Below, piece after piece: positions 1 to 64,000 of a stretch of DNA of 64,000 nucleotides. Every line of letters begins with the position of its first letter. Positions within the stretch are counted from its first letter, which is position 1. The notes under the pieces were generated by a model, which worked only from the letters and a program-made list of their open reading frames with translations, searched no databases and had not been told where the DNA came from. The stretch spans positions 259,770 to 323,769 of the forward strand of contig NZ_JAJTNB010000001.1 in the NCBI RefSeq assembly GCF_021300655.1, written 5' to 3'. The position numbers and the translations under genes were made by a program. This DNA is from Helicobacter kayseriensis (GTDB lineage Bacteria; Campylobacterota; Campylobacteria; Campylobacterales; Helicobacteraceae).

Positions 1-174
1 AAGAGTTTAAAAATACATATTTCCATATCTGCAACTATGAACTAAAATGTTATCGAGAGATTGAAATCTCTTTTGGTCTCTGCAAAAGTCATTTTTCCGA
101 TCCTAAAATTTAGTAGTCGATACAAAATACAAAAATACACAAAAAAGAATCTCTATAATTTTTAAAAGCTCGAT

Positions 175-213
175 TATAGGGTTATGTTGCAAATTTAATC
201 AAGCAACCCTATA
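175..213 (-). terminator. hairpin downstream of the FadL-like gene
   Basis: The first 230 bases hold no gene. Within them lies an interrupted inverted repeat: TATAGG at 175-180 pairs with CCTATA at 208-213, and GTTGC pairs with GCAAC inside it, around an AT-rich loop. It sits just past the stop codon of the minus-strand FadL-like gene, so it could end that transcript. There is no clean U-run after it, so termination is inferred. Confidence 0.4.
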
Positions 214-230
214 AGAAAAACCGATAAATT

Positions 231-1721
231 TCAGAATCGGCAAGCCATAGAGACATTGACAAGTTGGAGTTTTCCCCAACCATCTTTGGATTGAATGGGA
301 GATTTTCTATTGTCTTTAAAAGTCATCGAATAAGCCGCACCTACATCTAAAGAATCATTAAACATCGAATAGCGTGCCCCAACGCCTACCATATAACCAT
401 CAGCATCAGGGATTCCAAACGCATCACTTGGGACAGGCGTCTCATCATAAGCAATCGAAGCCATCGCTCGGAATTTTTGTCCTACCCCATATGTCACACC
501 CAAACGATAAGAGTTGGTATCTTTCCACCCTCTTCCGATTGCGACAGCATCATAATCAGCTCCACCCATCATCTTCTCTATATAAGCCACCCTCTCAGCC
601 TCTGTAGATCCGATTTGGTGAGCTTGACTTCCAGAAATATTGCTAAATTTTTGATTTTTGTAATTGAATTCAAACTTATCACCATAACTCCAAAAATTTC
701 GCTCATACACAAATTCCACCAAAAAACTCCCCAACTGCTGAGATATACCCACCTGCAAAATAGGAGGAATATCTGTGGAGAGAGTAAGATCAGCATCCAT
801 ATCTGCTGTGATCAAGGGGTTTTCTTCTGTGCCAGTCCTTGCTTTTGCACTCAGCTTTCCTTCAAGATCAATATGAACAGGAGATCGATAAGTAGCAGAG
901 ATAGTAAAGCCCTGATTCCAAGCATAAAATGGCTTGAGCGTCATTGCGACATTCCATCCATAACCCCAACCTTGAGTATCAGAGATTTGATCTACAGCTG
1001 TTGTTCCCTTGCTTGTGATGGTAATTTTACCTCCAGCGATATTTTGAAACATTGAGGCTTGATAGGGGACATAAAGTGAGTTTTGGAATTTCCCCATCCC
1101 ATAGATCACCCTTCCCCCTCCGGCAATCGAAAGCCAATTAGCGATCTTAAAAGACAATACAGGGTTTGCCTCAATCATTGCAATAAAACTAGAATCAAGA
1201 AACTTTCCCCCCTCTCCATCCCAATCAATCGTCATCCCAGAAGGAGCCGTTACAGACAATCCCACATTAAACCCATAAAAGCTAGGAGATTTATAAAAAA
1301 TTTCAGGATAGACAAAATGCGTTGCATTTGCACTTCCATCAGCCTTAGAGGCACTTGGAGCGATATTAGGAAGTTGAGATGAAGCGATCGCGCAAGTAAT
1401 ATTTCCCAACCAATTTTCAGGAGTACACACTGTTTGCACCCCTTGATCTCTCCCAATCTCATTTTTGATCTTTGTAAAATCCGTCGTAAAATCAAAGCGT
1501 GGGACATGAAGCCAAGTTGTAGAAATCTCAATTTCATGTTTATTGGAAAATTTTCCCATTCCCATATTTGCAGGGTTATACAATGCGCTATCAGCACCAT
1601 TTGCACCAGCCACATAAGCTGAACTCAAGGCAATTGAGTTCAAACTATGTTCATTGAGCTTAAATCCAGATCCAAGCACAAAACAAGCTCCAGAAAGCAC
1701 AACTAAGGCTGGTTTTTTCAT
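231..1721 (-). CDS. FadL/OmpP1/TodX-family outer membrane transport protein
   Basis: A 496-residue outer membrane beta-barrel of the FadL family, which takes up hydrophobic compounds such as fatty acids or aromatics. The N-terminus is a signal peptide (MKKPALVVLSG, hydrophobic to about residue 18) followed by the family-typical start of the mature protein, GFKLNEHSLNSIALSSAYVA, and then NPANMGM, matching the conserved FadL segment. The chain alternates aromatic and small residues and ends MACRF with a C-terminal aromatic, as expected for BAM-targeted barrels. A good AAGGAG ribosome site precedes the ATG. It lies 10 bases after the YqeY stop codon, so the two are probably co-transcribed. The substrate cannot be read from the sequence. 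Confidence 0.88.
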   Translation of the reverse strand: MKKPALVVLSGACFVLGSGFKLNEHSLNSIALSSAYVAGANGADSALYNPANMGMGKFSNKHEIEISTTWLHVPRFDFTTDFTKIKNEIGRDQGVQTVCTPENWLGNITCAIASSQLPNIAPSASKADGSANATHFVYPEIFYKSPSFYGFNVGLSVTAPSGMTIDWDGEGGKFLDSSFIAMIEANPVLSFKIANWLSIAGGGRVIYGMGKFQNSLYVPYQASMFQNIAGGKITITSKGTTAVDQISDTQGWGYGWNVAMTLKPFYAWNQGFTISATYRSPVHIDLEGKLSAKARTGTEENPLITADMDADLTLSTDIPPILQVGISQQLGSFLVEFVYERNFWSYGDKFEFNYKNQKFSNISGSQAHQIGSTEAERVAYIEKMMGGADYDAVAIGRGWKDTNSYRLGVTYGVGQKFRAMASIAYDETPVPSDAFGIPDADGYMVGVGARYSMFNDSLDVGAAYSMTFKDNRKSPIQSKDGWGKLQLVNVSMACRF

Positions 1722-1731
1722 TTTCTTCTCC

Positions 1732-2175
1732 TTATTTTAGAAGTTTCTTTGCCATTTCACTGATTCTTTTTCCACTTGCTACATCAGATAAGGCTTTGCT
1801 TGCACTCATCACTTTTCCAAGGTCCTTTAGTCCCTCAGCGCAAGTCTGTTGGATAAGTTCTTGCACTTTCTTTTCTAGCTCTTCATCACTAAGTTGCCTT
1901 GGAAGATAAGCAAGGATTATATCAATTTCCCCCCTTTCTTTTTGGATCAAATCCTCTCTTTGAGCTTGAAGATAAGATTGCAATGCGTCTTCTCTCTGCT
2001 TGAGTGCAGTTTTTAGGATCTGCACCACTCTTGCATCATCAAGCTCTATGCGTTCATCAACCTCAACCTGTTTAAAAGAAGCATTGAGCATTCTCAATGT
2101 ATCACGCCTAAAAGTATCTCCACTCTTCATCGATTCTTTCAAATCTTGCATCATCTTTGTTTTAATCTGACTCAT
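1732..2175 (-). CDS. GatB/YqeY domain protein
   Basis: A 147-residue cytosolic protein of the YqeY family, related to the tRNA-binding tail domain of the amidotransferase subunit GatB. The sequence fits the family along its whole length: an N-terminal helix (MSQIKTKMMQDLKESMKSGD), the RRDTLRMLNASFKQ segment, a central helical bundle (LKTALKQREDALQSY) and a C-terminal part with LKDLGKVMSASK. The exact role is not settled for the family; a link to tRNA charging is the usual assumption. It is divergent from flgH and is the first gene of a likely two-gene unit with the FadL-like porin. Confidence 0.88.
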   Translation of the reverse strand: MSQIKTKMMQDLKESMKSGDTFRRDTLRMLNASFKQVEVDERIELDDARVVQILKTALKQREDALQSYLQAQREDLIQKERGEIDIILAYLPRQLSDEELEKKVQELIQQTCAEGLKDLGKVMSASKALSDVASGKRISEMAKKLLK

Positions 2176-2186
2176 TTGTTCCCCTT

Positions 2187-2202
2187 TGGAATTGTTTTTG
2201 CT
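2187..2202 (+). promoter_or_regulatory. sigma-54-type promoter upstream of flgH
   Basis: TGGAATTGTTTTTGCT has the -24 GG (2188-2189) and -12 GC (2200-2201) separated by exactly 10 bases and the TTGC core at the -12 element. It lies about 45 bases before the flgH start, which leaves a leader of about 30 nucleotides. The flaB promoter in this window has the same layout, so a second RpoN site before a flagellar gene is plausible. Confidence 0.6.
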
Positions 2203-2243
2203 TTTTCACAACAAAATTCACTCATAAAGTAAAGGATTGCGTA

Positions 2244-2942
2244 GTGAAAAAAATGTATTTTAGCCTATTGTTTTTTAGTCTTCTTAAGGCAGTGGATCCA
2301 CAAATTGATTTCAATCCCCCAGATTATGTAGAAAATATGCCCGAAAAAGAATTTATTCCAGAATTTAATAAAGCAGGCAGTCTTTTTGGACAAGGAGATC
2401 GTCCTCTTTTTGCCGATCGTCGAGCGATGAAACCTGATGATCTCATCACAATCATCATCGATGAAAGCTCAGAATCTTCTTTTAATACAAACAAAACCTA
2501 CAATGGAAGCTCAGGAGGAAATGTCACTCCACCTACTATCACCTATAATGGAGATGATGCATCCCAAAAAGAAGCTACAGACTATCTCAACAATCAAGCA
2601 AATTTTTCACTCCAAAAAAGTAATAACACCTCAAACTTCCAAGGCGGAGGGAATCAAAACCGCTCTCAAGCCACAAAAATGACGATCACTGCAAGGATTG
2701 TTAAAGTCCTTGAAAATGGAAATTATTTCATCTATGGCAACAAAGAAATCCTTGTAGATGGAGAAAAGCAAGTGATGCGATTAAGTGGAGTGATTCGCCC
2801 TTATGATATTTCACGCGAAAACACGATCCAATCCAAATTCATTGCAGATGCAAAGATTGAATACAAAAGCATAGGAGCTATAAGCAATACAACACGACAA
2901 AAACCCACCACAGAAGCGATTGAAGATCAATGGCCCTTCTAG
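2244..2942 (+). CDS. flgH: flagellar L-ring protein FlgH
   Basis: Forms the L-ring of the flagellar basal body in the outer membrane. The 232 residues match Helicobacter FlgH closely by recall: IDFNPPDYVE near the start, the GSLFGQGDRPLFADRRAM stretch, the Gly/Asn-rich middle, then ARIVKVLENGNYFIYGNKE and SGVIRPYDI near the C-terminus. The start is GTG at 2244 behind AAAGGA. The signal sequence has no lipobox cysteine, whereas FlgH of most Proteobacteria is a lipoprotein; this appears normal for Helicobacter. It overlaps pseF by 13 bases, so translation of the two is coupled. Confidence 0.95.
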   Translation: MKKMYFSLLFFSLLKAVDPQIDFNPPDYVENMPEKEFIPEFNKAGSLFGQGDRPLFADRRAMKPDDLITIIIDESSESSFNTNKTYNGSSGGNVTPPTITYNGDDASQKEATDYLNNQANFSLQKSNNTSNFQGGGNQNRSQATKMTITARIVKVLENGNYFIYGNKEILVDGEKQVMRLSGVIRPYDISRENTIQSKFIADAKIEYKSIGAISNTTRQKPTTEAIEDQWPF

Positions 2943-3628
2943 ATCCCCAAGCGATTGCGCTTATCCCAGCAAGAGGGGGGAGCAAGCGCATCCCACACAA
3001 AAATATCAAAGACTTCCTAGGCAAGCCTCTCATTGCTTATAGCATTCTCACCGCACGCAAATCCAATCTTTTTTCTCGCATTATCGCATCAACAGATTGC
3101 CCGACTATCGCCTCTATTGCCCAAGAATATGGAGCGGAAGTCCCCTTTTTGAGAGATGCATCATTAAGTGATGATTTTACGCCAACTTTGGAAGTCGTGC
3201 TTGATGCGATTGAACGCTGTGATCTTGGAGATTCTGTGCCATTATGCTGTCTCTATCCTACTGCTCCGCTTTTATCTCCTCAAACACTACATCAAGCCTA
3301 TCAGATTTTATGCGACCAATCCCCCTCCTATGTTTTTTCAGCAACAGAATTTTCTTTTACACCTTTTAGAAGCTTTGGCTTTGAAAACCAAACATTACAA
3401 ATGCTCTACCCTCAATATCAAAACACACGCTCTCAAGATTTGCCTTCACTCTATCATGATGCTGGACAATTTTATTTTGGACTTACTGATACTTTTAGGC
3501 ACAAGATTCCCATCTTTTCTCCCAAAAGCCACCCTCTCATCCTCTCAAATCTGCAAGTTCAAGATATTGATACTCTCCAAGATTTTGAGCTTGCCAAACT
3601 CAAATACAAGTTATTGTATGAAAATTGA
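2930..3628 (+). CDS. pseF: pseudaminic acid cytidylyltransferase PseF
   Basis: Activates pseudaminic acid with CTP to give CMP-pseudaminic acid, the donor for flagellin glycosylation. The 232-residue protein is of NeuA/KdsB type: the nucleotide-binding signature IPARGGSKRIPHKNI is at residues 12-26, followed by FLGKPLIAYSI and the LYPTAPL segment. It is placed between flgH and the PseG-PseH gene, with overlaps at both ends (the next gene begins at the ATG at 3618, 11 bases before this stop codon ends). In H. pylori, by recall, this activity is joined to PseG; here PseF stands alone. Confidence 0.93.
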   Translation: MALLDPQAIALIPARGGSKRIPHKNIKDFLGKPLIAYSILTARKSNLFSRIIASTDCPTIASIAQEYGAEVPFLRDASLSDDFTPTLEVVLDAIERCDLGDSVPLCCLYPTAPLLSPQTLHQAYQILCDQSPSYVFSATEFSFTPFRSFGFENQTLQMLYPQYQNTRSQDLPSLYHDAGQFYFGLTDTFRHKIPIFSPKSHPLILSNLQVQDIDTLQDFELAKLKYKLLYEN

Positions 3629-4883
3629 TGTGTTTTGCGAATGGGGGAAGCAATATGGACTAGGCCATCTAAAACGATGCGAAAATCTCATCCAAATCTT
3701 TCAGCAAACCTTTCCAATGCTCCATTTTCACATTACCTTTCATCATCTCCCCTCTCAGATTCCAACCCAAGCTTATGATTTAGTCATCATTGATAGCTAT
3801 TTAATGGAATCAAAGTTCTATTACCAATTATCCAAGCTCTCTAAAGCGATGCTTTGCTTAGATGATTTTCATCGCATTCATTATCCCAAAAAGGCCCTTA
3901 TCTTGAGCCCCACCCTCTTATCATCAAGCAAATACTCTGGCAAAGACTATGTGATTTTAAATCCTATTTTTCAAACTTCTCTTTCTACTCAACAAACCCC
4001 CAATCAAATCCTTATTACTCCAGGAGGAAGTGATCAATCCTCTCTTATTCAATCCATTTTAGATTCCCTCCCCTCTTTTTTTGATCCCATTATCATCAAT
4101 CCATATTTTCCAAAAGCCACATATGCCAACCTTTCTTCCAAAGAAATTTGTGCGCTCATTGATCGCAGTGAATACATCATCACAGCGGGTGGAGGAAGCC
4201 TCAATGAAGCCATCGCTCGCAACAAAAAAATCATCGCCATATGCATCGCCCCCAACCAAAAGCCTCAGCTCAATGCCTACAAAAACAAGATTCCCGTCCT
4301 CTTTAATCCCTTCTCTCACCTCTCCTCAAAGCTTGGCCAAATACTCAAAACCACCCAACCTCTCCACATCTCTTTTGGGGCAAAGCTCCCCAAACTCGCA
4401 CAAACATTGCTTTATCGCTCGCTCCAACTTCCACACAATATCAAGCCCTTCACTTTGCTAACAAGGTTTGAAAAAAAACAAGTCTTAAAACTCAGAAACC
4501 AACAAGAAATCAGGGAAGCAAGCTTCTATCCTCATCTCATCTCGCTCAAAGAGCATCTGCGTTTTATTGATTCTCTTCAGCCTAGTGACATGTATTTTGC
4601 TTTTTTTAGAGGAAGGCATATCGCAGGAGTAGGATCACTCTGCCTAACCTCTACAGCTCAAGCAACCCTAAGTCTCTACAGAGACAAAAAAGCAAAAGGT
4701 TTTGGAAATCAGATTCTGTTTTTTTTAACCAAAATCGCGCAAAAACTCGAGATCAATACCCTCACACTGCAGGTTCTCAAATCCAATCAAAAAGCAATCA
4801 ATTTTTATCAAAAGCATCATTTTCAAATCACTCAAGAAAATCAAAATCATTTCACAATGCAAAAAGAGATTAAAAATCCTTGA
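3618..4883 (+). CDS. pseG-pseH: fused PseG UDP-sugar hydrolase and PseH N-acetyltransferase
   Basis: One 421-residue frame carries two steps of pseudaminic acid synthesis. Residues 1-270 match PseG, the hydrolase that removes UDP from the 2,4-diacetamido-altropyranose intermediate: CEWGKQYGLGHLKRC at 7-21 has the conserved His17, and TPGGSDQSSL and ITAGGGSLNEA are the nucleotide-sugar loops of this GT-B-like fold. Residues about 276-421 match PseH, the GNAT acetyltransferase acting on the 4-amino group: YPHLISLKEHLRFI, then KAKGFGNQIL as the acetyl-CoA loop and NQKAINFYQKHHF near the end. The open frame reaches back to 3168, but that part is a shadow of pseF. The ATG at 3618 gives the right PseG N-terminus. 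Normally the two are separate proteins. Confidence 0.9.
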   Translation: MKIDVFCEWGKQYGLGHLKRCENLIQIFQQTFPMLHFHITFHHLPSQIPTQAYDLVIIDSYLMESKFYYQLSKLSKAMLCLDDFHRIHYPKKALILSPTLLSSSKYSGKDYVILNPIFQTSLSTQQTPNQILITPGGSDQSSLIQSILDSLPSFFDPIIINPYFPKATYANLSSKEICALIDRSEYIITAGGGSLNEAIARNKKIIAICIAPNQKPQLNAYKNKIPVLFNPFSHLSSKLGQILKTTQPLHISFGAKLPKLAQTLLYRSLQLPHNIKPFTLLTRFEKKQVLKLRNQQEIREASFYPHLISLKEHLRFIDSLQPSDMYFAFFRGRHIAGVGSLCLTSTAQATLSLYRDKKAKGFGNQILFFLTKIAQKLEINTLTLQVLKSNQKAINFYQKHHFQITQENQNHFTMQKEIKNP

Positions 4884-4981
4884 GTGCAAAATTTGCCCCT
4901 TTATTGCTTAAATCTTGTAAAAAAGAGACAAAATGCGGATAATTTTCTTACTATTTTCAATCCAAACATCTGGAGTTTAAA

Positions 4982-5998
4982 ATGAATGCCCCAATGATCG
5001 TTGCTGAGCTTAGCGCCAACCACAACCAAGATCTAGAACTTGCCAAAGCACATATCAAAAAAGCCAAAGAAATAGGTGCTCATGCGGTCAAAATACAGAC
5101 CTATACTCCTGATTGCCTCACTCTTAAATCTCACAAAGAACATTTCAAAATCAAAGGCGGGCTTTGGGATGGCCTTTATCTTCATGATCTTTATATGCAA
5201 GCTCATACCCCATTTGAATGGCATGAAGAGTTATTTCAATATGCTCGCAATCTTAGAATCACCATTTTTAGCTCCCCCTTTAGCTCAAAAGCTCTTCAAC
5301 TTTTAGAATCACTTCAATGTCCAATGTATAAAATCGCAAGCTTTGAAATGACAGATCTAGATCTCATTTCCCAAGTAGCACGCACAAAAAAACCAATCAT
5401 CCTCTCAAGCGGAATTGCCACAGATGAGGAAATCACTCAAGCTATAGATGTATGCAAACAAGCAGGAAATAACGATATCACACTACTTAAATGCACATCA
5501 GCCTACCCTGCAAAATTTCAAGATGCAAATCTTTTGGCTATGCCAAATTTTGCAAAAAAATGGGGAGTGAAATTTGGACTTTCTGATCATAGTGCTGGCT
5601 TTTTGCTTCCTGTGATCGCAACAAGCCTAGGGGCAAGTGTGATTGAAAAACATTTTATTCTTGATCGCTTTCTTGGTGGAGCAGATAGTGCCTTTAGCCT
5701 CGATACACACGAATTTAAAGAAATGATTAAACAAGTGCATCTTGCTTGGGAATCTTTGGGTGATGCACATTATCAAAACTCTCCTACTGATTCTAAGCGG
5801 ATCTTTTCTCGCAGTATTTTTGTTCAAAAGCCAATCTACAAAGGAGAGATCTTTACACCCGATCATCTAACAATCAAACGGCCCAATATTGGAATCCACC
5901 CACAATATCTCCAAAGCGTAATTGGAAAACAAGCAACAAGGGATTTGGATTTTGGAGATCCTCTCCAATTGGAAGATTTTACTTTGCCAAACACTTAA
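4982..5998 (+). CDS. pseI: pseudaminic acid synthase PseI
   Basis: Condenses the 2,4-diacetamido-2,4,6-trideoxy-altrose with phosphoenolpyruvate to give pseudaminic acid. At 338 residues it has the NeuB layout: a TIM-barrel domain beginning with VAELSANHNQDLELAKAHI, with KIQTYTPDCLT, FSSPFSSKAL and KIASFEMTDLDLI, the metal/substrate segment GLSDHSAGFLLPVIA and EKHFILDR, then a C-terminal SAF (antifreeze-like) domain with RSIFVQKPIYKGEIFTPDHL and KRPNIGIHP. A 98-base gap after PseG-PseH contains no hairpin, so it may share the flgH transcript or use a weak local promoter (GGATAATTTT near 4936). It converges with fur, overlapping it by 20 bases. Confidence 0.94.
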   Translation: MNAPMIVAELSANHNQDLELAKAHIKKAKEIGAHAVKIQTYTPDCLTLKSHKEHFKIKGGLWDGLYLHDLYMQAHTPFEWHEELFQYARNLRITIFSSPFSSKALQLLESLQCPMYKIASFEMTDLDLISQVARTKKPIILSSGIATDEEITQAIDVCKQAGNNDITLLKCTSAYPAKFQDANLLAMPNFAKKWGVKFGLSDHSAGFLLPVIATSLGASVIEKHFILDRFLGGADSAFSLDTHEFKEMIKQVHLAWESLGDAHYQNSPTDSKRIFSRSIFVQKPIYKGEIFTPDHLTIKRPNIGIHPQYLQSVIGKQATRDLDFGDPLQLEDFTLPNT

Positions 5999-6425
5999 CA
6001 CATTTGACAAACAATCGCATATCATGGCTAATGAGTTTTGCTCCTATTTTTTGGGCAACTTCAAGCTGAAGTCGCTCAATTTCCTCATCAACAAATTCGA
6101 TAATCTCACCACACTCAAGGCAAATAATATGGTCATGATGGAGCTTTGATGCTATTTCATAACGCTTTCCCCCATGATTGGTTTTCAGCACAGTGATAAA
6201 CCCCTCTTGCTCCAAAAATGATAAAAGACGATAAACTGAGGAAAGGGAAGCGCTTTTGTCTGTAAGCTTAATTTGCTGGGCAATTTCTTCAGGACTAAGA
6301 TGGGTTCCACTTTTATACAAAACTGCCAAAACCTCTTCTCGCTGTTTGGAATTTTTCATTCTACTTTCTTTAATGCTTTTTCTCAATCTCTCAAGAATTG
6401 CCTCAAGCGTCTCAAGTCTTTCCAC
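5979..6425 (-). CDS. fur: ferric uptake regulator Fur
   Basis: Iron-responsive repressor of 148 residues. The open frame could start 34 codons further upstream, but the GTG at 6425 gives the known Helicobacter start (VERLETLEAILERLRKSI, with V read as Met) and has a GGAGAGG ribosome site. The N-terminal winged helix includes KNSKQREEVLAVLYKSG and SSVYRLLSFLEQEGF. The metal-binding part carries HHDHIICLECG and a final CVKC pair, the two cysteine pairs of the structural zinc site. It is divergent from the BioF-like gene. A dyad in the shared spacer may be its own operator. Confidence 0.95.
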   Translation of the reverse strand: MERLETLEAILERLRKSIKESRMKNSKQREEVLAVLYKSGTHLSPEEIAQQIKLTDKSASLSSVYRLLSFLEQEGFITVLKTNHGGKRYEIASKLHHDHIICLECGEIIEFVDEEIERLQLEVAQKIGAKLISHDMRLFVKCVKCLAK

Positions 6426-6470
6426 GTCCTCTCCTTTCCACAAAATAAAACAAAGGATTGATTTTATCAA

Positions 6471-6492
6471 ATAACTCACTATAATGAGAAAT
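6471..6492. promoter_or_regulatory. imperfect dyad between fur and the BioF-like gene
   Basis: ATAACTCACTATAATGAGAAAT is a 22-base imperfect palindrome: CTCA pairs with TGAG around a centre TATA, and the outer AT/AT pairs match. It includes TATAAT, the likely -10 of the rightward gene. The position between the two divergent starts suits an operator, possibly for Fur, but it does not match the H. pylori Fur consensus as I recall it. Confidence 0.35.
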
Positions 6493-6520
6493 AACGCAAT
6501 ACCAACACAAAAGGGAGATA

Positions 6521-7615
6521 ATGCCATATTCTAAAGAATTAACGGTTTTAAAAAAATCTCAGCTTTTAAGAGAGAAGGTGATTCATCCTCCTCATCTTTT
6601 GGATTATGCATCCAATGATTATCTAGGTCTAGCACATCAAAAAGAGCTTCTCCATCGCGCATTCATTAGATTACAAAACTCCCCTCGCCACGCTCCAACA
6701 TCTTCAATGGCCATCAATGGATATGATTGGATTCATAAAAATTTTGAGGATTTTTTGATTGAGTTTTTTGGGTTTCAATCCTGCACACTTTTTGGCAGCG
6801 GTTTTCTAGCCAACCTTGCACTCTTTGACACTCTAGTGCGCAAAAATGATTTAATTTTTATTGATGAGCTATATCATGCAAGTGGACAATATCCAGCCAA
6901 ACTATTAGGAAAGCAAGCGATCTTCTTTGCTCACAACAACCCATCTGATTTGCTTCAAAAAATCAAAGCCTATCAAACAAAGGGGAGGATTCTGATTGCC
7001 ATTGAAGGAGTTTATTCCATGGATGGGGATATTGCAAAAGTTGATTTTGCTCATATTGCTCAAGAATATAACGCACTCTTAATCGTCGATGAGGCTCACA
7101 GCGGAGGAGTGATTGGAAAAAATCTCAAAGGCTATTTTGATCACTATCAACTCCCTATTTTGCCCAACTACATCAAAATGGGGACTCTAAGCAAAGCTTA
7201 TGGAAGCTATGGAGCCTATGTTTTGGGACAAAAAAGCATTATTGATTTTTTATTTTCCAAAGCCAAAAGTTCGATTTATACAACGGCTCCAAGTCTTTTT
7301 GATATTGCCTTAGCACACGAAAATCTTTTATTTATTCAAGCCCACACTCATACGCTTCATTCCAAACTCAAAGAACAAAGACAGGCACTTTCTTCTCTCT
7401 TTCCCATCCCTTTAGAATCCCAAATTGCAATCTTCCCTTTTACAAATCAAGCAAGAATGATTCAAATCGCAGAAGAACTCAAATGCAACGATTTCCTTGT
7501 TGGATCCATTAGAAAACCCACCTCAAAAACGCCAAGATTACGCATTAGCCTTAATTTAAAAAACCCATTAATGCAAACTCAAAAATTATGTAAAATACTC
7601 CAAAAAATGCTTTAA
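6521..7615 (+). CDS. bioF: alpha-oxoamine synthase, probable 8-amino-7-oxononanoate synthase
   Basis: A 364-residue PLP enzyme that joins an amino acid to an acyl-CoA with loss of CO2. BioF (first ring-forming steps of biotin synthesis) is the usual call in Helicobacter, where the same gene precedes a PBP1A gene. Family motifs: LLDYASNDYLGLAHQ near residue 25, GSGFLANLALFDTLV, ELYHASGQYPAKL, IEGVYSMDGDIAK, VDEAHSGGVIG, and GTLSKAYGSYGAYVLG with the PLP lysine. 2-amino-3-ketobutyrate CoA ligase is the main alternative and cannot be excluded by motif reading. The PBP1A gene follows after 14 bases, so they form one unit. Confidence 0.82.
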   Translation: MPYSKELTVLKKSQLLREKVIHPPHLLDYASNDYLGLAHQKELLHRAFIRLQNSPRHAPTSSMAINGYDWIHKNFEDFLIEFFGFQSCTLFGSGFLANLALFDTLVRKNDLIFIDELYHASGQYPAKLLGKQAIFFAHNNPSDLLQKIKAYQTKGRILIAIEGVYSMDGDIAKVDFAHIAQEYNALLIVDEAHSGGVIGKNLKGYFDHYQLPILPNYIKMGTLSKAYGSYGAYVLGQKSIIDFLFSKAKSSIYTTAPSLFDIALAHENLLFIQAHTHTLHSKLKEQRQALSSLFPIPLESQIAIFPFTNQARMIQIAEELKCNDFLVGSIRKPTSKTPRLRISLNLKNPLMQTQKLCKILQKML

Positions 7616-7629
7616 TCTGGATATCTACA

Positions 7630-9657
7630 ATGTTTGCAAAAATCAAAAAACCTCTTTTAATGTGTCTGATCGTGGCTACCCTTATCTTCTCTGCCCTTCT
7701 TGTTAGATTATATTTTCAACTGCAAGAAAGCTTAGAAAAAATCATCCATTATCAACCTGAACTTGCAACACAATTTTTTGATCACAAGGGGCGATTGGTT
7801 GCAAATGTGTTTGACAAAGAATTGCGATTTTATGCAAACTTTGATGAAATCCCTCCCAGAATGATTGAAGCCCTCCTTGCAGTGGAAGATACTCTTTTTT
7901 TTGAACACGGTGGAATCAATTTTGATGCAATCTCAAGAGCAATGATCAAAAATGTTCTTGCAGGAAAATATTTAGAAGGAGGAAGCACCCTTACTCAACA
8001 ACTTGTTAAAAATATCGCACTCAATCGGGACAAAACACTAACACGTAAGCTCAAAGAAGCAATCCTATCATTCCAAGTCGAACGCGCTCTAACCAAAGAG
8101 CAGATTCTAGAACGCTATCTAAATGAAACATTCTTTGGACATGGATATTATGGAGTAAAAGCAGCAGCACAAGGTTACTTCAAAAAACCCTTGCAAGAAT
8201 TGACGCTCAAAGAAATTGCGATGATTGTAGGTCTTCCTCGTGCCCCAAGCTTCTATGATCCGACACGCAACCTTGAATTTTCCCTCTCTCGTGCAAACAA
8301 TATTCTTGAGAGAATGAAAACACTAGGTTGGATTTCTGAGAGAGAATATCTTGCAAGTATTGCTGAAGTACCCGAAGTCTATTCTCAAAGCCTCACACAA
8401 AATAAAGCGCCCTATGTAATTGATGAGGCACTCAGACAGCTTTCTTATCTTCCCAATCTTAAAGGAGGTGGATATTCAATCAAATTAAACATCGATTTAG
8501 ACTATCAGCGCATTGCTCAAGATGCATTGGTTGTAGGATATGAAAGAATCATTGATCGCATTCAATCTAGAAAACGCAAAACAGAAAAAAATACACCCAA
8601 AGAAGAGGTGCAAGATACAACACTCAATGGTGCAATGGTTGTTACAGAAAATCGCACAGGGAAAATCTTGGCACTCATAGGCGGAATAGATCACAATAAG
8701 AGCGCTTTCAATCGTGCAACACAAGCCAAGCGTCAATTTGGCAGTGCAATCAAACCCTTTATCTATCAAGTTGCATTTGATAATGGATACTCTCCAGCAA
8801 GTCAAGTCCCAGATATCGCTCGAAGTTTCAATAAAACCTTTGACCAACAATCTAAAAAACAAAACGAACAAGATATTCAAATCACAGAAGAAGTCAGTGA
8901 GGGCGAGTATTGGAGACCAAGAAACTATTCAAGAAGCTTTAATGGAGTTGTCACACTCAAAAGTGCTCTTACAAATTCCCTCAATCTAGCCACAATCAAT
9001 CTAGTTGAATCAATTGGGTTTGAAAGAATTTATGACAATATAGAAAAACTAGGCTTCAACCATATTCCCAAAGATATGTCAATCGTGCTTGGGAGCTTGA
9101 GTCTAAGCCCACTTGATGCAGCAAAAGAATACTCGATTTTTTCCAATCAGGGCACGATGATTACACCTTATCTTATTGATTCTGTTCAAGATCGCTTTGG
9201 GAAAATTACAACTTTCACAACACAAGAAGAATACATCACATCCAAAGAACAATCTTTTCTTGTTTCCAACATTCTTGAAGAGGCAGTTGCAAAAGGAACA
9301 GGAAAAAGAGCAAAAGTAAAAGGGATCGATCTGGCAGGGAAAACAGGTACAACCAATGAAAATGTTGATGCATGGTTTTGCGGATTCTCTCCTGATATTC
9401 AAGTGATTGTTTGGTATGGGCGAGATGACAATTCTCCAATTGGAAAATATGAATCTGGCGGAATTGTTGGACCTCCAGCCTTTGCCTACTTTTTCAAAAA
9501 TCTCCTTAAACTTGAACCTGGCCTCAAAAGAGATTTTGATATTCCAAAAGGTGTTTATAAAAAAAGTATTGGTGGGGAGATTTTTTATTACACAAAAATA
9601 TCCAACCCCTCCAACTCAAATAAACTTGAATCCATTCAACAAAAACCTATTTTTTAA
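7630..9657 (+). CDS. pbp1A: penicillin-binding protein 1A
   Basis: Bifunctional class A PBP of 675 residues that polymerises and cross-links peptidoglycan. One N-terminal membrane helix (PLLMCLIVATLIFSALLVRL) anchors it. The glycosyltransferase domain (about 55-230) has AVEDTLFFEHGGINFDAI with the catalytic glutamate, GGSTLTQQLVKN and RKLKEAILSFQVER. The transpeptidase domain (about 330-640) has the active-site SxxK in FGSAIKPFIYQ, SxN in LTNSLNLAT and the KTGTT box. It follows the BioF-like gene as in H. pylori, where this protein is a known target of amoxicillin resistance mutations. Confidence 0.95.
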   Translation: MFAKIKKPLLMCLIVATLIFSALLVRLYFQLQESLEKIIHYQPELATQFFDHKGRLVANVFDKELRFYANFDEIPPRMIEALLAVEDTLFFEHGGINFDAISRAMIKNVLAGKYLEGGSTLTQQLVKNIALNRDKTLTRKLKEAILSFQVERALTKEQILERYLNETFFGHGYYGVKAAAQGYFKKPLQELTLKEIAMIVGLPRAPSFYDPTRNLEFSLSRANNILERMKTLGWISEREYLASIAEVPEVYSQSLTQNKAPYVIDEALRQLSYLPNLKGGGYSIKLNIDLDYQRIAQDALVVGYERIIDRIQSRKRKTEKNTPKEEVQDTTLNGAMVVTENRTGKILALIGGIDHNKSAFNRATQAKRQFGSAIKPFIYQVAFDNGYSPASQVPDIARSFNKTFDQQSKKQNEQDIQITEEVSEGEYWRPRNYSRSFNGVVTLKSALTNSLNLATINLVESIGFERIYDNIEKLGFNHIPKDMSIVLGSLSLSPLDAAKEYSIFSNQGTMITPYLIDSVQDRFGKITTFTTQEEYITSKEQSFLVSNILEEAVAKGTGKRAKVKGIDLAGKTGTTNENVDAWFCGFSPDIQVIVWYGRDDNSPIGKYESGGIVGPPAFAYFFKNLLKLEPGLKRDFDIPKGVYKKSIGGEIFYYTKISNPSNSNKLESIQQKPIF

Positions 9658-9676
9658 AAAATCAAAAAGGGGGTTA

Positions 9677-9705
9677 TTGAGTTTGAGGTAAAAAAAAGTT
9701 AGAAT
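9677..9705 (+). promoter_or_regulatory. sigma-70 promoter for DUF507-carA
   Basis: TTGAGT (9677-9682) and TAGAAT (9700-9705) are separated by 17 bases, an A-rich spacer typical of this group. Transcription would start near 9712, only about 16 bases before the ATG at 9728, so the leader is short but still holds AAAAGG as a ribosome site. Confidence 0.55.
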
Positions 9706-9727
9706 ACTCCCTAAAAAAGGTTGATCA

Positions 9728-10279
9728 ATGAAAATAAAATTACAACATGCTCCCTATGTAGCAAACAAAATCGCTTTTGATCTTTTTAATTCCACTTTCA
9801 TTGAAGAAAAAGCTTCGATTGAACGCTTGCAAAAAACGATTTTTGATACATTAGAAGCTGATATCAAAACAGAGATCGCCCTAGATGAAAAAGTGCGCAT
9901 ATTGCTTGAAGAAAATCTGGAAGAAATCGAATTTATGAGAGCAGATGAGCGTCAGTTGTTTTGGATGATCAAAAAACAAGTTGCTCAAGACAATGATTTT
10001 CCTCTCAATTGGGACGATCGCTATAGCAATTTAGCACATCAAATCCTCAATGCACTCACAGAAAGCAAATTGATTTCTTATTCTCTATCTGATAATGCCA
10101 TCAAAAATCTGATTTTTAAAGCAATTGATTCATATGTCAAACTCTATGATGAAACAGAAGAAGTCGTTCTTGAAAAACTCAAAAACTATAAACGCAAACT
10201 TGTTGCAGGAAGTGATGAATATGAGTTGATTTTCAACAAACTTTATGAAGAAGAATTGAAGAAAAAAGGTTATCTATGA
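9728..10279 (+). CDS. DUF507 family protein
   Basis: A 183-residue acidic, helical, soluble protein of unknown function. It matches the DUF507 family as recalled from H. pylori, where the homologue also stands directly before carA. The chain opens MKIKLQHAPYVANKIAFDLF and carries the family-like DERQLFWMIKKQ and NWDDRYSNLAHQIL segments. No enzyme motif, signal peptide or membrane helix is visible. The stop codon overlaps the carA start (TATGA), so the two proteins are translationally coupled. A role in nucleotide supply would be a guess. Confidence 0.8.
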   Translation: MKIKLQHAPYVANKIAFDLFNSTFIEEKASIERLQKTIFDTLEADIKTEIALDEKVRILLEENLEEIEFMRADERQLFWMIKKQVAQDNDFPLNWDDRYSNLAHQILNALTESKLISYSLSDNAIKNLIFKAIDSYVKLYDETEEVVLEKLKNYKRKLVAGSDEYELIFNKLYEEELKKKGYL

Positions 10280-11394
10280 AAAAAGCCTATATTTATTTTG
10301 AAAATGGATTTTTGCTAGAGGCACAAAGTTTTGGCGCTGATGGGACAGAGATTGGGGAAGTTGTTTTTAATACTTCAATGAGTGGATATCAAGAAATTAT
10401 CACTGATCCAAGCTATGCTGGACAATTTGTTACTTTCACAATGCCAGAAATTGGAATTGTTGGAACAAATTCAAAAGACAATGAACGAGAACTCCCTCAC
10501 TGCAAGGGAATTTTTGTGCGTCAATACCAAAATTTTCCTTCCAATTTCCGCGCTCAAGAAAATCTCTCAAATTTTCTAAAGCAACACAAAATTATGGGGA
10601 TCTGCAATCTTGACACAAGAGGCATCACATCAATGATTCGAGATGAGGGTTCAATGATGGCTATTGTCTCAACAGAAATTTCAGATCCCAAATCCCTTCA
10701 AGCAAAACTCCAAGAATCTTTAAGGATCGAAGAAATCAATTACATTCAACAAGTATCAATACAAAAAGAACAAATCCACACTAAAGGAACTTTCTGCTTC
10801 TCACAAATGGATTTTCAAACTCCATGCACAAACAAAACAGTGGTTGCGATTGACTTTGGAGCTAAGGATAATATTCTCAATGAGCTTGCTCAAGCGGGAC
10901 TGAATGTCATTGTTAAGCCTCACTCATTTGATGCACAAGAGATTATTACTCTCTTTCAAGATCAAAAGATTCATGGAGTTTTTCTTTCTAATGGACCTGG
11001 TGATCCAATGATTTTGAAAAACGAAGTCAAAGAGATACAAAAACTCATTCAAGCAAAAATCCCCATTTTTGGAATCTGTTTAGGACATCAACTTCTCTCA
11101 ATTGCTCACGGCTTCCCCACTCAAAAGCTAAAATTTGGACACCATGGAGGAAATCATCCTGTAAAAAATCTCATCAATGGAAAAGTCGAGATCACAGCTC
11201 AAAATCATAACTATTCTGTCACTGAAGAAATTTTACAAGTTGCAGAAGTCACACATCGCAATCTTTTTGATGGAACAATTGAAGGAGTGCGATATAAAGA
11301 TTCTCCCATTTTTTCAGTCCAATATCATCCAGAAGCAAGCCCAGGACCCAAAGATAGCACAGAATTATTTCAGCGGTTTGCTCAAATGCTCTAA
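10276..11394 (+). CDS. carA: carbamoyl-phosphate synthase small subunit CarA
   Basis: Glutaminase subunit that feeds ammonia to CarB for carbamoyl phosphate, used for pyrimidines and arginine. The 372 residues include the N-terminal CarA domain (YIYFENGFLLEAQSFGADG, VVFNTSMSGYQEIITDPSYA) and a C-terminal class I glutamine amidotransferase domain with the nucleophile in FGICLGHQLLSIA, then HHGGNHPV, and His/Glu in VQYHPEASPGP. carB is not in the window. The start codon overlaps the DUF507 stop. Confidence 0.96.
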   Translation: MKKAYIYFENGFLLEAQSFGADGTEIGEVVFNTSMSGYQEIITDPSYAGQFVTFTMPEIGIVGTNSKDNERELPHCKGIFVRQYQNFPSNFRAQENLSNFLKQHKIMGICNLDTRGITSMIRDEGSMMAIVSTEISDPKSLQAKLQESLRIEEINYIQQVSIQKEQIHTKGTFCFSQMDFQTPCTNKTVVAIDFGAKDNILNELAQAGLNVIVKPHSFDAQEIITLFQDQKIHGVFLSNGPGDPMILKNEVKEIQKLIQAKIPIFGICLGHQLLSIAHGFPTQKLKFGHHGGNHPVKNLINGKVEITAQNHNYSVTEEILQVAEVTHRNLFDGTIEGVRYKDSPIFSVQYHPEASPGPKDSTELFQRFAQML

Positions 11395-11432
11395 AAACTT
11401 TCTTTTATAAGGGATCCCCCTCCCTCACCTCT

Positions 11433-11876
11433 TTATCCAACCCAAAACATTAATTTTGCAAGCAAGATAATCACCAAAGCAAGACATAAAACAATCGGGT
11501 GCATATAGCGTCTTAAGGGATTGGGTTTTTTAAAAATAAAAAACATCGATAAAGAGAACACAACTAGACACAAAATACAAAATGCCAAAATCATCTTAAT
11601 CCCCAATAAAATTTGCCCTAGATTCTGAAAATATCCATTTTCCCCACCCAAATATTGAGAAACCATCATACCGCCACTCAAAATCAAAACCAAAAAGCTT
11701 GGGGGCATCACTCTTGTCTCAATTCTTCCTAAGATTTCCTTGATCCTCTGACTCCACTGAGAGGGAATCTGCCTAAACAAAGGGGTCAAGAAAATTGCTT
11801 CTACAAGCAAATACCCCACAAACAAAATTGCACAAAATAAATGAACCACCAAAGCAAAAGGATAAATAACTTCCAA
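11433..11876 (-). CDS. small integral membrane protein, CopD-like
   Basis: A 147-residue protein with four predicted membrane helices: about 5-25, 58-75, 83-108 and 126-145. Conserved-looking histidine His12 in helix 1 (ALVVHLFCAILFVGYLLVEAI) and the spacing resemble the CopD/DUF2269-type family of putative copper or heme-linked membrane proteins. No gene beside it points to copper handling. It converges with carA across 38 bases, and the opposite flank is the promoter region of the autotransporter-like gene. Function is not established. Confidence 0.6.
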   Translation of the reverse strand: MEVIYPFALVVHLFCAILFVGYLLVEAIFLTPLFRQIPSQWSQRIKEILGRIETRVMPPSFLVLILSGGMMVSQYLGGENGYFQNLGQILLGIKMILAFCILCLVVFSLSMFFIFKKPNPLRRYMHPIVLCLALVIILLAKLMFWVG

Positions 11877-11993
11877 TTCTTACTCCTTAATCAAAAAATA
11901 AAATCAATCATACACTTCAAAATGATTTAAGATTTTAAAAACCTACAATCAAAGACTACAAAGTGATACACTTCCAATGAGAACTTTTTAAGG

Positions 11994-14684
11994 ATGAGAT
12001 TGAGGTATATATCTTTACTTTCTTTTGCTGTGCAAGCTCTTTTTTGTCTTGAGGGAAATTCATGGAGTAGCTTAGGGATTACGCAAACAACAAAGCCAGG
12101 TGGAGCACAGGTTGGAGACATACAACTTGAAGAGCATAGCACTCTAAATCTTATTACATCCTCAAGCCCAATGGTCAATGAACAATATTTTGATGGGGAT
12201 TTGACCTCAAAAGATGCCAACCTAAAAATCAATCTCACCATAAGAGAAGCCTCAAAAGAGGGATATACGCCTATTTATTGGAGAAAGCCTGATTTACCAG
12301 CAGTTCTTAATGCTTTTATTTGCAAAAACTCACAGCAAAATGAAGGGGCTTGTTCTTTAGATATCGCGATCACTCCTGAAGCGCCCATCCCCATCAATCG
12401 CTTATTCAATCTTGAAAAAGGCACACTCACAGTTGATCAAAATGTCACACTTTCCATTGCACCAAAAGGAAAGGTGCGTTCAATTTTTTACTCTGGCACT
12501 CAAGGAACTCTTGAGTTTGATGGAAGATTCTTTGTTGATCTAAGAGAACAAGAAGGCACTTTTACAGATCCAAAAATTACAGGAAACCGCAAAGTTGTGA
12601 TTGAGCATTATGGAGTATCCACCACAGTCAATACTTATCAAAAAAATTTTGATGTCCAAATTTATGGAGATATTATTTCAGCAGGACAAAGACTGCAACT
12701 CAACTTTCTCACACCCAATTCAATCTTTGAGGGACATTTTGACATTGGAGATTCTCCCATTTATTTCTCTCAAAATATTATGAGAGTTTCAAATCAAGCA
12801 CAAACAAAATTTAACCTCACCTTTCTGCAAAGCACCAACCCTGCTCCACAGCGCTTCACCCTCTTACTCAATAACCGATCTAAGTCCTTTCTTCATGCGA
12901 CTTTTGATCGCACACAATATGCATTACTTGATCTAGATATCTCAAATGCTTCTCTTTATGCCAATCTAGCCTATTCTCAAAATTCACAAGGTAGAGGAGA
13001 CAAAGATAATGTGCGAATTGCCCTTCACAATCAAGGGACTTGGATTACCAATAACAGCGCCTTTGCTGATGAAATCTTTTTTAATGTTCTTCTACCAGAT
13101 CAAAGAGGCCCAATCTTTCCCGATCAGCCAAAGCCAGACCCCCTACCACCTTATCCCCCACTTACTCCATCAGGTCATGGTGGCAATATAGATCTACGTT
13201 TCTCAGACTTTGAACATACTCCTCGCAATCTTCAACGCATCAATGAAAACAATCGCATTACCCTTACTTCCAAACTCATCTCTGGAGATGGAGGGATTTT
13301 CAAACTCTATGGAATCCTCAATACAGGACTTTGGAGCAAAGACAATCAAGGCAATACAATCGCCACAGATCAAATCATTACTCAAAATCTTGAAGGAAAA
13401 CATTTCATCCAAATCTATTGGGATTCTCAAAACCTAGATGAGAATCTTCTAAAAGAGGATCTTAGCGGACATAGAATTGTTGTCGCCAAACAGCTTACTC
13501 CCAATCTTCAAGGAGATTTTATAGGCTCTTCAGCATCAATTGGAATCTATGACTACACAACCCCACTAGAAAGAGAAGAAATCAAAGATGATCAAGGCAA
13601 TACCACAGGTTTTGAATGGGTGATTGGAAAAATCACAGAGCCCACCCCCTCAAGAGCGACAAAAACTCTTAATGCTATTTTTTCCATTCCTTATAAAACC
13701 TTTCTTTCCCAAACCACAACGCTCCATCAACGACTTGGTGATCTAAGAAATTTTAATAACATTGTTGGCCCCTATTTCAAAGCAAACTATTCACTTCTAC
13801 ACGCCAAAGAAACCGTTCTTGCAGAAAATTCTCTGAGTATGTATACAGATATCACCCTAGGCGCAGATTATGGAATCTATCATAATGGCGGGAAGAGCTT
13901 CCTTGGTGCATCTTTCAATATCACCCCCTTACAAGACCTCTCGCTCAATCATCGTTTTAGGGGAGATAGCATCGCCTATGGAATCTCAATTTATGGCAGC
14001 ACGCTATTTGATAATGGAATCTATACAGATATCTTATTCAAGTATGCTTTAGCCAATCATAGCTATGCGCTAAATGCAGAAGATTTTTATACTTCATCCA
14101 TCCAATTTTCTTCTCAAGCATTCTTAGGTTCATTTGAGCTAGGATATAAATTTCGCCTTCCTATTCCAACGCCAGACTTCGATCACAGCTTTTATTATCT
14201 CAAACCTCAACTCAATCTCATTGTAGGCACAATTCTTGGAAATCAAGCACTCAAAATTCAACACTCAGATTCTTTTCCAATCAATATCCATTACAAATAC
14301 GCTATCCCCGTTCAAACAGGCCTTTCTTTTGATTTTGGAAGACGATTTAATCAAGAACGATTTATGGGCGATTTATTTCTCACCCTTGGAGCTCAATACA
14401 CTTTCAATGCTGGAAATCCTCTCTATCTCCAAACACCCACAAACCAAGCAATGTTTCAACAAGATGATATTTTCAATCTCAAATTAGGCATTGGGGGGAA
14501 TATTTTATTATCCTCAGGCATACGCTTTTATTTTGAAACAAGCTCTATCTTTCTAGGACGCATTGCTCCTGTTTTCAATCTCAATGCAGGGATGCGAATC
14601 CCTCTAGCTAAGCGACAAAGCAAGCTCCCAATTTCCCAACCAGTCTCGCCACTTATTATCTATGGAGATCGTTTTAGGCATTAA
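11994..14684 (+). CDS. large autotransporter-like outer membrane protein
   Basis: An 896-residue surface protein. It begins with a signal peptide (YISLLSFAVQALFC) and a beta-rich passenger to about residue 570. A proline-rich break lies at about 365-385 (PDQPKPDPLPPYPPLTP). The last 300 residues look like an autotransporter barrel: YFKANYSLL, SMYTDITLGADYGIYHN, FLGASFNITPL, SIAYGISIYGS, FELGYKFRLP and a last strand VFNLNAGMRIPL. The chain runs on about 27 residues past that strand and ends DRFRH, not in an aromatic. The ATG at 11994 abuts AAGG; a TTG at 12000 has better ribosome-site spacing. Two RGD tripeptides occur (334-336 and 656-658). It is not recognisable as a named adhesin or as VacA. 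Confidence 0.75.
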   Translation: MRLRYISLLSFAVQALFCLEGNSWSSLGITQTTKPGGAQVGDIQLEEHSTLNLITSSSPMVNEQYFDGDLTSKDANLKINLTIREASKEGYTPIYWRKPDLPAVLNAFICKNSQQNEGACSLDIAITPEAPIPINRLFNLEKGTLTVDQNVTLSIAPKGKVRSIFYSGTQGTLEFDGRFFVDLREQEGTFTDPKITGNRKVVIEHYGVSTTVNTYQKNFDVQIYGDIISAGQRLQLNFLTPNSIFEGHFDIGDSPIYFSQNIMRVSNQAQTKFNLTFLQSTNPAPQRFTLLLNNRSKSFLHATFDRTQYALLDLDISNASLYANLAYSQNSQGRGDKDNVRIALHNQGTWITNNSAFADEIFFNVLLPDQRGPIFPDQPKPDPLPPYPPLTPSGHGGNIDLRFSDFEHTPRNLQRINENNRITLTSKLISGDGGIFKLYGILNTGLWSKDNQGNTIATDQIITQNLEGKHFIQIYWDSQNLDENLLKEDLSGHRIVVAKQLTPNLQGDFIGSSASIGIYDYTTPLEREEIKDDQGNTTGFEWVIGKITEPTPSRATKTLNAIFSIPYKTFLSQTTTLHQRLGDLRNFNNIVGPYFKANYSLLHAKETVLAENSLSMYTDITLGADYGIYHNGGKSFLGASFNITPLQDLSLNHRFRGDSIAYGISIYGSTLFDNGIYTDILFKYALANHSYALNAEDFYTSSIQFSSQAFLGSFELGYKFRLPIPTPDFDHSFYYLKPQLNLIVGTILGNQALKIQHSDSFPINIHYKYAIPVQTGLSFDFGRRFNQERFMGDLFLTLGAQYTFNAGNPLYLQTPTNQAMFQQDDIFNLKLGIGGNILLSSGIRFYFETSSIFLGRIAPVFNLNAGMRIPLAKRQSKLPISQPVSPLIIYGDRFRH

Positions 14685-14868
14685 AACTCAACTTGATCAT
14701 AAACTCAAAGATGATTGAGAGCAAAAAAAAGTTTTTTGAAGCATCTTGATAAGCACCCCCATCAATAAAATCCAAAAGGCTTTTGGTTATTCTCTATCTC
14801 AAGATAGATTGACCCCCAAACACCGCACTAATTGGATTTTCTGTTTTGATTCTAAAAACATTCCCGCA

Positions 14869-16233
14869 TCAACAAACACTTCCAAAAGTTTTTGCAAGTC
14901 CTCCAAGAGAGGTTTCTTTATATTTAAGATCCATATCTTTTCCAGTCTGATACATGGTGAGAATCACTTCATCTAATCCAACCTTTGGATCACTCTCCCT
15001 GCTCATTGCCATTCTTGCTGCACTAATTGCTTTAATTGCTCCAAATGCATTGCGCTCAATACAAGGAATCTGAACAAGTCCAGCAACAGGATCGCAAGTG
15101 AGTCCCAAATGATGCTCCATCGCAATCTCTGCAGCAGAACATACTTGAGCTGGAGTTGCTCCCATAATCATTGCCATCGCTCCAGCAGCCATTGAACTTG
15201 CAGATCCAATCTCAGCTTGACATCCAGCCTCTGCACCACTAATGGAGGCATTCTTTTTATAAAGTGATCCAATTGCCATAGCTGTCAATAAAAAATCAAT
15301 AACAACTTTGGAATTAAAGCGTTCTTTAAGCTGTTCTTCCAAATAGAGCAAAACCGCAGGGACAACCGCACAAGCACCATTTGTTGGTGCAGTGACGACC
15401 TTCCCACCCGCACCATTCTCCTCAGCAATTGCAATAGCATACAGAGAAACACTATCCACTAATGCAAGAGGATCAGAAGTTGTGCTTGTATGCTTTTTAA
15501 ATAATTCTGGTGCACGACGCTTTAACTTCAAAGATCCAGGTAAAACACTAGATGTAGGCTCACAACCATTGCGATAAGATTCCTGCATTGCCTTCCATAT
15601 TTCAAGACAATAAGCCTCAATATCCTCTTGGGTATGAAATTGCTTTTCAAATTCCATAGAAATCTCTGCCACACTCTTTTGATACTTTTCACAAAGCTCT
15701 AACAAATCTTTTGCACTTGAAAAATCAATTTGAAGTGTTGAAACATTTTCTTTTTTGGCTGGAGCCTGAAGCTCCTCTTCTGTGGCAATAAAGCCTCCGC
15801 CAATTGAATAATATACTTGCTGACAAATAAGCTTTCCATCTTTGCTATAAGCACTCAAACGCATTCCATTTTCATGAAGGGGAAGGAAGTCTTTATAAAA
15901 AACAACATCTTCCTCATAAAAAAATGAGATCTCTTTAGATGAGGCAAGTTTGATTTTATGCTCCTGCATCGCAAAATTTAACACTTCCTCTTTTAGCGAA
16001 GGTGTGAGTTCCTGAGCTTTTATTCCATTTAGACCAAGAATGCAAGCCAAATCTGTCAAATGCCCCTTGCCCGTCAATGATAAAGACCCATATAACTCAA
16101 TCTTAACACGCTCAATCACTTCAAGCTGAGGATGGATCAATTCACAAAATAGATTTCCTGCAAGCATAGGGCCAACAGTATGAGAACTAGATGGCCCTAC
16201 TCCGATTTTAAAAATACTTAAATTGCTCCCCAT
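14869..16233 (-). CDS. sdaA: L-serine ammonia-lyase (iron-sulfur)
   Basis: Deaminates L-serine to pyruvate, a main carbon entry route in this group. The 454-residue single chain has the beta domain first (SIFKIGVGPSSSHTVGPMLA) and then the alpha domain with GGKVVTAPTNGACAVVPAV, SGAEAGCQAEIGSASSMAAG, HHLGLTCDPVAGLVQIPC and ERNAFGAIKA, which supply the cysteines of the 4Fe-4S cluster. It ends FGSVC, the C-terminal cysteine tail known from this family. It is 10 bases downstream of sdaC and expressed with it, as in H. pylori. Confidence 0.96.
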   Translation of the reverse strand: MGSNLSIFKIGVGPSSSHTVGPMLAGNLFCELIHPQLEVIERVKIELYGSLSLTGKGHLTDLACILGLNGIKAQELTPSLKEEVLNFAMQEHKIKLASSKEISFFYEEDVVFYKDFLPLHENGMRLSAYSKDGKLICQQVYYSIGGGFIATEEELQAPAKKENVSTLQIDFSSAKDLLELCEKYQKSVAEISMEFEKQFHTQEDIEAYCLEIWKAMQESYRNGCEPTSSVLPGSLKLKRRAPELFKKHTSTTSDPLALVDSVSLYAIAIAEENGAGGKVVTAPTNGACAVVPAVLLYLEEQLKERFNSKVVIDFLLTAMAIGSLYKKNASISGAEAGCQAEIGSASSMAAGAMAMIMGATPAQVCSAAEIAMEHHLGLTCDPVAGLVQIPCIERNAFGAIKAISAARMAMSRESDPKVGLDEVILTMYQTGKDMDLKYKETSLGGLAKTFGSVC

Positions 16234-16243
16234 TCTTCACTCT

Positions 16244-17485
16244 TTAAAGAAAAAATTTAGCAACGATGCTAGAGATTGCCAAAAGCCCCGTGATCAATAC
16301 AAATGCATCAAGAGCAGGATTTTTCCATTTCTCCATTGCTTTGACACGATAAATAGCATAAACAGGCATCAAAAACAGAATCGTTGCAATAATTGGACCA
16401 CCTAAATCTTCAATAAATCCCAAAATACTTGGATTGAGATAAGCAACAACAATCATCGTAACATACATAAAGCAAGTTGTAAAAATATTGATTGCTTTAA
16501 GGTTAGGATTTTCATTTCCACCTATTTTAATAGCCTTACGAATAATTCCATTTAACCCCTCTCTTGCTCCAAAATAATGTCCAAAAAATGAACTCAAAAT
16601 TGCCAAAAATGCAACCAAGGGAGCGCCATAAGAAATAATTGGATTGTCTAACTTATTGGCAAAATATGAAAGAATTGGGATATTTGCTTCTCTTGCAGCC
16701 TGAAAATCTTGAGAATCTAGACACAAAATACAACTCACAACAAAAAACATAACAAAAAAGAGCAACATTCCTGAAGTTCTAAATAAGACTTGAGAAGCCT
16801 TATAAGGTGCCAAATCTCCATATTCTCTTCTCATTGCAACAGAAAATGTTGAGATTGCTGGAGAATGATTAAAAGAAAAAACAAGCACCGGCAGAGTCAG
16901 CCATACAACACTTAGGAAATCTTTTGCACTTGGAACCTCTGAAAGCAACTCAAATTTCCAACTTGGAATCAAATAAACAGAAAAAGCAAGAAGAACAAGG
17001 CAAAGTGGATATACCAACGCATTACAAGCCTTTGTGATTAGCTCCTCACTTAAGGTCATCACAAACATCATCGCACTCACCAAAACAACTGCCAAAACTA
17101 AACGATTAAAAGGCTCCATCCCCAACTGATTGACAAAAAAACTATCAAAAGTATTTGTAATGCCCACACCATAAGCAAGGCAAATAGGATAAATAGCAAA
17201 AAAATACAAAATTGTAATCAGCAAACTTGTTCCGCGACCAAAATGTTCTTCTGCCGCATGTGTGATATCTTTATCTGCAGCAGTTGAGGCGCAAACAAAA
17301 CGACTAAGACCCCTATGGCTAAGCCAAGTCATTGGAAAAACAAGCAAAGCCATCAAAACAATAGGCCAAAACCCTCCAGTCCCTGCACGAATTGGCAAAA
17401 ACAAAATTCCTGCTCCCACAGCAGTTCCAAACAAAGACAGCATCCAACGTGTGTCAAAAGTTGTCCAACTTAATTTTTTTTGCAT
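16244..17485 (-). CDS. sdaC: serine/proton symporter SdaC
   Basis: Amino acid permease of the HAAAP family that imports serine for SdaA. About 11 membrane helices are visible. Motifs: WMLSLFGTAVGAGILFLPI near the N-terminus, FNHSPAISTFSVAMR in the middle and FGHYFGAREGLNGI later. An upstream in-frame ATG at 17506 exists, but the ATG at 17485 (MQKKLSWTTFD) has AAGGAG seven bases before it and gives 413 residues, the better start. It is the first gene of sdaC-sdaA. Confidence 0.94.
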   Translation of the reverse strand: MQKKLSWTTFDTRWMLSLFGTAVGAGILFLPIRAGTGGFWPIVLMALLVFPMTWLSHRGLSRFVCASTAADKDITHAAEEHFGRGTSLLITILYFFAIYPICLAYGVGITNTFDSFFVNQLGMEPFNRLVLAVVLVSAMMFVMTLSEELITKACNALVYPLCLVLLAFSVYLIPSWKFELLSEVPSAKDFLSVVWLTLPVLVFSFNHSPAISTFSVAMRREYGDLAPYKASQVLFRTSGMLLFFVMFFVVSCILCLDSQDFQAAREANIPILSYFANKLDNPIISYGAPLVAFLAILSSFFGHYFGAREGLNGIIRKAIKIGGNENPNLKAINIFTTCFMYVTMIVVAYLNPSILGFIEDLGGPIIATILFLMPVYAIYRVKAMEKWKNPALDAFVLITGLLAISSIVAKFFL

Positions 17486-17685
17486 AAAAACTCCTTTTAT
17501 GGGCATTTTATGTTACCAAAGCACATAAAAGTTGATTCTAATACAAAAACCTAGAGAAAGAGAATTTTTTAATATTTCTTAAATCAGTTCAATTTAATTT
17601 TTTACCCAAAAAGAATAAAAATAAAAGCTTATATCGAGAAAATACGCAAACTATCCTAGGTTATATATCAATAAAAGTTTAAAAT

Positions 17686-17721
17686 CACTTTATTTAAGTT
17701 TTATTTAAGATTAATAAAGTG
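17686..17721. repeat. inverted repeat between add and sdaC
   Basis: CACTTTATT (17686-17694) and AATAAAGTG (17713-17721) form a perfect 9-base inverted repeat around an 18-base loop that itself contains TTTATTTAAG twice. The stretch 17486-17747 is very AT-rich and otherwise holds only the sdaC promoter. The repeat could end the deaminase transcript or act as an operator for sdaC; the sequence does not decide. Confidence 0.4.
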
Positions 17722-17747
17722 TTATTCTAAAAATTTAAAAGCATTTT

Positions 17748-18737
17748 TTAAGCTTCAAAAAACTTTCTTTTGAGCTCTTCTTTTTCTTCGTATGATAAAA
17801 AACTTGCTTCTAATGCATTGAGACTAAACTGCCTCATTTCCTCTTTGGTTGGGTGCAAAGCCTCATAGACTGCTTCAAAATTTGTATTCATATATCCTCC
17901 AAAGTATGCAGGATCATCTGAGTTAATCGTCACACAAAGCCCCTTTCTCAAAAGTTCCAAAAGATTATGTTTTGTAAGGTCTGGAGTTACTTTTAGTGCA
18001 TAATTAGATAATGGACACATTGTCAAAGGTATGCGATGTATTTTTAAAAACTCTACAAGCTCTTCACTCTTATCACACTGAACTCCATGATCAATGCGAG
18101 ATGCGCCCAACTCAAGGGCCTCTTGAATATATGTATAATCAGCCTCTTCTCCAGCATGTGCGACAAGTAAAAATCCCTCCTCCTTTGCACGCGCAAAAAG
18201 TTCCCTAAATTTACTTGGAGGATTTCCTATCTCTGAGCTATCAAGTCCAATAGCAACAATGTCTTTTTTGTAAGGAATAAGCTCTTCTAAAGCCTTGATT
18301 CCCTCCTCTTGCGTCAAATGCCTCAAAATACACGCAATCAAAACACTAGAGATTCCTAATTCTTCTTTTGCCTTTTTTAAAGCTTGAGTTATTCCCCCAA
18401 CAACCCTAGAGATTGGAATACCTCGCATGATATGTGTCTGAGGGTCAAAAAAGATTTCTGAATGTATGACATGATTTTCCTTGCATTGAAGCATATAAGC
18501 CCAAGTCAAATCAAAAAAATCTTCTTGTTCACAAAGCACAGAGGCACCTGCATAATATACATCAAGGAAAGATTGAAGATTTTGAAAACGATATGCTCTT
18601 TTGATTTCCTCGAGATTTTGGTAAGGAATTGGAATCTGATTTTTCTGACTTAAATGAAGCATCATTTCAGGCTCAAGTGTTCCTTCAATATGCAAATGAA
18701 GCTCAATTTTTGGAAGAGTCTCAATAAACTGTTTCAT
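17748..18737 (-). CDS. adenosine deaminase family protein, probably adenine deaminase
   Basis: A 329-residue zinc amidohydrolase that deaminates a purine. Metal and catalytic motifs are complete: HLH at 14-16 with the following EGTLEPE, LVAHAGEEA, IDHGVQC and NSDDPAYFGGYMNTNF. The last motif and the LDSSEIGNPPSKF segment resemble the fungal/bacterial adenine deaminase branch rather than true adenosine deaminases, which usually read NTDDP. Product would then be hypoxanthine from adenine. It stands alone between the tRNA-Ser gene and the sdaC promoter region, and salvage of purines is a reasonable role. Confidence 0.85.
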   Translation of the reverse strand: MKQFIETLPKIELHLHIEGTLEPEMMLHLSQKNQIPIPYQNLEEIKRAYRFQNLQSFLDVYYAGASVLCEQEDFFDLTWAYMLQCKENHVIHSEIFFDPQTHIMRGIPISRVVGGITQALKKAKEELGISSVLIACILRHLTQEEGIKALEELIPYKKDIVAIGLDSSEIGNPPSKFRELFARAKEEGFLLVAHAGEEADYTYIQEALELGASRIDHGVQCDKSEELVEFLKIHRIPLTMCPLSNYALKVTPDLTKHNLLELLRKGLCVTINSDDPAYFGGYMNTNFEAVYEALHPTKEEMRQFSLNALEASFLSYEEKEELKRKFFEA

Positions 18738-18780
18738 CTTACAACCTCAATAGATAAAAATTTTTGGATTATACAAAGAA

Positions 18781-18812
18781 TTGGTAGAAGACCCTTAAGC
18801 TTATGCTAGAAT
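18781..18812 (+). promoter_or_regulatory. promoter of tRNA-Ser(GGA)
   Basis: TAGAAT at 18807-18812, extended by TATGC on its 5' side, lies 12 bases before the tRNA. TTGGTA at 18781-18786 could be a -35, but the 20-base spacing is long, so the extended -10 probably carries most of the activity. Confidence 0.45.
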
Positions 18813-18824
18813 TTTAAGCTTTTT

Positions 18825-18912
18825 AGACAGGTGTCCGAGTGGTTGAAGGAGCACGCCTGGAACGCGTGTAAGGTGCAAGCCTTCGAGGGTTCGAATCCCT
18901 TCCTGTCTGCCA
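18825..18912 (+). tRNA. tRNA-Ser(GGA)
   Basis: Acceptor arms AGACAGG (18825-18831) and CCTGTCT (18902-18908) pair fully, followed by G and an encoded CCA. The anticodon stem CACGC/GCGTG encloses CTGGAAC, anticodon GGA. The long variable arm and the GGTTCGAATCC T-arm are those of a class II serine tRNA. A TTTTTT run at about 18917-18922 can end the transcript. Confidence 0.97.
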
Positions 18913-19182
18913 GATCTTTTTTCCCTATCTGCAAATATCATTGATTCAAAAATATTTCTTCAACGATGATTTTTAAATTCAATCAAATTCTTTGTTCCTG
19001 CTCTCATTGTCTGCCAAATTCATCTCAATATCAATATTTTTCCAATCTATGCTTTCAAAAAATGCAAACTTAAATCATCTCAAAACCATTCAATCAATAT
19101 GCAATCAATCACTTTTTTGATTTGAAGTTTATTTATTTCCAAATCATAGACTTCCGACTTTATTTTTATTTAAGGAGAAAAA
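18913..19182. other. spacer between tRNA-Ser and the DUF305 gene
   Basis: An AT-rich 270-base stretch. It contains a TGTCTGCCA copy at 19008-19016 identical to the tRNA 3' end. I see no supported gene or known RNA. The AAGGAG at 19172-19177 is the ribosome site of the next gene. Confidence 0.5.
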
Positions 19183-19824
19183 ATGCAAATCAAACCTTTT
19201 ATATTTACCTCAGTAACTCTTGCAACTTTTCTAAATGCAACCCCTCACACAAACCATCATTCACAAAATGCAAATTGTGATTTCCAAGCAATACAAAAAC
19301 AAGCCAAAACTCCAAGCGAAGAAGTCAATTCTTTAATGCACGCTCCAATGATGTGTTCTCCATGGATTGAAAGTAAAAACATTGAAGTGGATTTTTTAAG
19401 CAATATGATTCCCCATCATCAAGGAGCTATTCTTTCTTCTGAAGCGTTCTTAAAGTATGCACAAAATCCACAATTGATTAAAATCGCCAAAGAAATTATT
19501 TCAAGCCAAAAGCAAGAAATTGAACAATTCCAAGAGCTTCTCAAAAAGATTGACCGCAAAGAAAGCCAAAATTATCAGAAATTTGCCCTACAAGCCAAAG
19601 CGGATATGCACAAAATGATGCAGGCAATGCATCAAGCCCACCCTTCTGAAAATATTGAAAAAGATTATATGCTTGCAATGATTGCTCATCATCAGGGTGC
19701 AATTGATGCTTCAAAACAAGTGCTAGAACACACCCAAAATCAAGAAGTCATTCGATTTGCAAAAGAGATTATCTCCGCCCAAGAAAAAGAAATCCAAGAA
19801 TTTAAAACCCTCCTCAAACAATAA
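19183..19824 (+). CDS. periplasmic DUF305 protein with two repeats
   Basis: A 213-residue exported protein: signal peptide MQIKPFIFTSVTLATFLNA, then a His/Met-rich mature part. The DUF305 unit occurs twice, first around residues 80-130 (NMIPHHQGAILSSEAFL ... AKEIISSQKQEIEQFQELL) and again around 160-213 (AMIAHHQGAIDASKQVL ... AKEIISAQEKEIQEFKTLL). The fold is a ferritin-like helical bundle, and family members are thought to bind copper or other metals through the Met/His pairs, in keeping with MHKMMQAMHQAH here. It stands alone, converging with a small membrane protein gene. The in-gene duplication is clear from the near-identical segments. Confidence 0.88.
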   Translation: MQIKPFIFTSVTLATFLNATPHTNHHSQNANCDFQAIQKQAKTPSEEVNSLMHAPMMCSPWIESKNIEVDFLSNMIPHHQGAILSSEAFLKYAQNPQLIKIAKEIISSQKQEIEQFQELLKKIDRKESQNYQKFALQAKADMHKMMQAMHQAHPSENIEKDYMLAMIAHHQGAIDASKQVLEHTQNQEVIRFAKEIISAQEKEIQEFKTLLKQ

Positions 19825-19828
19825 AAGT

Positions 19829-19838
19829 GGGGGGGGGG
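19829..19838. repeat. G10 homopolymer between convergent genes
   Basis: Ten consecutive G residues lie between the stop codon of the DUF305 gene (ends 19824) and the stop codon of the opposing gene (19840). Tracts of this length slip readily in Helicobacter, but both frames have already ended here, so coding phase is not affected. Confidence 0.9.
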
Positions 19839-19839
19839 A

Positions 19840-20232
19840 TTAATGCCGTATCATCAACAAGACAACAACAAAAAGCCCCAAAAAAATCCCTATAAAATAA
19901 GTATAAATATCAAGAATCTTCCACTCAAGCAAAACAATCAAAAGAGCAATTAGCCCGATATAACTTAGGATTCTTAAAAATGAAAAAGAAATCCCCAAGC
20001 CCATCGAAAATTTCTGCACAAAAGTCATTTCTTGATGCGCCTCCTCTACCTCTTGAGCACTTTCTGTCATTTGGGAGCGAATCACTTTGTCCTTCATCGC
20101 AACATACAAGCCTAGAAAAACACCAACAAAACTAACCAAACCAGCTCCATAGCTTATCCCCCCAGCCAACCCACGAAGCCAAAATGCCAAAATTCCCCCA
20201 ACAATAGTCAAGCTAAGAATCGCTTTTTTCAT
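19840..20232 (-). CDS. small membrane protein of unknown function
   Basis: A 130-residue protein with four predicted membrane helices (about 3-20, 22-40, 73-95 and 100-127) and a charged cytosolic stretch (MKDKVIRSQMTESAQEVEEAHQEM) in the middle. The open frame extends upstream, but the ATG at 20232 ([13 protein letters not shown]) gives a normal N-terminus and overlaps the preceding AtpZ-like gene by 20 bases. The hemL-AtpZ-like-this gene order suggests one transcript. I cannot assign a function. By recall, similar small proteins follow hemL in H. pylori. Confidence 0.7.
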   Translation of the reverse strand: MKKAILSLTIVGGILAFWLRGLAGGISYGAGLVSFVGVFLGLYVAMKDKVIRSQMTESAQEVEEAHQEMTFVQKFSMGLGISFSFLRILSYIGLIALLIVLLEWKILDIYTYFIGIFLGLFVVVLLMIRH

Positions 20233-20515
20233 ATTCTCTGTATTTTGGATCTTTTTGAAGTTCATCCATTGCTTTTTGTTGTTTTTTGTAGGCAAGATAT
20301 ACATTATAACAAGCCGCACATACTCCCCAAAAAACACCAAGCCACAAAATCCAACCCCAACCCGTTAGTTTTTTAAGTCCTATTCCAATTCCCACACCTA
20401 TTAGCACAGCAAGTACCATAGAAAGCCCCAAGGAAAGGCCATCGATAGCTGAAACAACCTTTCCATATTTGGGTTCTTGCGTGACTGGATTTTGATTTTT
20501 ATTTTCTTCACTCAT
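20213..20515 (-). CDS. AtpZ/AtpI-like small membrane protein
   Basis: A 100-residue protein with two membrane helices (about 27-48 and 51-72) and the Gly-rich [20 protein letters not shown] pattern typical of AtpZ/AtpI family proteins, which assist assembly of or magnesium supply to F-type ATP synthase. The start chosen is the ATG at 20515 (MSEENKNQN), overlapping the hemL stop by 8 bases; the longer frame upstream is inside hemL. No other ATP synthase gene is nearby. Confidence 0.72.
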
Positions 20516-21797
20516 AAACAATTTCCTCCAATGCCTCTCCACATTTTGCAATCGCCCACTCAATCTCCTCTTCATTCATTGTCGCACAAACAAAGCCCGC
20601 CTCAAAAGCAGAAGGAGCAAGATATACACCTTTGGCAAGCATTTTTTGGTGAAATTTTGCAAATATTTTCGTATCGCTCGCTTTGGCATCATCAAAGTTT
20701 TTCACCTCAATTGGACTAAAAAAGTAACCAAACATACTTCCTCGGACGCAAGTTTGCATTGCGATTCCGTATTTTTGGGCTTCCAACCTAAAGCCATTCA
20801 TCAACATCAAAGCAAGGTTTTCTAACCTCTTATAAAGATCTTGATCTTGCTTGAGTTTACAAACTGACATCAAGCCCGCACTGACAGCTACAGGATTCCC
20901 GCTCAAAGTGCCTGCTTGATACACACTCCCAACAGGAGATAAAAGTTTCATAATCTCATCTTTCCCACCAAAGGCGGCCAATGGCATTCCTCCACCAATC
21001 ACCTTTCCAAAAGTTACCATATCTGGAATCACATCATAATAGCTTTGTGCTCCCCTTAGAGAGGCTCGAAAGCCACTCATTACTTCATCAAAAATCAAAA
21101 CTGCCCCAAATTCATCACACATCTCTCTTAAAGCTTTAATAAAACCAATATCCGCAGGAACAAGTCCCATATTTCCCGCAATAGGTTCAATGATCACACA
21201 CCCCACGCTCCCACTCTCAAAACAACTTCTAAGCGAAGAGATATCATTGTAGCGAGCAACAAGAGTGTGCTTAGAAAAATCTTCAGGCACTCCAGGTGAG
21301 CTAGGACTTCCAAAGGTTGCGCATCCACTTCCCGCACTAACAAGCAAGCTATCACTATGTCCGTGATAACATCCATCAAATTTAATAATATCATCCTTTC
21401 CACTATAGGCTCTAGCTAAGCGAATAGCACTCATTGTCGCTTCTGTTCCACTGCTAACCAATCTAATCTTTTCCACCCCATCATAAAGTGCAATAATTTC
21501 TTTAGCCAAGGTTGTTTCAAGCTCTGTAGGTGCACCAAAACTCATTCCATTGCAAATAGCTTCAATGCTCGCTTGCTTGATTTGAGGATCAACATGTCCA
21601 AAAATCAAAGGCCCCCAGCTTTGGACAAAATCAAGATACCGATTCCCATCTACATCATATAGATAGCTCCCCTCTCCTCTTGCGATAAATCTTGGCGTCC
21701 CTCCTACATTTCCAAACGCCCTTACAGGGGAATTTACTCCACCTACAATCACTTGTTTTGCTTCATTAAAATCATTCACACTGTGCAAAATATCCAT
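20508..21797 (-). CDS. hemL: glutamate-1-semialdehyde 2,1-aminomutase
   Basis: PLP enzyme of the C5 route to 5-aminolevulinate, the heme precursor. The full 429 residues match the family: [88 protein letters not shown] and the PLP lysine in [17 protein letters not shown], then GTLSGNPVA. It heads a group with two small membrane proteins and lies 14 bases downstream of the LolD-like ATPase. Confidence 0.97.
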
Positions 21798-21811
21798 CCT
21801 CTCTCCTTGTT

Positions 21812-22456
21812 TTAGATTAATCTAAGCCTTTGATTTTCCAAAAGAAAAATTTTAGTGCAAAGAGAAGCGATTTTTTCATCATGAGTTGCAAGCACCAATC
21901 CAGCACGATATTCTTGTAAAAAATCTAAAATAATCTTCATAACTTGATTTGCTGTTTCTCGATCCAAATTTCCTGTAGGTTCATCAGCAAAAATCATTTG
22001 AGGTTTTTTACACAAAATTCTAGCAATAGAAAGTCTTTGTTGTTGTCCTCCACTCAACTCGCCAACTGATTGTTTGAGCGTATGAGCAATCCCTAATTGC
22101 TCCAATAAACCCTCATCTATTGGTTGATTTGCCAAAAAAGATGCGATCAATAAATTTTCCTTCGCACTAAATCCCCTAAAGAGATAATGAGCTTGAAAAA
22201 TAATTCCGACTTTCAAGCGGCGTAATGCAAGCAATTCATCAGATTCTAAAGAATAAATATCTTGCTTTCCCACCAAGTCAACTTGACCTTTTTGAGGAGG
22301 AAGAAGTGTAGAGAGATGATTGAGAATGGTTGATTTTCCACTCCCACTCACCCCCAAAATTGCGATAGATTCCCCCATCCCACATTCCAAACTCACCTCC
22401 TCATATAAAGGATAATCAAAAGAGTGAGCAAGTCCTGTGGCTTTAAGAAGTTGCAT
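21812..22456 (-). CDS. LolD-like ABC transporter ATP-binding protein
   Basis: A 214-residue ATPase of the LolD/MacB/FtsE group. Walker A is [10 protein letters not shown], the signature is [15 protein letters not shown], Walker B is [13 protein letters not shown], and the H-loop is ATHDEK. LolD works with LolC/E to release lipoproteins from the inner membrane. No matching permease is adjacent, so the partner must be elsewhere. Its ATG overlaps the tsf stop codon (TAATG), making it part of the rpsB-tsf transcript. Confidence 0.85.
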
Positions 22457-23517
22457 TAGAGTTGCGCCATAACTTCCTGAGCAAAATCTACAACTTCTTT
22501 TTCAATCCCCTCGCCTAATTCAAAACGAATATATTCTGTGATTTGGATTTCATCACCAAGCTCTTTACTCATTGATTCTAAAACTTGAGCGATTGTTTTT
22601 TTATCATCCATCACATAAAACTGACCCAAAAGCGTCATTCTTTGGTCAATCAAAGTATTATCGGCAATAAAACGCTCCATTTGTCCTGGAAGGATCTTAT
22701 CCCAAATTGCCTCAGGCTTCCCTTGAGCTTTCAAATCAGCCTTGAGATTTTCTTCTGCTTGAGCTAGAACTTCTGAAGTAAGCTCACTTTGGCTCACATA
22801 AGTTGGAATCTTATGAAGAGGTTTTCCTAGTCTTTTTAATTCTTCATTTTCTTTTTCAAGTTCAGCAATCAGGGCAACTTTTTCTTTAGCAATAAAATCT
22901 GCATCAATTTGTTTATAGCTCAAATATTGAGGCTTCATTGCTGCTGCATGCATACACAAATTTCTTGCAAGCTCTACAATTTTTTGAGAATTGCTCTGAT
23001 TTTTAAAACTCATTGCAATGATCACGCCCACTCGCCCATTAGAATGCACATAACCATTGACGATATTATTTCCATCTACTGTGACATTTGCAACGCGTCT
23101 TACAACAATATTTTCACCAATCTTAGCAATTTGTCCTTTGAGATAAGCATCAAAAGTTTCACCATCTACACTAGCAGTATTGAGCTCTTCTACACTTTGA
23201 ATTTTGTGAGATTGCACTAACTCTGTACTTTTTTCTACAAGAGACACAAAGCCATCATTTTTTGCCACAAAGTCTGTTTCGCTATTGATTTCCAACATAA
23301 CAGCATTTTTGAAATCACTTGCAACTTTTACAGAAATTGCTCCCTCTGCAGCAACGCGATCAGCTTTTTTTGCAGCCTTACTCAATCCCTTTTCTCTTAA
23401 AAACTCTACAGCCTTTTCAATATCTCCACCAACCTCAACAAGGGCTTTTTTGCAATCCATCATCCCCGCATCTGTCATCTCTCGAAGCTGTTTAACAAGT
23501 TGAGCACTGATTTCCAT
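22456..23517 (-). CDS. tsf: elongation factor Ts
   Basis: Nucleotide exchange factor for EF-Tu, 353 residues. The N-terminal UBA-like part reads LVKQLREMTDAGMMDCKKAL, followed by FLREKGLSKAAKKADRVAAEG, and the core contains INSETDFVAKND and HAAAMKPQYLS. It ends with the EF-Ts C-terminal module. It is coupled to rpsB and to the downstream ATPase through TAATG junctions at both ends, so translation passes along the operon. Confidence 0.97.
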   Translation of the reverse strand: MEISAQLVKQLREMTDAGMMDCKKALVEVGGDIEKAVEFLREKGLSKAAKKADRVAAEGAISVKVASDFKNAVMLEINSETDFVAKNDGFVSLVEKSTELVQSHKIQSVEELNTASVDGETFDAYLKGQIAKIGENIVVRRVANVTVDGNNIVNGYVHSNGRVGVIIAMSFKNQSNSQKIVELARNLCMHAAAMKPQYLSYKQIDADFIAKEKVALIAELEKENEELKRLGKPLHKIPTYVSQSELTSEVLAQAEENLKADLKAQGKPEAIWDKILPGQMERFIADNTLIDQRMTLLGQFYVMDDKKTIAQVLESMSKELGDEIQITEYIRFELGEGIEKEVVDFAQEVMAQL

Positions 23518-24299
23518 TACTCTTCTCCTTGCTTTTCAAGTTCAGCAGTGACTTCATCAATCACTTCTTGTTTTTCTTCTTCACTTGCTGGAGCTACCTC
23601 TTGGATCTCTCCTTCTTGTCCATTCATTGCACGTCCTTCAGTGATCGCCTCTGCCATTTCTTTGCAGAACAATTGAATCGAACGGATCGCATCATCATTT
23701 CCTGGGATTGGATAGTCAATCAAATCTGGATCGCAGTTTGTATCAATAGGAGCAACAACAGGAATCCCAAGACGTCTAGCTTCAGCAACAGCAATCTTTT
23801 CTTTCACTGCATCAATCACAAAAATCATATCAGGGGCTTTTTTCATATGACGCACACCACCAAGATATTTATTGAGCTTTTCTTTTTTTCTTGTAAGCAT
23901 CAATTTTTCTTTTTTTGTCAAAAGATCGATTTGACCGCTTGCTTCCATCTCTTCAATCACTTCAAGCTTTCTTACAGAACGCTTGATGGTACTAAAGTTT
24001 GTAAGCATTCCTCCAAGCCAGCGATAATTAACATAAGGAACACCAACGCTTTCTGCATATTCCTTGAGTGTCTCACTTGCTTGTTTTTTTGTCCCAACAA
24101 ACATAATCGTTTTCCCCTCAGCTGCTGCATCACGAACGATATTGTATGTATAGCGGAAATATCGAATTGTCTTTTGCAAGTCAATGATGTGAATATTTTT
24201 TCTCACACCAAAGATAAAACGCTTCATCTTTGGATTCCATCGTCTTGTTTGGTGACCAAAATGTACACCGCACTCCAATAAATCTTTCATTGTAACCAT
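23517..24299 (-). CDS. rpsB: 30S ribosomal protein S2
   Basis: Small-subunit protein of 260 residues. The start is the ATG at 24299 ([21 protein letters not shown], cut here at the family motif), behind AAGGAG; the longer frame adds no conserved residues. Other S2 motifs are [36 protein letters not shown] and [20 protein letters not shown] Glu-rich tail follows. It is the first gene of rpsB-tsf-LolD-like. A long 5' region precedes it. Confidence 0.97.
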
Positions 24300-24806
24300 A
24301 AGGCTTCTCCTTAAAATGTATTTTGGTTTTTCCTCCACGCTCATTAGTCTTAGCAAATAACCAAGACAACCTTTTGAAGAATTAGCGTGTGTGTATTGCT
24401 TTGATTTGTTGTTGGCAAATCAAACAAAATAAGGAAGCGTGGATTTTATCCAAAGTTTTCCCTAAAAACAAGGATCTCTGTGGATAGCTTAGGTTTTATT
24501 TTAAAATCAAAGCCAATCGATATTAAACCAATATCTTAATCGACAAACCGAGTTTAAAAAATAATCTTCTTGGACCAAAAAACAAAAAAATAAAATCAAT
24601 AAAATTATTCATATCCAAATTTTTCATATCTTTACTTAATAATCATTAATTAAATAAAGAAACTAATAAGAAAAACCTTATTAATAAAATCAAAGCAACT
24701 CTTAACTTAGATTTTGAAATGTATCCGTAATATACTCTCATCGCAAACTTAAATAAACAAACATATATAGACTTGTCTTGCAAAATGAAAACAAAATCCT
24801 ATTACC
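24300..24806. other. long AT-rich region upstream of rpsB and downstream of modC
   Basis: About 500 bases without a gene on either strand. On the minus strand it must contain the end of the mod transcript and the rpsB promoter; the leader near 24310-24350 reads GCGTGGAGGAAAAACC. A weak hairpin (TAATAAG/CTTATTA, 24664-24683) follows modC at a distance. TAATAATCATTAATTA at 24637-24652 resembles a Fur-type box. No tRNA or known small RNA is recognisable. Confidence 0.5.
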
Positions 24807-25658
24807 TTACACCTTGCCAATAATGAGGGGAGAGAAGGACTTCAACATAATCTCAATATGATCCCCTATACAAATCCCCTCTAATTCCTTAGGATGACAA
24901 ACAAAGCTAAACACCCTTTGATTGAGCAGAACCTTAATCTGAGCACAAATCCCCAAAAACTCAATACTCAAAACCTCAACATTCAAAGCGACATTTGCAC
25001 CCTCAAAATTTTCCTTAGGTGTTTTGATCCCTACGATATTCCCTGCATCAAGTTCAAAGATTCGATTGCTAAGACGATAAATTTCAGAAATTTGATGACT
25101 CACCAAAATCATCACAAACCCTAGCTCTTTTTGCAAAGAATTCAACTCATCAATCAATTTATTTTTGATTTTATAATCCAACGCGCTCAATGGCTCATCA
25201 AGAAGCAGAATCTTTGGCTGGCGCGCTAGGGCTCTTGCGATTGCCACACGCTGAGCTTGACCACCAGAAAGTTTATGGATTGGATGCTGAGCGATTTGAT
25301 CAAGCTCCATCATTTCTAAAAGCTTTCTCACTTCTTCTTTTTTTACCCCCTTTCCAAACCCTACATTTTCTCCAACATTTAGGTGAGGAAAAAGTGCATA
25401 ATTTTGAAAAACAACCCCCACCTCGCGTTTTTGTGGAGGAAGAAATACATTAAAAGCATTCCACTTTTCTCCATCGACACATAGCTCCCCCCAATCAGGT
25501 TTCTCAAGTCCAGCAAAAATGCGCAAAATAGTGCTTTTCCCCGCCCCACTTGCTCCAAAGATTCCAATACACTCTTGATTTGAAATCTCTCCTTTAAAAT
25601 GAAGCTCAAACTCCCCTTGAGCCCCTTTGAGTTTTTTTCCAAAATCAAATGTAATCAT
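24807..25658 (-). CDS. modC: molybdate ABC transporter ATP-binding protein ModC
   Basis: ATPase of the molybdate importer, 283 residues. Walker A is GASGAGKST, the Q-loop is VFQNYALFPHL, the signature is LSGGQAQRVAIARAL, Walker B is ILLLDEPLSALD and the switch histidine is in LVSHQ. The C-terminal ~70 residues form a short TOBE-like domain. It is the last gene of modA-TOBE-modB-modC and overlaps modB by 4 bases. Confidence 0.93.
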   Translation of the reverse strand: MITFDFGKKLKGAQGEFELHFKGEISNQECIGIFGASGAGKSTILRIFAGLEKPDWGELCVDGEKWNAFNVFLPPQKREVGVVFQNYALFPHLNVGENVGFGKGVKKEEVRKLLEMMELDQIAQHPIHKLSGGQAQRVAIARALARQPKILLLDEPLSALDYKIKNKLIDELNSLQKELGFVMILVSHQISEIYRLSNRIFELDAGNIVGIKTPKENFEGANVALNVEVLSIEFLGICAQIKVLLNQRVFSFVCHPKELEGICIGDHIEIMLKSFSPLIIGKV

Positions 25659-26320
25659 CTCTCCCCCAAATATTTTTTATTGATCCACAAAATCAAAAAC
25701 AAAATCCCAAAACAAACAAGAAACAAACTCAAAGCATATTGATGCGCCAAAGAATAATTCAGTGCCTCTACTTCATCATAAAGTGCGATACTTGCCAATC
25801 GCGTCTGCCCTTGAATATTGCCTCCTATCATCATCACAACACCAAATTCTCCAATCGCATGGACAAAGCTCCCCATACAAGCAAGCAATAAAGAGGGCTT
25901 AATATTTGGAAGAAGGACCTTAAAGAGCGTCTCAATCCTCCCCATTCCAAGCACAAAACTTGCTTCTTTAAGCTGATCTGGAAGAGATTGCAAGCCACTT
26001 TTGATCGGATTGACCATAAAGGGTAGGCCAAAAATTACACTTGCGATCAATACCCCCTCAAAGCTAAAGACTAATTTCAGATTAAAATTTTGAAGCAAAA
26101 AACTTCCAATCCCTCCATTGGGAGAAAAAAGCATCAATAAGTAAAACCCCAAAACTGTGGGAGGAAGAACTAAGGGTAGCCAAATCAGCACTTCTATGAA
26201 AATTTTCCAAGTTTTTTGAGAACAATAAAGAAAAAACCCCAAAAAGATTCCAATAGGAAGCAAAATGCATGTTGTCAAAAGAGCAAGCTTAAAAGTTAAA
26301 AGCATTGTTTCAAGAAACAC
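25655..26320 (-). CDS. modB: molybdate ABC transporter permease ModB
   Basis: Inner membrane channel of the molybdate importer, 221 residues, with five to six helices. The first half has LTFKLALLTTCILLPIGIFLG and the phrase PLVLPPTVLGFYLL typical of ModB. The EAA loop, which docks on ModC, is KEASFVLGMGRIETLFKVLLP. GEFGVVMMIGGNIQG is the conserved end of the permease domain. It is spaced 4 bases from the TOBE gene and overlaps modC. Confidence 0.95.
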   Translation of the reverse strand: MFLETMLLTFKLALLTTCILLPIGIFLGFFLYCSQKTWKIFIEVLIWLPLVLPPTVLGFYLLMLFSPNGGIGSFLLQNFNLKLVFSFEGVLIASVIFGLPFMVNPIKSGLQSLPDQLKEASFVLGMGRIETLFKVLLPNIKPSLLLACMGSFVHAIGEFGVVMMIGGNIQGQTRLASIALYDEVEALNYSLAHQYALSLFLVCFGILFLILWINKKYLGER

Positions 26321-26324
26321 TCCC

Positions 26325-26705
26325 CTACCCCCTCAAAAGCAAAATCTCATTGGATTTGACAAACCAAAAACATTCCATCCCCTCTTTCAATCCAAGTTCT
26401 TTGGTCGCCTCATAAGAAATCAAAGAAGAAATTTGATAAGACTGAAAACCAAAGACAACACGCGCCAAAATAGAATTATGCACAATTGAAAGGATAGGAG
26501 AATAAAATTTATTGCGAGCACTAATGCGAGAATCAAGAGCAATCATCACATCACTTTCTTTAAAATTCGCCCACACTATCTCTCCTACTTTCCACCCCTC
26601 ATCCAAACTCATCACTCCCAAACGCTCCGATCCGCAATCAAGCTGAATAAAGCTCATCCCATCTTGAGAATCTTGCTTGAAAATCTCACACTTGATTTTA
26701 TTCAT
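26325..26705 (-). CDS. TOBE-domain protein of the mod operon
   Basis: A 126-residue soluble protein. It starts MNKIKCEIFKQDSQDG and contains TOBE/Mop-like stretches, for example ISARNKFYSPILSIVHNSILARVVFG and a second half ending NEILLLRG. Mop domains bind molybdate or tungstate. It has no helix-turn-helix, so it is not a full ModE repressor. The same gene order (modA, this protein, modB, modC) is known, by recall, in Campylobacter jejuni. A role as a molybdate store or carrier, or in sensing together with a separate DNA-binding protein, is inferred. It overlaps the modA stop by 8 bases. Confidence 0.75.
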   Translation of the reverse strand: MNKIKCEIFKQDSQDGMSFIQLDCGSERLGVMSLDEGWKVGEIVWANFKESDVMIALDSRISARNKFYSPILSIVHNSILARVVFGFQSYQISSLISYEATKELGLKEGMECFWFVKSNEILLLRG

Positions 26706-27432
26706 TGCGACCATATCCAAAAGATTCAAAAATCTTCTGACCCTCATCACTCATCACAAACCGAGCAAAAGATCGCGCCAAAGCTTCATTTTTTGTGCGT
26801 TTCAAAATAATCATTGCTTGCTGAATAGGTGGATATGCTTTTTCATCCAAAATCCTATAACTCATCGTCGAATCAAAAATCACTAAAGATAGAGCATTTA
26901 AACCAATCTCTGCTGATCCACTTTTGACATGCAAAAAAGCTTGTCCTATAGAATCACCTATTACAAGTTTATCTTTGACTTTGTCATAAAGTTTTTTTTG
27001 TTTCAAAAATGCTTCGCCAGCCTCTCCATAGGGAGCTAACTTGGGATTGGCAATAGAGATATGCTTCACATTTGGAGATAAAAAAACAGAATCTGTAGAG
27101 AGATTGATGTCTTTTGCACTGCAAACGACAAGCTTTCCAAGCGCATAGATTCTTGGTTCAAGTAGCCCCAACCCCTCTTTGAAGAGTTTTTGAGCTTTTT
27201 GCAAATCTGCAGAAAAGAAAAGATCTACTTCTAATCCATTTTTAATTTGAGCATAAGCCTTTCCTGATGAGAGATAAGTGATCTCAATCTCTTCATTTGG
27301 AAAATCTTTTAAAAACTCAGTTTTTATCGTCTCCATCACTCCCTTTAAATTTGCAGCAGCCACAATCTTTAATTCCCCAGAAAACACACAAGACAATGCC
27401 AAAAATAATCCCAACCAAATCTTCATCATCAC
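26698..27432 (-). CDS. modA: molybdate-binding periplasmic protein ModA
   Basis: Solute-binding protein of about 244 residues that captures molybdate or tungstate. The signal peptide is KIWLGLFLALSCVFSGELKI, and the mature part begins KIVAAANLKGVMETI as in ModA. Ligand-site stretches include YLSSGKAYAQIKNG, DLFFSADLQKAQKL and KLAPYGEAGEAFL. Three adjacent start codons (GTG, ATG, ATG at 27432, 27429, 27426) follow AAGGA; the second or third has the better spacing. The ribosome site overlaps a ModE-like palindrome. First gene of the mod operon. Confidence 0.93.
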   Translation of the reverse strand: MMMKIWLGLFLALSCVFSGELKIVAAANLKGVMETIKTEFLKDFPNEEIEITYLSSGKAYAQIKNGLEVDLFFSADLQKAQKLFKEGLGLLEPRIYALGKLVVCSAKDINLSTDSVFLSPNVKHISIANPKLAPYGEAGEAFLKQKKLYDKVKDKLVIGDSIGQAFLHVKSGSAEIGLNALSLVIFDSTMSYRILDEKAYPPIQQAMIILKRTKNEALARSFARFVMSDEGQKIFESFGYGRNE

Positions 27433-27434
27433 TT

Positions 27435-27458
27435 CCTTATATAAAAAAATATATAACG
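27435..27458 (-). promoter_or_regulatory. ModE-type operator upstream of modA
   Basis: Read on the plus strand this is CCTTATATA, six A residues, then TATATAACG, an almost perfect palindrome. It agrees with the recalled ModE consensus of CGnTATATA and TATATAnCG half-sites six bases apart. On the minus strand it lies right after an extended -10 (TATGCTAGAAT, 27470-27460) and overlaps the modA ribosome site, where bound repressor would block transcription. Confidence 0.65.
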
Positions 27459-27491
27459 CATTCTAGCATACCCACCAATCCTTACTCATTC

Positions 27492-28244
27492 TCATTTCAA
27501 ATACAAAATCTTCACGCACATTCCCAAAGCAACAAGAATCACAATGGGCTTAATAATCTTCTCAGCATGCAAATACACAAGCCTTGATCCTACCAAAGAT
27601 CCAAGAATCGTCCCAATAGCCATCACTACACCAATTTTCCAAATCACCCATCCACTCAAGGCAAAAACACAGAAAGAGGCAAAATTAGAAGCAAGATTAA
27701 AAAGTTTTGCATGAGCGACAGCTTTTATAGCCCCCATTCCAAACAAGATCACAAACATAAGAGTCAAAAAAATTCCTGCCCCTGCACCCAAAAATCCATC
27801 ATAAAATCCCAAAAAACACACAAAAAAGGGTAAACCCAACCATCTCACTTTGGGCTTTGTATCATTCTTTGGAAATTGAGGAGAAATCAGACAAAACAAA
27901 GCCACTCCCCCCAAAACAATCGCAATCATCTTCTCAAGCTTGACTTGATCAATCACTCCAACATTCATCACTCCAAAACAGGCACCACACACAGAAAACA
28001 AAAGCGCAATCCACAAAGATCTAAAATCAAACATTCCTTTTTTAAAAAAGAAGTAAGTAGCATAAAGAGGAGAAAACATACTTTGGACTTTATTTGTTGC
28101 CAAAGCCTGAAGAGGAGAGATCCCTGCAAGCATCAATGCAGGGATTGTCAATAACCCTCCTCCTCCTGCAATCACATCAATCGCTCCCGCACAAAAAGCG
28201 ATTCCAAAAAGAAACACAAAAGTCTCAAATCCTATAGCTTCCAT
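27492..28244 (-). CDS. TSUP (TauE/SafE) family membrane permease
   Basis: A 250-residue membrane protein with about eight helices. The N-terminal motif GIAFCAGAIDVIAGGGGLLTIPALMLAG and the second-half echo GFYDGFLGAGAGIFLTLMFVILFG are the repeated TSUP half-domains. Members export or import sulfite, sulfoacetate or other organosulfonates. Substrate is unknown here. The start overlaps the Maf stop by 13 bases, so it may ride on the flaB-Maf transcript, although no functional link is obvious. Confidence 0.88.
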   Translation of the reverse strand: MEAIGFETFVFLFGIAFCAGAIDVIAGGGGLLTIPALMLAGISPLQALATNKVQSMFSPLYATYFFFKKGMFDFRSLWIALLFSVCGACFGVMNVGVIDQVKLEKMIAIVLGGVALFCLISPQFPKNDTKPKVRWLGLPFFVCFLGFYDGFLGAGAGIFLTLMFVILFGMGAIKAVAHAKLFNLASNFASFCVFALSGWVIWKIGVVMAIGTILGSLVGSRLVYLHAEKIIKPIVILVALGMCVKILYLK

Positions 28245-30127
28245 TCTTTTTGGGCCAATTTCACAGCTTCAAGAACATTAGCAATCCCTCCAGCAAGAGA
28301 AAAAAGCCAATATTTATGCAAGAAAATAAGTTCAATTTGCTTAGCGCGCCTTTGCATTTCATCATCTGTAGTTTTAACCAAAACCCTTGCAATATCAAGT
28401 TCTTGATGAAAAATATAAGACTGTAATGCATCAACAAACAAAGATCCAAACAAGGGCTCTTTAAAGAAGAGTTTGATTTTTTCGATCTCTTTACTCAAAG
28501 AATCTAACTTCTGATAATCAATCATTTCAAGTCTTTTTTCTTCATTTAGCGTTTCAAGTTCTTCGCAGAAATGCGCCACTTTTAAAAAAACTTTTTCGAT
28601 TCTCTTTTGTTTTTTCTTCCCTTCTTTGAGCCAAAGGCGACATTTTTCTTCAATGATCTTTAGATTGTTTTGCCTCACCTCTTCTGTGGGAAAATCCAAA
28701 GCAATAGGTTGTTTTTCCTCTCTTGGTATGCGTTGCAAGACTTCAGAGAAAGGAAGCTCAAGAGTCCCTTTTATCCTTGCTCCCCCCTCTGTTGAATTGA
28801 TCACCTCCAAAGGATAGGGAGTATTTGCAATATCTCTTTCATAGAAATTTAAAAACATCTTCCACACTTGAGTACTCTCAACCTCTCCCTCCCCCCCATA
28901 GCGTGTCAGATATACACTTTGTCCAGCACGCTTGGATCCTTTTTGTATCTCATCACTTCCATAAACTGCTCCTTTAGAATGAGAGCTTCCATCATCTCCA
29001 AAAGCAAGATCTTGGCCAATAATCACGCATCGTTTAAACCTCGCATGCACAATCAATTCATAAGCCATATTTGCAGCACTCATTCCAATCCCCAAATAAC
29101 CATACTCATGAATCCCAAAATAAGTGGTGTAGCCAAATGGACGATAGCTGTATTGAATCAACCCTCCATTTTCCTCAATTGCCCTTCGCAATCTTGGATG
29201 CACAATCGAAGTAATCGCAAAAATCACTCCCTCAAACGCCTCTTTTGGTGTTTCTTCATAAAACTTTGCTGTTGCTTCCACTCGCTCCAAAGAAAGGACA
29301 ATATCGGGCTTAATTCCATTTTGATAAAGAATAGGGAATGATGCATCAATGCAAAATAATGTCGCATAAGGTGCGATCTGCTTCAAAAGAGGAAGTTGTT
29401 TGTGCAAGCTAGGACCTGTTGAGACAATGATGGCAGTATCGCGATTTTTAAGATTTAAAACCAAATCTACTAGAGTTGGAGTTTGGATTGTTTGAGGGAG
29501 GTTGGCAATATGATGTTTGATCCCAATAATTGCATCTTTAGCATCATTGCCCACAGCTACAACCAAGTGCTCAATTGCTCGAATAAAGCTTTGGTTGATT
29601 CTCAAAAATTTTTCCCTATATCGCTCATAATAGGGATTGAAAATCTCAAGCATATAGGTTTTGACATAAAACTTAGAGTGTTTATCTTCTTCAAATAAAG
29701 AAGCAATACCCTGATCATCAAGATCTTCACGCAAAACAAGTTTTCCGCTTAAGATTTCTTGAGAGAAATCAATAAAATGCAGTGCAATGAACAAAATTTC
29801 AAGCTCTGGCTCAATCACCACAATCCGCTTACGAATCTCTTGATCCAAAAGTAGCTTATGAAGCACCCCATTTCCCATCCCATAACAATATAAATAAGGA
29901 TGATATAAGCTCTCTTTGAGCGTATCAAATCTTTTCATCGTTTCTTGCAAAGGCTGAGTGCTAAATATTGCGACATTTTCATTTTTATCAACAATATTAT
30001 AATTAGCAATATCTTCACCAATAAACACTTCATATTTTTGGTTAGGTGTGATGTTTTGGAGCTTGAAAGCTAGATTTGGATTTTTAACTGCAAGAGAAGC
30101 AAGATTAGATTCAAAAAAATTATTCAT
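28232..30127 (-). CDS. Maf/DUF115 motility accessory protein
   Basis: A 631-residue cytosolic protein of the DUF115 (6-hydroxymethylpterin pyrophosphokinase MptE-like) family. Maf proteins transfer nonulosonic acids such as pseudaminic acid to flagellin. Motifs include IIVSTGPSLHKQLPLL, LFCIDASFPILYQNGIKPDIVLSLER (two parts of the core fold), and IIGQDLAFGDDGSSHSKG. The start chosen is the ATG at 30127 (MNNFFESNLASL) with AAGGA just before it; seven codons more are possible. It follows flaB directly, as in H. pylori. A G-rich run (GGGGGG then GAGGGAGAGG in coding direction, near 28900) lies in the second half. Confidence 0.9.
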   Translation of the reverse strand: MNNFFESNLASLAVKNPNLAFKLQNITPNQKYEVFIGEDIANYNIVDKNENVAIFSTQPLQETMKRFDTLKESLYHPYLYCYGMGNGVLHKLLLDQEIRKRIVVIEPELEILFIALHFIDFSQEILSGKLVLREDLDDQGIASLFEEDKHSKFYVKTYMLEIFNPYYERYREKFLRINQSFIRAIEHLVVAVGNDAKDAIIGIKHHIANLPQTIQTPTLVDLVLNLKNRDTAIIVSTGPSLHKQLPLLKQIAPYATLFCIDASFPILYQNGIKPDIVLSLERVEATAKFYEETPKEAFEGVIFAITSIVHPRLRRAIEENGGLIQYSYRPFGYTTYFGIHEYGYLGIGMSAANMAYELIVHARFKRCVIIGQDLAFGDDGSSHSKGAVYGSDEIQKGSKRAGQSVYLTRYGGEGEVESTQVWKMFLNFYERDIANTPYPLEVINSTEGGARIKGTLELPFSEVLQRIPREEKQPIALDFPTEEVRQNNLKIIEEKCRLWLKEGKKKQKRIEKVFLKVAHFCEELETLNEEKRLEMIDYQKLDSLSKEIEKIKLFFKEPLFGSLFVDALQSYIFHQELDIARVLVKTTDDEMQRRAKQIELIFLHKYWLFSLAGGIANVLEAVKLAQKEWKL

Positions 30128-30184
30128 ATCCTTTGACCCTTCAATCATCTATGATCCCACCCCATTTACACCCCCTATTTTAAG

Positions 30185-31726
30185 CTATTGCAAGAGTCTT
30201 AAAACATTTTGTTGCACTGCATTGGCTTGAGCCATTGCAAAACTTCCACTTTGAGCCAAAATATTATGTTTTGAGAATGTCGCAGATTCTGCGGCAAAGT
30301 CTACATCTCTAATTTGAGATTCTGCAGCTTTTACATTCACCTGTGTAACAGAAATATTATTGATTGTAGAAGTAAGTTGGTTTTGGACAGAACCCATATC
30401 TGCTCTAATCTTATCAAGCTGAATTCTTGCTGATTCTGCCATATCCATTACAATCATCGCACCCTCAAGGCTTGTCACACCAGCGCTTAATCCTTGAGCA
30501 TTCATATTAGCTTGCGCAAGATTTGCGTTTGCTCCAGAGGCTGAGGCGACATTGGCATCAAAACTTCCAAGCAAAGATCTCAAAGCAATCGTTGCTTCTG
30601 CGACCCCTTGAGCAGAATGGAATCCAATATGGCTAAAATTTGTTCCGCTCACGACGATATCTCTTGCGTTGGTTCGAGTGAGAGTAAGTCGTCCAACAAT
30701 TGCGTGTGTGGCTCCCGAAATTCCTGCAAAATTGCCACCACCAAAGACAGATCCTGTCGCACTAACAGCTTGGATAGAAATAGCCCTTCCATCTAAGCTC
30801 TTGACATTGATTCTTCCTGTAATATCTGTATATGCTTCAACTCCTGTTGAATCTTTAACTGCATTGATTGCATTAATCAATCGCCCATCAGAATCATTTC
30901 TTGCCACATCAACAGTCCCAATCTCTACTCCATTGATTGTTAGCCCTCTTACTGTTCCAGATTGAACAGGAGTTCCACCTGTAGCAACAACATTCCAACT
31001 TGCTCTAACGCCCAATTTATCCGAATAGCGATTGATCGCTTCACTCAAAACCCCAATTCCTGTCCCTGCAGAGTTTGAGATCTTAACGGCCTCAATTTCA
31101 TATTCTTCTGTTCCATTAACGCCTTTAAAGTTCAAAGCAACTTCAGTTAGATTCTTTGCTCCAGCACTTGCTTTCATTCCAATTCCATCAAAAGATGCGG
31201 TTTCCATACGAACATGTCCGATCTTATTGGAATTAGTTGCACCAATACTTGCCTTAACAGTTGTGTTAGAGAAAGCTCCAATTTGGAATTCTTTGTTTGT
31301 AAATGCACCAGAGAGCATCTGCTGACCATTGAAACTTGTTGTGTTTGCGATATTATCAAGCTCTTCAAGCAATCTTGTAATATCAGCTTGGAGTGATTTT
31401 CTTGTTTCTGTTGTTTGCCCATCTTGAGCGGCTTGGATCGCTTTTGTTTTGATGGTATCTAAAATCTTGATTTGCTCATCCATTGCCTTATCAGCCACTT
31501 GGATCATCCCAATCGCATCATTAGCATTCTTAACTGCCTGCCCCAAAGATTCGCTTTGTGATCTCAAACTATCAGCAATTGCCATACCTGAAGCATCATC
31601 GGCAGCTTTATTGATTCTCAAACCCGAACTTAGCTTTTCCAAAGAACTGCTAATTGCTCGATTGTTTTGAACGCCAATACTATGAGCATTCAATGCAGAA
31701 ATATTTGTATTTATCCTAAAACTCAT
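30185..31726 (-). CDS. flaB: flagellin B
   Basis: Minor flagellin of the hook-proximal filament, 513 residues. Conserved flagellin ends are intact: [42 protein letters not shown] at the start and [40 protein letters not shown] at the end, finishing LRLLQ. The central part reads close to H. pylori FlaB ([39 protein letters not shown]). It is preceded by a sigma-54 promoter, which separates it from FlaA (sigma-28). No clear terminator stands between it and Maf, consistent with co-expression of flagellin and its glycosylation factor. Confidence 0.97.
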
Positions 31727-31762
31727 GCTTGTATCCTTACAAAAAAATTACAAGCAATCACT

Positions 31763-31780
31763 TAGCAATATATGTTCCAA
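31763..31780 (-). promoter_or_regulatory. sigma-54 promoter of flaB
   Basis: On the minus strand the site reads TTGGAACATATATTGCTA. The -24 GG (31778-31777) and -12 GC (31766-31765) are ten bases apart and the TTGC core is present, a textbook RpoN site. Transcription from about 31753 leaves a 27-base leader holding AAGGAT before the ATG. Confidence 0.9.
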
Positions 31781-31870
31781 TTTTATTTACTGCGACATAA
31801 AAAGGATTTTAGGGGGACTAAATCTGAAAAGAATATTTCAAAAGAAAAAATTATATAAAAGGGGAGATTA

Positions 31871-31960
31871 TGGCCGGGAGAGAGGGATTCGAACCCCCGG
31901 AGGTGTGACCCTCAACGGTTTTCAAGACCGCCGCTTTCGACCACTCAGCCATCTCCCGAA
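31871..31960 (-). tRNA. tRNA-Ser(UGA)
   Basis: Class II tRNA with long variable arm. The acceptor begins CGGGAGA and closes with TCTCCCG, then G and encoded CCA (31873-31871). The anticodon loop is CTTGAAA, anticodon TGA. Last in the Gly-Leu-Cys-Ser cluster, as transcribed on the minus strand. Confidence 0.96.
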
Positions 31961-31984
31961 AAGCAAATTAGAGAAATCATCAGT

Positions 31985-32059
31985 TGGAGGCGACACTCGG
32001 ATTTGAACCGAGGAATCAAGGCTTTGCAGGCCCATGCCTTACCACTTGGCTATGTCGCC
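31985..32059 (-). tRNA. tRNA-Cys(GCA)
   Basis: Acceptor begins GGCGACA and ends with its complement, a T discriminator and encoded CCA. The anticodon loop CTGCAAA gives GCA. Third in the cluster, about 25 bases from tRNA-Ser. Confidence 0.96.
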
Positions 32060-32067
32060 ATATTTTT

Positions 32068-32154
32068 TGGTGCCCGAGGCCGGACTTGAACCGGCACGAA
32101 CACAATGTTCGAGGGATTTTAAGTCCCTTGTGTCTACCATTCCACCACCCGGGC
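32068..32154 (-). tRNA. tRNA-Leu(UAA)
   Basis: Class II tRNA. Acceptor GCCCGGG pairs with CTCGGGC (one G-U), then A and encoded CCA. The anticodon loop CTTAAAA gives TAA. Only 8 bases separate it from tRNA-Cys. Confidence 0.96.
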
Positions 32155-32223
32155 CTCGAGCAAAACTCAAAAAATTACCTAGATATTATTTAAGAGTTAT
32201 TTTTAAAACACACAATAAAAACA

Positions 32224-32298
32224 TGGAGCGGGAAACGAGGATCGAACTCGCGGCCCCAACCTTGGCAAGGTTGTGCTCTACCACTGAGCTATTCCCGC
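32224..32298 (-). tRNA. tRNA-Gly(GCC)
   Basis: Acceptor begins GCGGGAA, with T discriminator and encoded CCA. The anticodon loop TTGCCAA gives GCC. First in the cluster. A promoter with TTAGAAT (32318-32312) and an upstream TTGATT about 17 bases away lies before it. Confidence 0.96.
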
Positions 32299-32402
32299 AA
32301 TAAAAAGTGCAATTCTAACAGGGAAAATTAAAAAAATCAAGATAGTTTTTAAAACTTTTGATTAAAATTACAGCTTTTATCCCTTATTATTAAGGAAAAG
32401 CG

Positions 32403-33542
32403 GTGCTAGATTCCTTTCAAACCTATCCTTTTCAGAAACTTTCCCTTTTATTAGAAGGGATTGAACCTCCTAGTCACAATATTATTGATCTCACAATAGG
32501 AGAGCCCCAATTTGAGACACCCATAGCTATCCAGCAGGCTCTCATAGATCACGCAAGCTTACTTAGAAAGTATCCAAAATCTTCAGGAGAAGCACAACTC
32601 AAAGAAGCACAACTCCATTTCCTTGAAAAACGCTTTGGAGTTTCTCTCAACCAAACCCAAATTATCCCTACTTTTGGAACAAGGGAAGTTTTATTTAATT
32701 TTCCTCACTTTTTTTTGAGCAATCTTCCTCATCCAGTCATCGCCTATCCTAATCCTTTTTATCAAGTATATGAAGGGGGAGCAATCGGAGCAAAAGCAGA
32801 TATTATCCTTATGGATTTAAACCAAGAAAATCATTTCAAGCCCTCTCTTACCCCCCAACAACTTCAAAAAGTCAATCTTGTCATTCTTAATTCGCCCAAC
32901 AATCCAACAGGAAGCACTCTCGCACTTCAAGAACTCAGTCAATGGGTTGAACTTGCCTTGGAATATAATTTTGTGATTCTAAGCGATGAATGCTATAGTG
33001 AAATTTATCAAGATCTCCCTCCGCCAAGCATTTTAGAGGCCTGTATGCAGATTGGAAATAAAGAATTTAAAAATATCCTTGCATTAAACTCAATTTCAAA
33101 AAGATCATCTGCTCCTGGATTGCGAAGTGGCTTCATTGCTGGAGATTCCAATATTCTAAAGCCCTACAACCTCTATCGCACTTATATTGGTTGTGCTATC
33201 CCGCTCCCACTACAAGAAGCTGCAAAAGTAGCTTGGAATCTCTCAAGCGAGCAAACGCGATTAATTTATGCACAAAACCTCCAAATCGCTCAAGAAATCT
33301 TTCAAGACTGTTCTATCTCGCCCTTTACTTTTTATGTTTGGCTCGCAGTCAAAGATGATCTTAAATTCACACAAAAACTCTTTAAAGAATATGGAATCAA
33401 GGTTTTACCTGGAAGGTTTCTAGGTCGCAATCAGGCTGGTGAAGGTTTTGTGCGATTGGCGCTTGTTTACCAAACACATACGATTGCCAAAGCATTGCAA
33501 AAAATCAAATACGCTCTTAAAACTTTTAAGGAGGAAGAATGA
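32403..33542 (+). CDS. dapC: PLP aminotransferase, probable N-succinyl-diaminopimelate aminotransferase
   Basis: A 379-residue class I/II aminotransferase. Motifs: [14 protein letters not shown] near the start, [37 protein letters not shown] with the PLP-contacting Asp and Tyr, and [16 protein letters not shown] with the PLP lysine. The succinyl-DAP aminotransferase assignment follows the family annotation in Campylobacter and Helicobacter, and fits its position before murC in cell wall precursor synthesis. It starts with GTG at 32403, behind AAGGA, and overlaps murC by 4 bases. Confidence 0.82.
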
Positions 33543-34846
33543 AGATACATTGTATTGGGATTGGGGGAATTGGAATTTCTGGACTTGCACGCTATCTCAA
33601 ATCTCAAGGACACAGCATTAGCGGATCAGATGTTGCACCCAACAAAATAGTCAAACAACTTCAAAAAGAAGGGATTCCTATTTGTATCCCTCACCACCAA
33701 TCCTCAATCAATCATCAGGATTTGATCATCCACTCAGCTATCATTCGCTCTGATAACATTGAAATCCAAGAGGCACAAAAACAAAATATTCCCATCCTCT
33801 CACGCAAAGAAGCGCTCAAACAAATCCTTAGAGATCATCGCGTTTTTAGTGTTTGTGGAGCACATGGGAAAAGCACAACTAGCGCAATGCTTAGCAGTAT
33901 ATTGCCTCACTTTGGGGCTATTATTGGAGCTGAGAGTAAGGAATTTGGCTCTAATGTAAGACAAACAAAAAATCAAAATCTTGTTTTTGAAGCAGACGAA
34001 TCAGATAAAAGTTTTTTAAACTCCAACCCCTATTGTGCAATCGTCACCAATGCAGAACCCGAACATATGGAAAACTATCATCACAACCTTGATGAGTTTT
34101 ATGGAGCATATGAGAGTTTTTTGCTTCAAGCACAAAAGCGTGTTATCAATATGGATGACCCATTCTTAGGCTCTCTTGCAATTGATGCAATTCGCCTATA
34201 CCCACAAACAGATATCCAAAATCTCTCATTCTTTCTCAAAGAAGGAGAGCCTTTCACACGCTTTAATCTCAAAAATTTGGGAGAATTTGAAGTTTGGGGA
34301 CTTGGGAATCATACCGCTTTAAATGCCTCTTTGGCAATTTTGGCAAGTTTAGATGAGCTTCCACTGGATCAGATTCGCAATAATCTTAAAAATTTTAGAG
34401 GGATCAAAAAACGCTTTGATATCATAAGCAAAGCTCAGGCAATTATTATTGATGATTATGCTCACCACCCCACAGAAATCAGAGCTACCCTTCAAGCCCT
34501 GCAAACTTACAATTCACTCAAATCCCCCTCTCCCATCACCTGCATTTGGCAACCACATAAATATTCACGCTTTTTGGATAACCAACAAGCTTTTATCGAA
34601 TGTTTTAGAGGCTGTGATCGCCTCATCATCTTACCTGTTTGGAAAGCAGGAGAAAAACACCAAGAAATTGATTTTGCATCTCTCTTTGCTCAATACAATC
34701 CCACCTTTGCCACACATATCACCCAAAAATCTGGAGAAATCTATCTACACCAACAAGATCAAATTTTTGAAAGTATCAATGAAGGTGTGATTATTGGATT
34801 TGGAGCTGGAGACATTACAGAACAATTAAGGGAAAAATGTGACTGA
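33539..34846 (+). CDS. murC: UDP-N-acetylmuramate--L-alanine ligase MurC
   Basis: Adds L-alanine to UDP-MurNAc, the first peptide step of peptidoglycan synthesis. The 435 residues have the N-terminal UDP-binding [19 protein letters not shown], the ATP loop [24 protein letters not shown] and the C-terminal [13 protein letters not shown] with QPHKYSRF. Start ATGA overlaps the dapC stop and its own stop overlaps mutS2. Confidence 0.96.
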
Positions 34847-37040
34847 TTTGATTCAAAAACTTGATCTCTCTGAATTTATCGCTTCTTTTAAAGATTTCTT
34901 TGCCCGACCCAAAGAAATCAGTCTACAAGGAGATGAAAATTTTTATATCACAATCCTTCAAGAACTAGAAAATTTCAGTCTCCCCCCTCTTCCTTCTCTT
35001 GCAAATCTTGATCACCCACTTATGCTTTTGCAAAAATTTGGGACGCTTAAATTAGACGAAATTGCATCTTTTGCAAAAATCATTGCCTACTTTTCGATGA
35101 TTCAGAAATCAAGCCTTATCCCCAAAGATGGAGCTTTCAAGACTTGGCTTGAAAAAATCATCATTCCTCCTGCATTGCTTGAGATTTCATCATATTTTGA
35201 TGAAGAGGGGCAAATCAAAGAAGGAACATTTGCAGAACTTGATGGGCTCAAATATAATCTTTCTCGAAACAAAAAAGAGATTTCTTATCAATTTTCACAT
35301 CTCTTTTCGCTCGAAAAACTTTCCTCCTATCTTGTTGATCGACAAATTCACTATCTCAATGGAAATGAATGCCTTTTATTGAAGTCTGGTTTTAATCATG
35401 TGATTAAAGGAATGATTATTTCAAGATCTCAAAATGGATTTTTCTATCTCTGTCCTGAAAGCATCGTCAAGCTCAAAGAAAGAGAATCTCAAATCCAAGA
35501 TGCCATTGAAGATCTTTTGTTTCAGATTTGTAAAACCATTAGTCAAAGCTTTCAAAAGCATCTTTCCTTTCTAAAATTTATCAACGCAAGTTTTGACACT
35601 CTTGACCATCTTCAAGCACGAAGCAATTTCGCCAAATCTAAAAATTTACAATTCCTCTTTCGCTCCCAAACCCAAGACTTGATTTTGAGCGATTATGCTC
35701 ATCCAGCCCTCAAAAATCCTCAATTGCTCAACATCCGCTTCCAACGCAACCTTTTAATGATCACAGGGGTGAATGCTGGAGGAAAAACAATGCTCCTCAA
35801 ATCCATCCTAAGTTGCGCATTTCTTAGTAAATACCTCATCCCTCAAAAAATCAATGCCCAAAAATCAAAAATTGGCTATTTTAAACATATTCAAGCCATT
35901 ATTTCTGATCCTCAAAATAGCAAAAATGATATTTCGACATTTGCAGGCAGAATGCTTGAAATCTCAAAAATCCTCAATTCTGATTCAATGCTTTTGGCTA
36001 TCGATGAAATTGAGCTAGGCACAGATTCTGATGAAGCCTCAAGTTTATATAAAACCATTCTTGAACACCTTCTTCTTAAAAATAACAAAATCATCATCAC
36101 AACCCACCACAAAAGACTTGCCTCACTAATGGCCTCTCACCCTAAAGTTGAACTCTATGCCGCACTCTTTGATGAGAAAAATCAAACCCCTACTTTTGGC
36201 TTCTTGCAAGGAAGTATTGGAAAAAGTTATGCATTTGAAACAGCGATGCGCTATCACATCCCTCCAAGTCTCATCCAAAAAGCCAAAGAGCATTATGGGG
36301 ATGACAAAGAAAAACTCAATATCCTTATTGAAAAATCTACACTTTTAGAGCTTGAATTGCATCAAAAAAACCAACAGCTTTCTAAAGAAATCCAAAAAAC
36401 CCAAAGGATGCAAGAAGAACTTCAAGATCAAATCAAACACAACCAAAAAGAAGTCCAGCAAACCAAACAGAAACTTCAACAAACCTATGATGAAGCGCTC
36501 AAGATTCTCAAATCAGAGGCCAAAAATCTCTCTCAAATCCACCAAAATATGAACAAAGCCCATCAAGTCCTCAAATCTCACAATGATAAAACCTCAAAAG
36601 CCAAACCTCAATCCTTGAGCATTGGGCAAATGGTGAAATATCTCCATCAAAGAGGTGTAATTGTGGGTAGAAGTGGGGAGCTTTTCTTGATTGAATGTGA
36701 CAATGGAATGAAACTCAAGGTTAAGCCTCAAGATCTCACTCCAACAACAAAACCAAAAGCCCAACCCAATCAGCCCAAAATCAATGCTCCCAAAAATTCA
36801 ACAGGAATCACGCTTGACCTTCATGGCCTGCGTGTAGAAGAAGCCCTTGAAAAAACTGACAAATTCCTTTCAGATTGCCTTTTAGCAGGATATGATGAAG
36901 TTTTGATCTATCATGGAATTGGCTCAGGGATTCTCTCAAGAGCAATCAAAGAATTCTTGCTCGCTCATCCAAAAGTCATTCGCTTTGAAGATGCTCCACC
37001 TCAAATGGGAGGGTTTGGAGCAAAACTTATATGGCTTTAG
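34839..37040 (+). CDS. mutS2: endonuclease MutS2
   Basis: A 733-residue MutS paralogue that limits recombination and, in H. pylori, repairs oxidative damage. The ATPase has Walker A in [15 protein letters not shown], then [16 protein letters not shown] and Walker B in [18 protein letters not shown] coiled coil at about 500-590 ([17 protein letters not shown]) follows. The C-terminal Smr nuclease domain has [18 protein letters not shown] and [10 protein letters not shown]. The mismatch-recognition domain of MutS is absent, as normal for MutS2. It starts with GTG behind TTAAGGG, 8 bases before the murC end. Confidence 0.95.
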
Positions 37041-37070
37041 TGTTTTAAATCAATCAATGAAGGAATCAAA

Positions 37071-37526
37071 ATGTTTAATATTGTTCTAGTTGAGCCACGC
37101 ATTCCTCAAAATACGGGAAATATTGGGAGGCTTTGCGTTGCAGGATGGGCCAAACTCCACCTCATCCATCCTCTAGGATTTCAAATCTCACAAAAAGAAC
37201 TCAAACGCGCAGGAATGGATTATTGGAAAGATCTTGAAGTTTATGAATGGAAAAACCTAGATGCATTTTGGGAAGCTTTTCCAGTCAATTCTCAGCATTT
37301 CTTTCTTTCAACAAAAGCAGACAAAAATTATTTTGATGCCTCTTTTTCCAAAGAGTGCTTTTTATACTTTGGACGAGAAGATGCTGGATTAGACCCTCAC
37401 ATCCTACAAACTTATTCAAACCAAGCTCTAAAACTCCCCATGAAAGAAACAATACGCAGTATCAATCTAGCCACATGTGTAGGGGCTGTTTTATATGAGG
37501 CAATTAGACAAAACTGGCCCCTTTAG
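37071..37526 (+). CDS. trmL: tRNA (cytidine(34)-2'-O)-methyltransferase TrmL
   Basis: SPOUT-family RNA methyltransferase of 151 residues, modifying the wobble base of leucine tRNAs. The trefoil-knot motifs are visible: LVEPRIPQNTGNIGRLCVAG at the start, LYFGREDAGLDP and LPMKETIRSINLATCVGAVLYE at the end. Single-domain length fits TrmL. It converges with rny, sharing 4 bases at the stop codons, and follows mutS2 after 30 bases. Confidence 0.93.
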   Translation: MFNIVLVEPRIPQNTGNIGRLCVAGWAKLHLIHPLGFQISQKELKRAGMDYWKDLEVYEWKNLDAFWEAFPVNSQHFFLSTKADKNYFDASFSKECFLYFGREDAGLDPHILQTYSNQALKLPMKETIRSINLATCVGAVLYEAIRQNWPL

Positions 37527-38986
37527 TGGGCAATCTCAATCACGCGACTTTCTCGAATCATATGCACTTTAATTTCCCCAGGATATTGGAATCCCTCTTC
37601 AATTTCTTTGGCAATCTCTTTGGCCAATACCGCACACTCTGCATCATCAACTACCAAAGCATCCACAATCACACGAATCTCCTTGCCCGCATTGATCACA
37701 TATGCTTGCTTCACTCCACGCTTTTTCATAGCAATCGCTTCAAGCTCAACGGCTCTTTTTAAAAAACTCTCCAAAGCCTCTCGTCTAGCCCCAGGCCTTG
37801 CTGCAGAAAGCGTATCTGCACAGCAAACTGCAGCAGCTTCTATGCTTCTTGGTTCCTCATAATCGTGATGAGCCCTAATCGCATTAAGCACAACAGGGTC
37901 TTCCTGATATTTCAAGCAAAGCTCATAACCCAACTCTACATGATTCCCACCAAAATCTTGTGTCATAGCTTTTCCAACATCATGCAAGATTCCAGCTCGT
38001 TTGGCCAATCTAGCATCTCCTCCTAGCTCCTCAGCAATCACACCAGCAAGATTAGCAACCTCCAAAGAATGCCCCAAGGTGTTTTGACCAAAACTTGCTC
38101 GATATTTTAATCGCCCAATCATTTTTTTAAGCTCTGGATGCATATATCCCAAACCAAGATCCAACACGACCTCTTCCCCATCTTGCAACAAACTCTCCTC
38201 CATCTCTTCGCTCACTCGCTTGAAAATCTCCTCAATTCTCAAAGGCTGTATACGTCCATCCTCAATCAATTCTTCAAGGACTTTTGTTGCAATCGCACGA
38301 CGATAGAGATTGAAGCTACTTAGGACAATCGTCAAAGGAGTATCATCAATAATGACATCTACACCTGTAATCATTTCAAATGTTTTAATATTGCGTCCAT
38401 CTTTTCCGATAATCCTCCCCTTAAGCTCATCACTAGGGAGGGTCACGACATTGATCAACCTCTCTTGTGCAAATTCTCCAGAATAGCGCGTTGTCGCTTG
38501 AGCAATCATAAAATTGGCTCGTTTTTTCAACTCATTTTTAAGCTCATTTTCGTGATAGCGGATCATTTTCCCCTTATGCGCGATCAAATCCTCTTCATAA
38601 AGCCTTAAAAGTTCTTTTTTGACTTCATTTTCATTCATTCCAAGATAATTTCCAAAAAGCTCCTTTAGCCTTTCTCTTTCTTGATGATTTTGCTCTACAA
38701 GATGCGTATAACACTTCTCTTGCTCTAAAAGTCTCTTTTGAATATTTTGATTCTCTTCTTGATGTTTTTGGAGTTTTTTGGCTTGTTTTTGAAGTTTTTT
38801 TTCTAAAAGCTCCAAATCCTGTATTTTTTGCTGATATCGCAATTCTAATTCTTTCTCTTTTAGCCCCACTTGGGACAAATCACTCCTAAAAAGTGATTTT
38901 TGATATAAAGATTTTCTAAAAATCAGATAAAGCCCAATCATTACGATTAAAATCAAAAATATAAGGCTTACTTCGACTATTTGCAT
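37523..38986 (-). CDS. rny: ribonuclease Y
   Basis: Membrane-anchored endoribonuclease of 487 residues that starts decay of many mRNAs. An N-terminal helix (VSLIFLILIVMIGLYLIF) is followed by a long coiled coil to about 170, a KH domain (TLPSDELKGRIIGKDGRNIKTFE) and an HD domain (ANLAGVIAEELGGDARLAKRAGILHDVGKA with the HD pair) reaching the C-terminus. It overlaps the folate cyclo-ligase gene by 71 bases, an unusually long overlap in this window. Its start lies 73 bases downstream of a perfect palindrome in that gene. Confidence 0.95.
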   Translation of the reverse strand: MQIVEVSLIFLILIVMIGLYLIFRKSLYQKSLFRSDLSQVGLKEKELELRYQQKIQDLELLEKKLQKQAKKLQKHQEENQNIQKRLLEQEKCYTHLVEQNHQERERLKELFGNYLGMNENEVKKELLRLYEEDLIAHKGKMIRYHENELKNELKKRANFMIAQATTRYSGEFAQERLINVVTLPSDELKGRIIGKDGRNIKTFEMITGVDVIIDDTPLTIVLSSFNLYRRAIATKVLEELIEDGRIQPLRIEEIFKRVSEEMEESLLQDGEEVVLDLGLGYMHPELKKMIGRLKYRASFGQNTLGHSLEVANLAGVIAEELGGDARLAKRAGILHDVGKAMTQDFGGNHVELGYELCLKYQEDPVVLNAIRAHHDYEEPRSIEAAAVCCADTLSAARPGARREALESFLKRAVELEAIAMKKRGVKQAYVINAGKEIRVIVDALVVDDAECAVLAKEIAKEIEEGFQYPGEIKVHMIRESRVIEIAH

Positions 38987-39539
38987 TGTGTTTTCCTAAT
39001 CTTAAAAATACTTTTGAGAATAAAACCATATCAGCCCGAATATCTCTAAAGTTTGTCACCGGTTTTTTCGAAAAAACCGGATACCTTGACAAAAAAATTA
39101 TATAGGGTTTAGCAAGCAATCTGGCAAAAAAATGGTCATAATATCCTTGACCAAAACCAATCCTCCTTAAATCCGAATCAAATGCCAAAATTGGCACAAC
39201 AGCAAGATCAATCTCTCCTTCATAACAAGAAGAACTTCCGGATTCTAAAATATTATATTGTCCACGCTTAAGAGGAAAACGCAAGCGCTGAACAAACATC
39301 GTCTTCCCTTTGATGCAAGGCACAAATACATTGAGTTTCTTTTGTCGCAATTGATGCATCAAACAAATCAAATCCACTTCATGCCTCATAGGATAAAACA
39401 ACAAAATATTTTTAAATCTCCTCTTCTTAATCCAATCAAGCAAAAAGTGCTGAATCATTTTATCGTGCATATAAATATTGACTTGATTTGATCTCTTGTT
39501 GAGAATTTTTTTTGCCAAAACTCTTACTTTTTCTTTCAA
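38916..39539 (-). CDS. 5-formyltetrahydrofolate cyclo-ligase family protein
   Basis: A 207-residue enzyme that converts 5-formyl-THF to methenyl-THF. Motifs are typical: LLFYPMRHEVDL, VFVPCIKGKTMFVQRL and the loop LAFDSDLRRIGFGQGYYDHFFA. The C-terminus continues about 25 residues beyond what the family usually needs (LGKHNANSRSKPYIFDF), and that tail is coded inside the start of rny. A 22-base palindrome (39059-39080) interrupts the frame near the YPVFSKKPV residues. By recall, this gene accompanies rny in H. pylori too. Confidence 0.85.
   Translation of the reverse strand: MKEKVRVLAKKILNKRSNQVNIYMHDKMIQHFLLDWIKKRRFKNILLFYPMRHEVDLICLMHQLRQKKLNVFVPCIKGKTMFVQRLRFPLKRGQYNILESGSSSCYEGEIDLAVVPILAFDSDLRRIGFGQGYYDHFFARLLAKPYIIFLSRYPVFSKKPVTNFRDIRADMVLFSKVFLRLGKHNANSRSKPYIFDFNRNDWALSDF
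39059..39080. repeat. perfect 22-base palindrome inside the cyclo-ligase gene
   Basis: CCGGTTTTTTCGAAAAAACCGG is self-complementary over its full length. It is in coding sequence (PVFSKKPV) and, on the minus strand, 73 bases before the rny start. As RNA it could fold into a stem of eight or more pairs with a UUCG-centred loop. Confidence 0.85.
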
Positions 39540-39569
39540 GTTTTCTCCTAAATCTTTATAATCACAGTT

Positions 39570-40115
39570 ATGAAAAAAATAACTTTACTTTCATTTTTGT
39601 GGATACTTATTTTTCTTATAGGATGCAATCAAGGAAGCTTTGCCAAAAAGCTCTATCCAGAATACAGATTCCAAAGCATCTCGGGCAAAACACTCAATAT
39701 TACAAAAATCAAAAATCGCCTTGAGATTTTAAATCAAAGCAAGCCTATTTTGTTCTATTTCGTTCAGCCAATGTGCAACACTTGCTTTGAGGGAATTGAG
39801 CACATTAAACGCATCCGTGACACATATCAAAATCAAATTGATTTTATTCCTATCCTTATTGCCAATGATTCCAATCTCAATCTCTATAAAGATGAAGCAA
39901 CAATTCTTAATCAAACCTATGATTTAGACTTTGATTTTTATTTTGCGACAGACAAAAAGAATTTCTTAGAAAATTTTGATCGCCAAACAGATACCAATCT
40001 TTTGGTGCTCTATGATGAGAAATTGCGACTTGTTCAAGAATATGAGGGGCTTGTTCCAGAAGAAATGGTGGAGTTTGATATCAATCAAATCCTAAATCAA
40101 AATGGAGAAAAATAA
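39570..40115 (+). CDS. thioredoxin-like lipoprotein
   Basis: A 181-residue exported protein. The signal sequence ends in a lipobox (FLIGC, Cys19), so it should be anchored to a membrane facing the periplasm. The mature part has a thioredoxin-like fold with [13 protein letters not shown], a CxxC redox pair. A role as a periplasmic thiol oxidoreductase is inferred from these features; the partner is unknown. It stands directly before ftsY with an overlapping TAATG, and an equivalent gene precedes ftsY in H. pylori, by recall. Confidence 0.75.
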
Positions 40116-40996
40116 TGTTTCAAAGCCTCAAATCGATTCTTAAAAAAACAACCGATGGAATCTCTCAGGCCATCGGCACAAAAAAGAAACTTATCTCTCA
40201 AAATGAACTAGAAAATGCTCTCATTGAAAGCGATATTTCCTATGACTTGATCGAAATGATGCTCAAAAATCTCCCTCAAGAAGTGAGCAAAAACGAACTT
40301 GAGGTGGCATTGTGGAGATTCTTCCGCGCTGAGAGCTATTATGATAAATTGCAATACACCCCCCTTCAAGATAAACCTGAGGTAATGCTTATTATTGGCG
40401 TAAATGGCGCAGGAAAAACAACAACAATTGCCAAGCTTGCTCATTTAGCTAAAAAGCAAGGGAAAAAAGTCATCTTAGGTGCAGGAGATACATTCCGCGC
40501 TGCAGCAATTGAACAGCTCAAGCTTTGGGGAGAGAAGCTAGGGATTGAAGTGATCAGCTCTCAAATTGGTCATGATCCAAGCTCGATAGCATTTGATAGC
40601 ATTAAAGCTGGACTTGCAAGGGGAGCAGATCAAATCATTATCGATACTGCAGGAAGATTACATAATCAAACCAATCTCAAAAATGAACTCATCAAAATCT
40701 CCAAAGTTTGCTCCAAAGCCTTAGATGAAAAACCCTTTCACAAACTGCTTATCCTTGATGGGACGCAAGGAAGCTCAGCAATCACTCAAGCTAAGATTTT
40801 CAATGAAATCTTAAATGTTGATGGAATCATTGTCACCAAGCTTGATAGCACAAGCAAAGGAGGAGCGATCTTGAGTATGATTTATGAGCTCAAACTCCCT
40901 ATTGCCTACATCGGCACTGGCGAAAAAGAAGACAATCTTCTTCCATTTAATGAAGAAGAATATATTCAATCGATTTTAGAGGCGATTTTTGGCTAA
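40115..40996 (+). CDS. ftsY: signal recognition particle receptor FtsY
   Basis: GTPase of 293 residues that receives SRP-ribosome complexes at the membrane. The N domain is about 1-80 and the NG domain has [17 protein letters not shown] (P-loop), [24 protein letters not shown] and [11 protein letters not shown]. The acidic A domain of E. coli FtsY is missing, as usual in Campylobacterota. The last residues overlap radA by 8 bases. Confidence 0.96.
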
Positions 40997-42329
40997 AAAG
41001 CACACATTGTTTGAATGTCAGCATTGTGGATTCCAAAGCCCTAAATGGCTTGGAAAATGTCCCAATTGTCAAGAATGGGAAAGTCTTGTTGAGCTTAAAA
41101 GCGAACAAATCGCTTATCTCAAAGCAAACTCATCTCCAAATCCAACTCCATCCAAAGCCATCCCCATCACACAAGTCAATCATGAAGAATTTAGCAAATT
41201 TAGCTCAGGAGAAAGTGAGCTTGATTTGGTACTTGGGGGAGGGATCGTTGAGGGCGGACTTTATTTGATTGGTGGAAGTCCGGGGGTGGGAAAATCTACG
41301 CTTTTGCTCAAAGTTTCATACAACCTAGCCCAACAAGGAAAGCGTGTGCTATATATCAGCGGGGAAGAGAGTGCAGGACAAATCAAAATGCGCGCAGAAC
41401 GCCTTCATTGCATTCATCCCAATCTCTATCTTCTCAATGAGATCAATCTCTCAAGCATTTTAGAACATTCCAAAGACTATGAAGTGTGCATTATTGATTC
41501 TATTCAAACACTCTTTTCAGAAAGCATCACCTCAGCACCTGGGTCTGTTTCTCAAGTGAGAGAAAGTACCTTTTCTCTTCTTAGGGTTGCCAAAGATTAC
41601 AATATCGCGATCTTTATTATTGGCCATATCACCAAAGAAGGCTCGATTGCTGGTCCTAGAGTGCTTGAACATATGGTTGATAGTGTGCTTTATTTTGAGG
41701 GAGATCCAAGTCGAGAAATCAGATTCCTTAGAGGGTTTAAAAATCGCTTTGGCACAACAAGTGAGGTAGGAATCTTTGAGATGAAAGAAAATGGCTTAGT
41801 CAGTGCCAAAGAAGTCTCCAAGCTCTTTTTTCAATCCAAAAAGCAAATGGCAGGGAGTGCGACAACAGTCATTCTTGAGGGATCAAGAGCTCTAGTCATA
41901 GAAGTTCAAGCACTTGTGAGTGAAAATTCTTTTGGGATGCCCAAACGCTTAGCAACAGGATTTGACCTCAATCGTCTCAATATGCTTTTGGCACTTTTAG
42001 AAAAAAAACTTGATCTTCCACTTAATCGCTATGATGTTTTTGTCAATATCTCAGGGGGAATCAAAATCAATGAAACTGGGGCTGATCTTGCTTTGATTGC
42101 AAGCATTGTCTCAAGCTTTAAAAATCGCCCCCTCAATCCTCAAACAGCTTTTATCGGAGAAGTGACATTGATTGGCGATATTAGAGAATCGGGCAATTTG
42201 GATATCCGCCTAAGAGAGCTTGCAAACTATGGATTTACCAAAGCAATCATCGCTCAAAAGCCTAGCAATCCCGCCCCTATCAAATGCTATGAGATTCAAG
42301 AAGTAACAAAACTCCTTGATTGGATGTGA
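40989..42329 (+). CDS. radA: DNA repair protein RadA
   Basis: RecA-like DnaB-type helicase that promotes branch migration, 446 residues. An N-terminal C4 zinc finger ([20 protein letters not shown]) is followed by the ATPase with Walker [15 protein letters not shown], the KNRFG motif ([12 protein letters not shown]) and a C-terminal Lon-like domain ([21 protein letters not shown]). The start is a TTG at 40989 with GAGG upstream, overlapping ftsY. It converges directly on the sensor kinase gene. Confidence 0.95.
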
Positions 42330-43577
42330 TTAGAGCCTAAAAGCAAAGCTAGTTTCCTCGTTGGGCTTAGATTTGATTTTCAAACGACTTTGATGAAGAG
42401 TCAAAATCTTTTTAACGATAAAAAGTCCCAAACCAAAGGAATTTTCACTCTCTGGATTGGCTTTATAAAATTTCTTTGTCACTTTTTTAATTTGCTCTTG
42501 GGTGATCCCAATGCCATAATCTGTAATTTTAAATTTTCCATCTTTAATCTCAATCAAGATTTCATCTTGACTATATTTCAAGGCATTAGAAATGAGATTG
42601 ATCACTACTTGTTCGATCAAAAACACATCCCCTCTTACAAAAGTTGTTTCTCCCAAAAGTTTGATTCGATGATTATCTTGAGCTTGGATAATCCCTTGCA
42701 CAACCTCAAACAAATCAAATTCTTCAAATTGAACTTGCTTTATATCTAGATTGAAAACAAAATTGAGCTTATGTGTTAATTGATTGAGACGAACAACTTG
42801 ATGGCGTATTTTTTGATAAAAAAGATCTTTTTGCTCAATCTTTGGGTTTTCTAGCCCATCAAGAGAGAGCTGAATAATGCTCAAAGGATTTTTAAGTTCG
42901 TGAGAAATGGCACTCAAAAGATTTGAGAGTTGTTCGTTCTTGAGTTTGATCTTTTGAGTTTGTTTCAATGTTTTTTGATCTCGTCGAGCAAGAATCTTTT
43001 CTAGCTTCTGAAGTTGCTCTGAAAACACTTGCATTTCCCCAAATCTTAAGGATAAAAGCGATTTTGCTTTTCCTTTTTGAGTGGGTGAGAGAATTTGCTC
43101 AAATTGCTCCTTGAAACTCACATAGAACAACCAACAAATACAAATTACACACAACATAAAGACACAAAAAATAACAAGATTTAAACCATCCACCCTAATT
43201 TGAGGAAGCATATACAAAACAAGCATCTTATCCCTCAAATAAAGCACTTGATAAACCATCCCATCTTCATAAATAGGGGAAGAGCTTTCTTTGAAATTTT
43301 GCTTTTGTATTGATTGTGGGGATGATGAAATATATCTATCTTTTTTTACAACCAAAAGTTCCACACCCAATCCCTCACTCAAAGATTGGAGATTGTCTTG
43401 GTTTATTTCTTTAGGGTCAATGCTTTTTAGAGCAAAAAGAGCATGTTGGATCCTTGTTTGAGAATCAAGGATTGCTTGCTTGGTATTGCTTTGCACATTC
43501 CACTGATAGCTCACTCCTGCAAACAAAACAAACAAAGCACAAAATATACCGATAAAAACTCCCCTAAAACTCAACAC
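42330..43577 (-). CDS. sensor histidine kinase, PhosS-like
   Basis: A 415-residue membrane kinase. Two helices (about 7-25 and 132-152) flank a periplasmic domain. The cytosolic part has the H-box AISHELKNPLSIIQLSLDG, N-box NLISNALKYSQ, G1 TDYGIGIT and G2 SFGLGLFIVKK. It overlaps the response regulator gene by 7 bases. That pair is divergent from pstSCAB with a Pho box between, so it most likely senses phosphate, like PhosS of Campylobacter. Direct evidence for the signal is lacking. Confidence 0.87.
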   Translation of the reverse strand: MLSFRGVFIGIFCALFVLFAGVSYQWNVQSNTKQAILDSQTRIQHALFALKSIDPKEINQDNLQSLSEGLGVELLVVKKDRYISSSPQSIQKQNFKESSSPIYEDGMVYQVLYLRDKMLVLYMLPQIRVDGLNLVIFCVFMLCVICICWLFYVSFKEQFEQILSPTQKGKAKSLLSLRFGEMQVFSEQLQKLEKILARRDQKTLKQTQKIKLKNEQLSNLLSAISHELKNPLSIIQLSLDGLENPKIEQKDLFYQKIRHQVVRLNQLTHKLNFVFNLDIKQVQFEEFDLFEVVQGIIQAQDNHRIKLLGETTFVRGDVFLIEQVVINLISNALKYSQDEILIEIKDGKFKITDYGIGITQEQIKKVTKKFYKANPESENSFGLGLFIVKKILTLHQSRLKIKSKPNEETSFAFRL

Positions 43578-44221
43578 AAGCGATACCCCAAACCACGAAT
43601 AGGAAGGATTTTTTCTTTCAAAAATGGAAATTTTTGTTTCAATCTTGTGATAGCTATATTGATTGTTTTATCGCTTGTTGTGTCATTTTTCCACACGCTC
43701 TCACTCAAAAATTGACGACTAAGGGTTTCATTTTTGTTTTCAAAAAAACATCTCAAAAGTTCAAACTCCAATCCACTCACAGACACACTCTTCCCCTCAT
43801 AAAAACACTCCCTCTCTCCCAAAAGCAAGACGCACTCCCCATATTGCAAACGATTTTTTAGCTTCCGTCGCATCATAGCCTTAAGACGCAAGATCAATTC
43901 CTTCATCTCAAAAGGCTTGCAAATATAATCATCACACCCCTTTTCAAATCCCTCAAACACCTCCTCTTGTCTTGCTTTTGCTGTTAGAAAAATAACTGAT
44001 TCTTCATAGCCAAGCTTTCTGAGTTTTTGAATGGATTTGATGCTATCCCCACTGGGCAAATTTCGATCAACGATTAAAGCATCAACCCTCCCCTCATGCA
44101 ATACCTCTTCCAAATCTGGCATATCCAAAAAACTTTGCACAGAGATTCCCTCCTGCATCAAATGCAAGCAAATCAACTCATTCAAATCTTTTTCATCTTC
44201 AATCAAAACGACATTTAGCAT
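43571..44221 (-). CDS. response regulator, PhosR-like
   Basis: OmpR/PhoB-type regulator of 216 residues. The receiver has the acidic pocket VVLIEDEKDL, phosphoacceptor Asp52 in ALIVDRNLPSG, FLTAKA and CKPFEM. The C-terminal winged helix contains VSVSGLEFELLRCFFEN and INIAITRLKQKFPF. The start is taken at 44221 (MLNVVLIED); 15 more codons are open upstream but lack conservation, and no strong ribosome site marks either. It is divergent from pstS across about 100 bases holding the Pho box. Confidence 0.88.
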   Translation of the reverse strand: MLNVVLIEDEKDLNELICLHLMQEGISVQSFLDMPDLEEVLHEGRVDALIVDRNLPSGDSIKSIQKLRKLGYEESVIFLTAKARQEEVFEGFEKGCDDYICKPFEMKELILRLKAMMRRKLKNRLQYGECVLLLGERECFYEGKSVSVSGLEFELLRCFFENKNETLSRQFLSESVWKNDTTSDKTINIAITRLKQKFPFLKEKILPIRGLGYRLC

Positions 44222-44258
44222 TTGCAAACTATACCAAAACCCCTTTCTACTCACAAAT

Positions 44259-44290
44259 GTTTCCAAAAAGTTTCCAAATCTTTCTACATT
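44259..44290 (+). promoter_or_regulatory. Pho box and -10 of pstS
   Basis: GTTTCCAAAAAGTTTC at 44259-44274 fits the recalled Campylobacter PhosR consensus GTTTCnAAAAnGTTTC with no mismatch. The repeat unit is 11 bases (GTTTCCAAAAA, GTTTCCAAATC), and a degenerate third unit follows. TACATT at 44285-44290, ten bases on, would be the -10 of an activated promoter whose -35 is replaced by the regulator. Confidence 0.8.
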
Positions 44291-44324
44291 TCCGCTCCTA
44301 CTTTGTCATTTAAGGAGAAATTCA

Positions 44325-45317
44325 ATGAAAAAAAGTCTTGCCATCCTTGGATTAAGTGCTTTATTGATCAATGCATCAGAACTCAAAATCGCGGGATCTT
44401 CTACGGTTTATCCATTTAGTGCTTTTGTCGCAGAAGAGTATTCAGCAATCAAAAACACAAGAACACCTATTGTAGAGAGCGTAGGGACAGGGGGAGGATT
44501 TAAGATTTTCTGTGAAGGAAAAACAGATATTGCCAATGCCTCAAGAACAATCAAAGAAAGTGAGTTTCAAAATTGTCTCAAAAATGGAGTGACAGATATT
44601 ATGGGGATTATGATTGGCTATGATGGAATTGTGCTAGCTCAAAACAAAATCAATGCACCTATCAATCTCACTCTTGAGCAACTCTTCCTTGCTCTTGCCA
44701 AAGAAATCCCACAAGATGGGAAACTCATCGCCAATCCCTACACACATTGGAATCAAATCCACCCCTCACTTCCCAATCGAAAAATCACCATTTATGGACC
44801 ACCCTCAAGTTCTGGGACAAGAGATACGATTGAAGAACTTATTCTTGGAGAGGTATCTAAAACATTCAAAGAATATGGATCGCAAGCGGGGAAATACAAG
44901 AGCATTCGACAAGATAGTGCTTATATTCCAAGTGGAGAAAACGACAATCTTATCGTGACAAAACTCAGTGCAGATAAAGAAGCTTTAGGACTTTTTGGAT
45001 ATGGATTTTTGGCAAACAATCAAGATAAGATTGATGCTCTAAGTATTGATTCTATTCAAGCCAATGAAGAAAACATCGCCAATGGAACATATGAACTTGC
45101 ACGATCGCTCTTTATTTATATCAATTTAAAAAACAAAGAATCTTTAGAGTTTGCAAGAATCTTTATGAATAATGATTTGGCATCAAGTGATGGAGAGCTC
45201 TCAAAAATTGGTCTTGTCCCACTCAACCAAGAACTCTTGCAAGAAGTTCAAAAAAGATTGCAAAATCCTTCCATCCTCACTCTTGATCTAGTCAAAGAAG
45301 GCAAAGTCTCCAAATGA
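44325..45317 (+). CDS. pstS: phosphate-binding protein PstS
   Basis: Periplasmic phosphate receptor, 330 residues. The ATG at 44325 follows AAGGAG and starts a signal peptide (KKSLAILGLSALLINA); the longer open frame upstream is not coding. Ligand-site stretches are KIAGSSTVYPFSAFVAEEY, VGTGGGFKIFCEG and DIANASRTIK, with GPPSSSGTRDT in the second lobe. Not a lipoprotein here. First gene of pstSCAB. Confidence 0.95.
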   Translation: MKKSLAILGLSALLINASELKIAGSSTVYPFSAFVAEEYSAIKNTRTPIVESVGTGGGFKIFCEGKTDIANASRTIKESEFQNCLKNGVTDIMGIMIGYDGIVLAQNKINAPINLTLEQLFLALAKEIPQDGKLIANPYTHWNQIHPSLPNRKITIYGPPSSSGTRDTIEELILGEVSKTFKEYGSQAGKYKSIRQDSAYIPSGENDNLIVTKLSADKEALGLFGYGFLANNQDKIDALSIDSIQANEENIANGTYELARSLFIYINLKNKESLEFARIFMNNDLASSDGELSKIGLVPLNQELLQEVQKRLQNPSILTLDLVKEGKVSK

Positions 45318-46225
45318 AAGAAAGATTTATCAAAAGCACATTATTTTTATGTGCTTTGATTAGCATTGTTGTCAGTCTTGCCATTATGCTTACAATTTTG
45401 ATTGAAGCAATCAAATTTTTCCAAAAAGAAAGCCTCTTTACATTTTTGTTTTCTTCTCAATGGGCAGCAGATGGAGCATTTCTCAAGGCTGATGGAAGCA
45501 CGGGACATGGGATTTTTGGAGCAGTTAGCTTGTTTTGGGGAACATTTTATATCTCTCTGATTGCGATGCTAACTGCAATCCCTGTTGGTGTTATGTGTGC
45601 AATCTACCTAGGTGTTTTTGCTGGGAAAAAATCTAAAAATCTTTTTAAACCCATTTTAGAAGTCATTGCAGGGATTCCAACCGTTGTCTTTGGTTTTTTT
45701 GCTGTCATTGTCATCGCTCCGCTTATTGTTGGGTTTTTTGAGATTTTTAATATTTCTGCAAGCTATGAAAGTGCGCTAGGTGCGGGTTTCATTATGGGGG
45801 TGATGATTGTCCCAATTGTGGCATCTCTCTCTCAAGATTGCATTGAATCAGTGAGTGCAAAGAGAGTGAATGGAGCTTATGCCCTAGGAATGACAAAAAA
45901 AGAAGTAGTCTTTGCTGTGATCTTACCTGAGGCAATGCCTGGAATCATCGCTTCATGCTTACTTGGACTATCTCGTGCTTTGGGGGAAACAATGATTGTT
46001 ATCATGGCTGCATCCCTACGCCCAAATCTTAGTTTGAATTTTTTGGAAGATATGACAACAGTGACTGTGCATATTGTCCAAGCGCTCCAAGGAGATCAGG
46101 CATTTGATAGCTCACTTGCACTTAGCGCTTTTTCGCTTGGGTTGGCATTATTTATCATCACCCTAGTGATTAATATGATCAGCGTCTATCTCATCCATCA
46201 ATTTCACAAAGGAAAAAATCTATGA
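45314..46225 (+). CDS. pstC: phosphate ABC transporter permease PstC
   Basis: Permease of 303 residues with about six helices. ADGSTGHGIFGAVSLFWGTFYISLIAM and the EAA loop VNGAYALGMTKKEVVFAVILP are typical, as is GLSRALGETMIVIMAA. It overlaps pstS and pstA by 4 bases on each side. Confidence 0.95.
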   Translation: MKERFIKSTLFLCALISIVVSLAIMLTILIEAIKFFQKESLFTFLFSSQWAADGAFLKADGSTGHGIFGAVSLFWGTFYISLIAMLTAIPVGVMCAIYLGVFAGKKSKNLFKPILEVIAGIPTVVFGFFAVIVIAPLIVGFFEIFNISASYESALGAGFIMGVMIVPIVASLSQDCIESVSAKRVNGAYALGMTKKEVVFAVILPEAMPGIIASCLLGLSRALGETMIVIMAASLRPNLSLNFLEDMTTVTVHIVQALQGDQAFDSSLALSAFSLGLALFIITLVINMISVYLIHQFHKGKNL

Positions 46226-47316
46226 AGCTACTCAAAAAAAGAAAAAAGTCTTCCAAACACTTCAAACTTTTTTGCAAGATGGGACTTTATCTCAATCTTG
46301 CTTTCTTGGTTGTGTTTTTAGGAAGCATTGCTTATATGGGATTTCCTGCATTTAATCAAACCTATATTTATATGACACCCTCCTCAGATTCCAAAATCAC
46401 CTCTCTCCTCTCAAGAAGTGAGCAAAGAAAGATTCGTCTCCAAGGAGGCATCAAAGAAAATGCGTGGTTTTTGGCAAATTCTGAAGTAGATCAATATGTC
46501 AAACAAAAATTCTCACGCCTAAAAGATTCTCAAAGATCTCTAATTGACACTCTCAAACAAGAAAAAAGGATTGAAACACGATTGAATCTCAATTTCTTTT
46601 TTAATGGAGATTCTAAAACCTCTCCAGAGCAATCAGGAGTTTTAGCAGGAGCAATTGGGACCCTTTTGGTGATTTTAGTGTGTATGGTAGTCGCTGTTCC
46701 AATCAGTATTGCAACAGCAATTTATTTAGAAGAATTTGCCCCTCAAAATTGGCTGACGCGAATCATTGAAGTTTGCATCAATAATCTTGCTGGGATTCCA
46801 AGTATTATTTTTGGACTTTTGGGACTTGGGCTTTTTATCAATTTCTTTGGTATGCCTAGATCTTCAGCCCTTGTGGGAGGATTAACTCTAGCAATTATGA
46901 GTTTGCCTATCATTATTGTTGCAAGTCAATCCGCTCTTAAAAGCGTAGATATCCACCTCAAAAAAGCAGGATATGCACTTGGGATGAGCAAATGGCAAGT
47001 TATCAAAGGCATTTCCCTCCCTATGGCAATGCCTACAATTTTGACAGGATCTATTTTAGCACTCGCCCAAGCCATTGGAGAAACAGCACCTTTGATGCTG
47101 ATTGGAATGATTGCATTTATCCCTGATGTATCAACCTCGCTTACTCAACCCACAACAGTTCTTCCTGCCTTAATCTATAATTGGGCAAGTATGCCCGAAA
47201 AGGCATTCTTAGAACGTGCTGCTGCAGGTATTTTGGTGCTATTGGGGCTTCTAGTCTTACTTAATCTAAGCGCAATTTATTTAAGAAAATATTTTCAAGG
47301 AAAACAATCATGGTAG
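46222..47316 (+). CDS. pstA: phosphate ABC transporter permease PstA
   Basis: Permease of 364 residues, about 70 longer than E. coli PstA. The additional length is a charged soluble stretch between helix 1 (about 22-40) and helix 2 (about 142-165), rich in Arg/Lys/Glu ([22 protein letters not shown]). Conserved parts are [38 protein letters not shown], the EAA loop [20 protein letters not shown] and [16 protein letters not shown]. It overlaps pstB by 7 bases. Confidence 0.94.
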
Positions 47317-48050
47317 CAAGAGTTGTCAATCTTAATTTATTTTATGGAAAAAAACAAGCACTTTTTAATATCAATATGAACATCAAAAAAAACAAAATAA
47401 CAGCACTTATTGGAGCTTCTGGCTGTGGAAAATCAACATTTCTTAGATGCTTCAATCGTATGAATGACAAGATTGCTCATATCCAAGGACTTGTAGAAGT
47501 CAAAGGGCAAGATGTCGCTTATCAAGATGTCGTTAAACTAAGAAAAATGGTGGGAATGGTCTTTCAACAACCCAATGTTTTTGTCAAAAGCATTTATGAA
47601 AATATTGCTTATGCTCCAAGACTTCATGGAATGATCAAAAATAAGGACGAAGAGGAACAATTAGTCCTAGACTCACTTTGTAAGGTTGGATTACTCAATG
47701 AAGTCAAAGACAAGCTCAAAACCAATGCCTTAGCCCTTTCAGGAGGACAACAACAACGCCTCTGTATTGCTAGAGCATTAGCAATCAAGCCCAAACTTCT
47801 ATTGCTTGATGAACCCACATCTGCCCTTGATCCTATCTCTTCTGGCGTGATTGAAGAGCTTCTTAAAGAACTCAGTCAAGATCTCACAATGATTATGGTC
47901 ACGCACAATATGCAACAGGCCAAAAGAATAGCTGATAAGGTTGCCTTTTTTCATCTTGGTGAATTGGTTGAAATGGGGAAAAGTCAAGAATTTTTTGAAT
48001 CTCCCAAAGAAGAAAGAACGCAAGCATATCTTAATGGTGTTTTTGGATAA
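47310..48050 (+). CDS. pstB: phosphate ABC transporter ATP-binding protein PstB
   Basis: ATPase of 246 residues. Walker A is [19 protein letters not shown], the Q-loop is VFQQPNVF, the signature is [16 protein letters not shown], Walker B is [14 protein letters not shown], and the H-loop is VTHNMQQA. The NRMND segment after Walker A is specific to PstB. No phoU gene follows; dgkA faces it from the other strand. Confidence 0.96.
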
Positions 48051-48076
48051 ATCTCATCTTGGGATTTATCCCAAGA
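48045..48076. terminator. overlapping hairpins between pstB and dgkA
   Basis: TCTTGGGAT (48057-48065) pairs with ATCCCAAGA (48068-48076). A second stem, GGATAAATC (48045-48053) with GATTTATCC (48063-48071), uses some of the same bases, so only one can form at a time. The site serves the ends of both convergent genes. There is no long U-run on either side. Confidence 0.45.
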
Positions 48077-48446
48077 ATCTCTGTCCAATATATCCCCCCC
48101 AAATCAAAACCCACAAAACACAAGCAACAAACTGAATCGCACTTCCCATATCCTTGGCCTTTTTAGCCAATGGATGAATCTCAAGACTTGTAAAATCAAT
48201 CGCGTTTTCAATCGCAGAATTTATAAGCTCAGCCATTAAGGCCAAAAAACAAGGCAATATCAAAATACTCCACTCTATCCAATCCCTCGCCATCACACTA
48301 GCGCACCCTACCCCCAAAATCGCCAAAATCAGAATCTGTCTAAATGCTTCTTCATCTTGCCAAGCTGATCTAATTCCACTTAGAGAATAAAAAAAAGCAT
48401 TTTTGATTCTACAAATTCCACTTTTTCCCTTTTTTTCATTGCGCAT
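48066..48446 (-). CDS. dgkA: diacylglycerol kinase DgkA
   Basis: Small membrane kinase of 126 residues that recycles diacylglycerol to phosphatidic acid. Three helices and the conserved stretches AWQDEEAFRQ, ALMAELINSAIENAIDF and HPLAKKAKDMGSAIQFV (metal and ATP site) are present. AGGAG precedes the ATG at 48446. In cell envelope metabolism it would feed CdsA, whose gene is nearby. Confidence 0.93.
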   Translation of the reverse strand: MRNEKKGKSGICRIKNAFFYSLSGIRSAWQDEEAFRQILILAILGVGCASVMARDWIEWSILILPCFLALMAELINSAIENAIDFTSLEIHPLAKKAKDMGSAIQFVACVLWVLIWGGYIGQRFLG

Positions 48447-48540
48447 TCCCTCTCCTTGCTAAAATAAATGATTTACAAAATACTTTTTTGATTTTCCAAG
48501 TCATTTTAAAATACACTCTTTGAATTTCTCCAAGGAATGT

Positions 48541-48852
48541 ATGATGAAAATTTATTTCCCTCTATGTTTATGCTTTTTTCTTTCTTTCTTGCAAGCTCAA
48601 GAAGCAGAAAAAGCAGAAAATCTTTATGAAAAATCAATCCAAACTGCAAAAGAATTGTATGAGAAAAATCTCAAAGAAGAAGTTGAAATGCTCAAAAAAC
48701 AAAGTCATGATTTCCACGAAGCTTATCTGAAAGAGATGATTCAAACCCTTTCAAAAGAAAGCAAGGAAATCTATGAGCTCTACCTTAAAGATGAAATCAG
48801 CAAAGGGAAAAAAGAAGCAAAAGAGCTTTATGACAAATATTTTTCAAAATAA
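48541..48852 (+). CDS. small exported helical protein with LYEK-type repeats
   Basis: A 103-residue protein: signal peptide (KIYFPLCLCFFLSFLQA) and then one long charged amphipathic helix made of related units, for example ENLYEKSIQTAKELYEKNL, IYELYLKDEISKG and KELYDKYFSK. The pattern of Tyr/Leu every seven to eight residues suggests a coiled coil in the periplasm. The ATG at 48541 follows AAGG; ATG at 48544 is the alternative, and the frame upstream to 48520 is not needed. No known family is recognised and the function is unknown. It converges with mnmG. Confidence 0.65.
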   Translation: MMKIYFPLCLCFFLSFLQAQEAEKAENLYEKSIQTAKELYEKNLKEEVEMLKKQSHDFHEAYLKEMIQTLSKESKEIYELYLKDEISKGKKEAKELYDKYFSK

Positions 48853-48853
48853 G

Positions 48854-50773
48854 TCATTCAGAAGCTTTTTTGCTTCTTAGATGAATATAAAGATGCAAGA
48901 TATCAATGCTTGCTGGAGTAATCCCACTAATTTGCGAAGCTTGAAAAAGATTGCTTGGACGATGTTTTTGAAGCTTCTCAACCACTTCTAAACTCAACCC
49001 ACTAATCCCTTCATAAACAAAATCTTGCGGGATTTTTACCTTGAGTATCTCATCCATTTTGGCAATGCTTTCTTTTTGCTTTTCTATATAGTGAAAATAT
49101 TTAGATTGGATTCTGATTTGTTCCAATGCTCGATCGCTCATATTTCCAAACATTGCATTAAAGCGTCTTAATTTGCCATTATCAAAGCTATCTCTCCCCA
49201 CAATCAAAAACGCCTCGCTCTTATCCCCAATCCCCTCTTCTCCCAAAGACTCTAAAAAGGCAAGATTCTCTTTAGAAGGTGTCATAGGATGCGTTGTCAA
49301 ATATTCCATACCGCGTTGCATATCTTCCTGATCTTGTTTGAGCTTCAAATATTGATCTTCCTCCATCAAACCAAGCTGATAGGCATACTCACCAAGCCTA
49401 AAGATTGCATTATCTTCTCTTAAAAGCAAGCGATACTCTGCCCTTGAAGTAAAAACACGATAAGGCTCTTTGGTCCCCTTGCTTACCAAATCATCAATCA
49501 AAACACCAATATACCCCTCATCACGACGCAAGACCAACTCTTCAAGATCACCAAATCGATCCACAAAACGCTCATCTTTTTCTTTTTTGAGAGCCAAGAC
49601 TGCATTGATACCTGCCATAATTCCCTGAGCTGCAGCCTCTTCATAACCTGTTGTTCCATTGATCTGACCAGCTAGATAAAGATTTTTAACCTTCTTGCAC
49701 TCAAGGGTGTGATGAAGTTCTGTGGGTTGCACGAAATCATACTCTATCGCATAGCCATATCGCGTAATGCGTGCATTTTCTAGACCCTTGATTGAATGGA
49801 TCATTTCCTCTTGCACATCAAAAGGAAGTGAGCTTGTCAAGCCATTAATATAATATTCACTCTCATCCTTTGTTTGAGGTTCTAAAAAAAGCTGATGACG
49901 CTCTTTGTCTGCAAAACGGTTGACCTTATCTTCAATGCTAGGACAATACCTTGGACCAATCCCTTGAATCTGTCCGATAAACATAGGAGCACGATGGAAA
50001 TTTGATCGAATGATTTCATGTGTTTTTTCATTTGTATAAGTCACATAGCAAGGATATTGGATGGGTTTAAAGGTTTGAGAATCTGTGCGATAACTAAAAT
50101 GTGGGGCAGGATCATCGCCATGATGAATCTCAAGTTCAGAAAAATCAATACTTCTTCCATCAATCCTTGCACAAGTCCCTGTCTTCAATCTCCCCACTTC
50201 AAGACCCAAATCAATAAGGCTTTGAGATAGATTCCGACTTGCACTCTCTCCTACGCGTCCATTCTCACTCATCACCTCTCCAATATGAATTAACCCCCGC
50301 AAAAAGGTTCCTGTTGTGAGAATGATCTTTTTAGCAAAATAAGTTTTTCCGATATTTGTTTTGATTCCAATCACTTTTTGGGAATCCTCAGAATCTACAA
50401 TCAATGACTCTGCCATTTCTTGAGAAACACTAAGATTGGGTGTATCAAGCACTAAATTTCGTGCATAGATTCGATAAGCATCCATATCAATCTGTGCTCT
50501 TGTTCCACGCACAGCAGGACCCTTGGAGGCATTGAGTGTGCGATATTGAATCCCGCAGGCATCTGTAATCATCCCCATTACCCCTCCAAGCGCATCAACT
50601 TCTTTTGTCAAATGCCCCTTTCCTAAACCTCCAATAGCTGGATTGCAACTTGCAAGCCCTATGTTTTCTACCAAAATTGTCAGCAAATGTGTTTTAGCCC
50701 CCATTTTGGCACTTGCCACACTTGCTTCAATCCCTGCATGTCCTCCACCAACCACCAAAACATCAAATTCCAT
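48854..50773 (-). CDS. mnmG: tRNA modification enzyme MnmG (GidA)
   Basis: FAD enzyme that, with MnmE, builds the cmnm5U34 wobble modification. The start is the ATG at 50773 ([18 protein letters not shown]), 639 residues. Motifs: FAD-binding [68 protein letters not shown] and the C-terminal [14 protein letters not shown] and [11 protein letters not shown] four-codon upstream extension is ignored. Confidence 0.96.
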
Positions 50774-50838
50774 AGAAAACCTTAGCAAATAAAATGAGCT
50801 TGGGATTATATCAAAGGATAAGAAAAAGGTTTTTTGTC

Positions 50839-50844
50839 TATAAT
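50839..50844 (+). promoter_or_regulatory. -10 of cdsA promoter
   Basis: TATAAT lies 60 bases before the cdsA ATG (50904), in the spacer divergent from mnmG. A T-rich stretch replaces a clear -35, common in this group. Confidence 0.55.
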
Positions 50845-50903
50845 AACGATTCTTTGCGAGAACTTTGATCTTAACAATAATTAAAGAAATAAGGACAGAA
50901 ACT

Positions 50904-51734
50904 ATGGAAGAGAAAGAAGAAAAACAAAGCGAACAAACAACACAAAATCCTCAGATCAAAGAATCTCCAAACAAACGCTACATTACTGCAGGCATCCTGA
51001 TTGCATTATTGGCACTTGTTTTATTTATCGATCATGCACTCATCATTTGGTGCACTCTAGGAGTGTGCTTCCTCTTGGGCTTCAAAGAAGCGCTCAGTCT
51101 ATTTGAAGTCAAACCCAACCTTTGGCTTTATGGAGGGGCGATTGCTTCTTGGGTTTTAGCCTTTTTCAACTCTTCTCCTATTCTTTCAGGAGTTTTTATT
51201 GCATTGATTGTGGCAAGTATCTTGGCTTACAAACGCTCCATTTCTCCCAAAAAAATCCTCCCCTTTATTTATCCTACACTCCCATTTCTTGCCCTCTATG
51301 CCCTCTATGCCAAAATGGGGGGATTTGGGATTTCTTGCCTTATTTGGCTTGTTCTCATCGCAAGTGTTGTAGATACTGGTGCATATTTTGGAGGGAAAGC
51401 CTTTGGACGCATTCCTTTTAGTCCCACATCTCCCAACAAAACACTTGAAGGAGCAGGAATTGGTGTTGCACTAGGGATTGTGATTGGAAGCATTGCAGGA
51501 ATTGGCCCAAGTGGAGGATTTATCCCCTCTCTTTTGATTTCAATTTTTGTCTCAATCTCTTGTGTGTTTGGAGATCTATTTGAAAGCTACCTCAAAAGAG
51601 AAGTGGGGATGAAAGATAGTGGAAAAATACTACCTGGACATGGTGGTATCTTGGATCGCTTTGATGGGATACTCTTTGGTGCTATCACGATGTATTATCT
51701 CCTTGGCTTTCTTCCTATGTGGCAACAACTTTAG
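50904..51734 (+). CDS. cdsA: phosphatidate cytidylyltransferase CdsA
   Basis: Makes CDP-diacylglycerol for phospholipid synthesis. From the ATG at 50904 (AAGGA upstream) it has 276 residues, opening with a charged cytosolic tail rich in Glu, Lys and Gln. About seven helices follow. The signature near the C-terminus is complete: [24 protein letters not shown] and [13 protein letters not shown] with the metal-binding acidic residues. It overlaps the dxr frame. Confidence 0.94.
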
Positions 51735-51742
51735 GGGAAGTC

Positions 51743-52843
51743 TTGATTCTCTTAGGTAGCACAGGCTCTATTGGGTGTAATGCCTTAGAAATCGCTCAAG
51801 CCTTTCACATCCAAGTCGAAACGCTCGTTGCTGGCAAAAACCTTGCTCTACTCAATCAACAAATCGCGACTTTCAAACCCAAAATTGTCGTTATAGCCGA
51901 TCAAAACGATGCACACAAACTCCAAGCCAATGGAGCCAAGGTGCTCTTTGGCAATCAGGGAATCTTAGAAGCAATTTCACTCTCAAGCTCTTCTTTAGTG
52001 CTTAATGCTCTTGTAGGTTTTATTGGACTTGAGCCTACACTTCACTCTATTGCTTTGGGCAAAAAAGTCGCTCTAGCCAACAAAGAAAGTTTAGTGTGTG
52101 GAGGATGGCTGATTGATACAAGCAAGCTCATCCCTGTAGATAGCGAGCATTTTAGCCTTTGGCATTTACTCCAAAATCACCCTCTTGAAAAACTCATCAT
52201 CACCGCAAGCGGAGGGGCATTCCGCGATACGCCTATAGAATCTATCCCCAACCAAAATGCCCAAAATGCTCTCAAACATCCCAATTGGAACATGGGCAAA
52301 AAGATCACTATCGATTCAGCAAGTATGGTCAATAAACTTTTGGAAATTTTGGAGGCATATTGGCTCTTTGGCATTCAAGAGGTTGATGCCTTGATTGAGC
52401 GTAGCTCCATTATCCACGGAATTGTTGGATACAAAGATGGAAGTATGGGGATGCATTTAGCCCATCCAGATATGAAACTTGCCATCTCTTATGCACTCAA
52501 CCCCAATCTAGCTTCCCAAGATTCTCTTATCAAACCCTTGGGATTTGAGGACTTTGCTTCATTGAAATTAGAGCGGATTGACCCTAGACGCTATCCTTTA
52601 TGGGAGCTCAAAGATACTCTTCTTGCCAATCCCCATCTTGGAATCATTCTCAATGCCAGCAATGAAGTGGCAGTGGAGGGATTTTTAGAAGAGAGATATT
52701 TATTTGGAAAAATTACTAAAGCTATATTTAAATGTATGGATCACTTCTCCAACATACCCAAACCCCAAAGTCTTATGGAGGTTTTAGAACTTGATAGAGA
52801 AGTCAGAAAATATACTCAAGAGATTTTATTGCTCACTTCTTAA
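51743..52843 (+). CDS. dxr: 1-deoxy-D-xylulose 5-phosphate reductoisomerase
   Basis: NADPH enzyme of the MEP isoprenoid route, 366 residues from the TTG at 51743. That start gives MILLGSTGSIGCNALEIA, the normal Rossmann N-terminus, with AGGGG before it; a GTG at 51719 adds eight residues. Motifs: NKESLVCGG, VDSEHFSLW, ASGGAFRDTPI, PNWNMGKKITIDSASMVNK and the active loop GSMGMHLAHPDM. Follows cdsA as in H. pylori. Confidence 0.93.
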   Translation: MILLGSTGSIGCNALEIAQAFHIQVETLVAGKNLALLNQQIATFKPKIVVIADQNDAHKLQANGAKVLFGNQGILEAISLSSSSLVLNALVGFIGLEPTLHSIALGKKVALANKESLVCGGWLIDTSKLIPVDSEHFSLWHLLQNHPLEKLIITASGGAFRDTPIESIPNQNAQNALKHPNWNMGKKITIDSASMVNKLLEILEAYWLFGIQEVDALIERSSIIHGIVGYKDGSMGMHLAHPDMKLAISYALNPNLASQDSLIKPLGFEDFASLKLERIDPRRYPLWELKDTLLANPHLGIILNASNEVAVEGFLEERYLFGKITKAIFKCMDHFSNIPKPQSLMEVLELDREVRKYTQEILLLTS

Positions 52844-53339
52844 GTTTTGCATAATTTTTGCACCCCAACTTACTTTTTAAATCACAAGCTTTGCCAAATA
52901 GCTCCAAAGCCTTATCTAAATCCTTTCTTACGCCTGTGGCATTGGCATACGCTATACCTAAATTGACACAACTCAAGGCATGATTTAAATCACAAGCCTT
53001 TTGATAAAGCTCTACTGCTTTAAAAATATCTTTTCTGTCTCCTTGCCCATGATGATACATAGCTCCTAGGGCATAGCAACCTGTCCCAGAATCCAAATCG
53101 CAAGCTTTTTGACTCAATTGAACTGCTTTTATAGAATCTTGCTCAACAACCCATCCAAAAGCATACATCCAGCCCAACATAACACAACCGCCCCCATGAT
53201 TAAGCTTACAGGCTTTTTTGGAAAGCTTTAAAACCTTTTGGAAATCACTTTTTTCATAAGCCTTTTCCGCCTCTTTAAACAACTTCTCCCCCTCAGAATC
53301 CTCCCCTCCAAAAGCCAAAAATGCCAGAATGCAAACCAA
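52833..53339 (-). CDS. Sel1-repeat (Hcp-like) cysteine-rich protein
   Basis: A 168-residue protein with four Sel1/TPR-like units, each with a paired cysteine (LSKKACKLNHGGGCVMLGWM; LSQKACDLDSGTGCYALGAM; LYQKACDLNHALSCVNLGIA; LFGKACDLKSKLGCK), the layout of Helicobacter cysteine-rich proteins that are secreted. As read, it starts with a TTG at 53339 inside what looks like the end of a signal peptide (VCILAFLAFGG). A GTG at 53355 with a strong ribosome site would give a full signal peptide, but it is in another frame by one base. So the gene may be out of phase, or the TTG (with AAGG five bases upstream) may be used. Confidence 0.78.
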   Translation of the reverse strand: MVCILAFLAFGGEDSEGEKLFKEAEKAYEKSDFQKVLKLSKKACKLNHGGGCVMLGWMYAFGWVVEQDSIKAVQLSQKACDLDSGTGCYALGAMYHHGQGDRKDIFKAVELYQKACDLNHALSCVNLGIAYANATGVRKDLDKALELFGKACDLKSKLGCKNYAKLKK

Positions 53340-53394
53340 AATGACCTTTTTTCACCTCACCCCTTTAAATAGAATACATTGATTTATAGGGCCC

Positions 53395-54510
53395 CTACTT
53401 CCCTAGCTCTCCAAACCATTTTTTGACTTTTTCGCATGCTTGCTCTAGCACGCTTTTATGTGGTTCGCTATGTTCTCCAAAACTTTTATGGAGTTTTTCC
53501 AATAGCTCTTTTTGTTCTTTGGTTAGTTTTTTAGGATAAACAATCTTAATTTGTGCGATGAGATCTCCATAATAATTCCCCCTCAAGCTCTTCACACCAT
53601 TACCCTCAAAGATAAATTGTGCTCCATCTTTAGAGTTTGCTGGGATGACTAGCTCAAGTTCTTTGTGAGGAGAAGGGATTGTGACCTTTGTTCCAAGCAC
53701 GATGGAGGTAAAAAAGACAGGGACTTCCACATACAAATTTTCTCCATCTCGCACAAAATGATCATCCTCTTTGACATTCAAACGCACATAGAGATCCCCA
53801 CGATTCCCATTTTTATCAGCATTTCCCTTGCCACTCACACGCATTTGATTCCCATTATCTACCCCCTCTGGAATCTTGATTTCGATTTTTTCTTTTTTGT
53901 TCTCATATCCTTTCCCCCCACAAGTTGAACATTTTTCGACAATCACCTCTCCACTTCCTTGACAATGCGGACAAGTTTGGGCAAAAGTCATAAATCCTTG
54001 CTGAATCCTAAGCTCTCCATGACCATGACACTGAGGGCAGGTAGATTTCTTTTTGGCACCATTGCCTCCACAATCTTTGCAAGCAATTTTATAAGCGCTT
54101 TCAAACTCTTTCTTGCATCCAAAAATTGCTTCCTTAAATTCAAGATTCAATTCCAATGCAAAATCAAGAGAGTATTTCAAATCACTCTTTTTCTTTTGTC
54201 TCCCTGATCCTCCCCCAAAGAACTCTCCAAAGATATCGCCAAAGATATCGCCAAATCCTCCAAAGCCTCCCCCTCCTGCTCCGCCTTGAAGTCCAGCTTT
54301 GCCATAGCGATCATAAATCGATCGCTTTTGCTCATCACTTAGCACCTCATATGCTTCATTGATTTTTTTAAATATTTCTTCTGCTTCTGGGTTGTCTGGA
54401 TTGCGATCAGGATGATATTGCATTGCTTTTTTTCTAAATGCTTTTTTAATCTCTTCTTGAGAACAAGTTTGAGATATTTCAAGAATTTCATAGTAGTTAA
54501 AATCTTCCAA
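53395..54510 (-). CDS. dnaJ: chaperone DnaJ
   Basis: Hsp40 co-chaperone of DnaK, 371 residues. J domain with [14 protein letters not shown] (HPD at about 32-34), a Gly/Phe-rich linker ([20 protein letters not shown]), the zinc domain with four CxxCxGxG units ([32 protein letters not shown]) and the C-terminal substrate-binding domain. A short in-frame duplication encodes GDIFGDIF. Stands alone; no heat-shock operator is obvious upstream. Confidence 0.97.
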
Positions 54511-54633
54511 AACATTGCCTTTGAACTATTTGATTTAATAATGAATGATTAAATGGAATTTTATCTCAAACTCCTCATTTATCTATAGATTTCAAGGTAT
54601 TTTGAGAGTTTTTAAAATGATAGAATTCCTCCC

Positions 54634-55209
54634 ATGAAAATCAGAAATTTAGAATCTTTTTATACTCTTGTAGAAGCCTTAGAAAAGCTCCCCTCGATAG
54701 GAAAAAAAAGTGCAGAAAAAATGGCTTATGCAATCTGTGTAGAAAACAAAGCCCTTGGAAATAAAATCGCACAGAGTATTCAAAATGCCAATCAAAAAAT
54801 TTGTAAATGTAAGTGGTGTGGGGGGCTAAGTGAAGAAAATGAATGTCAAATCTGCCAAGAAGAAGAACGCAACAATGGGGAGCTTTGCATCGTGGCTCAT
54901 CCAAGAGACATCTCAATCATTGAAAATATTGATTTTTTCAATGGAAAGTATTTTGTCTTAGAATCTTTAGAATCTGTTGATTTTGATCATTTGATCTCTC
55001 TTGTTACCCACCACAAAATCAAAGAGGTTATTTTTGGATTCTCTCCCTCTCTTGCTAATGATGCGTTAATTTTGTTTATCGAAGATCGTCTCAAACCACT
55101 CAATCTCAGATTTAGCAAAATTGCCCAAGGTGTGCCCACAGGAATTGGTTTGGAGCACATTGATCACCTTTCTTTGAGCAGTGCATTCAAAGGAAGAATA
55201 AAAGTTTAA
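54634..55209 (+). CDS. recR: recombination protein RecR
   Basis: Works with RecO in loading RecA, 191 residues. Helix-hairpin-helix (EKLPSIGKKSAEKMAYAI), C4 zinc finger (CKCKWCGGLSEENECQIC) and Toprim core (ELCIVAHPRDISIIEN; GVPTGIGLEHID) are in the right order. Divergent from dnaJ across 123 bases. Confidence 0.95.
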   Translation: MKIRNLESFYTLVEALEKLPSIGKKSAEKMAYAICVENKALGNKIAQSIQNANQKICKCKWCGGLSEENECQICQEEERNNGELCIVAHPRDISIIENIDFFNGKYFVLESLESVDFDHLISLVTHHKIKEVIFGFSPSLANDALILFIEDRLKPLNLRFSKIAQGVPTGIGLEHIDHLSLSSAFKGRIKV

Positions 55210-55229
55210 GAAAAAAGATAAAATCTTAG

Positions 55230-55250
55230 TTTGTCTTTACAAAAGACAAA
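55230..55250 (+). terminator. hairpin between recR and the cytochrome gene
   Basis: TTTGTCTTT (55230-55238) pairs with AAAGACAAA (55242-55250) over a three-base loop. AATTATTTCTT follows. It could be the recR terminator or a stem in the cytochrome leader, ending 14 bases before that gene's ribosome site. Confidence 0.55.
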
Positions 55251-55273
55251 AATTATTTCTTAGGAGAATCAAA

Positions 55274-55564
55274 ATGAAAAAAATCATTGCTATTTGTGTT
55301 CTTGGTCTTTCTTCAATGATGTTTGCGCAAGCTCCTGCACTTTTCAACAAATGTGTTGCTTGTCATGGAAAAGATGGGAAAAAAGTTGGTATTGCTCCTC
55401 AGCCTCTTGCTGGTTTATCAAAAGATGAAGTTGTCAAGTTTCTCCAAGGATACAAAAACCAAACAATTAAAAGCCCAAAAGCAAATATGATGTATAGCCA
55501 AGCAAAAAATCTCAGCGATGCAGATATTAATACATTGGCAGAATACATTGCGACTTTAAAATAA
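55274..55564 (+). CDS. periplasmic cytochrome c553
   Basis: A 96-residue class I c-type cytochrome. Signal peptide KKIIAICVLGLSSMMFA, then the heme site CVACHGKDGKKVG and a distal methionine in NMMYSQAKNLSDADI. Length and sequence match the Helicobacter cytochrome c553, an electron donor to the cbb3 oxidase. It has its own downstream terminator. Confidence 0.95.
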   Translation: MKKIIAICVLGLSSMMFAQAPALFNKCVACHGKDGKKVGIAPQPLAGLSKDEVVKFLQGYKNQTIKSPKANMMYSQAKNLSDADINTLAEYIATLK

Positions 55565-55572
55565 GCAAACAC

Positions 55573-55593
55573 TATGGTGGATCTTCCACCATA
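55573..55593 (+). terminator. rho-independent terminator after the cytochrome gene
   Basis: TATGGTGGA and TCCACCATA form a perfect 9-pair stem with a three-base loop (TCT), followed by TTTAAAATAT. Nine bases after the stop codon. Confidence 0.8.
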
Positions 55594-55623
55594 TTTAAAA
55601 TATCTTGCAAGGATTTTTATCTG

Positions 55624-56646
55624 ATGGCCAAACTCTTAATTCATTCTTCATTTTTTAAGCATAATCTTGATCTCATTTCTTCGCATATAGGCTCAAAAGA
55701 CAAATTGGCTCTTGTTCTCAAAGACAATGCCTATGGACATGGAATCAAAGAAATTGCAAAACTTGCAAAAGAATATGGAATCAAGAATGTGTTTGTCAAA
55801 AATGAACAAGAGGCCTTACAAATCCACAATGATTTTGAACATATCACAGCCCTATATGGCAATATCTCCCCGCAATCACCCCTAAATATCTGCCAAACAA
55901 TCCATTCCTTAGAATCTCTGCGATCCTTTTCTGCTCAACGCAAGATTGAGCTCAAATTCAACACAGGAATGAATCGCAATGGTCTCGAACCCAATCAAGT
56001 CCAAGAGGCAATTGAGCTGATTTTAAAAAACAACCTATCTCTTTTTGGCGTCTTTTCTCATAATGGCTATGGCGATGATGGTGGAGAAAAAATGCAACAG
56101 CAACATCAAAAATCTCAAGAGATCAAAGAGCACATCACTCATCTCTCAAAAACCCTAGGTTTTCCTTTGCCAAGATTCCATTTTTTAAGCTCATCAGGAG
56201 CACTTAGACAGGACAAAATCGATGAAGATTTAGTAAGGGTAGGCATAGCTGCCTATGGATACCTTTGCACATCAATTCCTATCGCAAAAGATCTCAAGCC
56301 AATCGCTTCACTTTGGGCCCATCAAATTTCATCACGCATCCTAGAAGCAGGAGAGAGATTGGGGTATAGTGGAGCTGGGATTATGCCTAGCAAGGAGATA
56401 ATCAGCACTTATGATTTGGGATATGGAGATGGGCTCTTCCGCATCAATGAACACCATCAACAAATCACTTGTGCTAATGGAGAAAAAATCCTCCCCAGAA
56501 TGTCTATGGATTGCTTTTCTTGCTTGAGCAATCAAAAAGAAATTTGCGTATTCAAAAATGCATGGCCGTGGGCTGAAAAGTTTGACACAACACCTTATGA
56601 GATTCTTGTCAAGCTTTCACCATTTATCCCTAGAGAGTTAGTATAG
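55624..56646 (+). CDS. alr: alanine racemase
   Basis: Supplies D-alanine for the cell wall, 340 residues. PLP lysine at residue 33 in LVLKDNAYGHG, then KFNTGMNRNGLEP, FSHNGYGDDGG, RVGIAAYGY and the second-domain tyrosine region GERLGYSGAGI and RMSMDCFSC. The loop IPRELV at the end is short, as usual for this clade. Two bases separate it from the YqaA gene. Confidence 0.94.
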   Translation: MAKLLIHSSFFKHNLDLISSHIGSKDKLALVLKDNAYGHGIKEIAKLAKEYGIKNVFVKNEQEALQIHNDFEHITALYGNISPQSPLNICQTIHSLESLRSFSAQRKIELKFNTGMNRNGLEPNQVQEAIELILKNNLSLFGVFSHNGYGDDGGEKMQQQHQKSQEIKEHITHLSKTLGFPLPRFHFLSSSGALRQDKIDEDLVRVGIAAYGYLCTSIPIAKDLKPIASLWAHQISSRILEAGERLGYSGAGIMPSKEIISTYDLGYGDGLFRINEHHQQITCANGEKILPRMSMDCFSCLSNQKEICVFKNAWPWAEKFDTTPYEILVKLSPFIPRELV

Positions 56647-56648
56647 AT

Positions 56649-57092
56649 ATGGAAAAATACGGACTTTTGGGACTTTTCCTCTCTACTTTTGCTTCTAGCA
56701 CAATTCTTCCAATCCCTTCAGAACTTGTCGTCGCAACCTTTGTGGCACTCAAATATAATTTGTGGCTCATTCTCTTCATCGCAAGTCTAGGAAATGTATT
56801 AGGAAGCATCACAACTTATGCACTTGGATATTTTGGAATCACAAAGCTATTGCAAAAAATGTCCAAGCATAACTCTGCTCGTGTGCGATATTTTCGCCAA
56901 AAAAGCGCACAATATGGAAGCATCTTAGCTTTCTTTTCATTTTTGCCTTTTTTGGGAGATATTTTTACACTTGCTTTGGGACTTGCAAAATACAATATTT
57001 ATAAAGCAATCTTTCTTATCGCACTTGGAAAAACCTTGCGCTATGCAGTGATCATCTTTGGAGTACAAGAAGCTTCAAAATGGTTTCTTTAA
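56649..57092 (+). CDS. YqaA/DedA-like (SNARE-associated) membrane protein
   Basis: A 147-residue membrane protein with four helices. FLSTFASSTILPIPSELVVA and LGNVLGSITTYALGYFG match the YqaA branch of the DedA superfamily, with the SFLPFLGDIFTLALG segment in the second half. DedA proteins act in lipid carrier flipping. Translation is probably coupled to alr. Its stop overlaps the opposite-strand hypothetical gene by 4 bases. Confidence 0.85.
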   Translation: MEKYGLLGLFLSTFASSTILPIPSELVVATFVALKYNLWLILFIASLGNVLGSITTYALGYFGITKLLQKMSKHNSARVRYFRQKSAQYGSILAFFSFLPFLGDIFTLALGLAKYNIYKAIFLIALGKTLRYAVIIFGVQEASKWFL

Positions 57093-57367
57093 AGCTTTTC
57101 TTGCACGATCTTCACCCATAGCTGATGAGATCTTGGGAATTCTCTTTTTTGCATCAGTTTCAAAACTTTTTTTAGCTCTTTTTGATCAAGATTCTCAAAA
57201 ACACAGCGCTCAAACCCATCTTCTTCCACGGTAAAAATCTGATTGGATAATTTATAAACCCTCACTTCTCGATCCTTCTTTAAAGGCCAAATCACAATCC
57301 CCTGCCCTACTTTTATCCTCTCTAATTGGCACAAAACATAGGGCAAGAATCTAGATGCTTCAATCAC
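57089..57367 (-). CDS. hypothetical protein at the end of the nuclease operon
   Basis: A 92-residue, basic, soluble protein that I do not recognise. It has a short beta-rich N-terminal part (IKVGQGIVIWPLKKDREVRVYKL), an acidic centre and a basic helix (QKELKKVLKLMQKREFPRSHQ). No signal peptide or metal motif. It overlaps the DUF2779 nuclease frame by 8 bases, so the two are translated together. A small partner or regulator of the nuclease is possible, but only context supports that. Confidence 0.6.
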   Translation of the reverse strand: MIEASRFLPYVLCQLERIKVGQGIVIWPLKKDREVRVYKLSNQIFTVEEDGFERCVFENLDQKELKKVLKLMQKREFPRSHQLWVKIVQEKL

Positions 57368-58838
57368 TAATCTGCCTTAGTTTTTCCAATATCTTCACCA
57401 TCGCCAAAGTATCCAATTTGCAGTATTCCAAAAGTGCTAGACGATACCGCTCTTTTGTTTTGCAATCCATTAAATGCAACTTAGGGAAGATTTCCATTGC
57501 CTCCCCTCCGTGATGAATCAAATCAAGCTGATGATAAGCCTCCTGCATCTCTGGCACTAGAGCAGGAAGAACCTTTTTGATACTATGGCTTCCCAACATT
57601 TTGGGATCATAATAAGCCTTTTGTGCAAAAGGTTTCATCAAATCCACCATATTAAAATAAATCCCCCAAAGCCTTTCACTCAAATCCCCAAATCTCCGTG
57701 CAAGTTTCTCAATCACTTGCATCTCAAAAGATTTATTATATGCCATCACCATCGCACCACTTGGAATCATCTCACATAAGTTTTGAGCCAATTCATAGCG
57801 TGGATCTTTGCCTTCTTGTGCCAAAAATTCCAAATGCTCAAATCGCCCATCTCCATAATCAATATGCAAAGAATACTGAAAGGGAATCTGTTCATATGGA
57901 GAGATTCCCTCCCATTGAGGAATAGCTTGCTGAAATGTTTCAAAATCAAGATGAAAAATTGGATAGCGCAAGCTATTTAAAAACTCTCTAATAGCACAAA
58001 GATCAATTTGTGGCTTTTGTGTCCTTTCGCACTCAATTTGAATCTTTTGCTTCCAGCTAAAAGGACTAAGATCTTTGATCTCCTCAATTTTCACAATCCC
58101 TTGATGATAAAGTCTAAATTTCTCAGACATTTTCAAATATGCAATATCAAATACACTATAGTCTGGAATCTGTCTTTGGGTTTTCCAACAATATTCATAC
58201 CCATCACATACATATGGAGAGAAACACTGCTCTCCAATCTCAATCTTTGGCTCTTGGGGAAAAGAAAGCATAAGCTTAAACTTCTTGATCAATTCTCCAA
58301 TGTGATCTAGTCTTGTTTTGATCGTTGGCATCACATTTGTGATTTTAAAAAGCCTAGAAATATCCAAACTCTCTTGATATACATAAGAAGTATCAAGATA
58401 AATAATATATGCCTCATCTAGCTCATACCCAAGTCCTCTTAAAACATAGCACTGGATTGCAATATCATCTAGATACACATCTTTGATGCGCGAAGAGCTT
58501 TTCACCTCATAAAGATAGAGCTTCCCATCTTGAATGCGTAAGATATCCACCATCACAAGCACATCTTTATAGGCAAAGGTAGCCTCATAGATCACTTCCT
58601 CACCTTGATTGATCCACTCTTGAGTTTGCAGAATCTTTGTTTGAAAATCTTCTCCCTCAGCCGCAATCTCACGCCCATTTGGGATAAGAGAGCGAGCAAG
58701 CTTTCCTACCTCATCACCTGTTTGAAAAACTTGCATTGCTTGCTGATCACACTCTTGCAATACCTCGGGGTGATATTTCTTGAGCCACAAAGATTTGGGG
58801 CAATTAATCCCTCTTATACACAGTGATTTAGAAAGCAA
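57360..58838 (-). CDS. DUF2779 nuclease: Cas4/RecB-like domain plus DEDD exonuclease-like domain
   Basis: A 492-residue protein from the TTG at 58838 (AAAGGA upstream); a TTG at 58868 would add ten residues and is less likely. Numbering is from 58838. The first half is a PD-(D/E)xK nuclease of the Cas4/RecB type: Asp98 in VMVDIL, then Glu111 and Lys113 in YLYEVKSSS. Four cysteines for a 4Fe-4S cluster are Cys13 (GINCPKSLW) and Cys205, Cys211, Cys217 (QCFSPYVCDGYEYCW). The second half is RNase H-like with a DEDD-type set: Asp298/Glu300 in FHLDFETF, Asp399 in NMVDL, and Asp476 in YCKLDTLAM. No cas genes are nearby. The substrate and role are unknown. Confidence 0.8.
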   Translation of the reverse strand: MLSKSLCIRGINCPKSLWLKKYHPEVLQECDQQAMQVFQTGDEVGKLARSLIPNGREIAAEGEDFQTKILQTQEWINQGEEVIYEATFAYKDVLVMVDILRIQDGKLYLYEVKSSSRIKDVYLDDIAIQCYVLRGLGYELDEAYIIYLDTSYVYQESLDISRLFKITNVMPTIKTRLDHIGELIKKFKLMLSFPQEPKIEIGEQCFSPYVCDGYEYCWKTQRQIPDYSVFDIAYLKMSEKFRLYHQGIVKIEEIKDLSPFSWKQKIQIECERTQKPQIDLCAIREFLNSLRYPIFHLDFETFQQAIPQWEGISPYEQIPFQYSLHIDYGDGRFEHLEFLAQEGKDPRYELAQNLCEMIPSGAMVMAYNKSFEMQVIEKLARRFGDLSERLWGIYFNMVDLMKPFAQKAYYDPKMLGSHSIKKVLPALVPEMQEAYHQLDLIHHGGEAMEIFPKLHLMDCKTKERYRLALLEYCKLDTLAMVKILEKLRQISD

Positions 58839-58864
58839 AATTTTTCCTTTTATTGAGATTGAGA

Positions 58865-59413
58865 TCAACTATTTTTTAGAATCTTTTTCCACTCTTGCAA
58901 TCTTTTTTGACCGGCAAATGTTTGATTGATAGGGCTTGGACTAGGCAAATACTCTGCCTTCAATCCAAAATAACGCCAAAGCAAATCTTGAACCTTTCTA
59001 GAAGTCGCACAGATTTTTATTTGAGGATTTTTCTCCAGCAAAGATTGGATGAATTTTTGTGAGTATTGATGATTTTTCCCTTGCTTAAACAAAGCTTGAT
59101 CAGTTGAATACCACCCATCTCCCTCATAGCTCTCAACCAAATCATAAAGCGCAATTTTTTGACTATCAAGCCAACCAATCTTTTCTTCTACAGTCTGCAA
59201 AAGCGATAGATCTTGATCAAAAACCTCTCCCAGCAACCTCCAAAATGCATTTTTTGGATTGCCATAGAAAAATCCATTTTTTCTAGAAGCTTGAGAGGGA
59301 AAACTCCCCAAAAGCAAAAATCGATATGCACAAGCCCGATTCAAATAATGCTCTTTGATCATCGCAAAAGGATGCTTGAAGCATTGCAATACTCCTTTTT
59401 CTACTCCTTGCAC
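58865..59413 (-). CDS. DNA-deoxyinosine (hypoxanthine) glycosylase family protein
   Basis: A 182-residue member of the uracil-DNA glycosylase superfamily. LLGSFPSQASRKNGFFYGNPKNAFWRLL (in two parts: LLGSFPSQASRKNG and FFYGNPKNAFWRLL) is the signature of the HDG branch, which removes hypoxanthine or uracil from DNA, and SPSPINQTF near residue 160 is the second active-site loop. Start GTG at 59413 with AAGGGGG just upstream; the HPF segment before residue 18 fits the family and supports this start. It overlaps the rhodanese gene by 13 bases. Confidence 0.82.
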   Translation of the reverse strand: MQGVEKGVLQCFKHPFAMIKEHYLNRACAYRFLLLGSFPSQASRKNGFFYGNPKNAFWRLLGEVFDQDLSLLQTVEEKIGWLDSQKIALYDLVESYEGDGWYSTDQALFKQGKNHQYSQKFIQSLLEKNPQIKICATSRKVQDLLWRYFGLKAEYLPSPSPINQTFAGQKRLQEWKKILKNS

Positions 59414-60777
59414 GAAGCCCCCTTTTTGAAAACCTTCCCATAATCATTTTTAGAACTAGGCTTTTGAGCCCCCTTAGGTGCTCCAATCTGCACAGGCAGA
59501 GAATGATCCATCTGCCACGCATTCCACCCACCATCATAAACCTTTGCATGCTTCCATCCTGCCATTTGCGTCAAAAACCACGCCACTCCTGCCCTCCATC
59601 CAGTCCCACAATAAAACGCCACTTCATCATCTGGACCAATTCCTTGGGATTGCCACAAAGCAAAGATCTCAAGCGGATTTCGAAGTGTCCCATCAGGATC
59701 ATAATAATCTGCCATATTTGTCGAATCACTTCCTCCAAATCCCCAAATTGCCCCTACAGGCTCTCCTGCACGCGGAATATAACTATAGCCACTCACTTTC
59801 CCAATATACTCATCCCACGCACGCGTACTCACAAGCTTCAAACCCTCTTTTTGCGCTTTGATGACATCTTGGGGCATCCACAAGACAAATTCCTCCCTCT
59901 CAAGACTTTGATCTCCAAAATCATTCTCAGCCTTTGGATAGCGAGGTATTGCCTCCACTCCAAATCCCGCATCCATCCAAGTCTCAAGATTGCCATTCAT
60001 CACATAGACATTTTTAACACCTGCCCATTTGAGGGCAAAAAATACACGATAAGCAGCAAGTTGGTTATTGGAATAAAGAATAATATTTTTCGTGCTTGTA
60101 ATGCCCTGTTTGAGAAGATTTTTTCTTATGACTTGAAGATCAAGGAGATTCCAAAGCGGAGCACTCTCAATCCAATCTGTATTGAAATGATAAGCCCCTG
60201 CAATATGCTGGCGATAGTCTTTGGCTTCTTTGAGCTCTCCCCAAGATACTTCAAAAATCATTGCCTCTCCCCCACTATACCCCTCAGGATTCTTCCCCTT
60301 AAGCACCTCATTGACCCACCAAGGCGAAACACTATAAACATAATAAGGAAATGATTCCAAAGGATAAGTTGCATTGACATATTCCATCCAATGAGGATAG
60401 ATGGCTACTTGATACCCCCTAGATGCAAACTCTGCGCTCACACGCTCCAAATGATCCAAATCACTATCATAAAAAATCAATTTCTTATCTTTTGCGATTC
60501 CTTTTTGGGTGGCAAAACTTTCTAGGTATCGGATATCTAGATAATCTAGCCAAGAGGCACTAAATTGAATCGCTCCCTTGATATGACCTCCACGCTTTGC
60601 TCCCTTTTCTTTAAATCCATTATAAAAACTATCCTCACGCGTATCAATAAGCAGAGTTTGAGGATGATTTAAGGCTTCAAGAAACTCTTGAGTATCTAGT
60701 CTTTGAATCTGATTAGTTTCTAAGCACCCTACAAACCAAATGCCCACAAATAGGACAAAACAAATCTTTTTGATCAT
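59401..60777 (-). CDS. lipoprotein with three rhodanese domains
   Basis: A 458-residue exported sulfurtransferase-like protein. Signal sequence with lipobox (IWFVGC, Cys18). Three rhodanese folds can be traced, at about 30-145, 165-290 and 300-430. The active-site position is YDSDLDH in the first and LYSNNQLAAYR in the second, so both lack the cysteine; only the third has it (FYCGTGWRA, Cys390). It probably takes sulfane sulfur in the periplasm and may work with the YeeE/YedE transporter encoded just before it (4-base overlap). Activity is inferred from domain content. Confidence 0.85.
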   Translation of the reverse strand: MIKKICFVLFVGIWFVGCLETNQIQRLDTQEFLEALNHPQTLLIDTREDSFYNGFKEKGAKRGGHIKGAIQFSASWLDYLDIRYLESFATQKGIAKDKKLIFYDSDLDHLERVSAEFASRGYQVAIYPHWMEYVNATYPLESFPYYVYSVSPWWVNEVLKGKNPEGYSGGEAMIFEVSWGELKEAKDYRQHIAGAYHFNTDWIESAPLWNLLDLQVIRKNLLKQGITSTKNIILYSNNQLAAYRVFFALKWAGVKNVYVMNGNLETWMDAGFGVEAIPRYPKAENDFGDQSLEREEFVLWMPQDVIKAQKEGLKLVSTRAWDEYIGKVSGYSYIPRAGEPVGAIWGFGGSDSTNMADYYDPDGTLRNPLEIFALWQSQGIGPDDEVAFYCGTGWRAGVAWFLTQMAGWKHAKVYDGGWNAWQMDHSLPVQIGAPKGAQKPSSKNDYGKVFKKGASCKE

Positions 60778-61742
60778 CTTAGCTCACAAGTTTGATTCTT
60801 AAAAAATCTTGATGCCAATGCACATCCGACTATCATCGCAAACATCGCAATCCAACCTTGAGAAGAAAAATATGCCGTCGCTACAAGAGCATTTGTCGCC
60901 GTGCAACCCCCAGCCCAATATGCTCCAACACCCATCAAAACTCCCCCTCCAAGTGCTCTAAGCAATGCTCTCCCATCTAGCACTTTCCATCTAAACTCAC
61001 CCCTGAACTTTGCCATACAAAAAGCTCCTATCACAATCCCCACCACAAAGCAACTCCCCCAATTCACATAGCGTTGCTGACCTGTTAGAAGATACAAAAA
61101 CGCATGCACGCTTGGCACAGAAACCCCAAAACCATAATCACGCCCACTCGCTGAACTCAACACCCACGCAACAATCCCCAAAATCCCAAGGAAAAATGCA
61201 CTAATCCATAATCTCTGATCGCTAGCCTTATATTTCCAAGAAGCAAGAAAAAGCACAAAACTCAAACACACCATACCCCCTACAAACCACCAAGGTGAGA
61301 GATGAAGAGTGAGATAAAGATTATCTACAGGCAGAGGATCTTCAAGCAGTGAAGAAAGATAGGGTTTCAAAAGCCCACTTTGAGCACAACTCAGAGTCAC
61401 CACAAAGGCAAAAAGCATCACCAAGCCAGCAATCGCACCCTCACCAAATCGAAACCAGCCTCCATTGACACACAATCCTGCAACACCCATCCCCACACCA
61501 AAAACCAATCCCCCCAAAAGCGTAGCAAGCAAAGGAAGTGGGGTTGAGGGGATTTTCAATATCTCCAAAGATTGAAGAGTAAAAATCCCCAAAGACTGAA
61601 TCGTGATAGCCAAAAAGAGTGCAAAAAGAAAACTTGGATTCCTTTTCCAAACCGCATCACGAAATCCCGAAACAAAACAAAACTGCCCCCATTGCACCAA
61701 CGCCCCAAAAATCATCCCCACCAACAAACCACTGATAATCAC
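60774..61742 (-). CDS. YeeE/YedE-family thiosulfate (sulfur) transporter
   Basis: A 322-residue membrane protein with about nine helices. Cys22 (QFCFVSGFRDA), Cys91 (VAGLCVNGGWFRFG) and Cys280 (WAGGCTATNA) stand at the positions of the three pore cysteines that relay thiosulfate in characterised YeeE proteins. The duplicated helix-loop pattern of the family is visible. Start GTG at 61742 with AAAGGA. Beginning of the overlapping group that leads to the rhodanese lipoprotein. Confidence 0.88.
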   Translation of the reverse strand: MIISGLLVGMIFGALVQWGQFCFVSGFRDAVWKRNPSFLFALFLAITIQSLGIFTLQSLEILKIPSTPLPLLATLLGGLVFGVGMGVAGLCVNGGWFRFGEGAIAGLVMLFAFVVTLSCAQSGLLKPYLSSLLEDPLPVDNLYLTLHLSPWWFVGGMVCLSFVLFLASWKYKASDQRLWISAFFLGILGIVAWVLSSASGRDYGFGVSVPSVHAFLYLLTGQQRYVNWGSCFVVGIVIGAFCMAKFRGEFRWKVLDGRALLRALGGGVLMGVGAYWAGGCTATNALVATAYFSSQGWIAMFAMIVGCALASRFFKNQTCELR

Positions 61743-61786
61743 TCTTTTCCTTTAGTTTTTGCAAATCTTAACACAAGCTCATCAAT

Positions 61787-62446
61787 CTAAATCCTTTCAA
61801 GAAATTGCCTTTTTCTCTCTTTCCAATCAGGCATATACAAAGATACAAAACGATAAAAATCTTGATTGTGATAGGGGTATTTCAGATGTGCTAATTCGTG
61901 CAAGACAACATACTCAATCCCTCTTTTGTCCTTTTTGATAAGCTCAAGATTGAGATTGATTGAGGCTCTTTTAGGATTGCAACTCCCCCATCTTGTCGTC
62001 ATCGTCCTGATTCTCAAAGTCTTCACTTCAAACCCCAAAAGAGTCGCATAAAAATCTAGCAATGCACCAAAGCACTCTTTGGCCCTGTCTTGATACCATC
62101 GCTTGATCAGCCTCTGTTTGTGCAAAAAATCATGCTCTTTTTTTGTCAAAAGCTCGACAAATCCGCCATTGATCCTTACCTCTTCTTGCGTGCTTGGAAT
62201 CACCTTGAGACGATAGCGTTTGCCTAGATATTCAAAATCTTCTCCACTAACAAACTCTTGAGGGGCTTTGGGCTGAAGTGCTTGGAATCTCTGCAGTGCA
62301 TTTTCAATCCATTTCTTGCGTTTTTGCAAAATATGATCGATCTCTTGAGTGCTCGCACACCTTGGCACGCTCAAAGTTACTTCAAGGGAAGGTTTGACTT
62401 TGAGGATAAAGTGCTTGATGTCTTTATAGATGATCTTAGCTTGCAT
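61787..62446 (-). CDS. YgjP-like zinc metallopeptidase (M48/DUF45)
   Basis: A 219-residue soluble protein. The zinc motif HELAH (183-187) follows RWGSCNPKRASINLNLEL, a combination that defines the YgjP/WLM-like DUF45 family. The N-terminus is a small beta domain ending around residue 70. Function unproven; family members often sit beside type I restriction genes, and here it overlaps the hsdR stop codon by 11 bases. Confidence 0.85.
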   Translation of the reverse strand: MQAKIIYKDIKHFILKVKPSLEVTLSVPRCASTQEIDHILQKRKKWIENALQRFQALQPKAPQEFVSGEDFEYLGKRYRLKVIPSTQEEVRINGGFVELLTKKEHDFLHKQRLIKRWYQDRAKECFGALLDFYATLLGFEVKTLRIRTMTTRWGSCNPKRASINLNLELIKKDKRGIEYVVLHELAHLKYPYHNQDFYRFVSLYMPDWKERKRQFLERI

Positions 62447-64000
62447 AGTTCTTTTGCCCTATTTCTCGCACATAAATGATAAATTCCTCAATCTCTTGAG
62501 ATGGGATAGAAATATGATATTCATACAATAGATCATCAATTTTTTGTTCAATTTGTTTAATCACCTCTATATTGTGCTCCCAATCAGGTTTTTGAGATTT
62601 TTGGACAAACACCAAATCAAGCTCAAGAATAAACTCAACTAGCTTTTCTTCATCTTCAAATTTTGATTTGAGATTATCATAAAAAGCCTTTTGGGCTAGC
62701 TTCACCAAGGCTTTTGGATAGCTTTGCTCATCATTTCTACTATATCCTTTGAGTTCTTCATAGATTTGCTTAGCATCAATGAGCTTTTGTGCCTCATCGA
62801 TTCTGCCCTGCCTATAGTCCTCAAGCACTTTTTGGATTCTCTTGCTTAGCTCATCATAGAAAAAGGGGTTTTTCTCTCTTTCTTGGGTGATGACTTGGCT
62901 TGTAGCACTCAGTATCCTATCTGCCCTTGCATTATCTGTGCCTATCTGCCCCTCATCTTTCAAAAATCTCTCATCAAAGACCCCTACAAGCTCTACCAAA
63001 ACCTCAGCTTCATTGGCTCCAATATAGCGATCGATCAACTCTTGCATTTGTTTTTCATAGGATTTGAAATCGACCTTTTCGTGATAGCGAATCTGAACAT
63101 TGCGTTTGAGCTCTACATAAAATTTCAAAGCTTTTTTGAAAGAATCAATCTCTTTAGGAGTCAAGTCTTTTTGATACCCCTCTCCAGAGAAGAGGAGCTT
63201 TAGGCTCTTGGAAAACTCCAAAAGAAGCGAATAAAACTCCTCCCTCTTGCTCCTATCCTCTAAAAATACCTCATACTCCTCTATATCATCTCCAAGCCCA
63301 GAAAAAAACTCTCTCAATGCTTGATACTTCTCTTTGACTTCCAAAGACTGCTTTTGAAGACTTATGACTGCTTGAGCGATATCTCCCTCCTCATATCCTG
63401 CCAAAACCTCATAGCTATTGAGTGCCTCACTCAAATCTTCAAGCAATCCTCGATAATCCACGATCAATCCATAATCCTTGCCCTCAAAGAGGCGATTGGC
63501 TCGTGCGATCGCTTGAAGGAGATTATGCTCTTTGAGGGGTTTGTCTATATACAAGCACGCCACATTTGGCGCATCAAACCCTGTAAGAAGCTTATCTACA
63601 ACGATAAGAAGCTCTATCTCATCACCATTGACAAACTCATCTTGAATGTATTGCATATAAGCCTCTTCGCTTGAGTATTTCTTCATCAACCCTTCCCAAG
63701 CTTTTCTTACTTCATCTTGATTGCCCTCATCAACATCTTCATATCCCTCTCGCATATCAGGAGCAGAGATGACAAAAGCACTTCTTAGCCAATCTTTGCT
63801 TTCAAAGATTTGATGATATTTGATAGCCTCATATTTGGAGCTTGTCGCAAGCATAGCTTTGAAGGGGCGAACATTCTTGTAATGATTGAAAATATCCCAC
63901 GCTACCCACTCCAACCGCTCAAGGTTTGGAGCGATTTGACGGAATTGGGTGAATTTGGCTTTGAGATCGGCTTTTTGCTCATCGCTTAGGTCTCTTGAGA
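62436..64000 (-). CDS. hsdR: type I restriction endonuclease subunit R (HsdR), C-terminal part
   Basis: The frame is open to the window edge, so only the C-terminal 520 or so residues are seen and the N-terminal nuclease and first helicase motifs are missing. Recognisable are the helicase segments FKAMLATSSKYEA, VDKLLTGFDAPNVACLYIDKPL and LLQAIARANRLFEGK (motifs V-VI), then GLIVDYRGLLEDLSEALNSY, followed by the helical HsdM-contacting region. HsdR translocates and cuts unmodified DNA. hsdM and hsdS must lie beyond 64000. The codon taken as a start at 63914 is internal. Confidence 0.93.
   Translation of the reverse strand, partial: SRDLSDEQKADLKAKFTQFRQIAPNLERLEWVAWDIFNHYKNVRPFKAMLATSSKYEAIKYHQIFESKDWLRSAFVISAPDMREGYEDVDEGNQDEVRKAWEGLMKKYSSEEAYMQYIQDEFVNGDEIELLIVVDKLLTGFDAPNVACLYIDKPLKEHNLLQAIARANRLFEGKDYGLIVDYRGLLEDLSEALNSYEVLAGYEEGDIAQAVISLQKQSLEVKEKYQALREFFSGLGDDIEEYEVFLEDRSKREEFYSLLLEFSKSLKLLFSGEGYQKDLTPKEIDSFKKALKFYVELKRNVQIRYHEKVDFKSYEKQMQELIDRYIGANEAEVLVELVGVFDERFLKDEGQIGTDNARADRILSATSQVITQEREKNPFFYDELSKRIQKVLEDYRQGRIDEAQKLIDAKQIYEELKGYSRNDEQSYPKALVKLAQKAFYDNLKSKFEDEEKLVEFILELDLVFVQKSQKPDWEHNIEVIKQIEQKIDDLLYEYHISIPSQEIEEFIIYVREIGQKNYAS

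Follow-up and report, generated by a model that had tools for sequence, protein, structure and literature searches.

A DUF2779 protein with Cas4-like and DEDD-type nuclease domains in a Helicobacter kayseriensis defence island: a candidate accessory DNA-end nuclease

Described relatives of DUF2779

DUF2779 has been placed computationally among the RNase H-like 3'-5' exonucleases as family F.17 (Majorek et al. 2014; PMC3985635), and the DUF83 PD-(D/E)XK domain of these proteins was noted in the same work. The section of that paper describing F.17 gives the two-domain architecture and the conserved residues that we find in the protein analysed here, a member of the family, and gives no function, partner or genomic context. 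TM0106/COG2251 RecB-like nucleases with RNase_H_2, treated in the same source, also combine DUF83-type and RNase H-like domains; COG2251 proteins often have AAA domains, which our protein lacks, and it had no NCBIfam match to TIGR03491 (TM0106 RecB-like nuclease) at E values up to 1. The Fe-S nucleases Cas4 and solo-Cas4 (PMC5704561) have in common with the DUF2779 N-terminal domain the PD-(D/E)XK motifs and four cysteines, and they provide its best structural matches. Solo-Cas4 proteins likewise occur without Cas1/Cas2 or a CRISPR association.

Two further systems are parallel in genomic behaviour. Acquisition of one nuclease unit by unrelated defence systems has been shown experimentally for nuclease-protease pairs, which recur in Hachiman, AVAST, Lamassu and DRT (PMC12799240). 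The analogy is that of a single recurring nuclease unit; that unit consists of an MBL-fold pro-nuclease and its protease activator, and we claim no homology to DUF2779. Defence hotspots of P. aeruginosa and E. coli (PMC10250203, PMC10121019) likewise hold interchangeable defence systems between conserved flanks. In the main-text passages on DUF2779 that we searched, we found no link to defence, and an earlier listing as a defence candidate is possible; nor did we find an activity or phage assay of any DUF2779 member.

Fold and active sites of the window protein

We analysed a 64,000-nucleotide stretch of the H. kayseriensis genome (hereafter, the window), in which an initial annotation had proposed a two-nuclease DUF2779 protein at 57360-58838 on the reverse strand. 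Pfam, the open reading frame listing, homologue N-termini and residue conservation bear out this call. The longest open frame at the locus (57360-58868, 502 codons) was extended mechanically; we prefer the TTG start at 58838, since it is preceded by AAAGGA and yields a 492-residue protein beginning with MLSKS, the N-terminus of nearly all DUF2779 homologues in the alignment. The protein matched Pfam DUF2779 (PF11074) with 146.7 bits against a gathering cut-off of 23.3 (E=5e-43), and RNase_H_2 with 21.9 bits, slightly below the cut-off. By sequence, the gene is thus a conserved family member, with a match far beyond chance. Resemblance to the Mollicutes UU173 family (NF045869) was partial, at 55.1 bits against a cut-off of 225, and was confined to the C-terminal half.

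The N-terminal Cas4/RecB-type PD-(D/E)XK domain spans residues ~1-225 (58164-58838, reverse strand) and contains D98, E111-x-K113 and Q129, together with the putative cluster cysteines C13, C205, C211 and C217. The C-terminal RNase H-like domain, a DEDD-type exonuclease domain, spans residues ~290-492 (57363-57971, reverse strand), and the spacing of its residues suggests the motifs D298-x-E300, N368-x3-E372, D399 and Y472-x3-D476, with Glu replacing the usual Asp in motif II. We aligned 92 DUF2779 proteins in the 492-residue numbering, most of them ~40% identical to the query and those from viral contigs ~30%. D98, E111, K113 and Q129 were invariant, as were D298, E300, E372, D399, Y472 and D476, and each of the four cysteines was at least 90% conserved. 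Judged by this conservation, both nuclease active sites appear intact, as the initial annotation had supposed from a single sequence. The AlphaFold model of the protein had a mean pLDDT of 97.3, and its top fold matches in the PDB were Cas4 from the type I-C and I-G Cas4-Cas1-Cas2 complexes, followed by Pyrobaculum Cas4, MGME1, Dna2 and RecE.

Even with this Cas4-like fold, the protein is not a plain Cas4, as the initial annotation had also concluded. The PADLOC Cas4 profile covered residues 22-229 (E=5e-8), whereas the family models were missed: PF01930 gave 13.4 bits against 22.7, and TIGR00372 gave 14.2 against 65. Unlike Cas4 and solo-Cas4, the protein is fused to a DEDD domain and occurs in a genome without CRISPR genes; the absence of a CRISPR locus noted earlier for the window extends to the whole genome, in which we found no Cas1 and no Pfam match to Cas2.

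The C-terminal domain also bears on the substrate. Many exoribonucleases belong to the DEDD superfamily, according to the part of the 2014 classification that treats it (PMC3985635), and DUF2779 could on this ground be a nuclease of RNA or RNA-DNA hybrids. We regard this as very improbable, since its DEDD domain is fused to a Cas4-type domain and its genes are linked to SbcCD and to DNA-targeting systems. Characterised relatives of the Cas4-type domain cut DNA.

The defence island of the window

In the window, DUF2779 adjoins a VTT-alr-cytochrome-recR-dnaJ block, and it occupies the same site in a congener (G001). It belongs to one co-directional array that continues past the window end and runs in the order hsdM, Abi_2, hsdS, AAA_21 ATPase, hsdR, YgjP, Sulf_transp, three-rhodanese protein, UDG-family glycosylase, DUF2779 and a 92-residue gene, all on the reverse strand. 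The hsdR gene of this type I restriction-modification (R-M) system lies at 62436-64000 and runs on to the equivalent of 65462 beyond the window, where the AAA_21 ATPase, hsdS, Abi_2 and hsdM genes follow on the same strand. The gene for a YgjP-like metallopeptidase (61787-62446) comes after hsdR here and in a congener. Genes for a Sulf_transp membrane protein (60774-61742) and a three-rhodanese-domain protein (59401-60777) are inserted in the array between YgjP and the glycosylase. In another congener (G005), DUF2779 is found at the opposite end of a similar island, 20 nt before hsdM. Since the array contains a type I R-M system and Abi_2, and since hsdM directly adjoins DUF2779 in G005, we consider the window gene a defence-island gene. 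No RNA families were found near it and no notable repeats at it.

A gene for 92 residues (57089-57367, reverse strand) overlaps the DUF2779 stop and matches the PADLOC profile PDLC01568 'Cas2' (E=3.5e-21). We rejected it as a Cas2 partner: it has no Pfam Cas2 match, and the PDB search found no Cas2. Its single-sequence model (pLDDT 47) was too poor to judge. Two homologues, one directly after mnmG (G002) and one in G295, are not beside DUF2779 and have KKDR and EFPRSxQxW in common with it. The PADLOC profile is probably mislabelled.

Upstream of DUF2779, at a distance of 26 nt, lies a UDG-superfamily gene (58865-59413, reverse strand) that resembles hypoxanthine-DNA glycosylases, with 66.7 bits against the TIGR04274 cut-off of 80, so that its subfamily is not established. 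This neighbour fits the reading that DUF2779 is a passenger or an ordinary repair nuclease merely co-resident in islands, acting in the window in excision repair with the glycosylase. A phenotype outside a phage setting fits it as well: in Mycoplasma bovis, a single transposon insertion in the DUF2779 gene, as described in the relevant part of PMC7373297, lowered growth with host cells, which hints at other roles. We nonetheless rejected a DUF2779-glycosylase pair, as the pairing did not recur in the other loci searched, and the absence of DUF2779 from 73% of Campylobacterales, unlike core repair genes, together with its frequent tight overlap with defence genes, makes the passenger or repair reading unlikely.

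DUF2779 neighbourhoods and the SbcDC frame

Of the 299 Campylobacterales genomes surveyed, 81 encode DUF2779, and these belong to 42 of 81 genera; in the window genus, four of six genomes have it. Genomes of many phyla carry it: an alignment-based query against genome contigs returned 80 loci, and a single-sequence query of the same contigs returned none. Plasmid records with DUF2779 numbered 30, from Helicobacter and Arcobacter to Sphingobium, Planktothrix and Salinibacter, and 17 IMG/VR viral contigs encoded it; no full-length copy was found in GenBank phages. Seven Helicobacter heilmannii prophage records (within BK070121-BK070128) contained C-terminal remnants of 77 residues. The DUF2779 tree required 22 label changes for 12 phyla (minimum 11), and in at least four loci (L064, L066, L081 and L091) the gene was broken into several frames. 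Such patchy, often plasmid-borne and sometimes broken occurrence is typical of a gene that is mobile and dispensable.

The neighbourhood survey that the initial annotation had proposed revealed recurrent contact with unrelated defence systems. Upstream neighbours were co-directional in 133 of 167 cases, with 84 within 30 nt and 39 overlapping, the gene calls in the fetched loci being mechanical. After de-duplication, direct neighbours matched Lamassu LmuB, PARIS AriA, Hachiman HamB, GmrSD, IetA, Mokosh MkoA/MkoC, GajB, PDDEXK_4 (PDC-S26), a type I methylase and WYL proteins; PADLOC candidate (PDC) families are themselves predictions. Sets of 85 and 80 neighbours matched 369 and 264 PADLOC families, respectively, compared with 37, mainly generic ATPases, for 51 ordinary window genes; the contrast is a rough one only, since matched families rather than members were counted. 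Defence genes of many unrelated kinds directly adjoin DUF2779 in an operon-like manner.

Several arrangements recurred among these loci. PDDEXK_4 nucleases (PDC-S26) adjoin DUF2779 on either side (L100, L102, L044, L046 and others), possibly as a two-nuclease pair. Rhodoferax and Diaphorobacter plasmids (L110 and L111) carry a three-gene unit of a double-AAA ATPase, DUF2779 and WYL. On two small Helicobacter plasmids (L043 and L099; 16.6 and 24.9 kb), a gene for an 820-residue AAA ATPase immediately precedes DUF2779, and Fic and death-on-curing genes are nearby.

WYL genes peaked within 500 nt of DUF2779, in Campylobacterota and other phyla alike. Such a concentration would be expected if DUF2779 were a self-contained abortive or toxic nuclease, which WYL regulators keep silent until infection sets it free, and the patchy, decaying and, in at least four loci, split state of the gene is consistent with toxicity. 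Many non-toxic defence genes are also accompanied by WYL regulators, though, no conserved antitoxin-like neighbour was seen, and co-expression with differing defence genes looks accessory; we therefore consider a toxic nuclease quite improbable.

In Campylobacterales, the gene order SbcD-SbcC-[X]-DUF2779-(dGTPase or WYL) recurs, where X is a variable cassette. SbcD copies of this type lay within 14 kb of DUF2779 in 19 of 51 cases, for which a rough binomial estimate, overstating independence, gives a chance probability far below 1e-10. DUF2779 was present in 24 of 48 genomes with this SbcD versus 57 of 251 others (Fisher p=3e-4); as the linkage counts include related genomes of one order, these p-values are only indicative. 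Across five loci (L068, L069, L070, L072 and L075), SbcD, SbcC and DUF2779 were 91-96% identical and X was unrelated: PADLOC assigned it to ppl (L068), KAP/QatA-like (L069), OLD (L072) and Hachiman (L075). In L070, X is a Gabija-like remnant, made up of fragments that fall into the same clusters as GajA and GajB from L087; the pair in L087 is complete (PADLOC; GajA, 1e-187; GajB, 2.5e-241). In a second group of loci, most of them plasmid-borne in Aliarcobacter, X is an OLD-like gene, an LmuB-cluster gene, PDC-S06, an AAA protein or a Qat system, the last as annotated by NCBI. Conservation extends up to the SbcC stop and resumes at the first codon of DUF2779; the sequences in between are unrelated, and no repeats or att-like borders were seen at these swap points. 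In one locus (L047), there is no cassette, and 44 nt separate SbcC from DUF2779. Unlike the flanks of the P. aeruginosa and E. coli hotspots, those of this frame are DNA-processing nucleases themselves, co-directional and operon-like with the cassette. On one Aliarcobacter cryaerophilus plasmid (pCNAC48, L118), the macrolide resistance genes ere(B), msr(D) and mef(A) adjoin the DUF2779 defence locus, occupying the position of the dGTPase end in sister plasmids.

Linkage to SbcCD was observed almost exclusively in Campylobacterota; in other phyla, defence genes mostly abut DUF2779 without SbcCD. Within Campylobacterales, SbcDC sites without a linked DUF2779 (L216-L235) also receive ppl, OLD and dGTPase genes downstream of SbcC. 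Since such sites may carry cassettes, DUF2779 is dispensable there, frequent but not obligatory, and in this order SbcC is in its own right the marker of a site where defence genes insert. No SbcD of the type searched was found in the window genome, so the window locus itself does not display the frame.

Exact flanking of the swapped segment by SbcC and DUF2779, with the same divergence, would also be expected if DUF2779 and SbcCD formed a recombination or exchange machine that trims incoming DNA ends and helps to insert or replace the cassettes between them, hotspot tools rather than effectors; the match of the N-terminal fold to the recombination nuclease RecE points the same way. This seems unlikely to us: most DUF2779 loci of other phyla have defence genes adjoining DUF2779 but no SbcCD, the swap points lack repeats and att-like borders, and homologous recombination between the conserved genes accounts for the swap without such a machine.

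Together, these results make it about an even call, in our judgement, that DUF2779 is an accessory DNA-end nuclease common to defence systems. Its PD-(D/E)XK domain, a putative Fe-S domain like those of Cas4, Dna2 and AddB, would work on single-stranded DNA ends, with a second, DEDD-type 3'-5' exonuclease activity in the same chain. DUF2779 would thereby process the DNA ends that its partner systems generate, acting after the sensor or restriction system, whichever it is, that fills the neighbouring slot. SbcCD, a Mre11-Rad50-type opener of blocked ends or hairpins, would be a frequent partner; for the H. kayseriensis protein, the type I R-M system encoded in its own array would be the likely one. 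The analysis establishes the two domains, their conservation, the genomic linkage and the exchange of cassettes; we infer DNA as the substrate, the cleavage polarity, the cooperation with SbcCD and any role against phages or plasmids. Against the accessory-nuclease reading stand the roughly half of SbcD genomes without DUF2779 and the window genome without this SbcD; moreover, hitch-hiking in defence islands is no proof of a defence function. More tentatively, it is possible that SbcCD and DUF2779, often with a dGTPase or WYL regulator, form a shared chassis that destroys DNA ends and takes up different defence systems as exchangeable sensors, DUF2779 being the common effector of these unrelated systems.

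Among the roles first thought conceivable for an end-processing enzyme, defence is thus favoured by the gene neighbourhoods, and no support was found for uptake or housekeeping repair. The promise of undescribed biology holds for function and falls away for architecture: the two-domain arrangement has been known since 2014, and the genomic context is the new part. A widespread nuclease of unassigned role thereby gains a testable one, together with a definite system in which to study it experimentally. Should Gabija, Hachiman, OLD, Qat and ppl cassettes all act through SbcCD-DUF2779 as a downstream module in common, host-type break-processing machinery would be built into modular bacterial immunity. 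Such dependence could also account for the poor performance of some defence systems after transfer without the genes beside them. Even if merely accessory, DUF2779 and the 3' end of SbcC would be useful markers for new defence cassettes.
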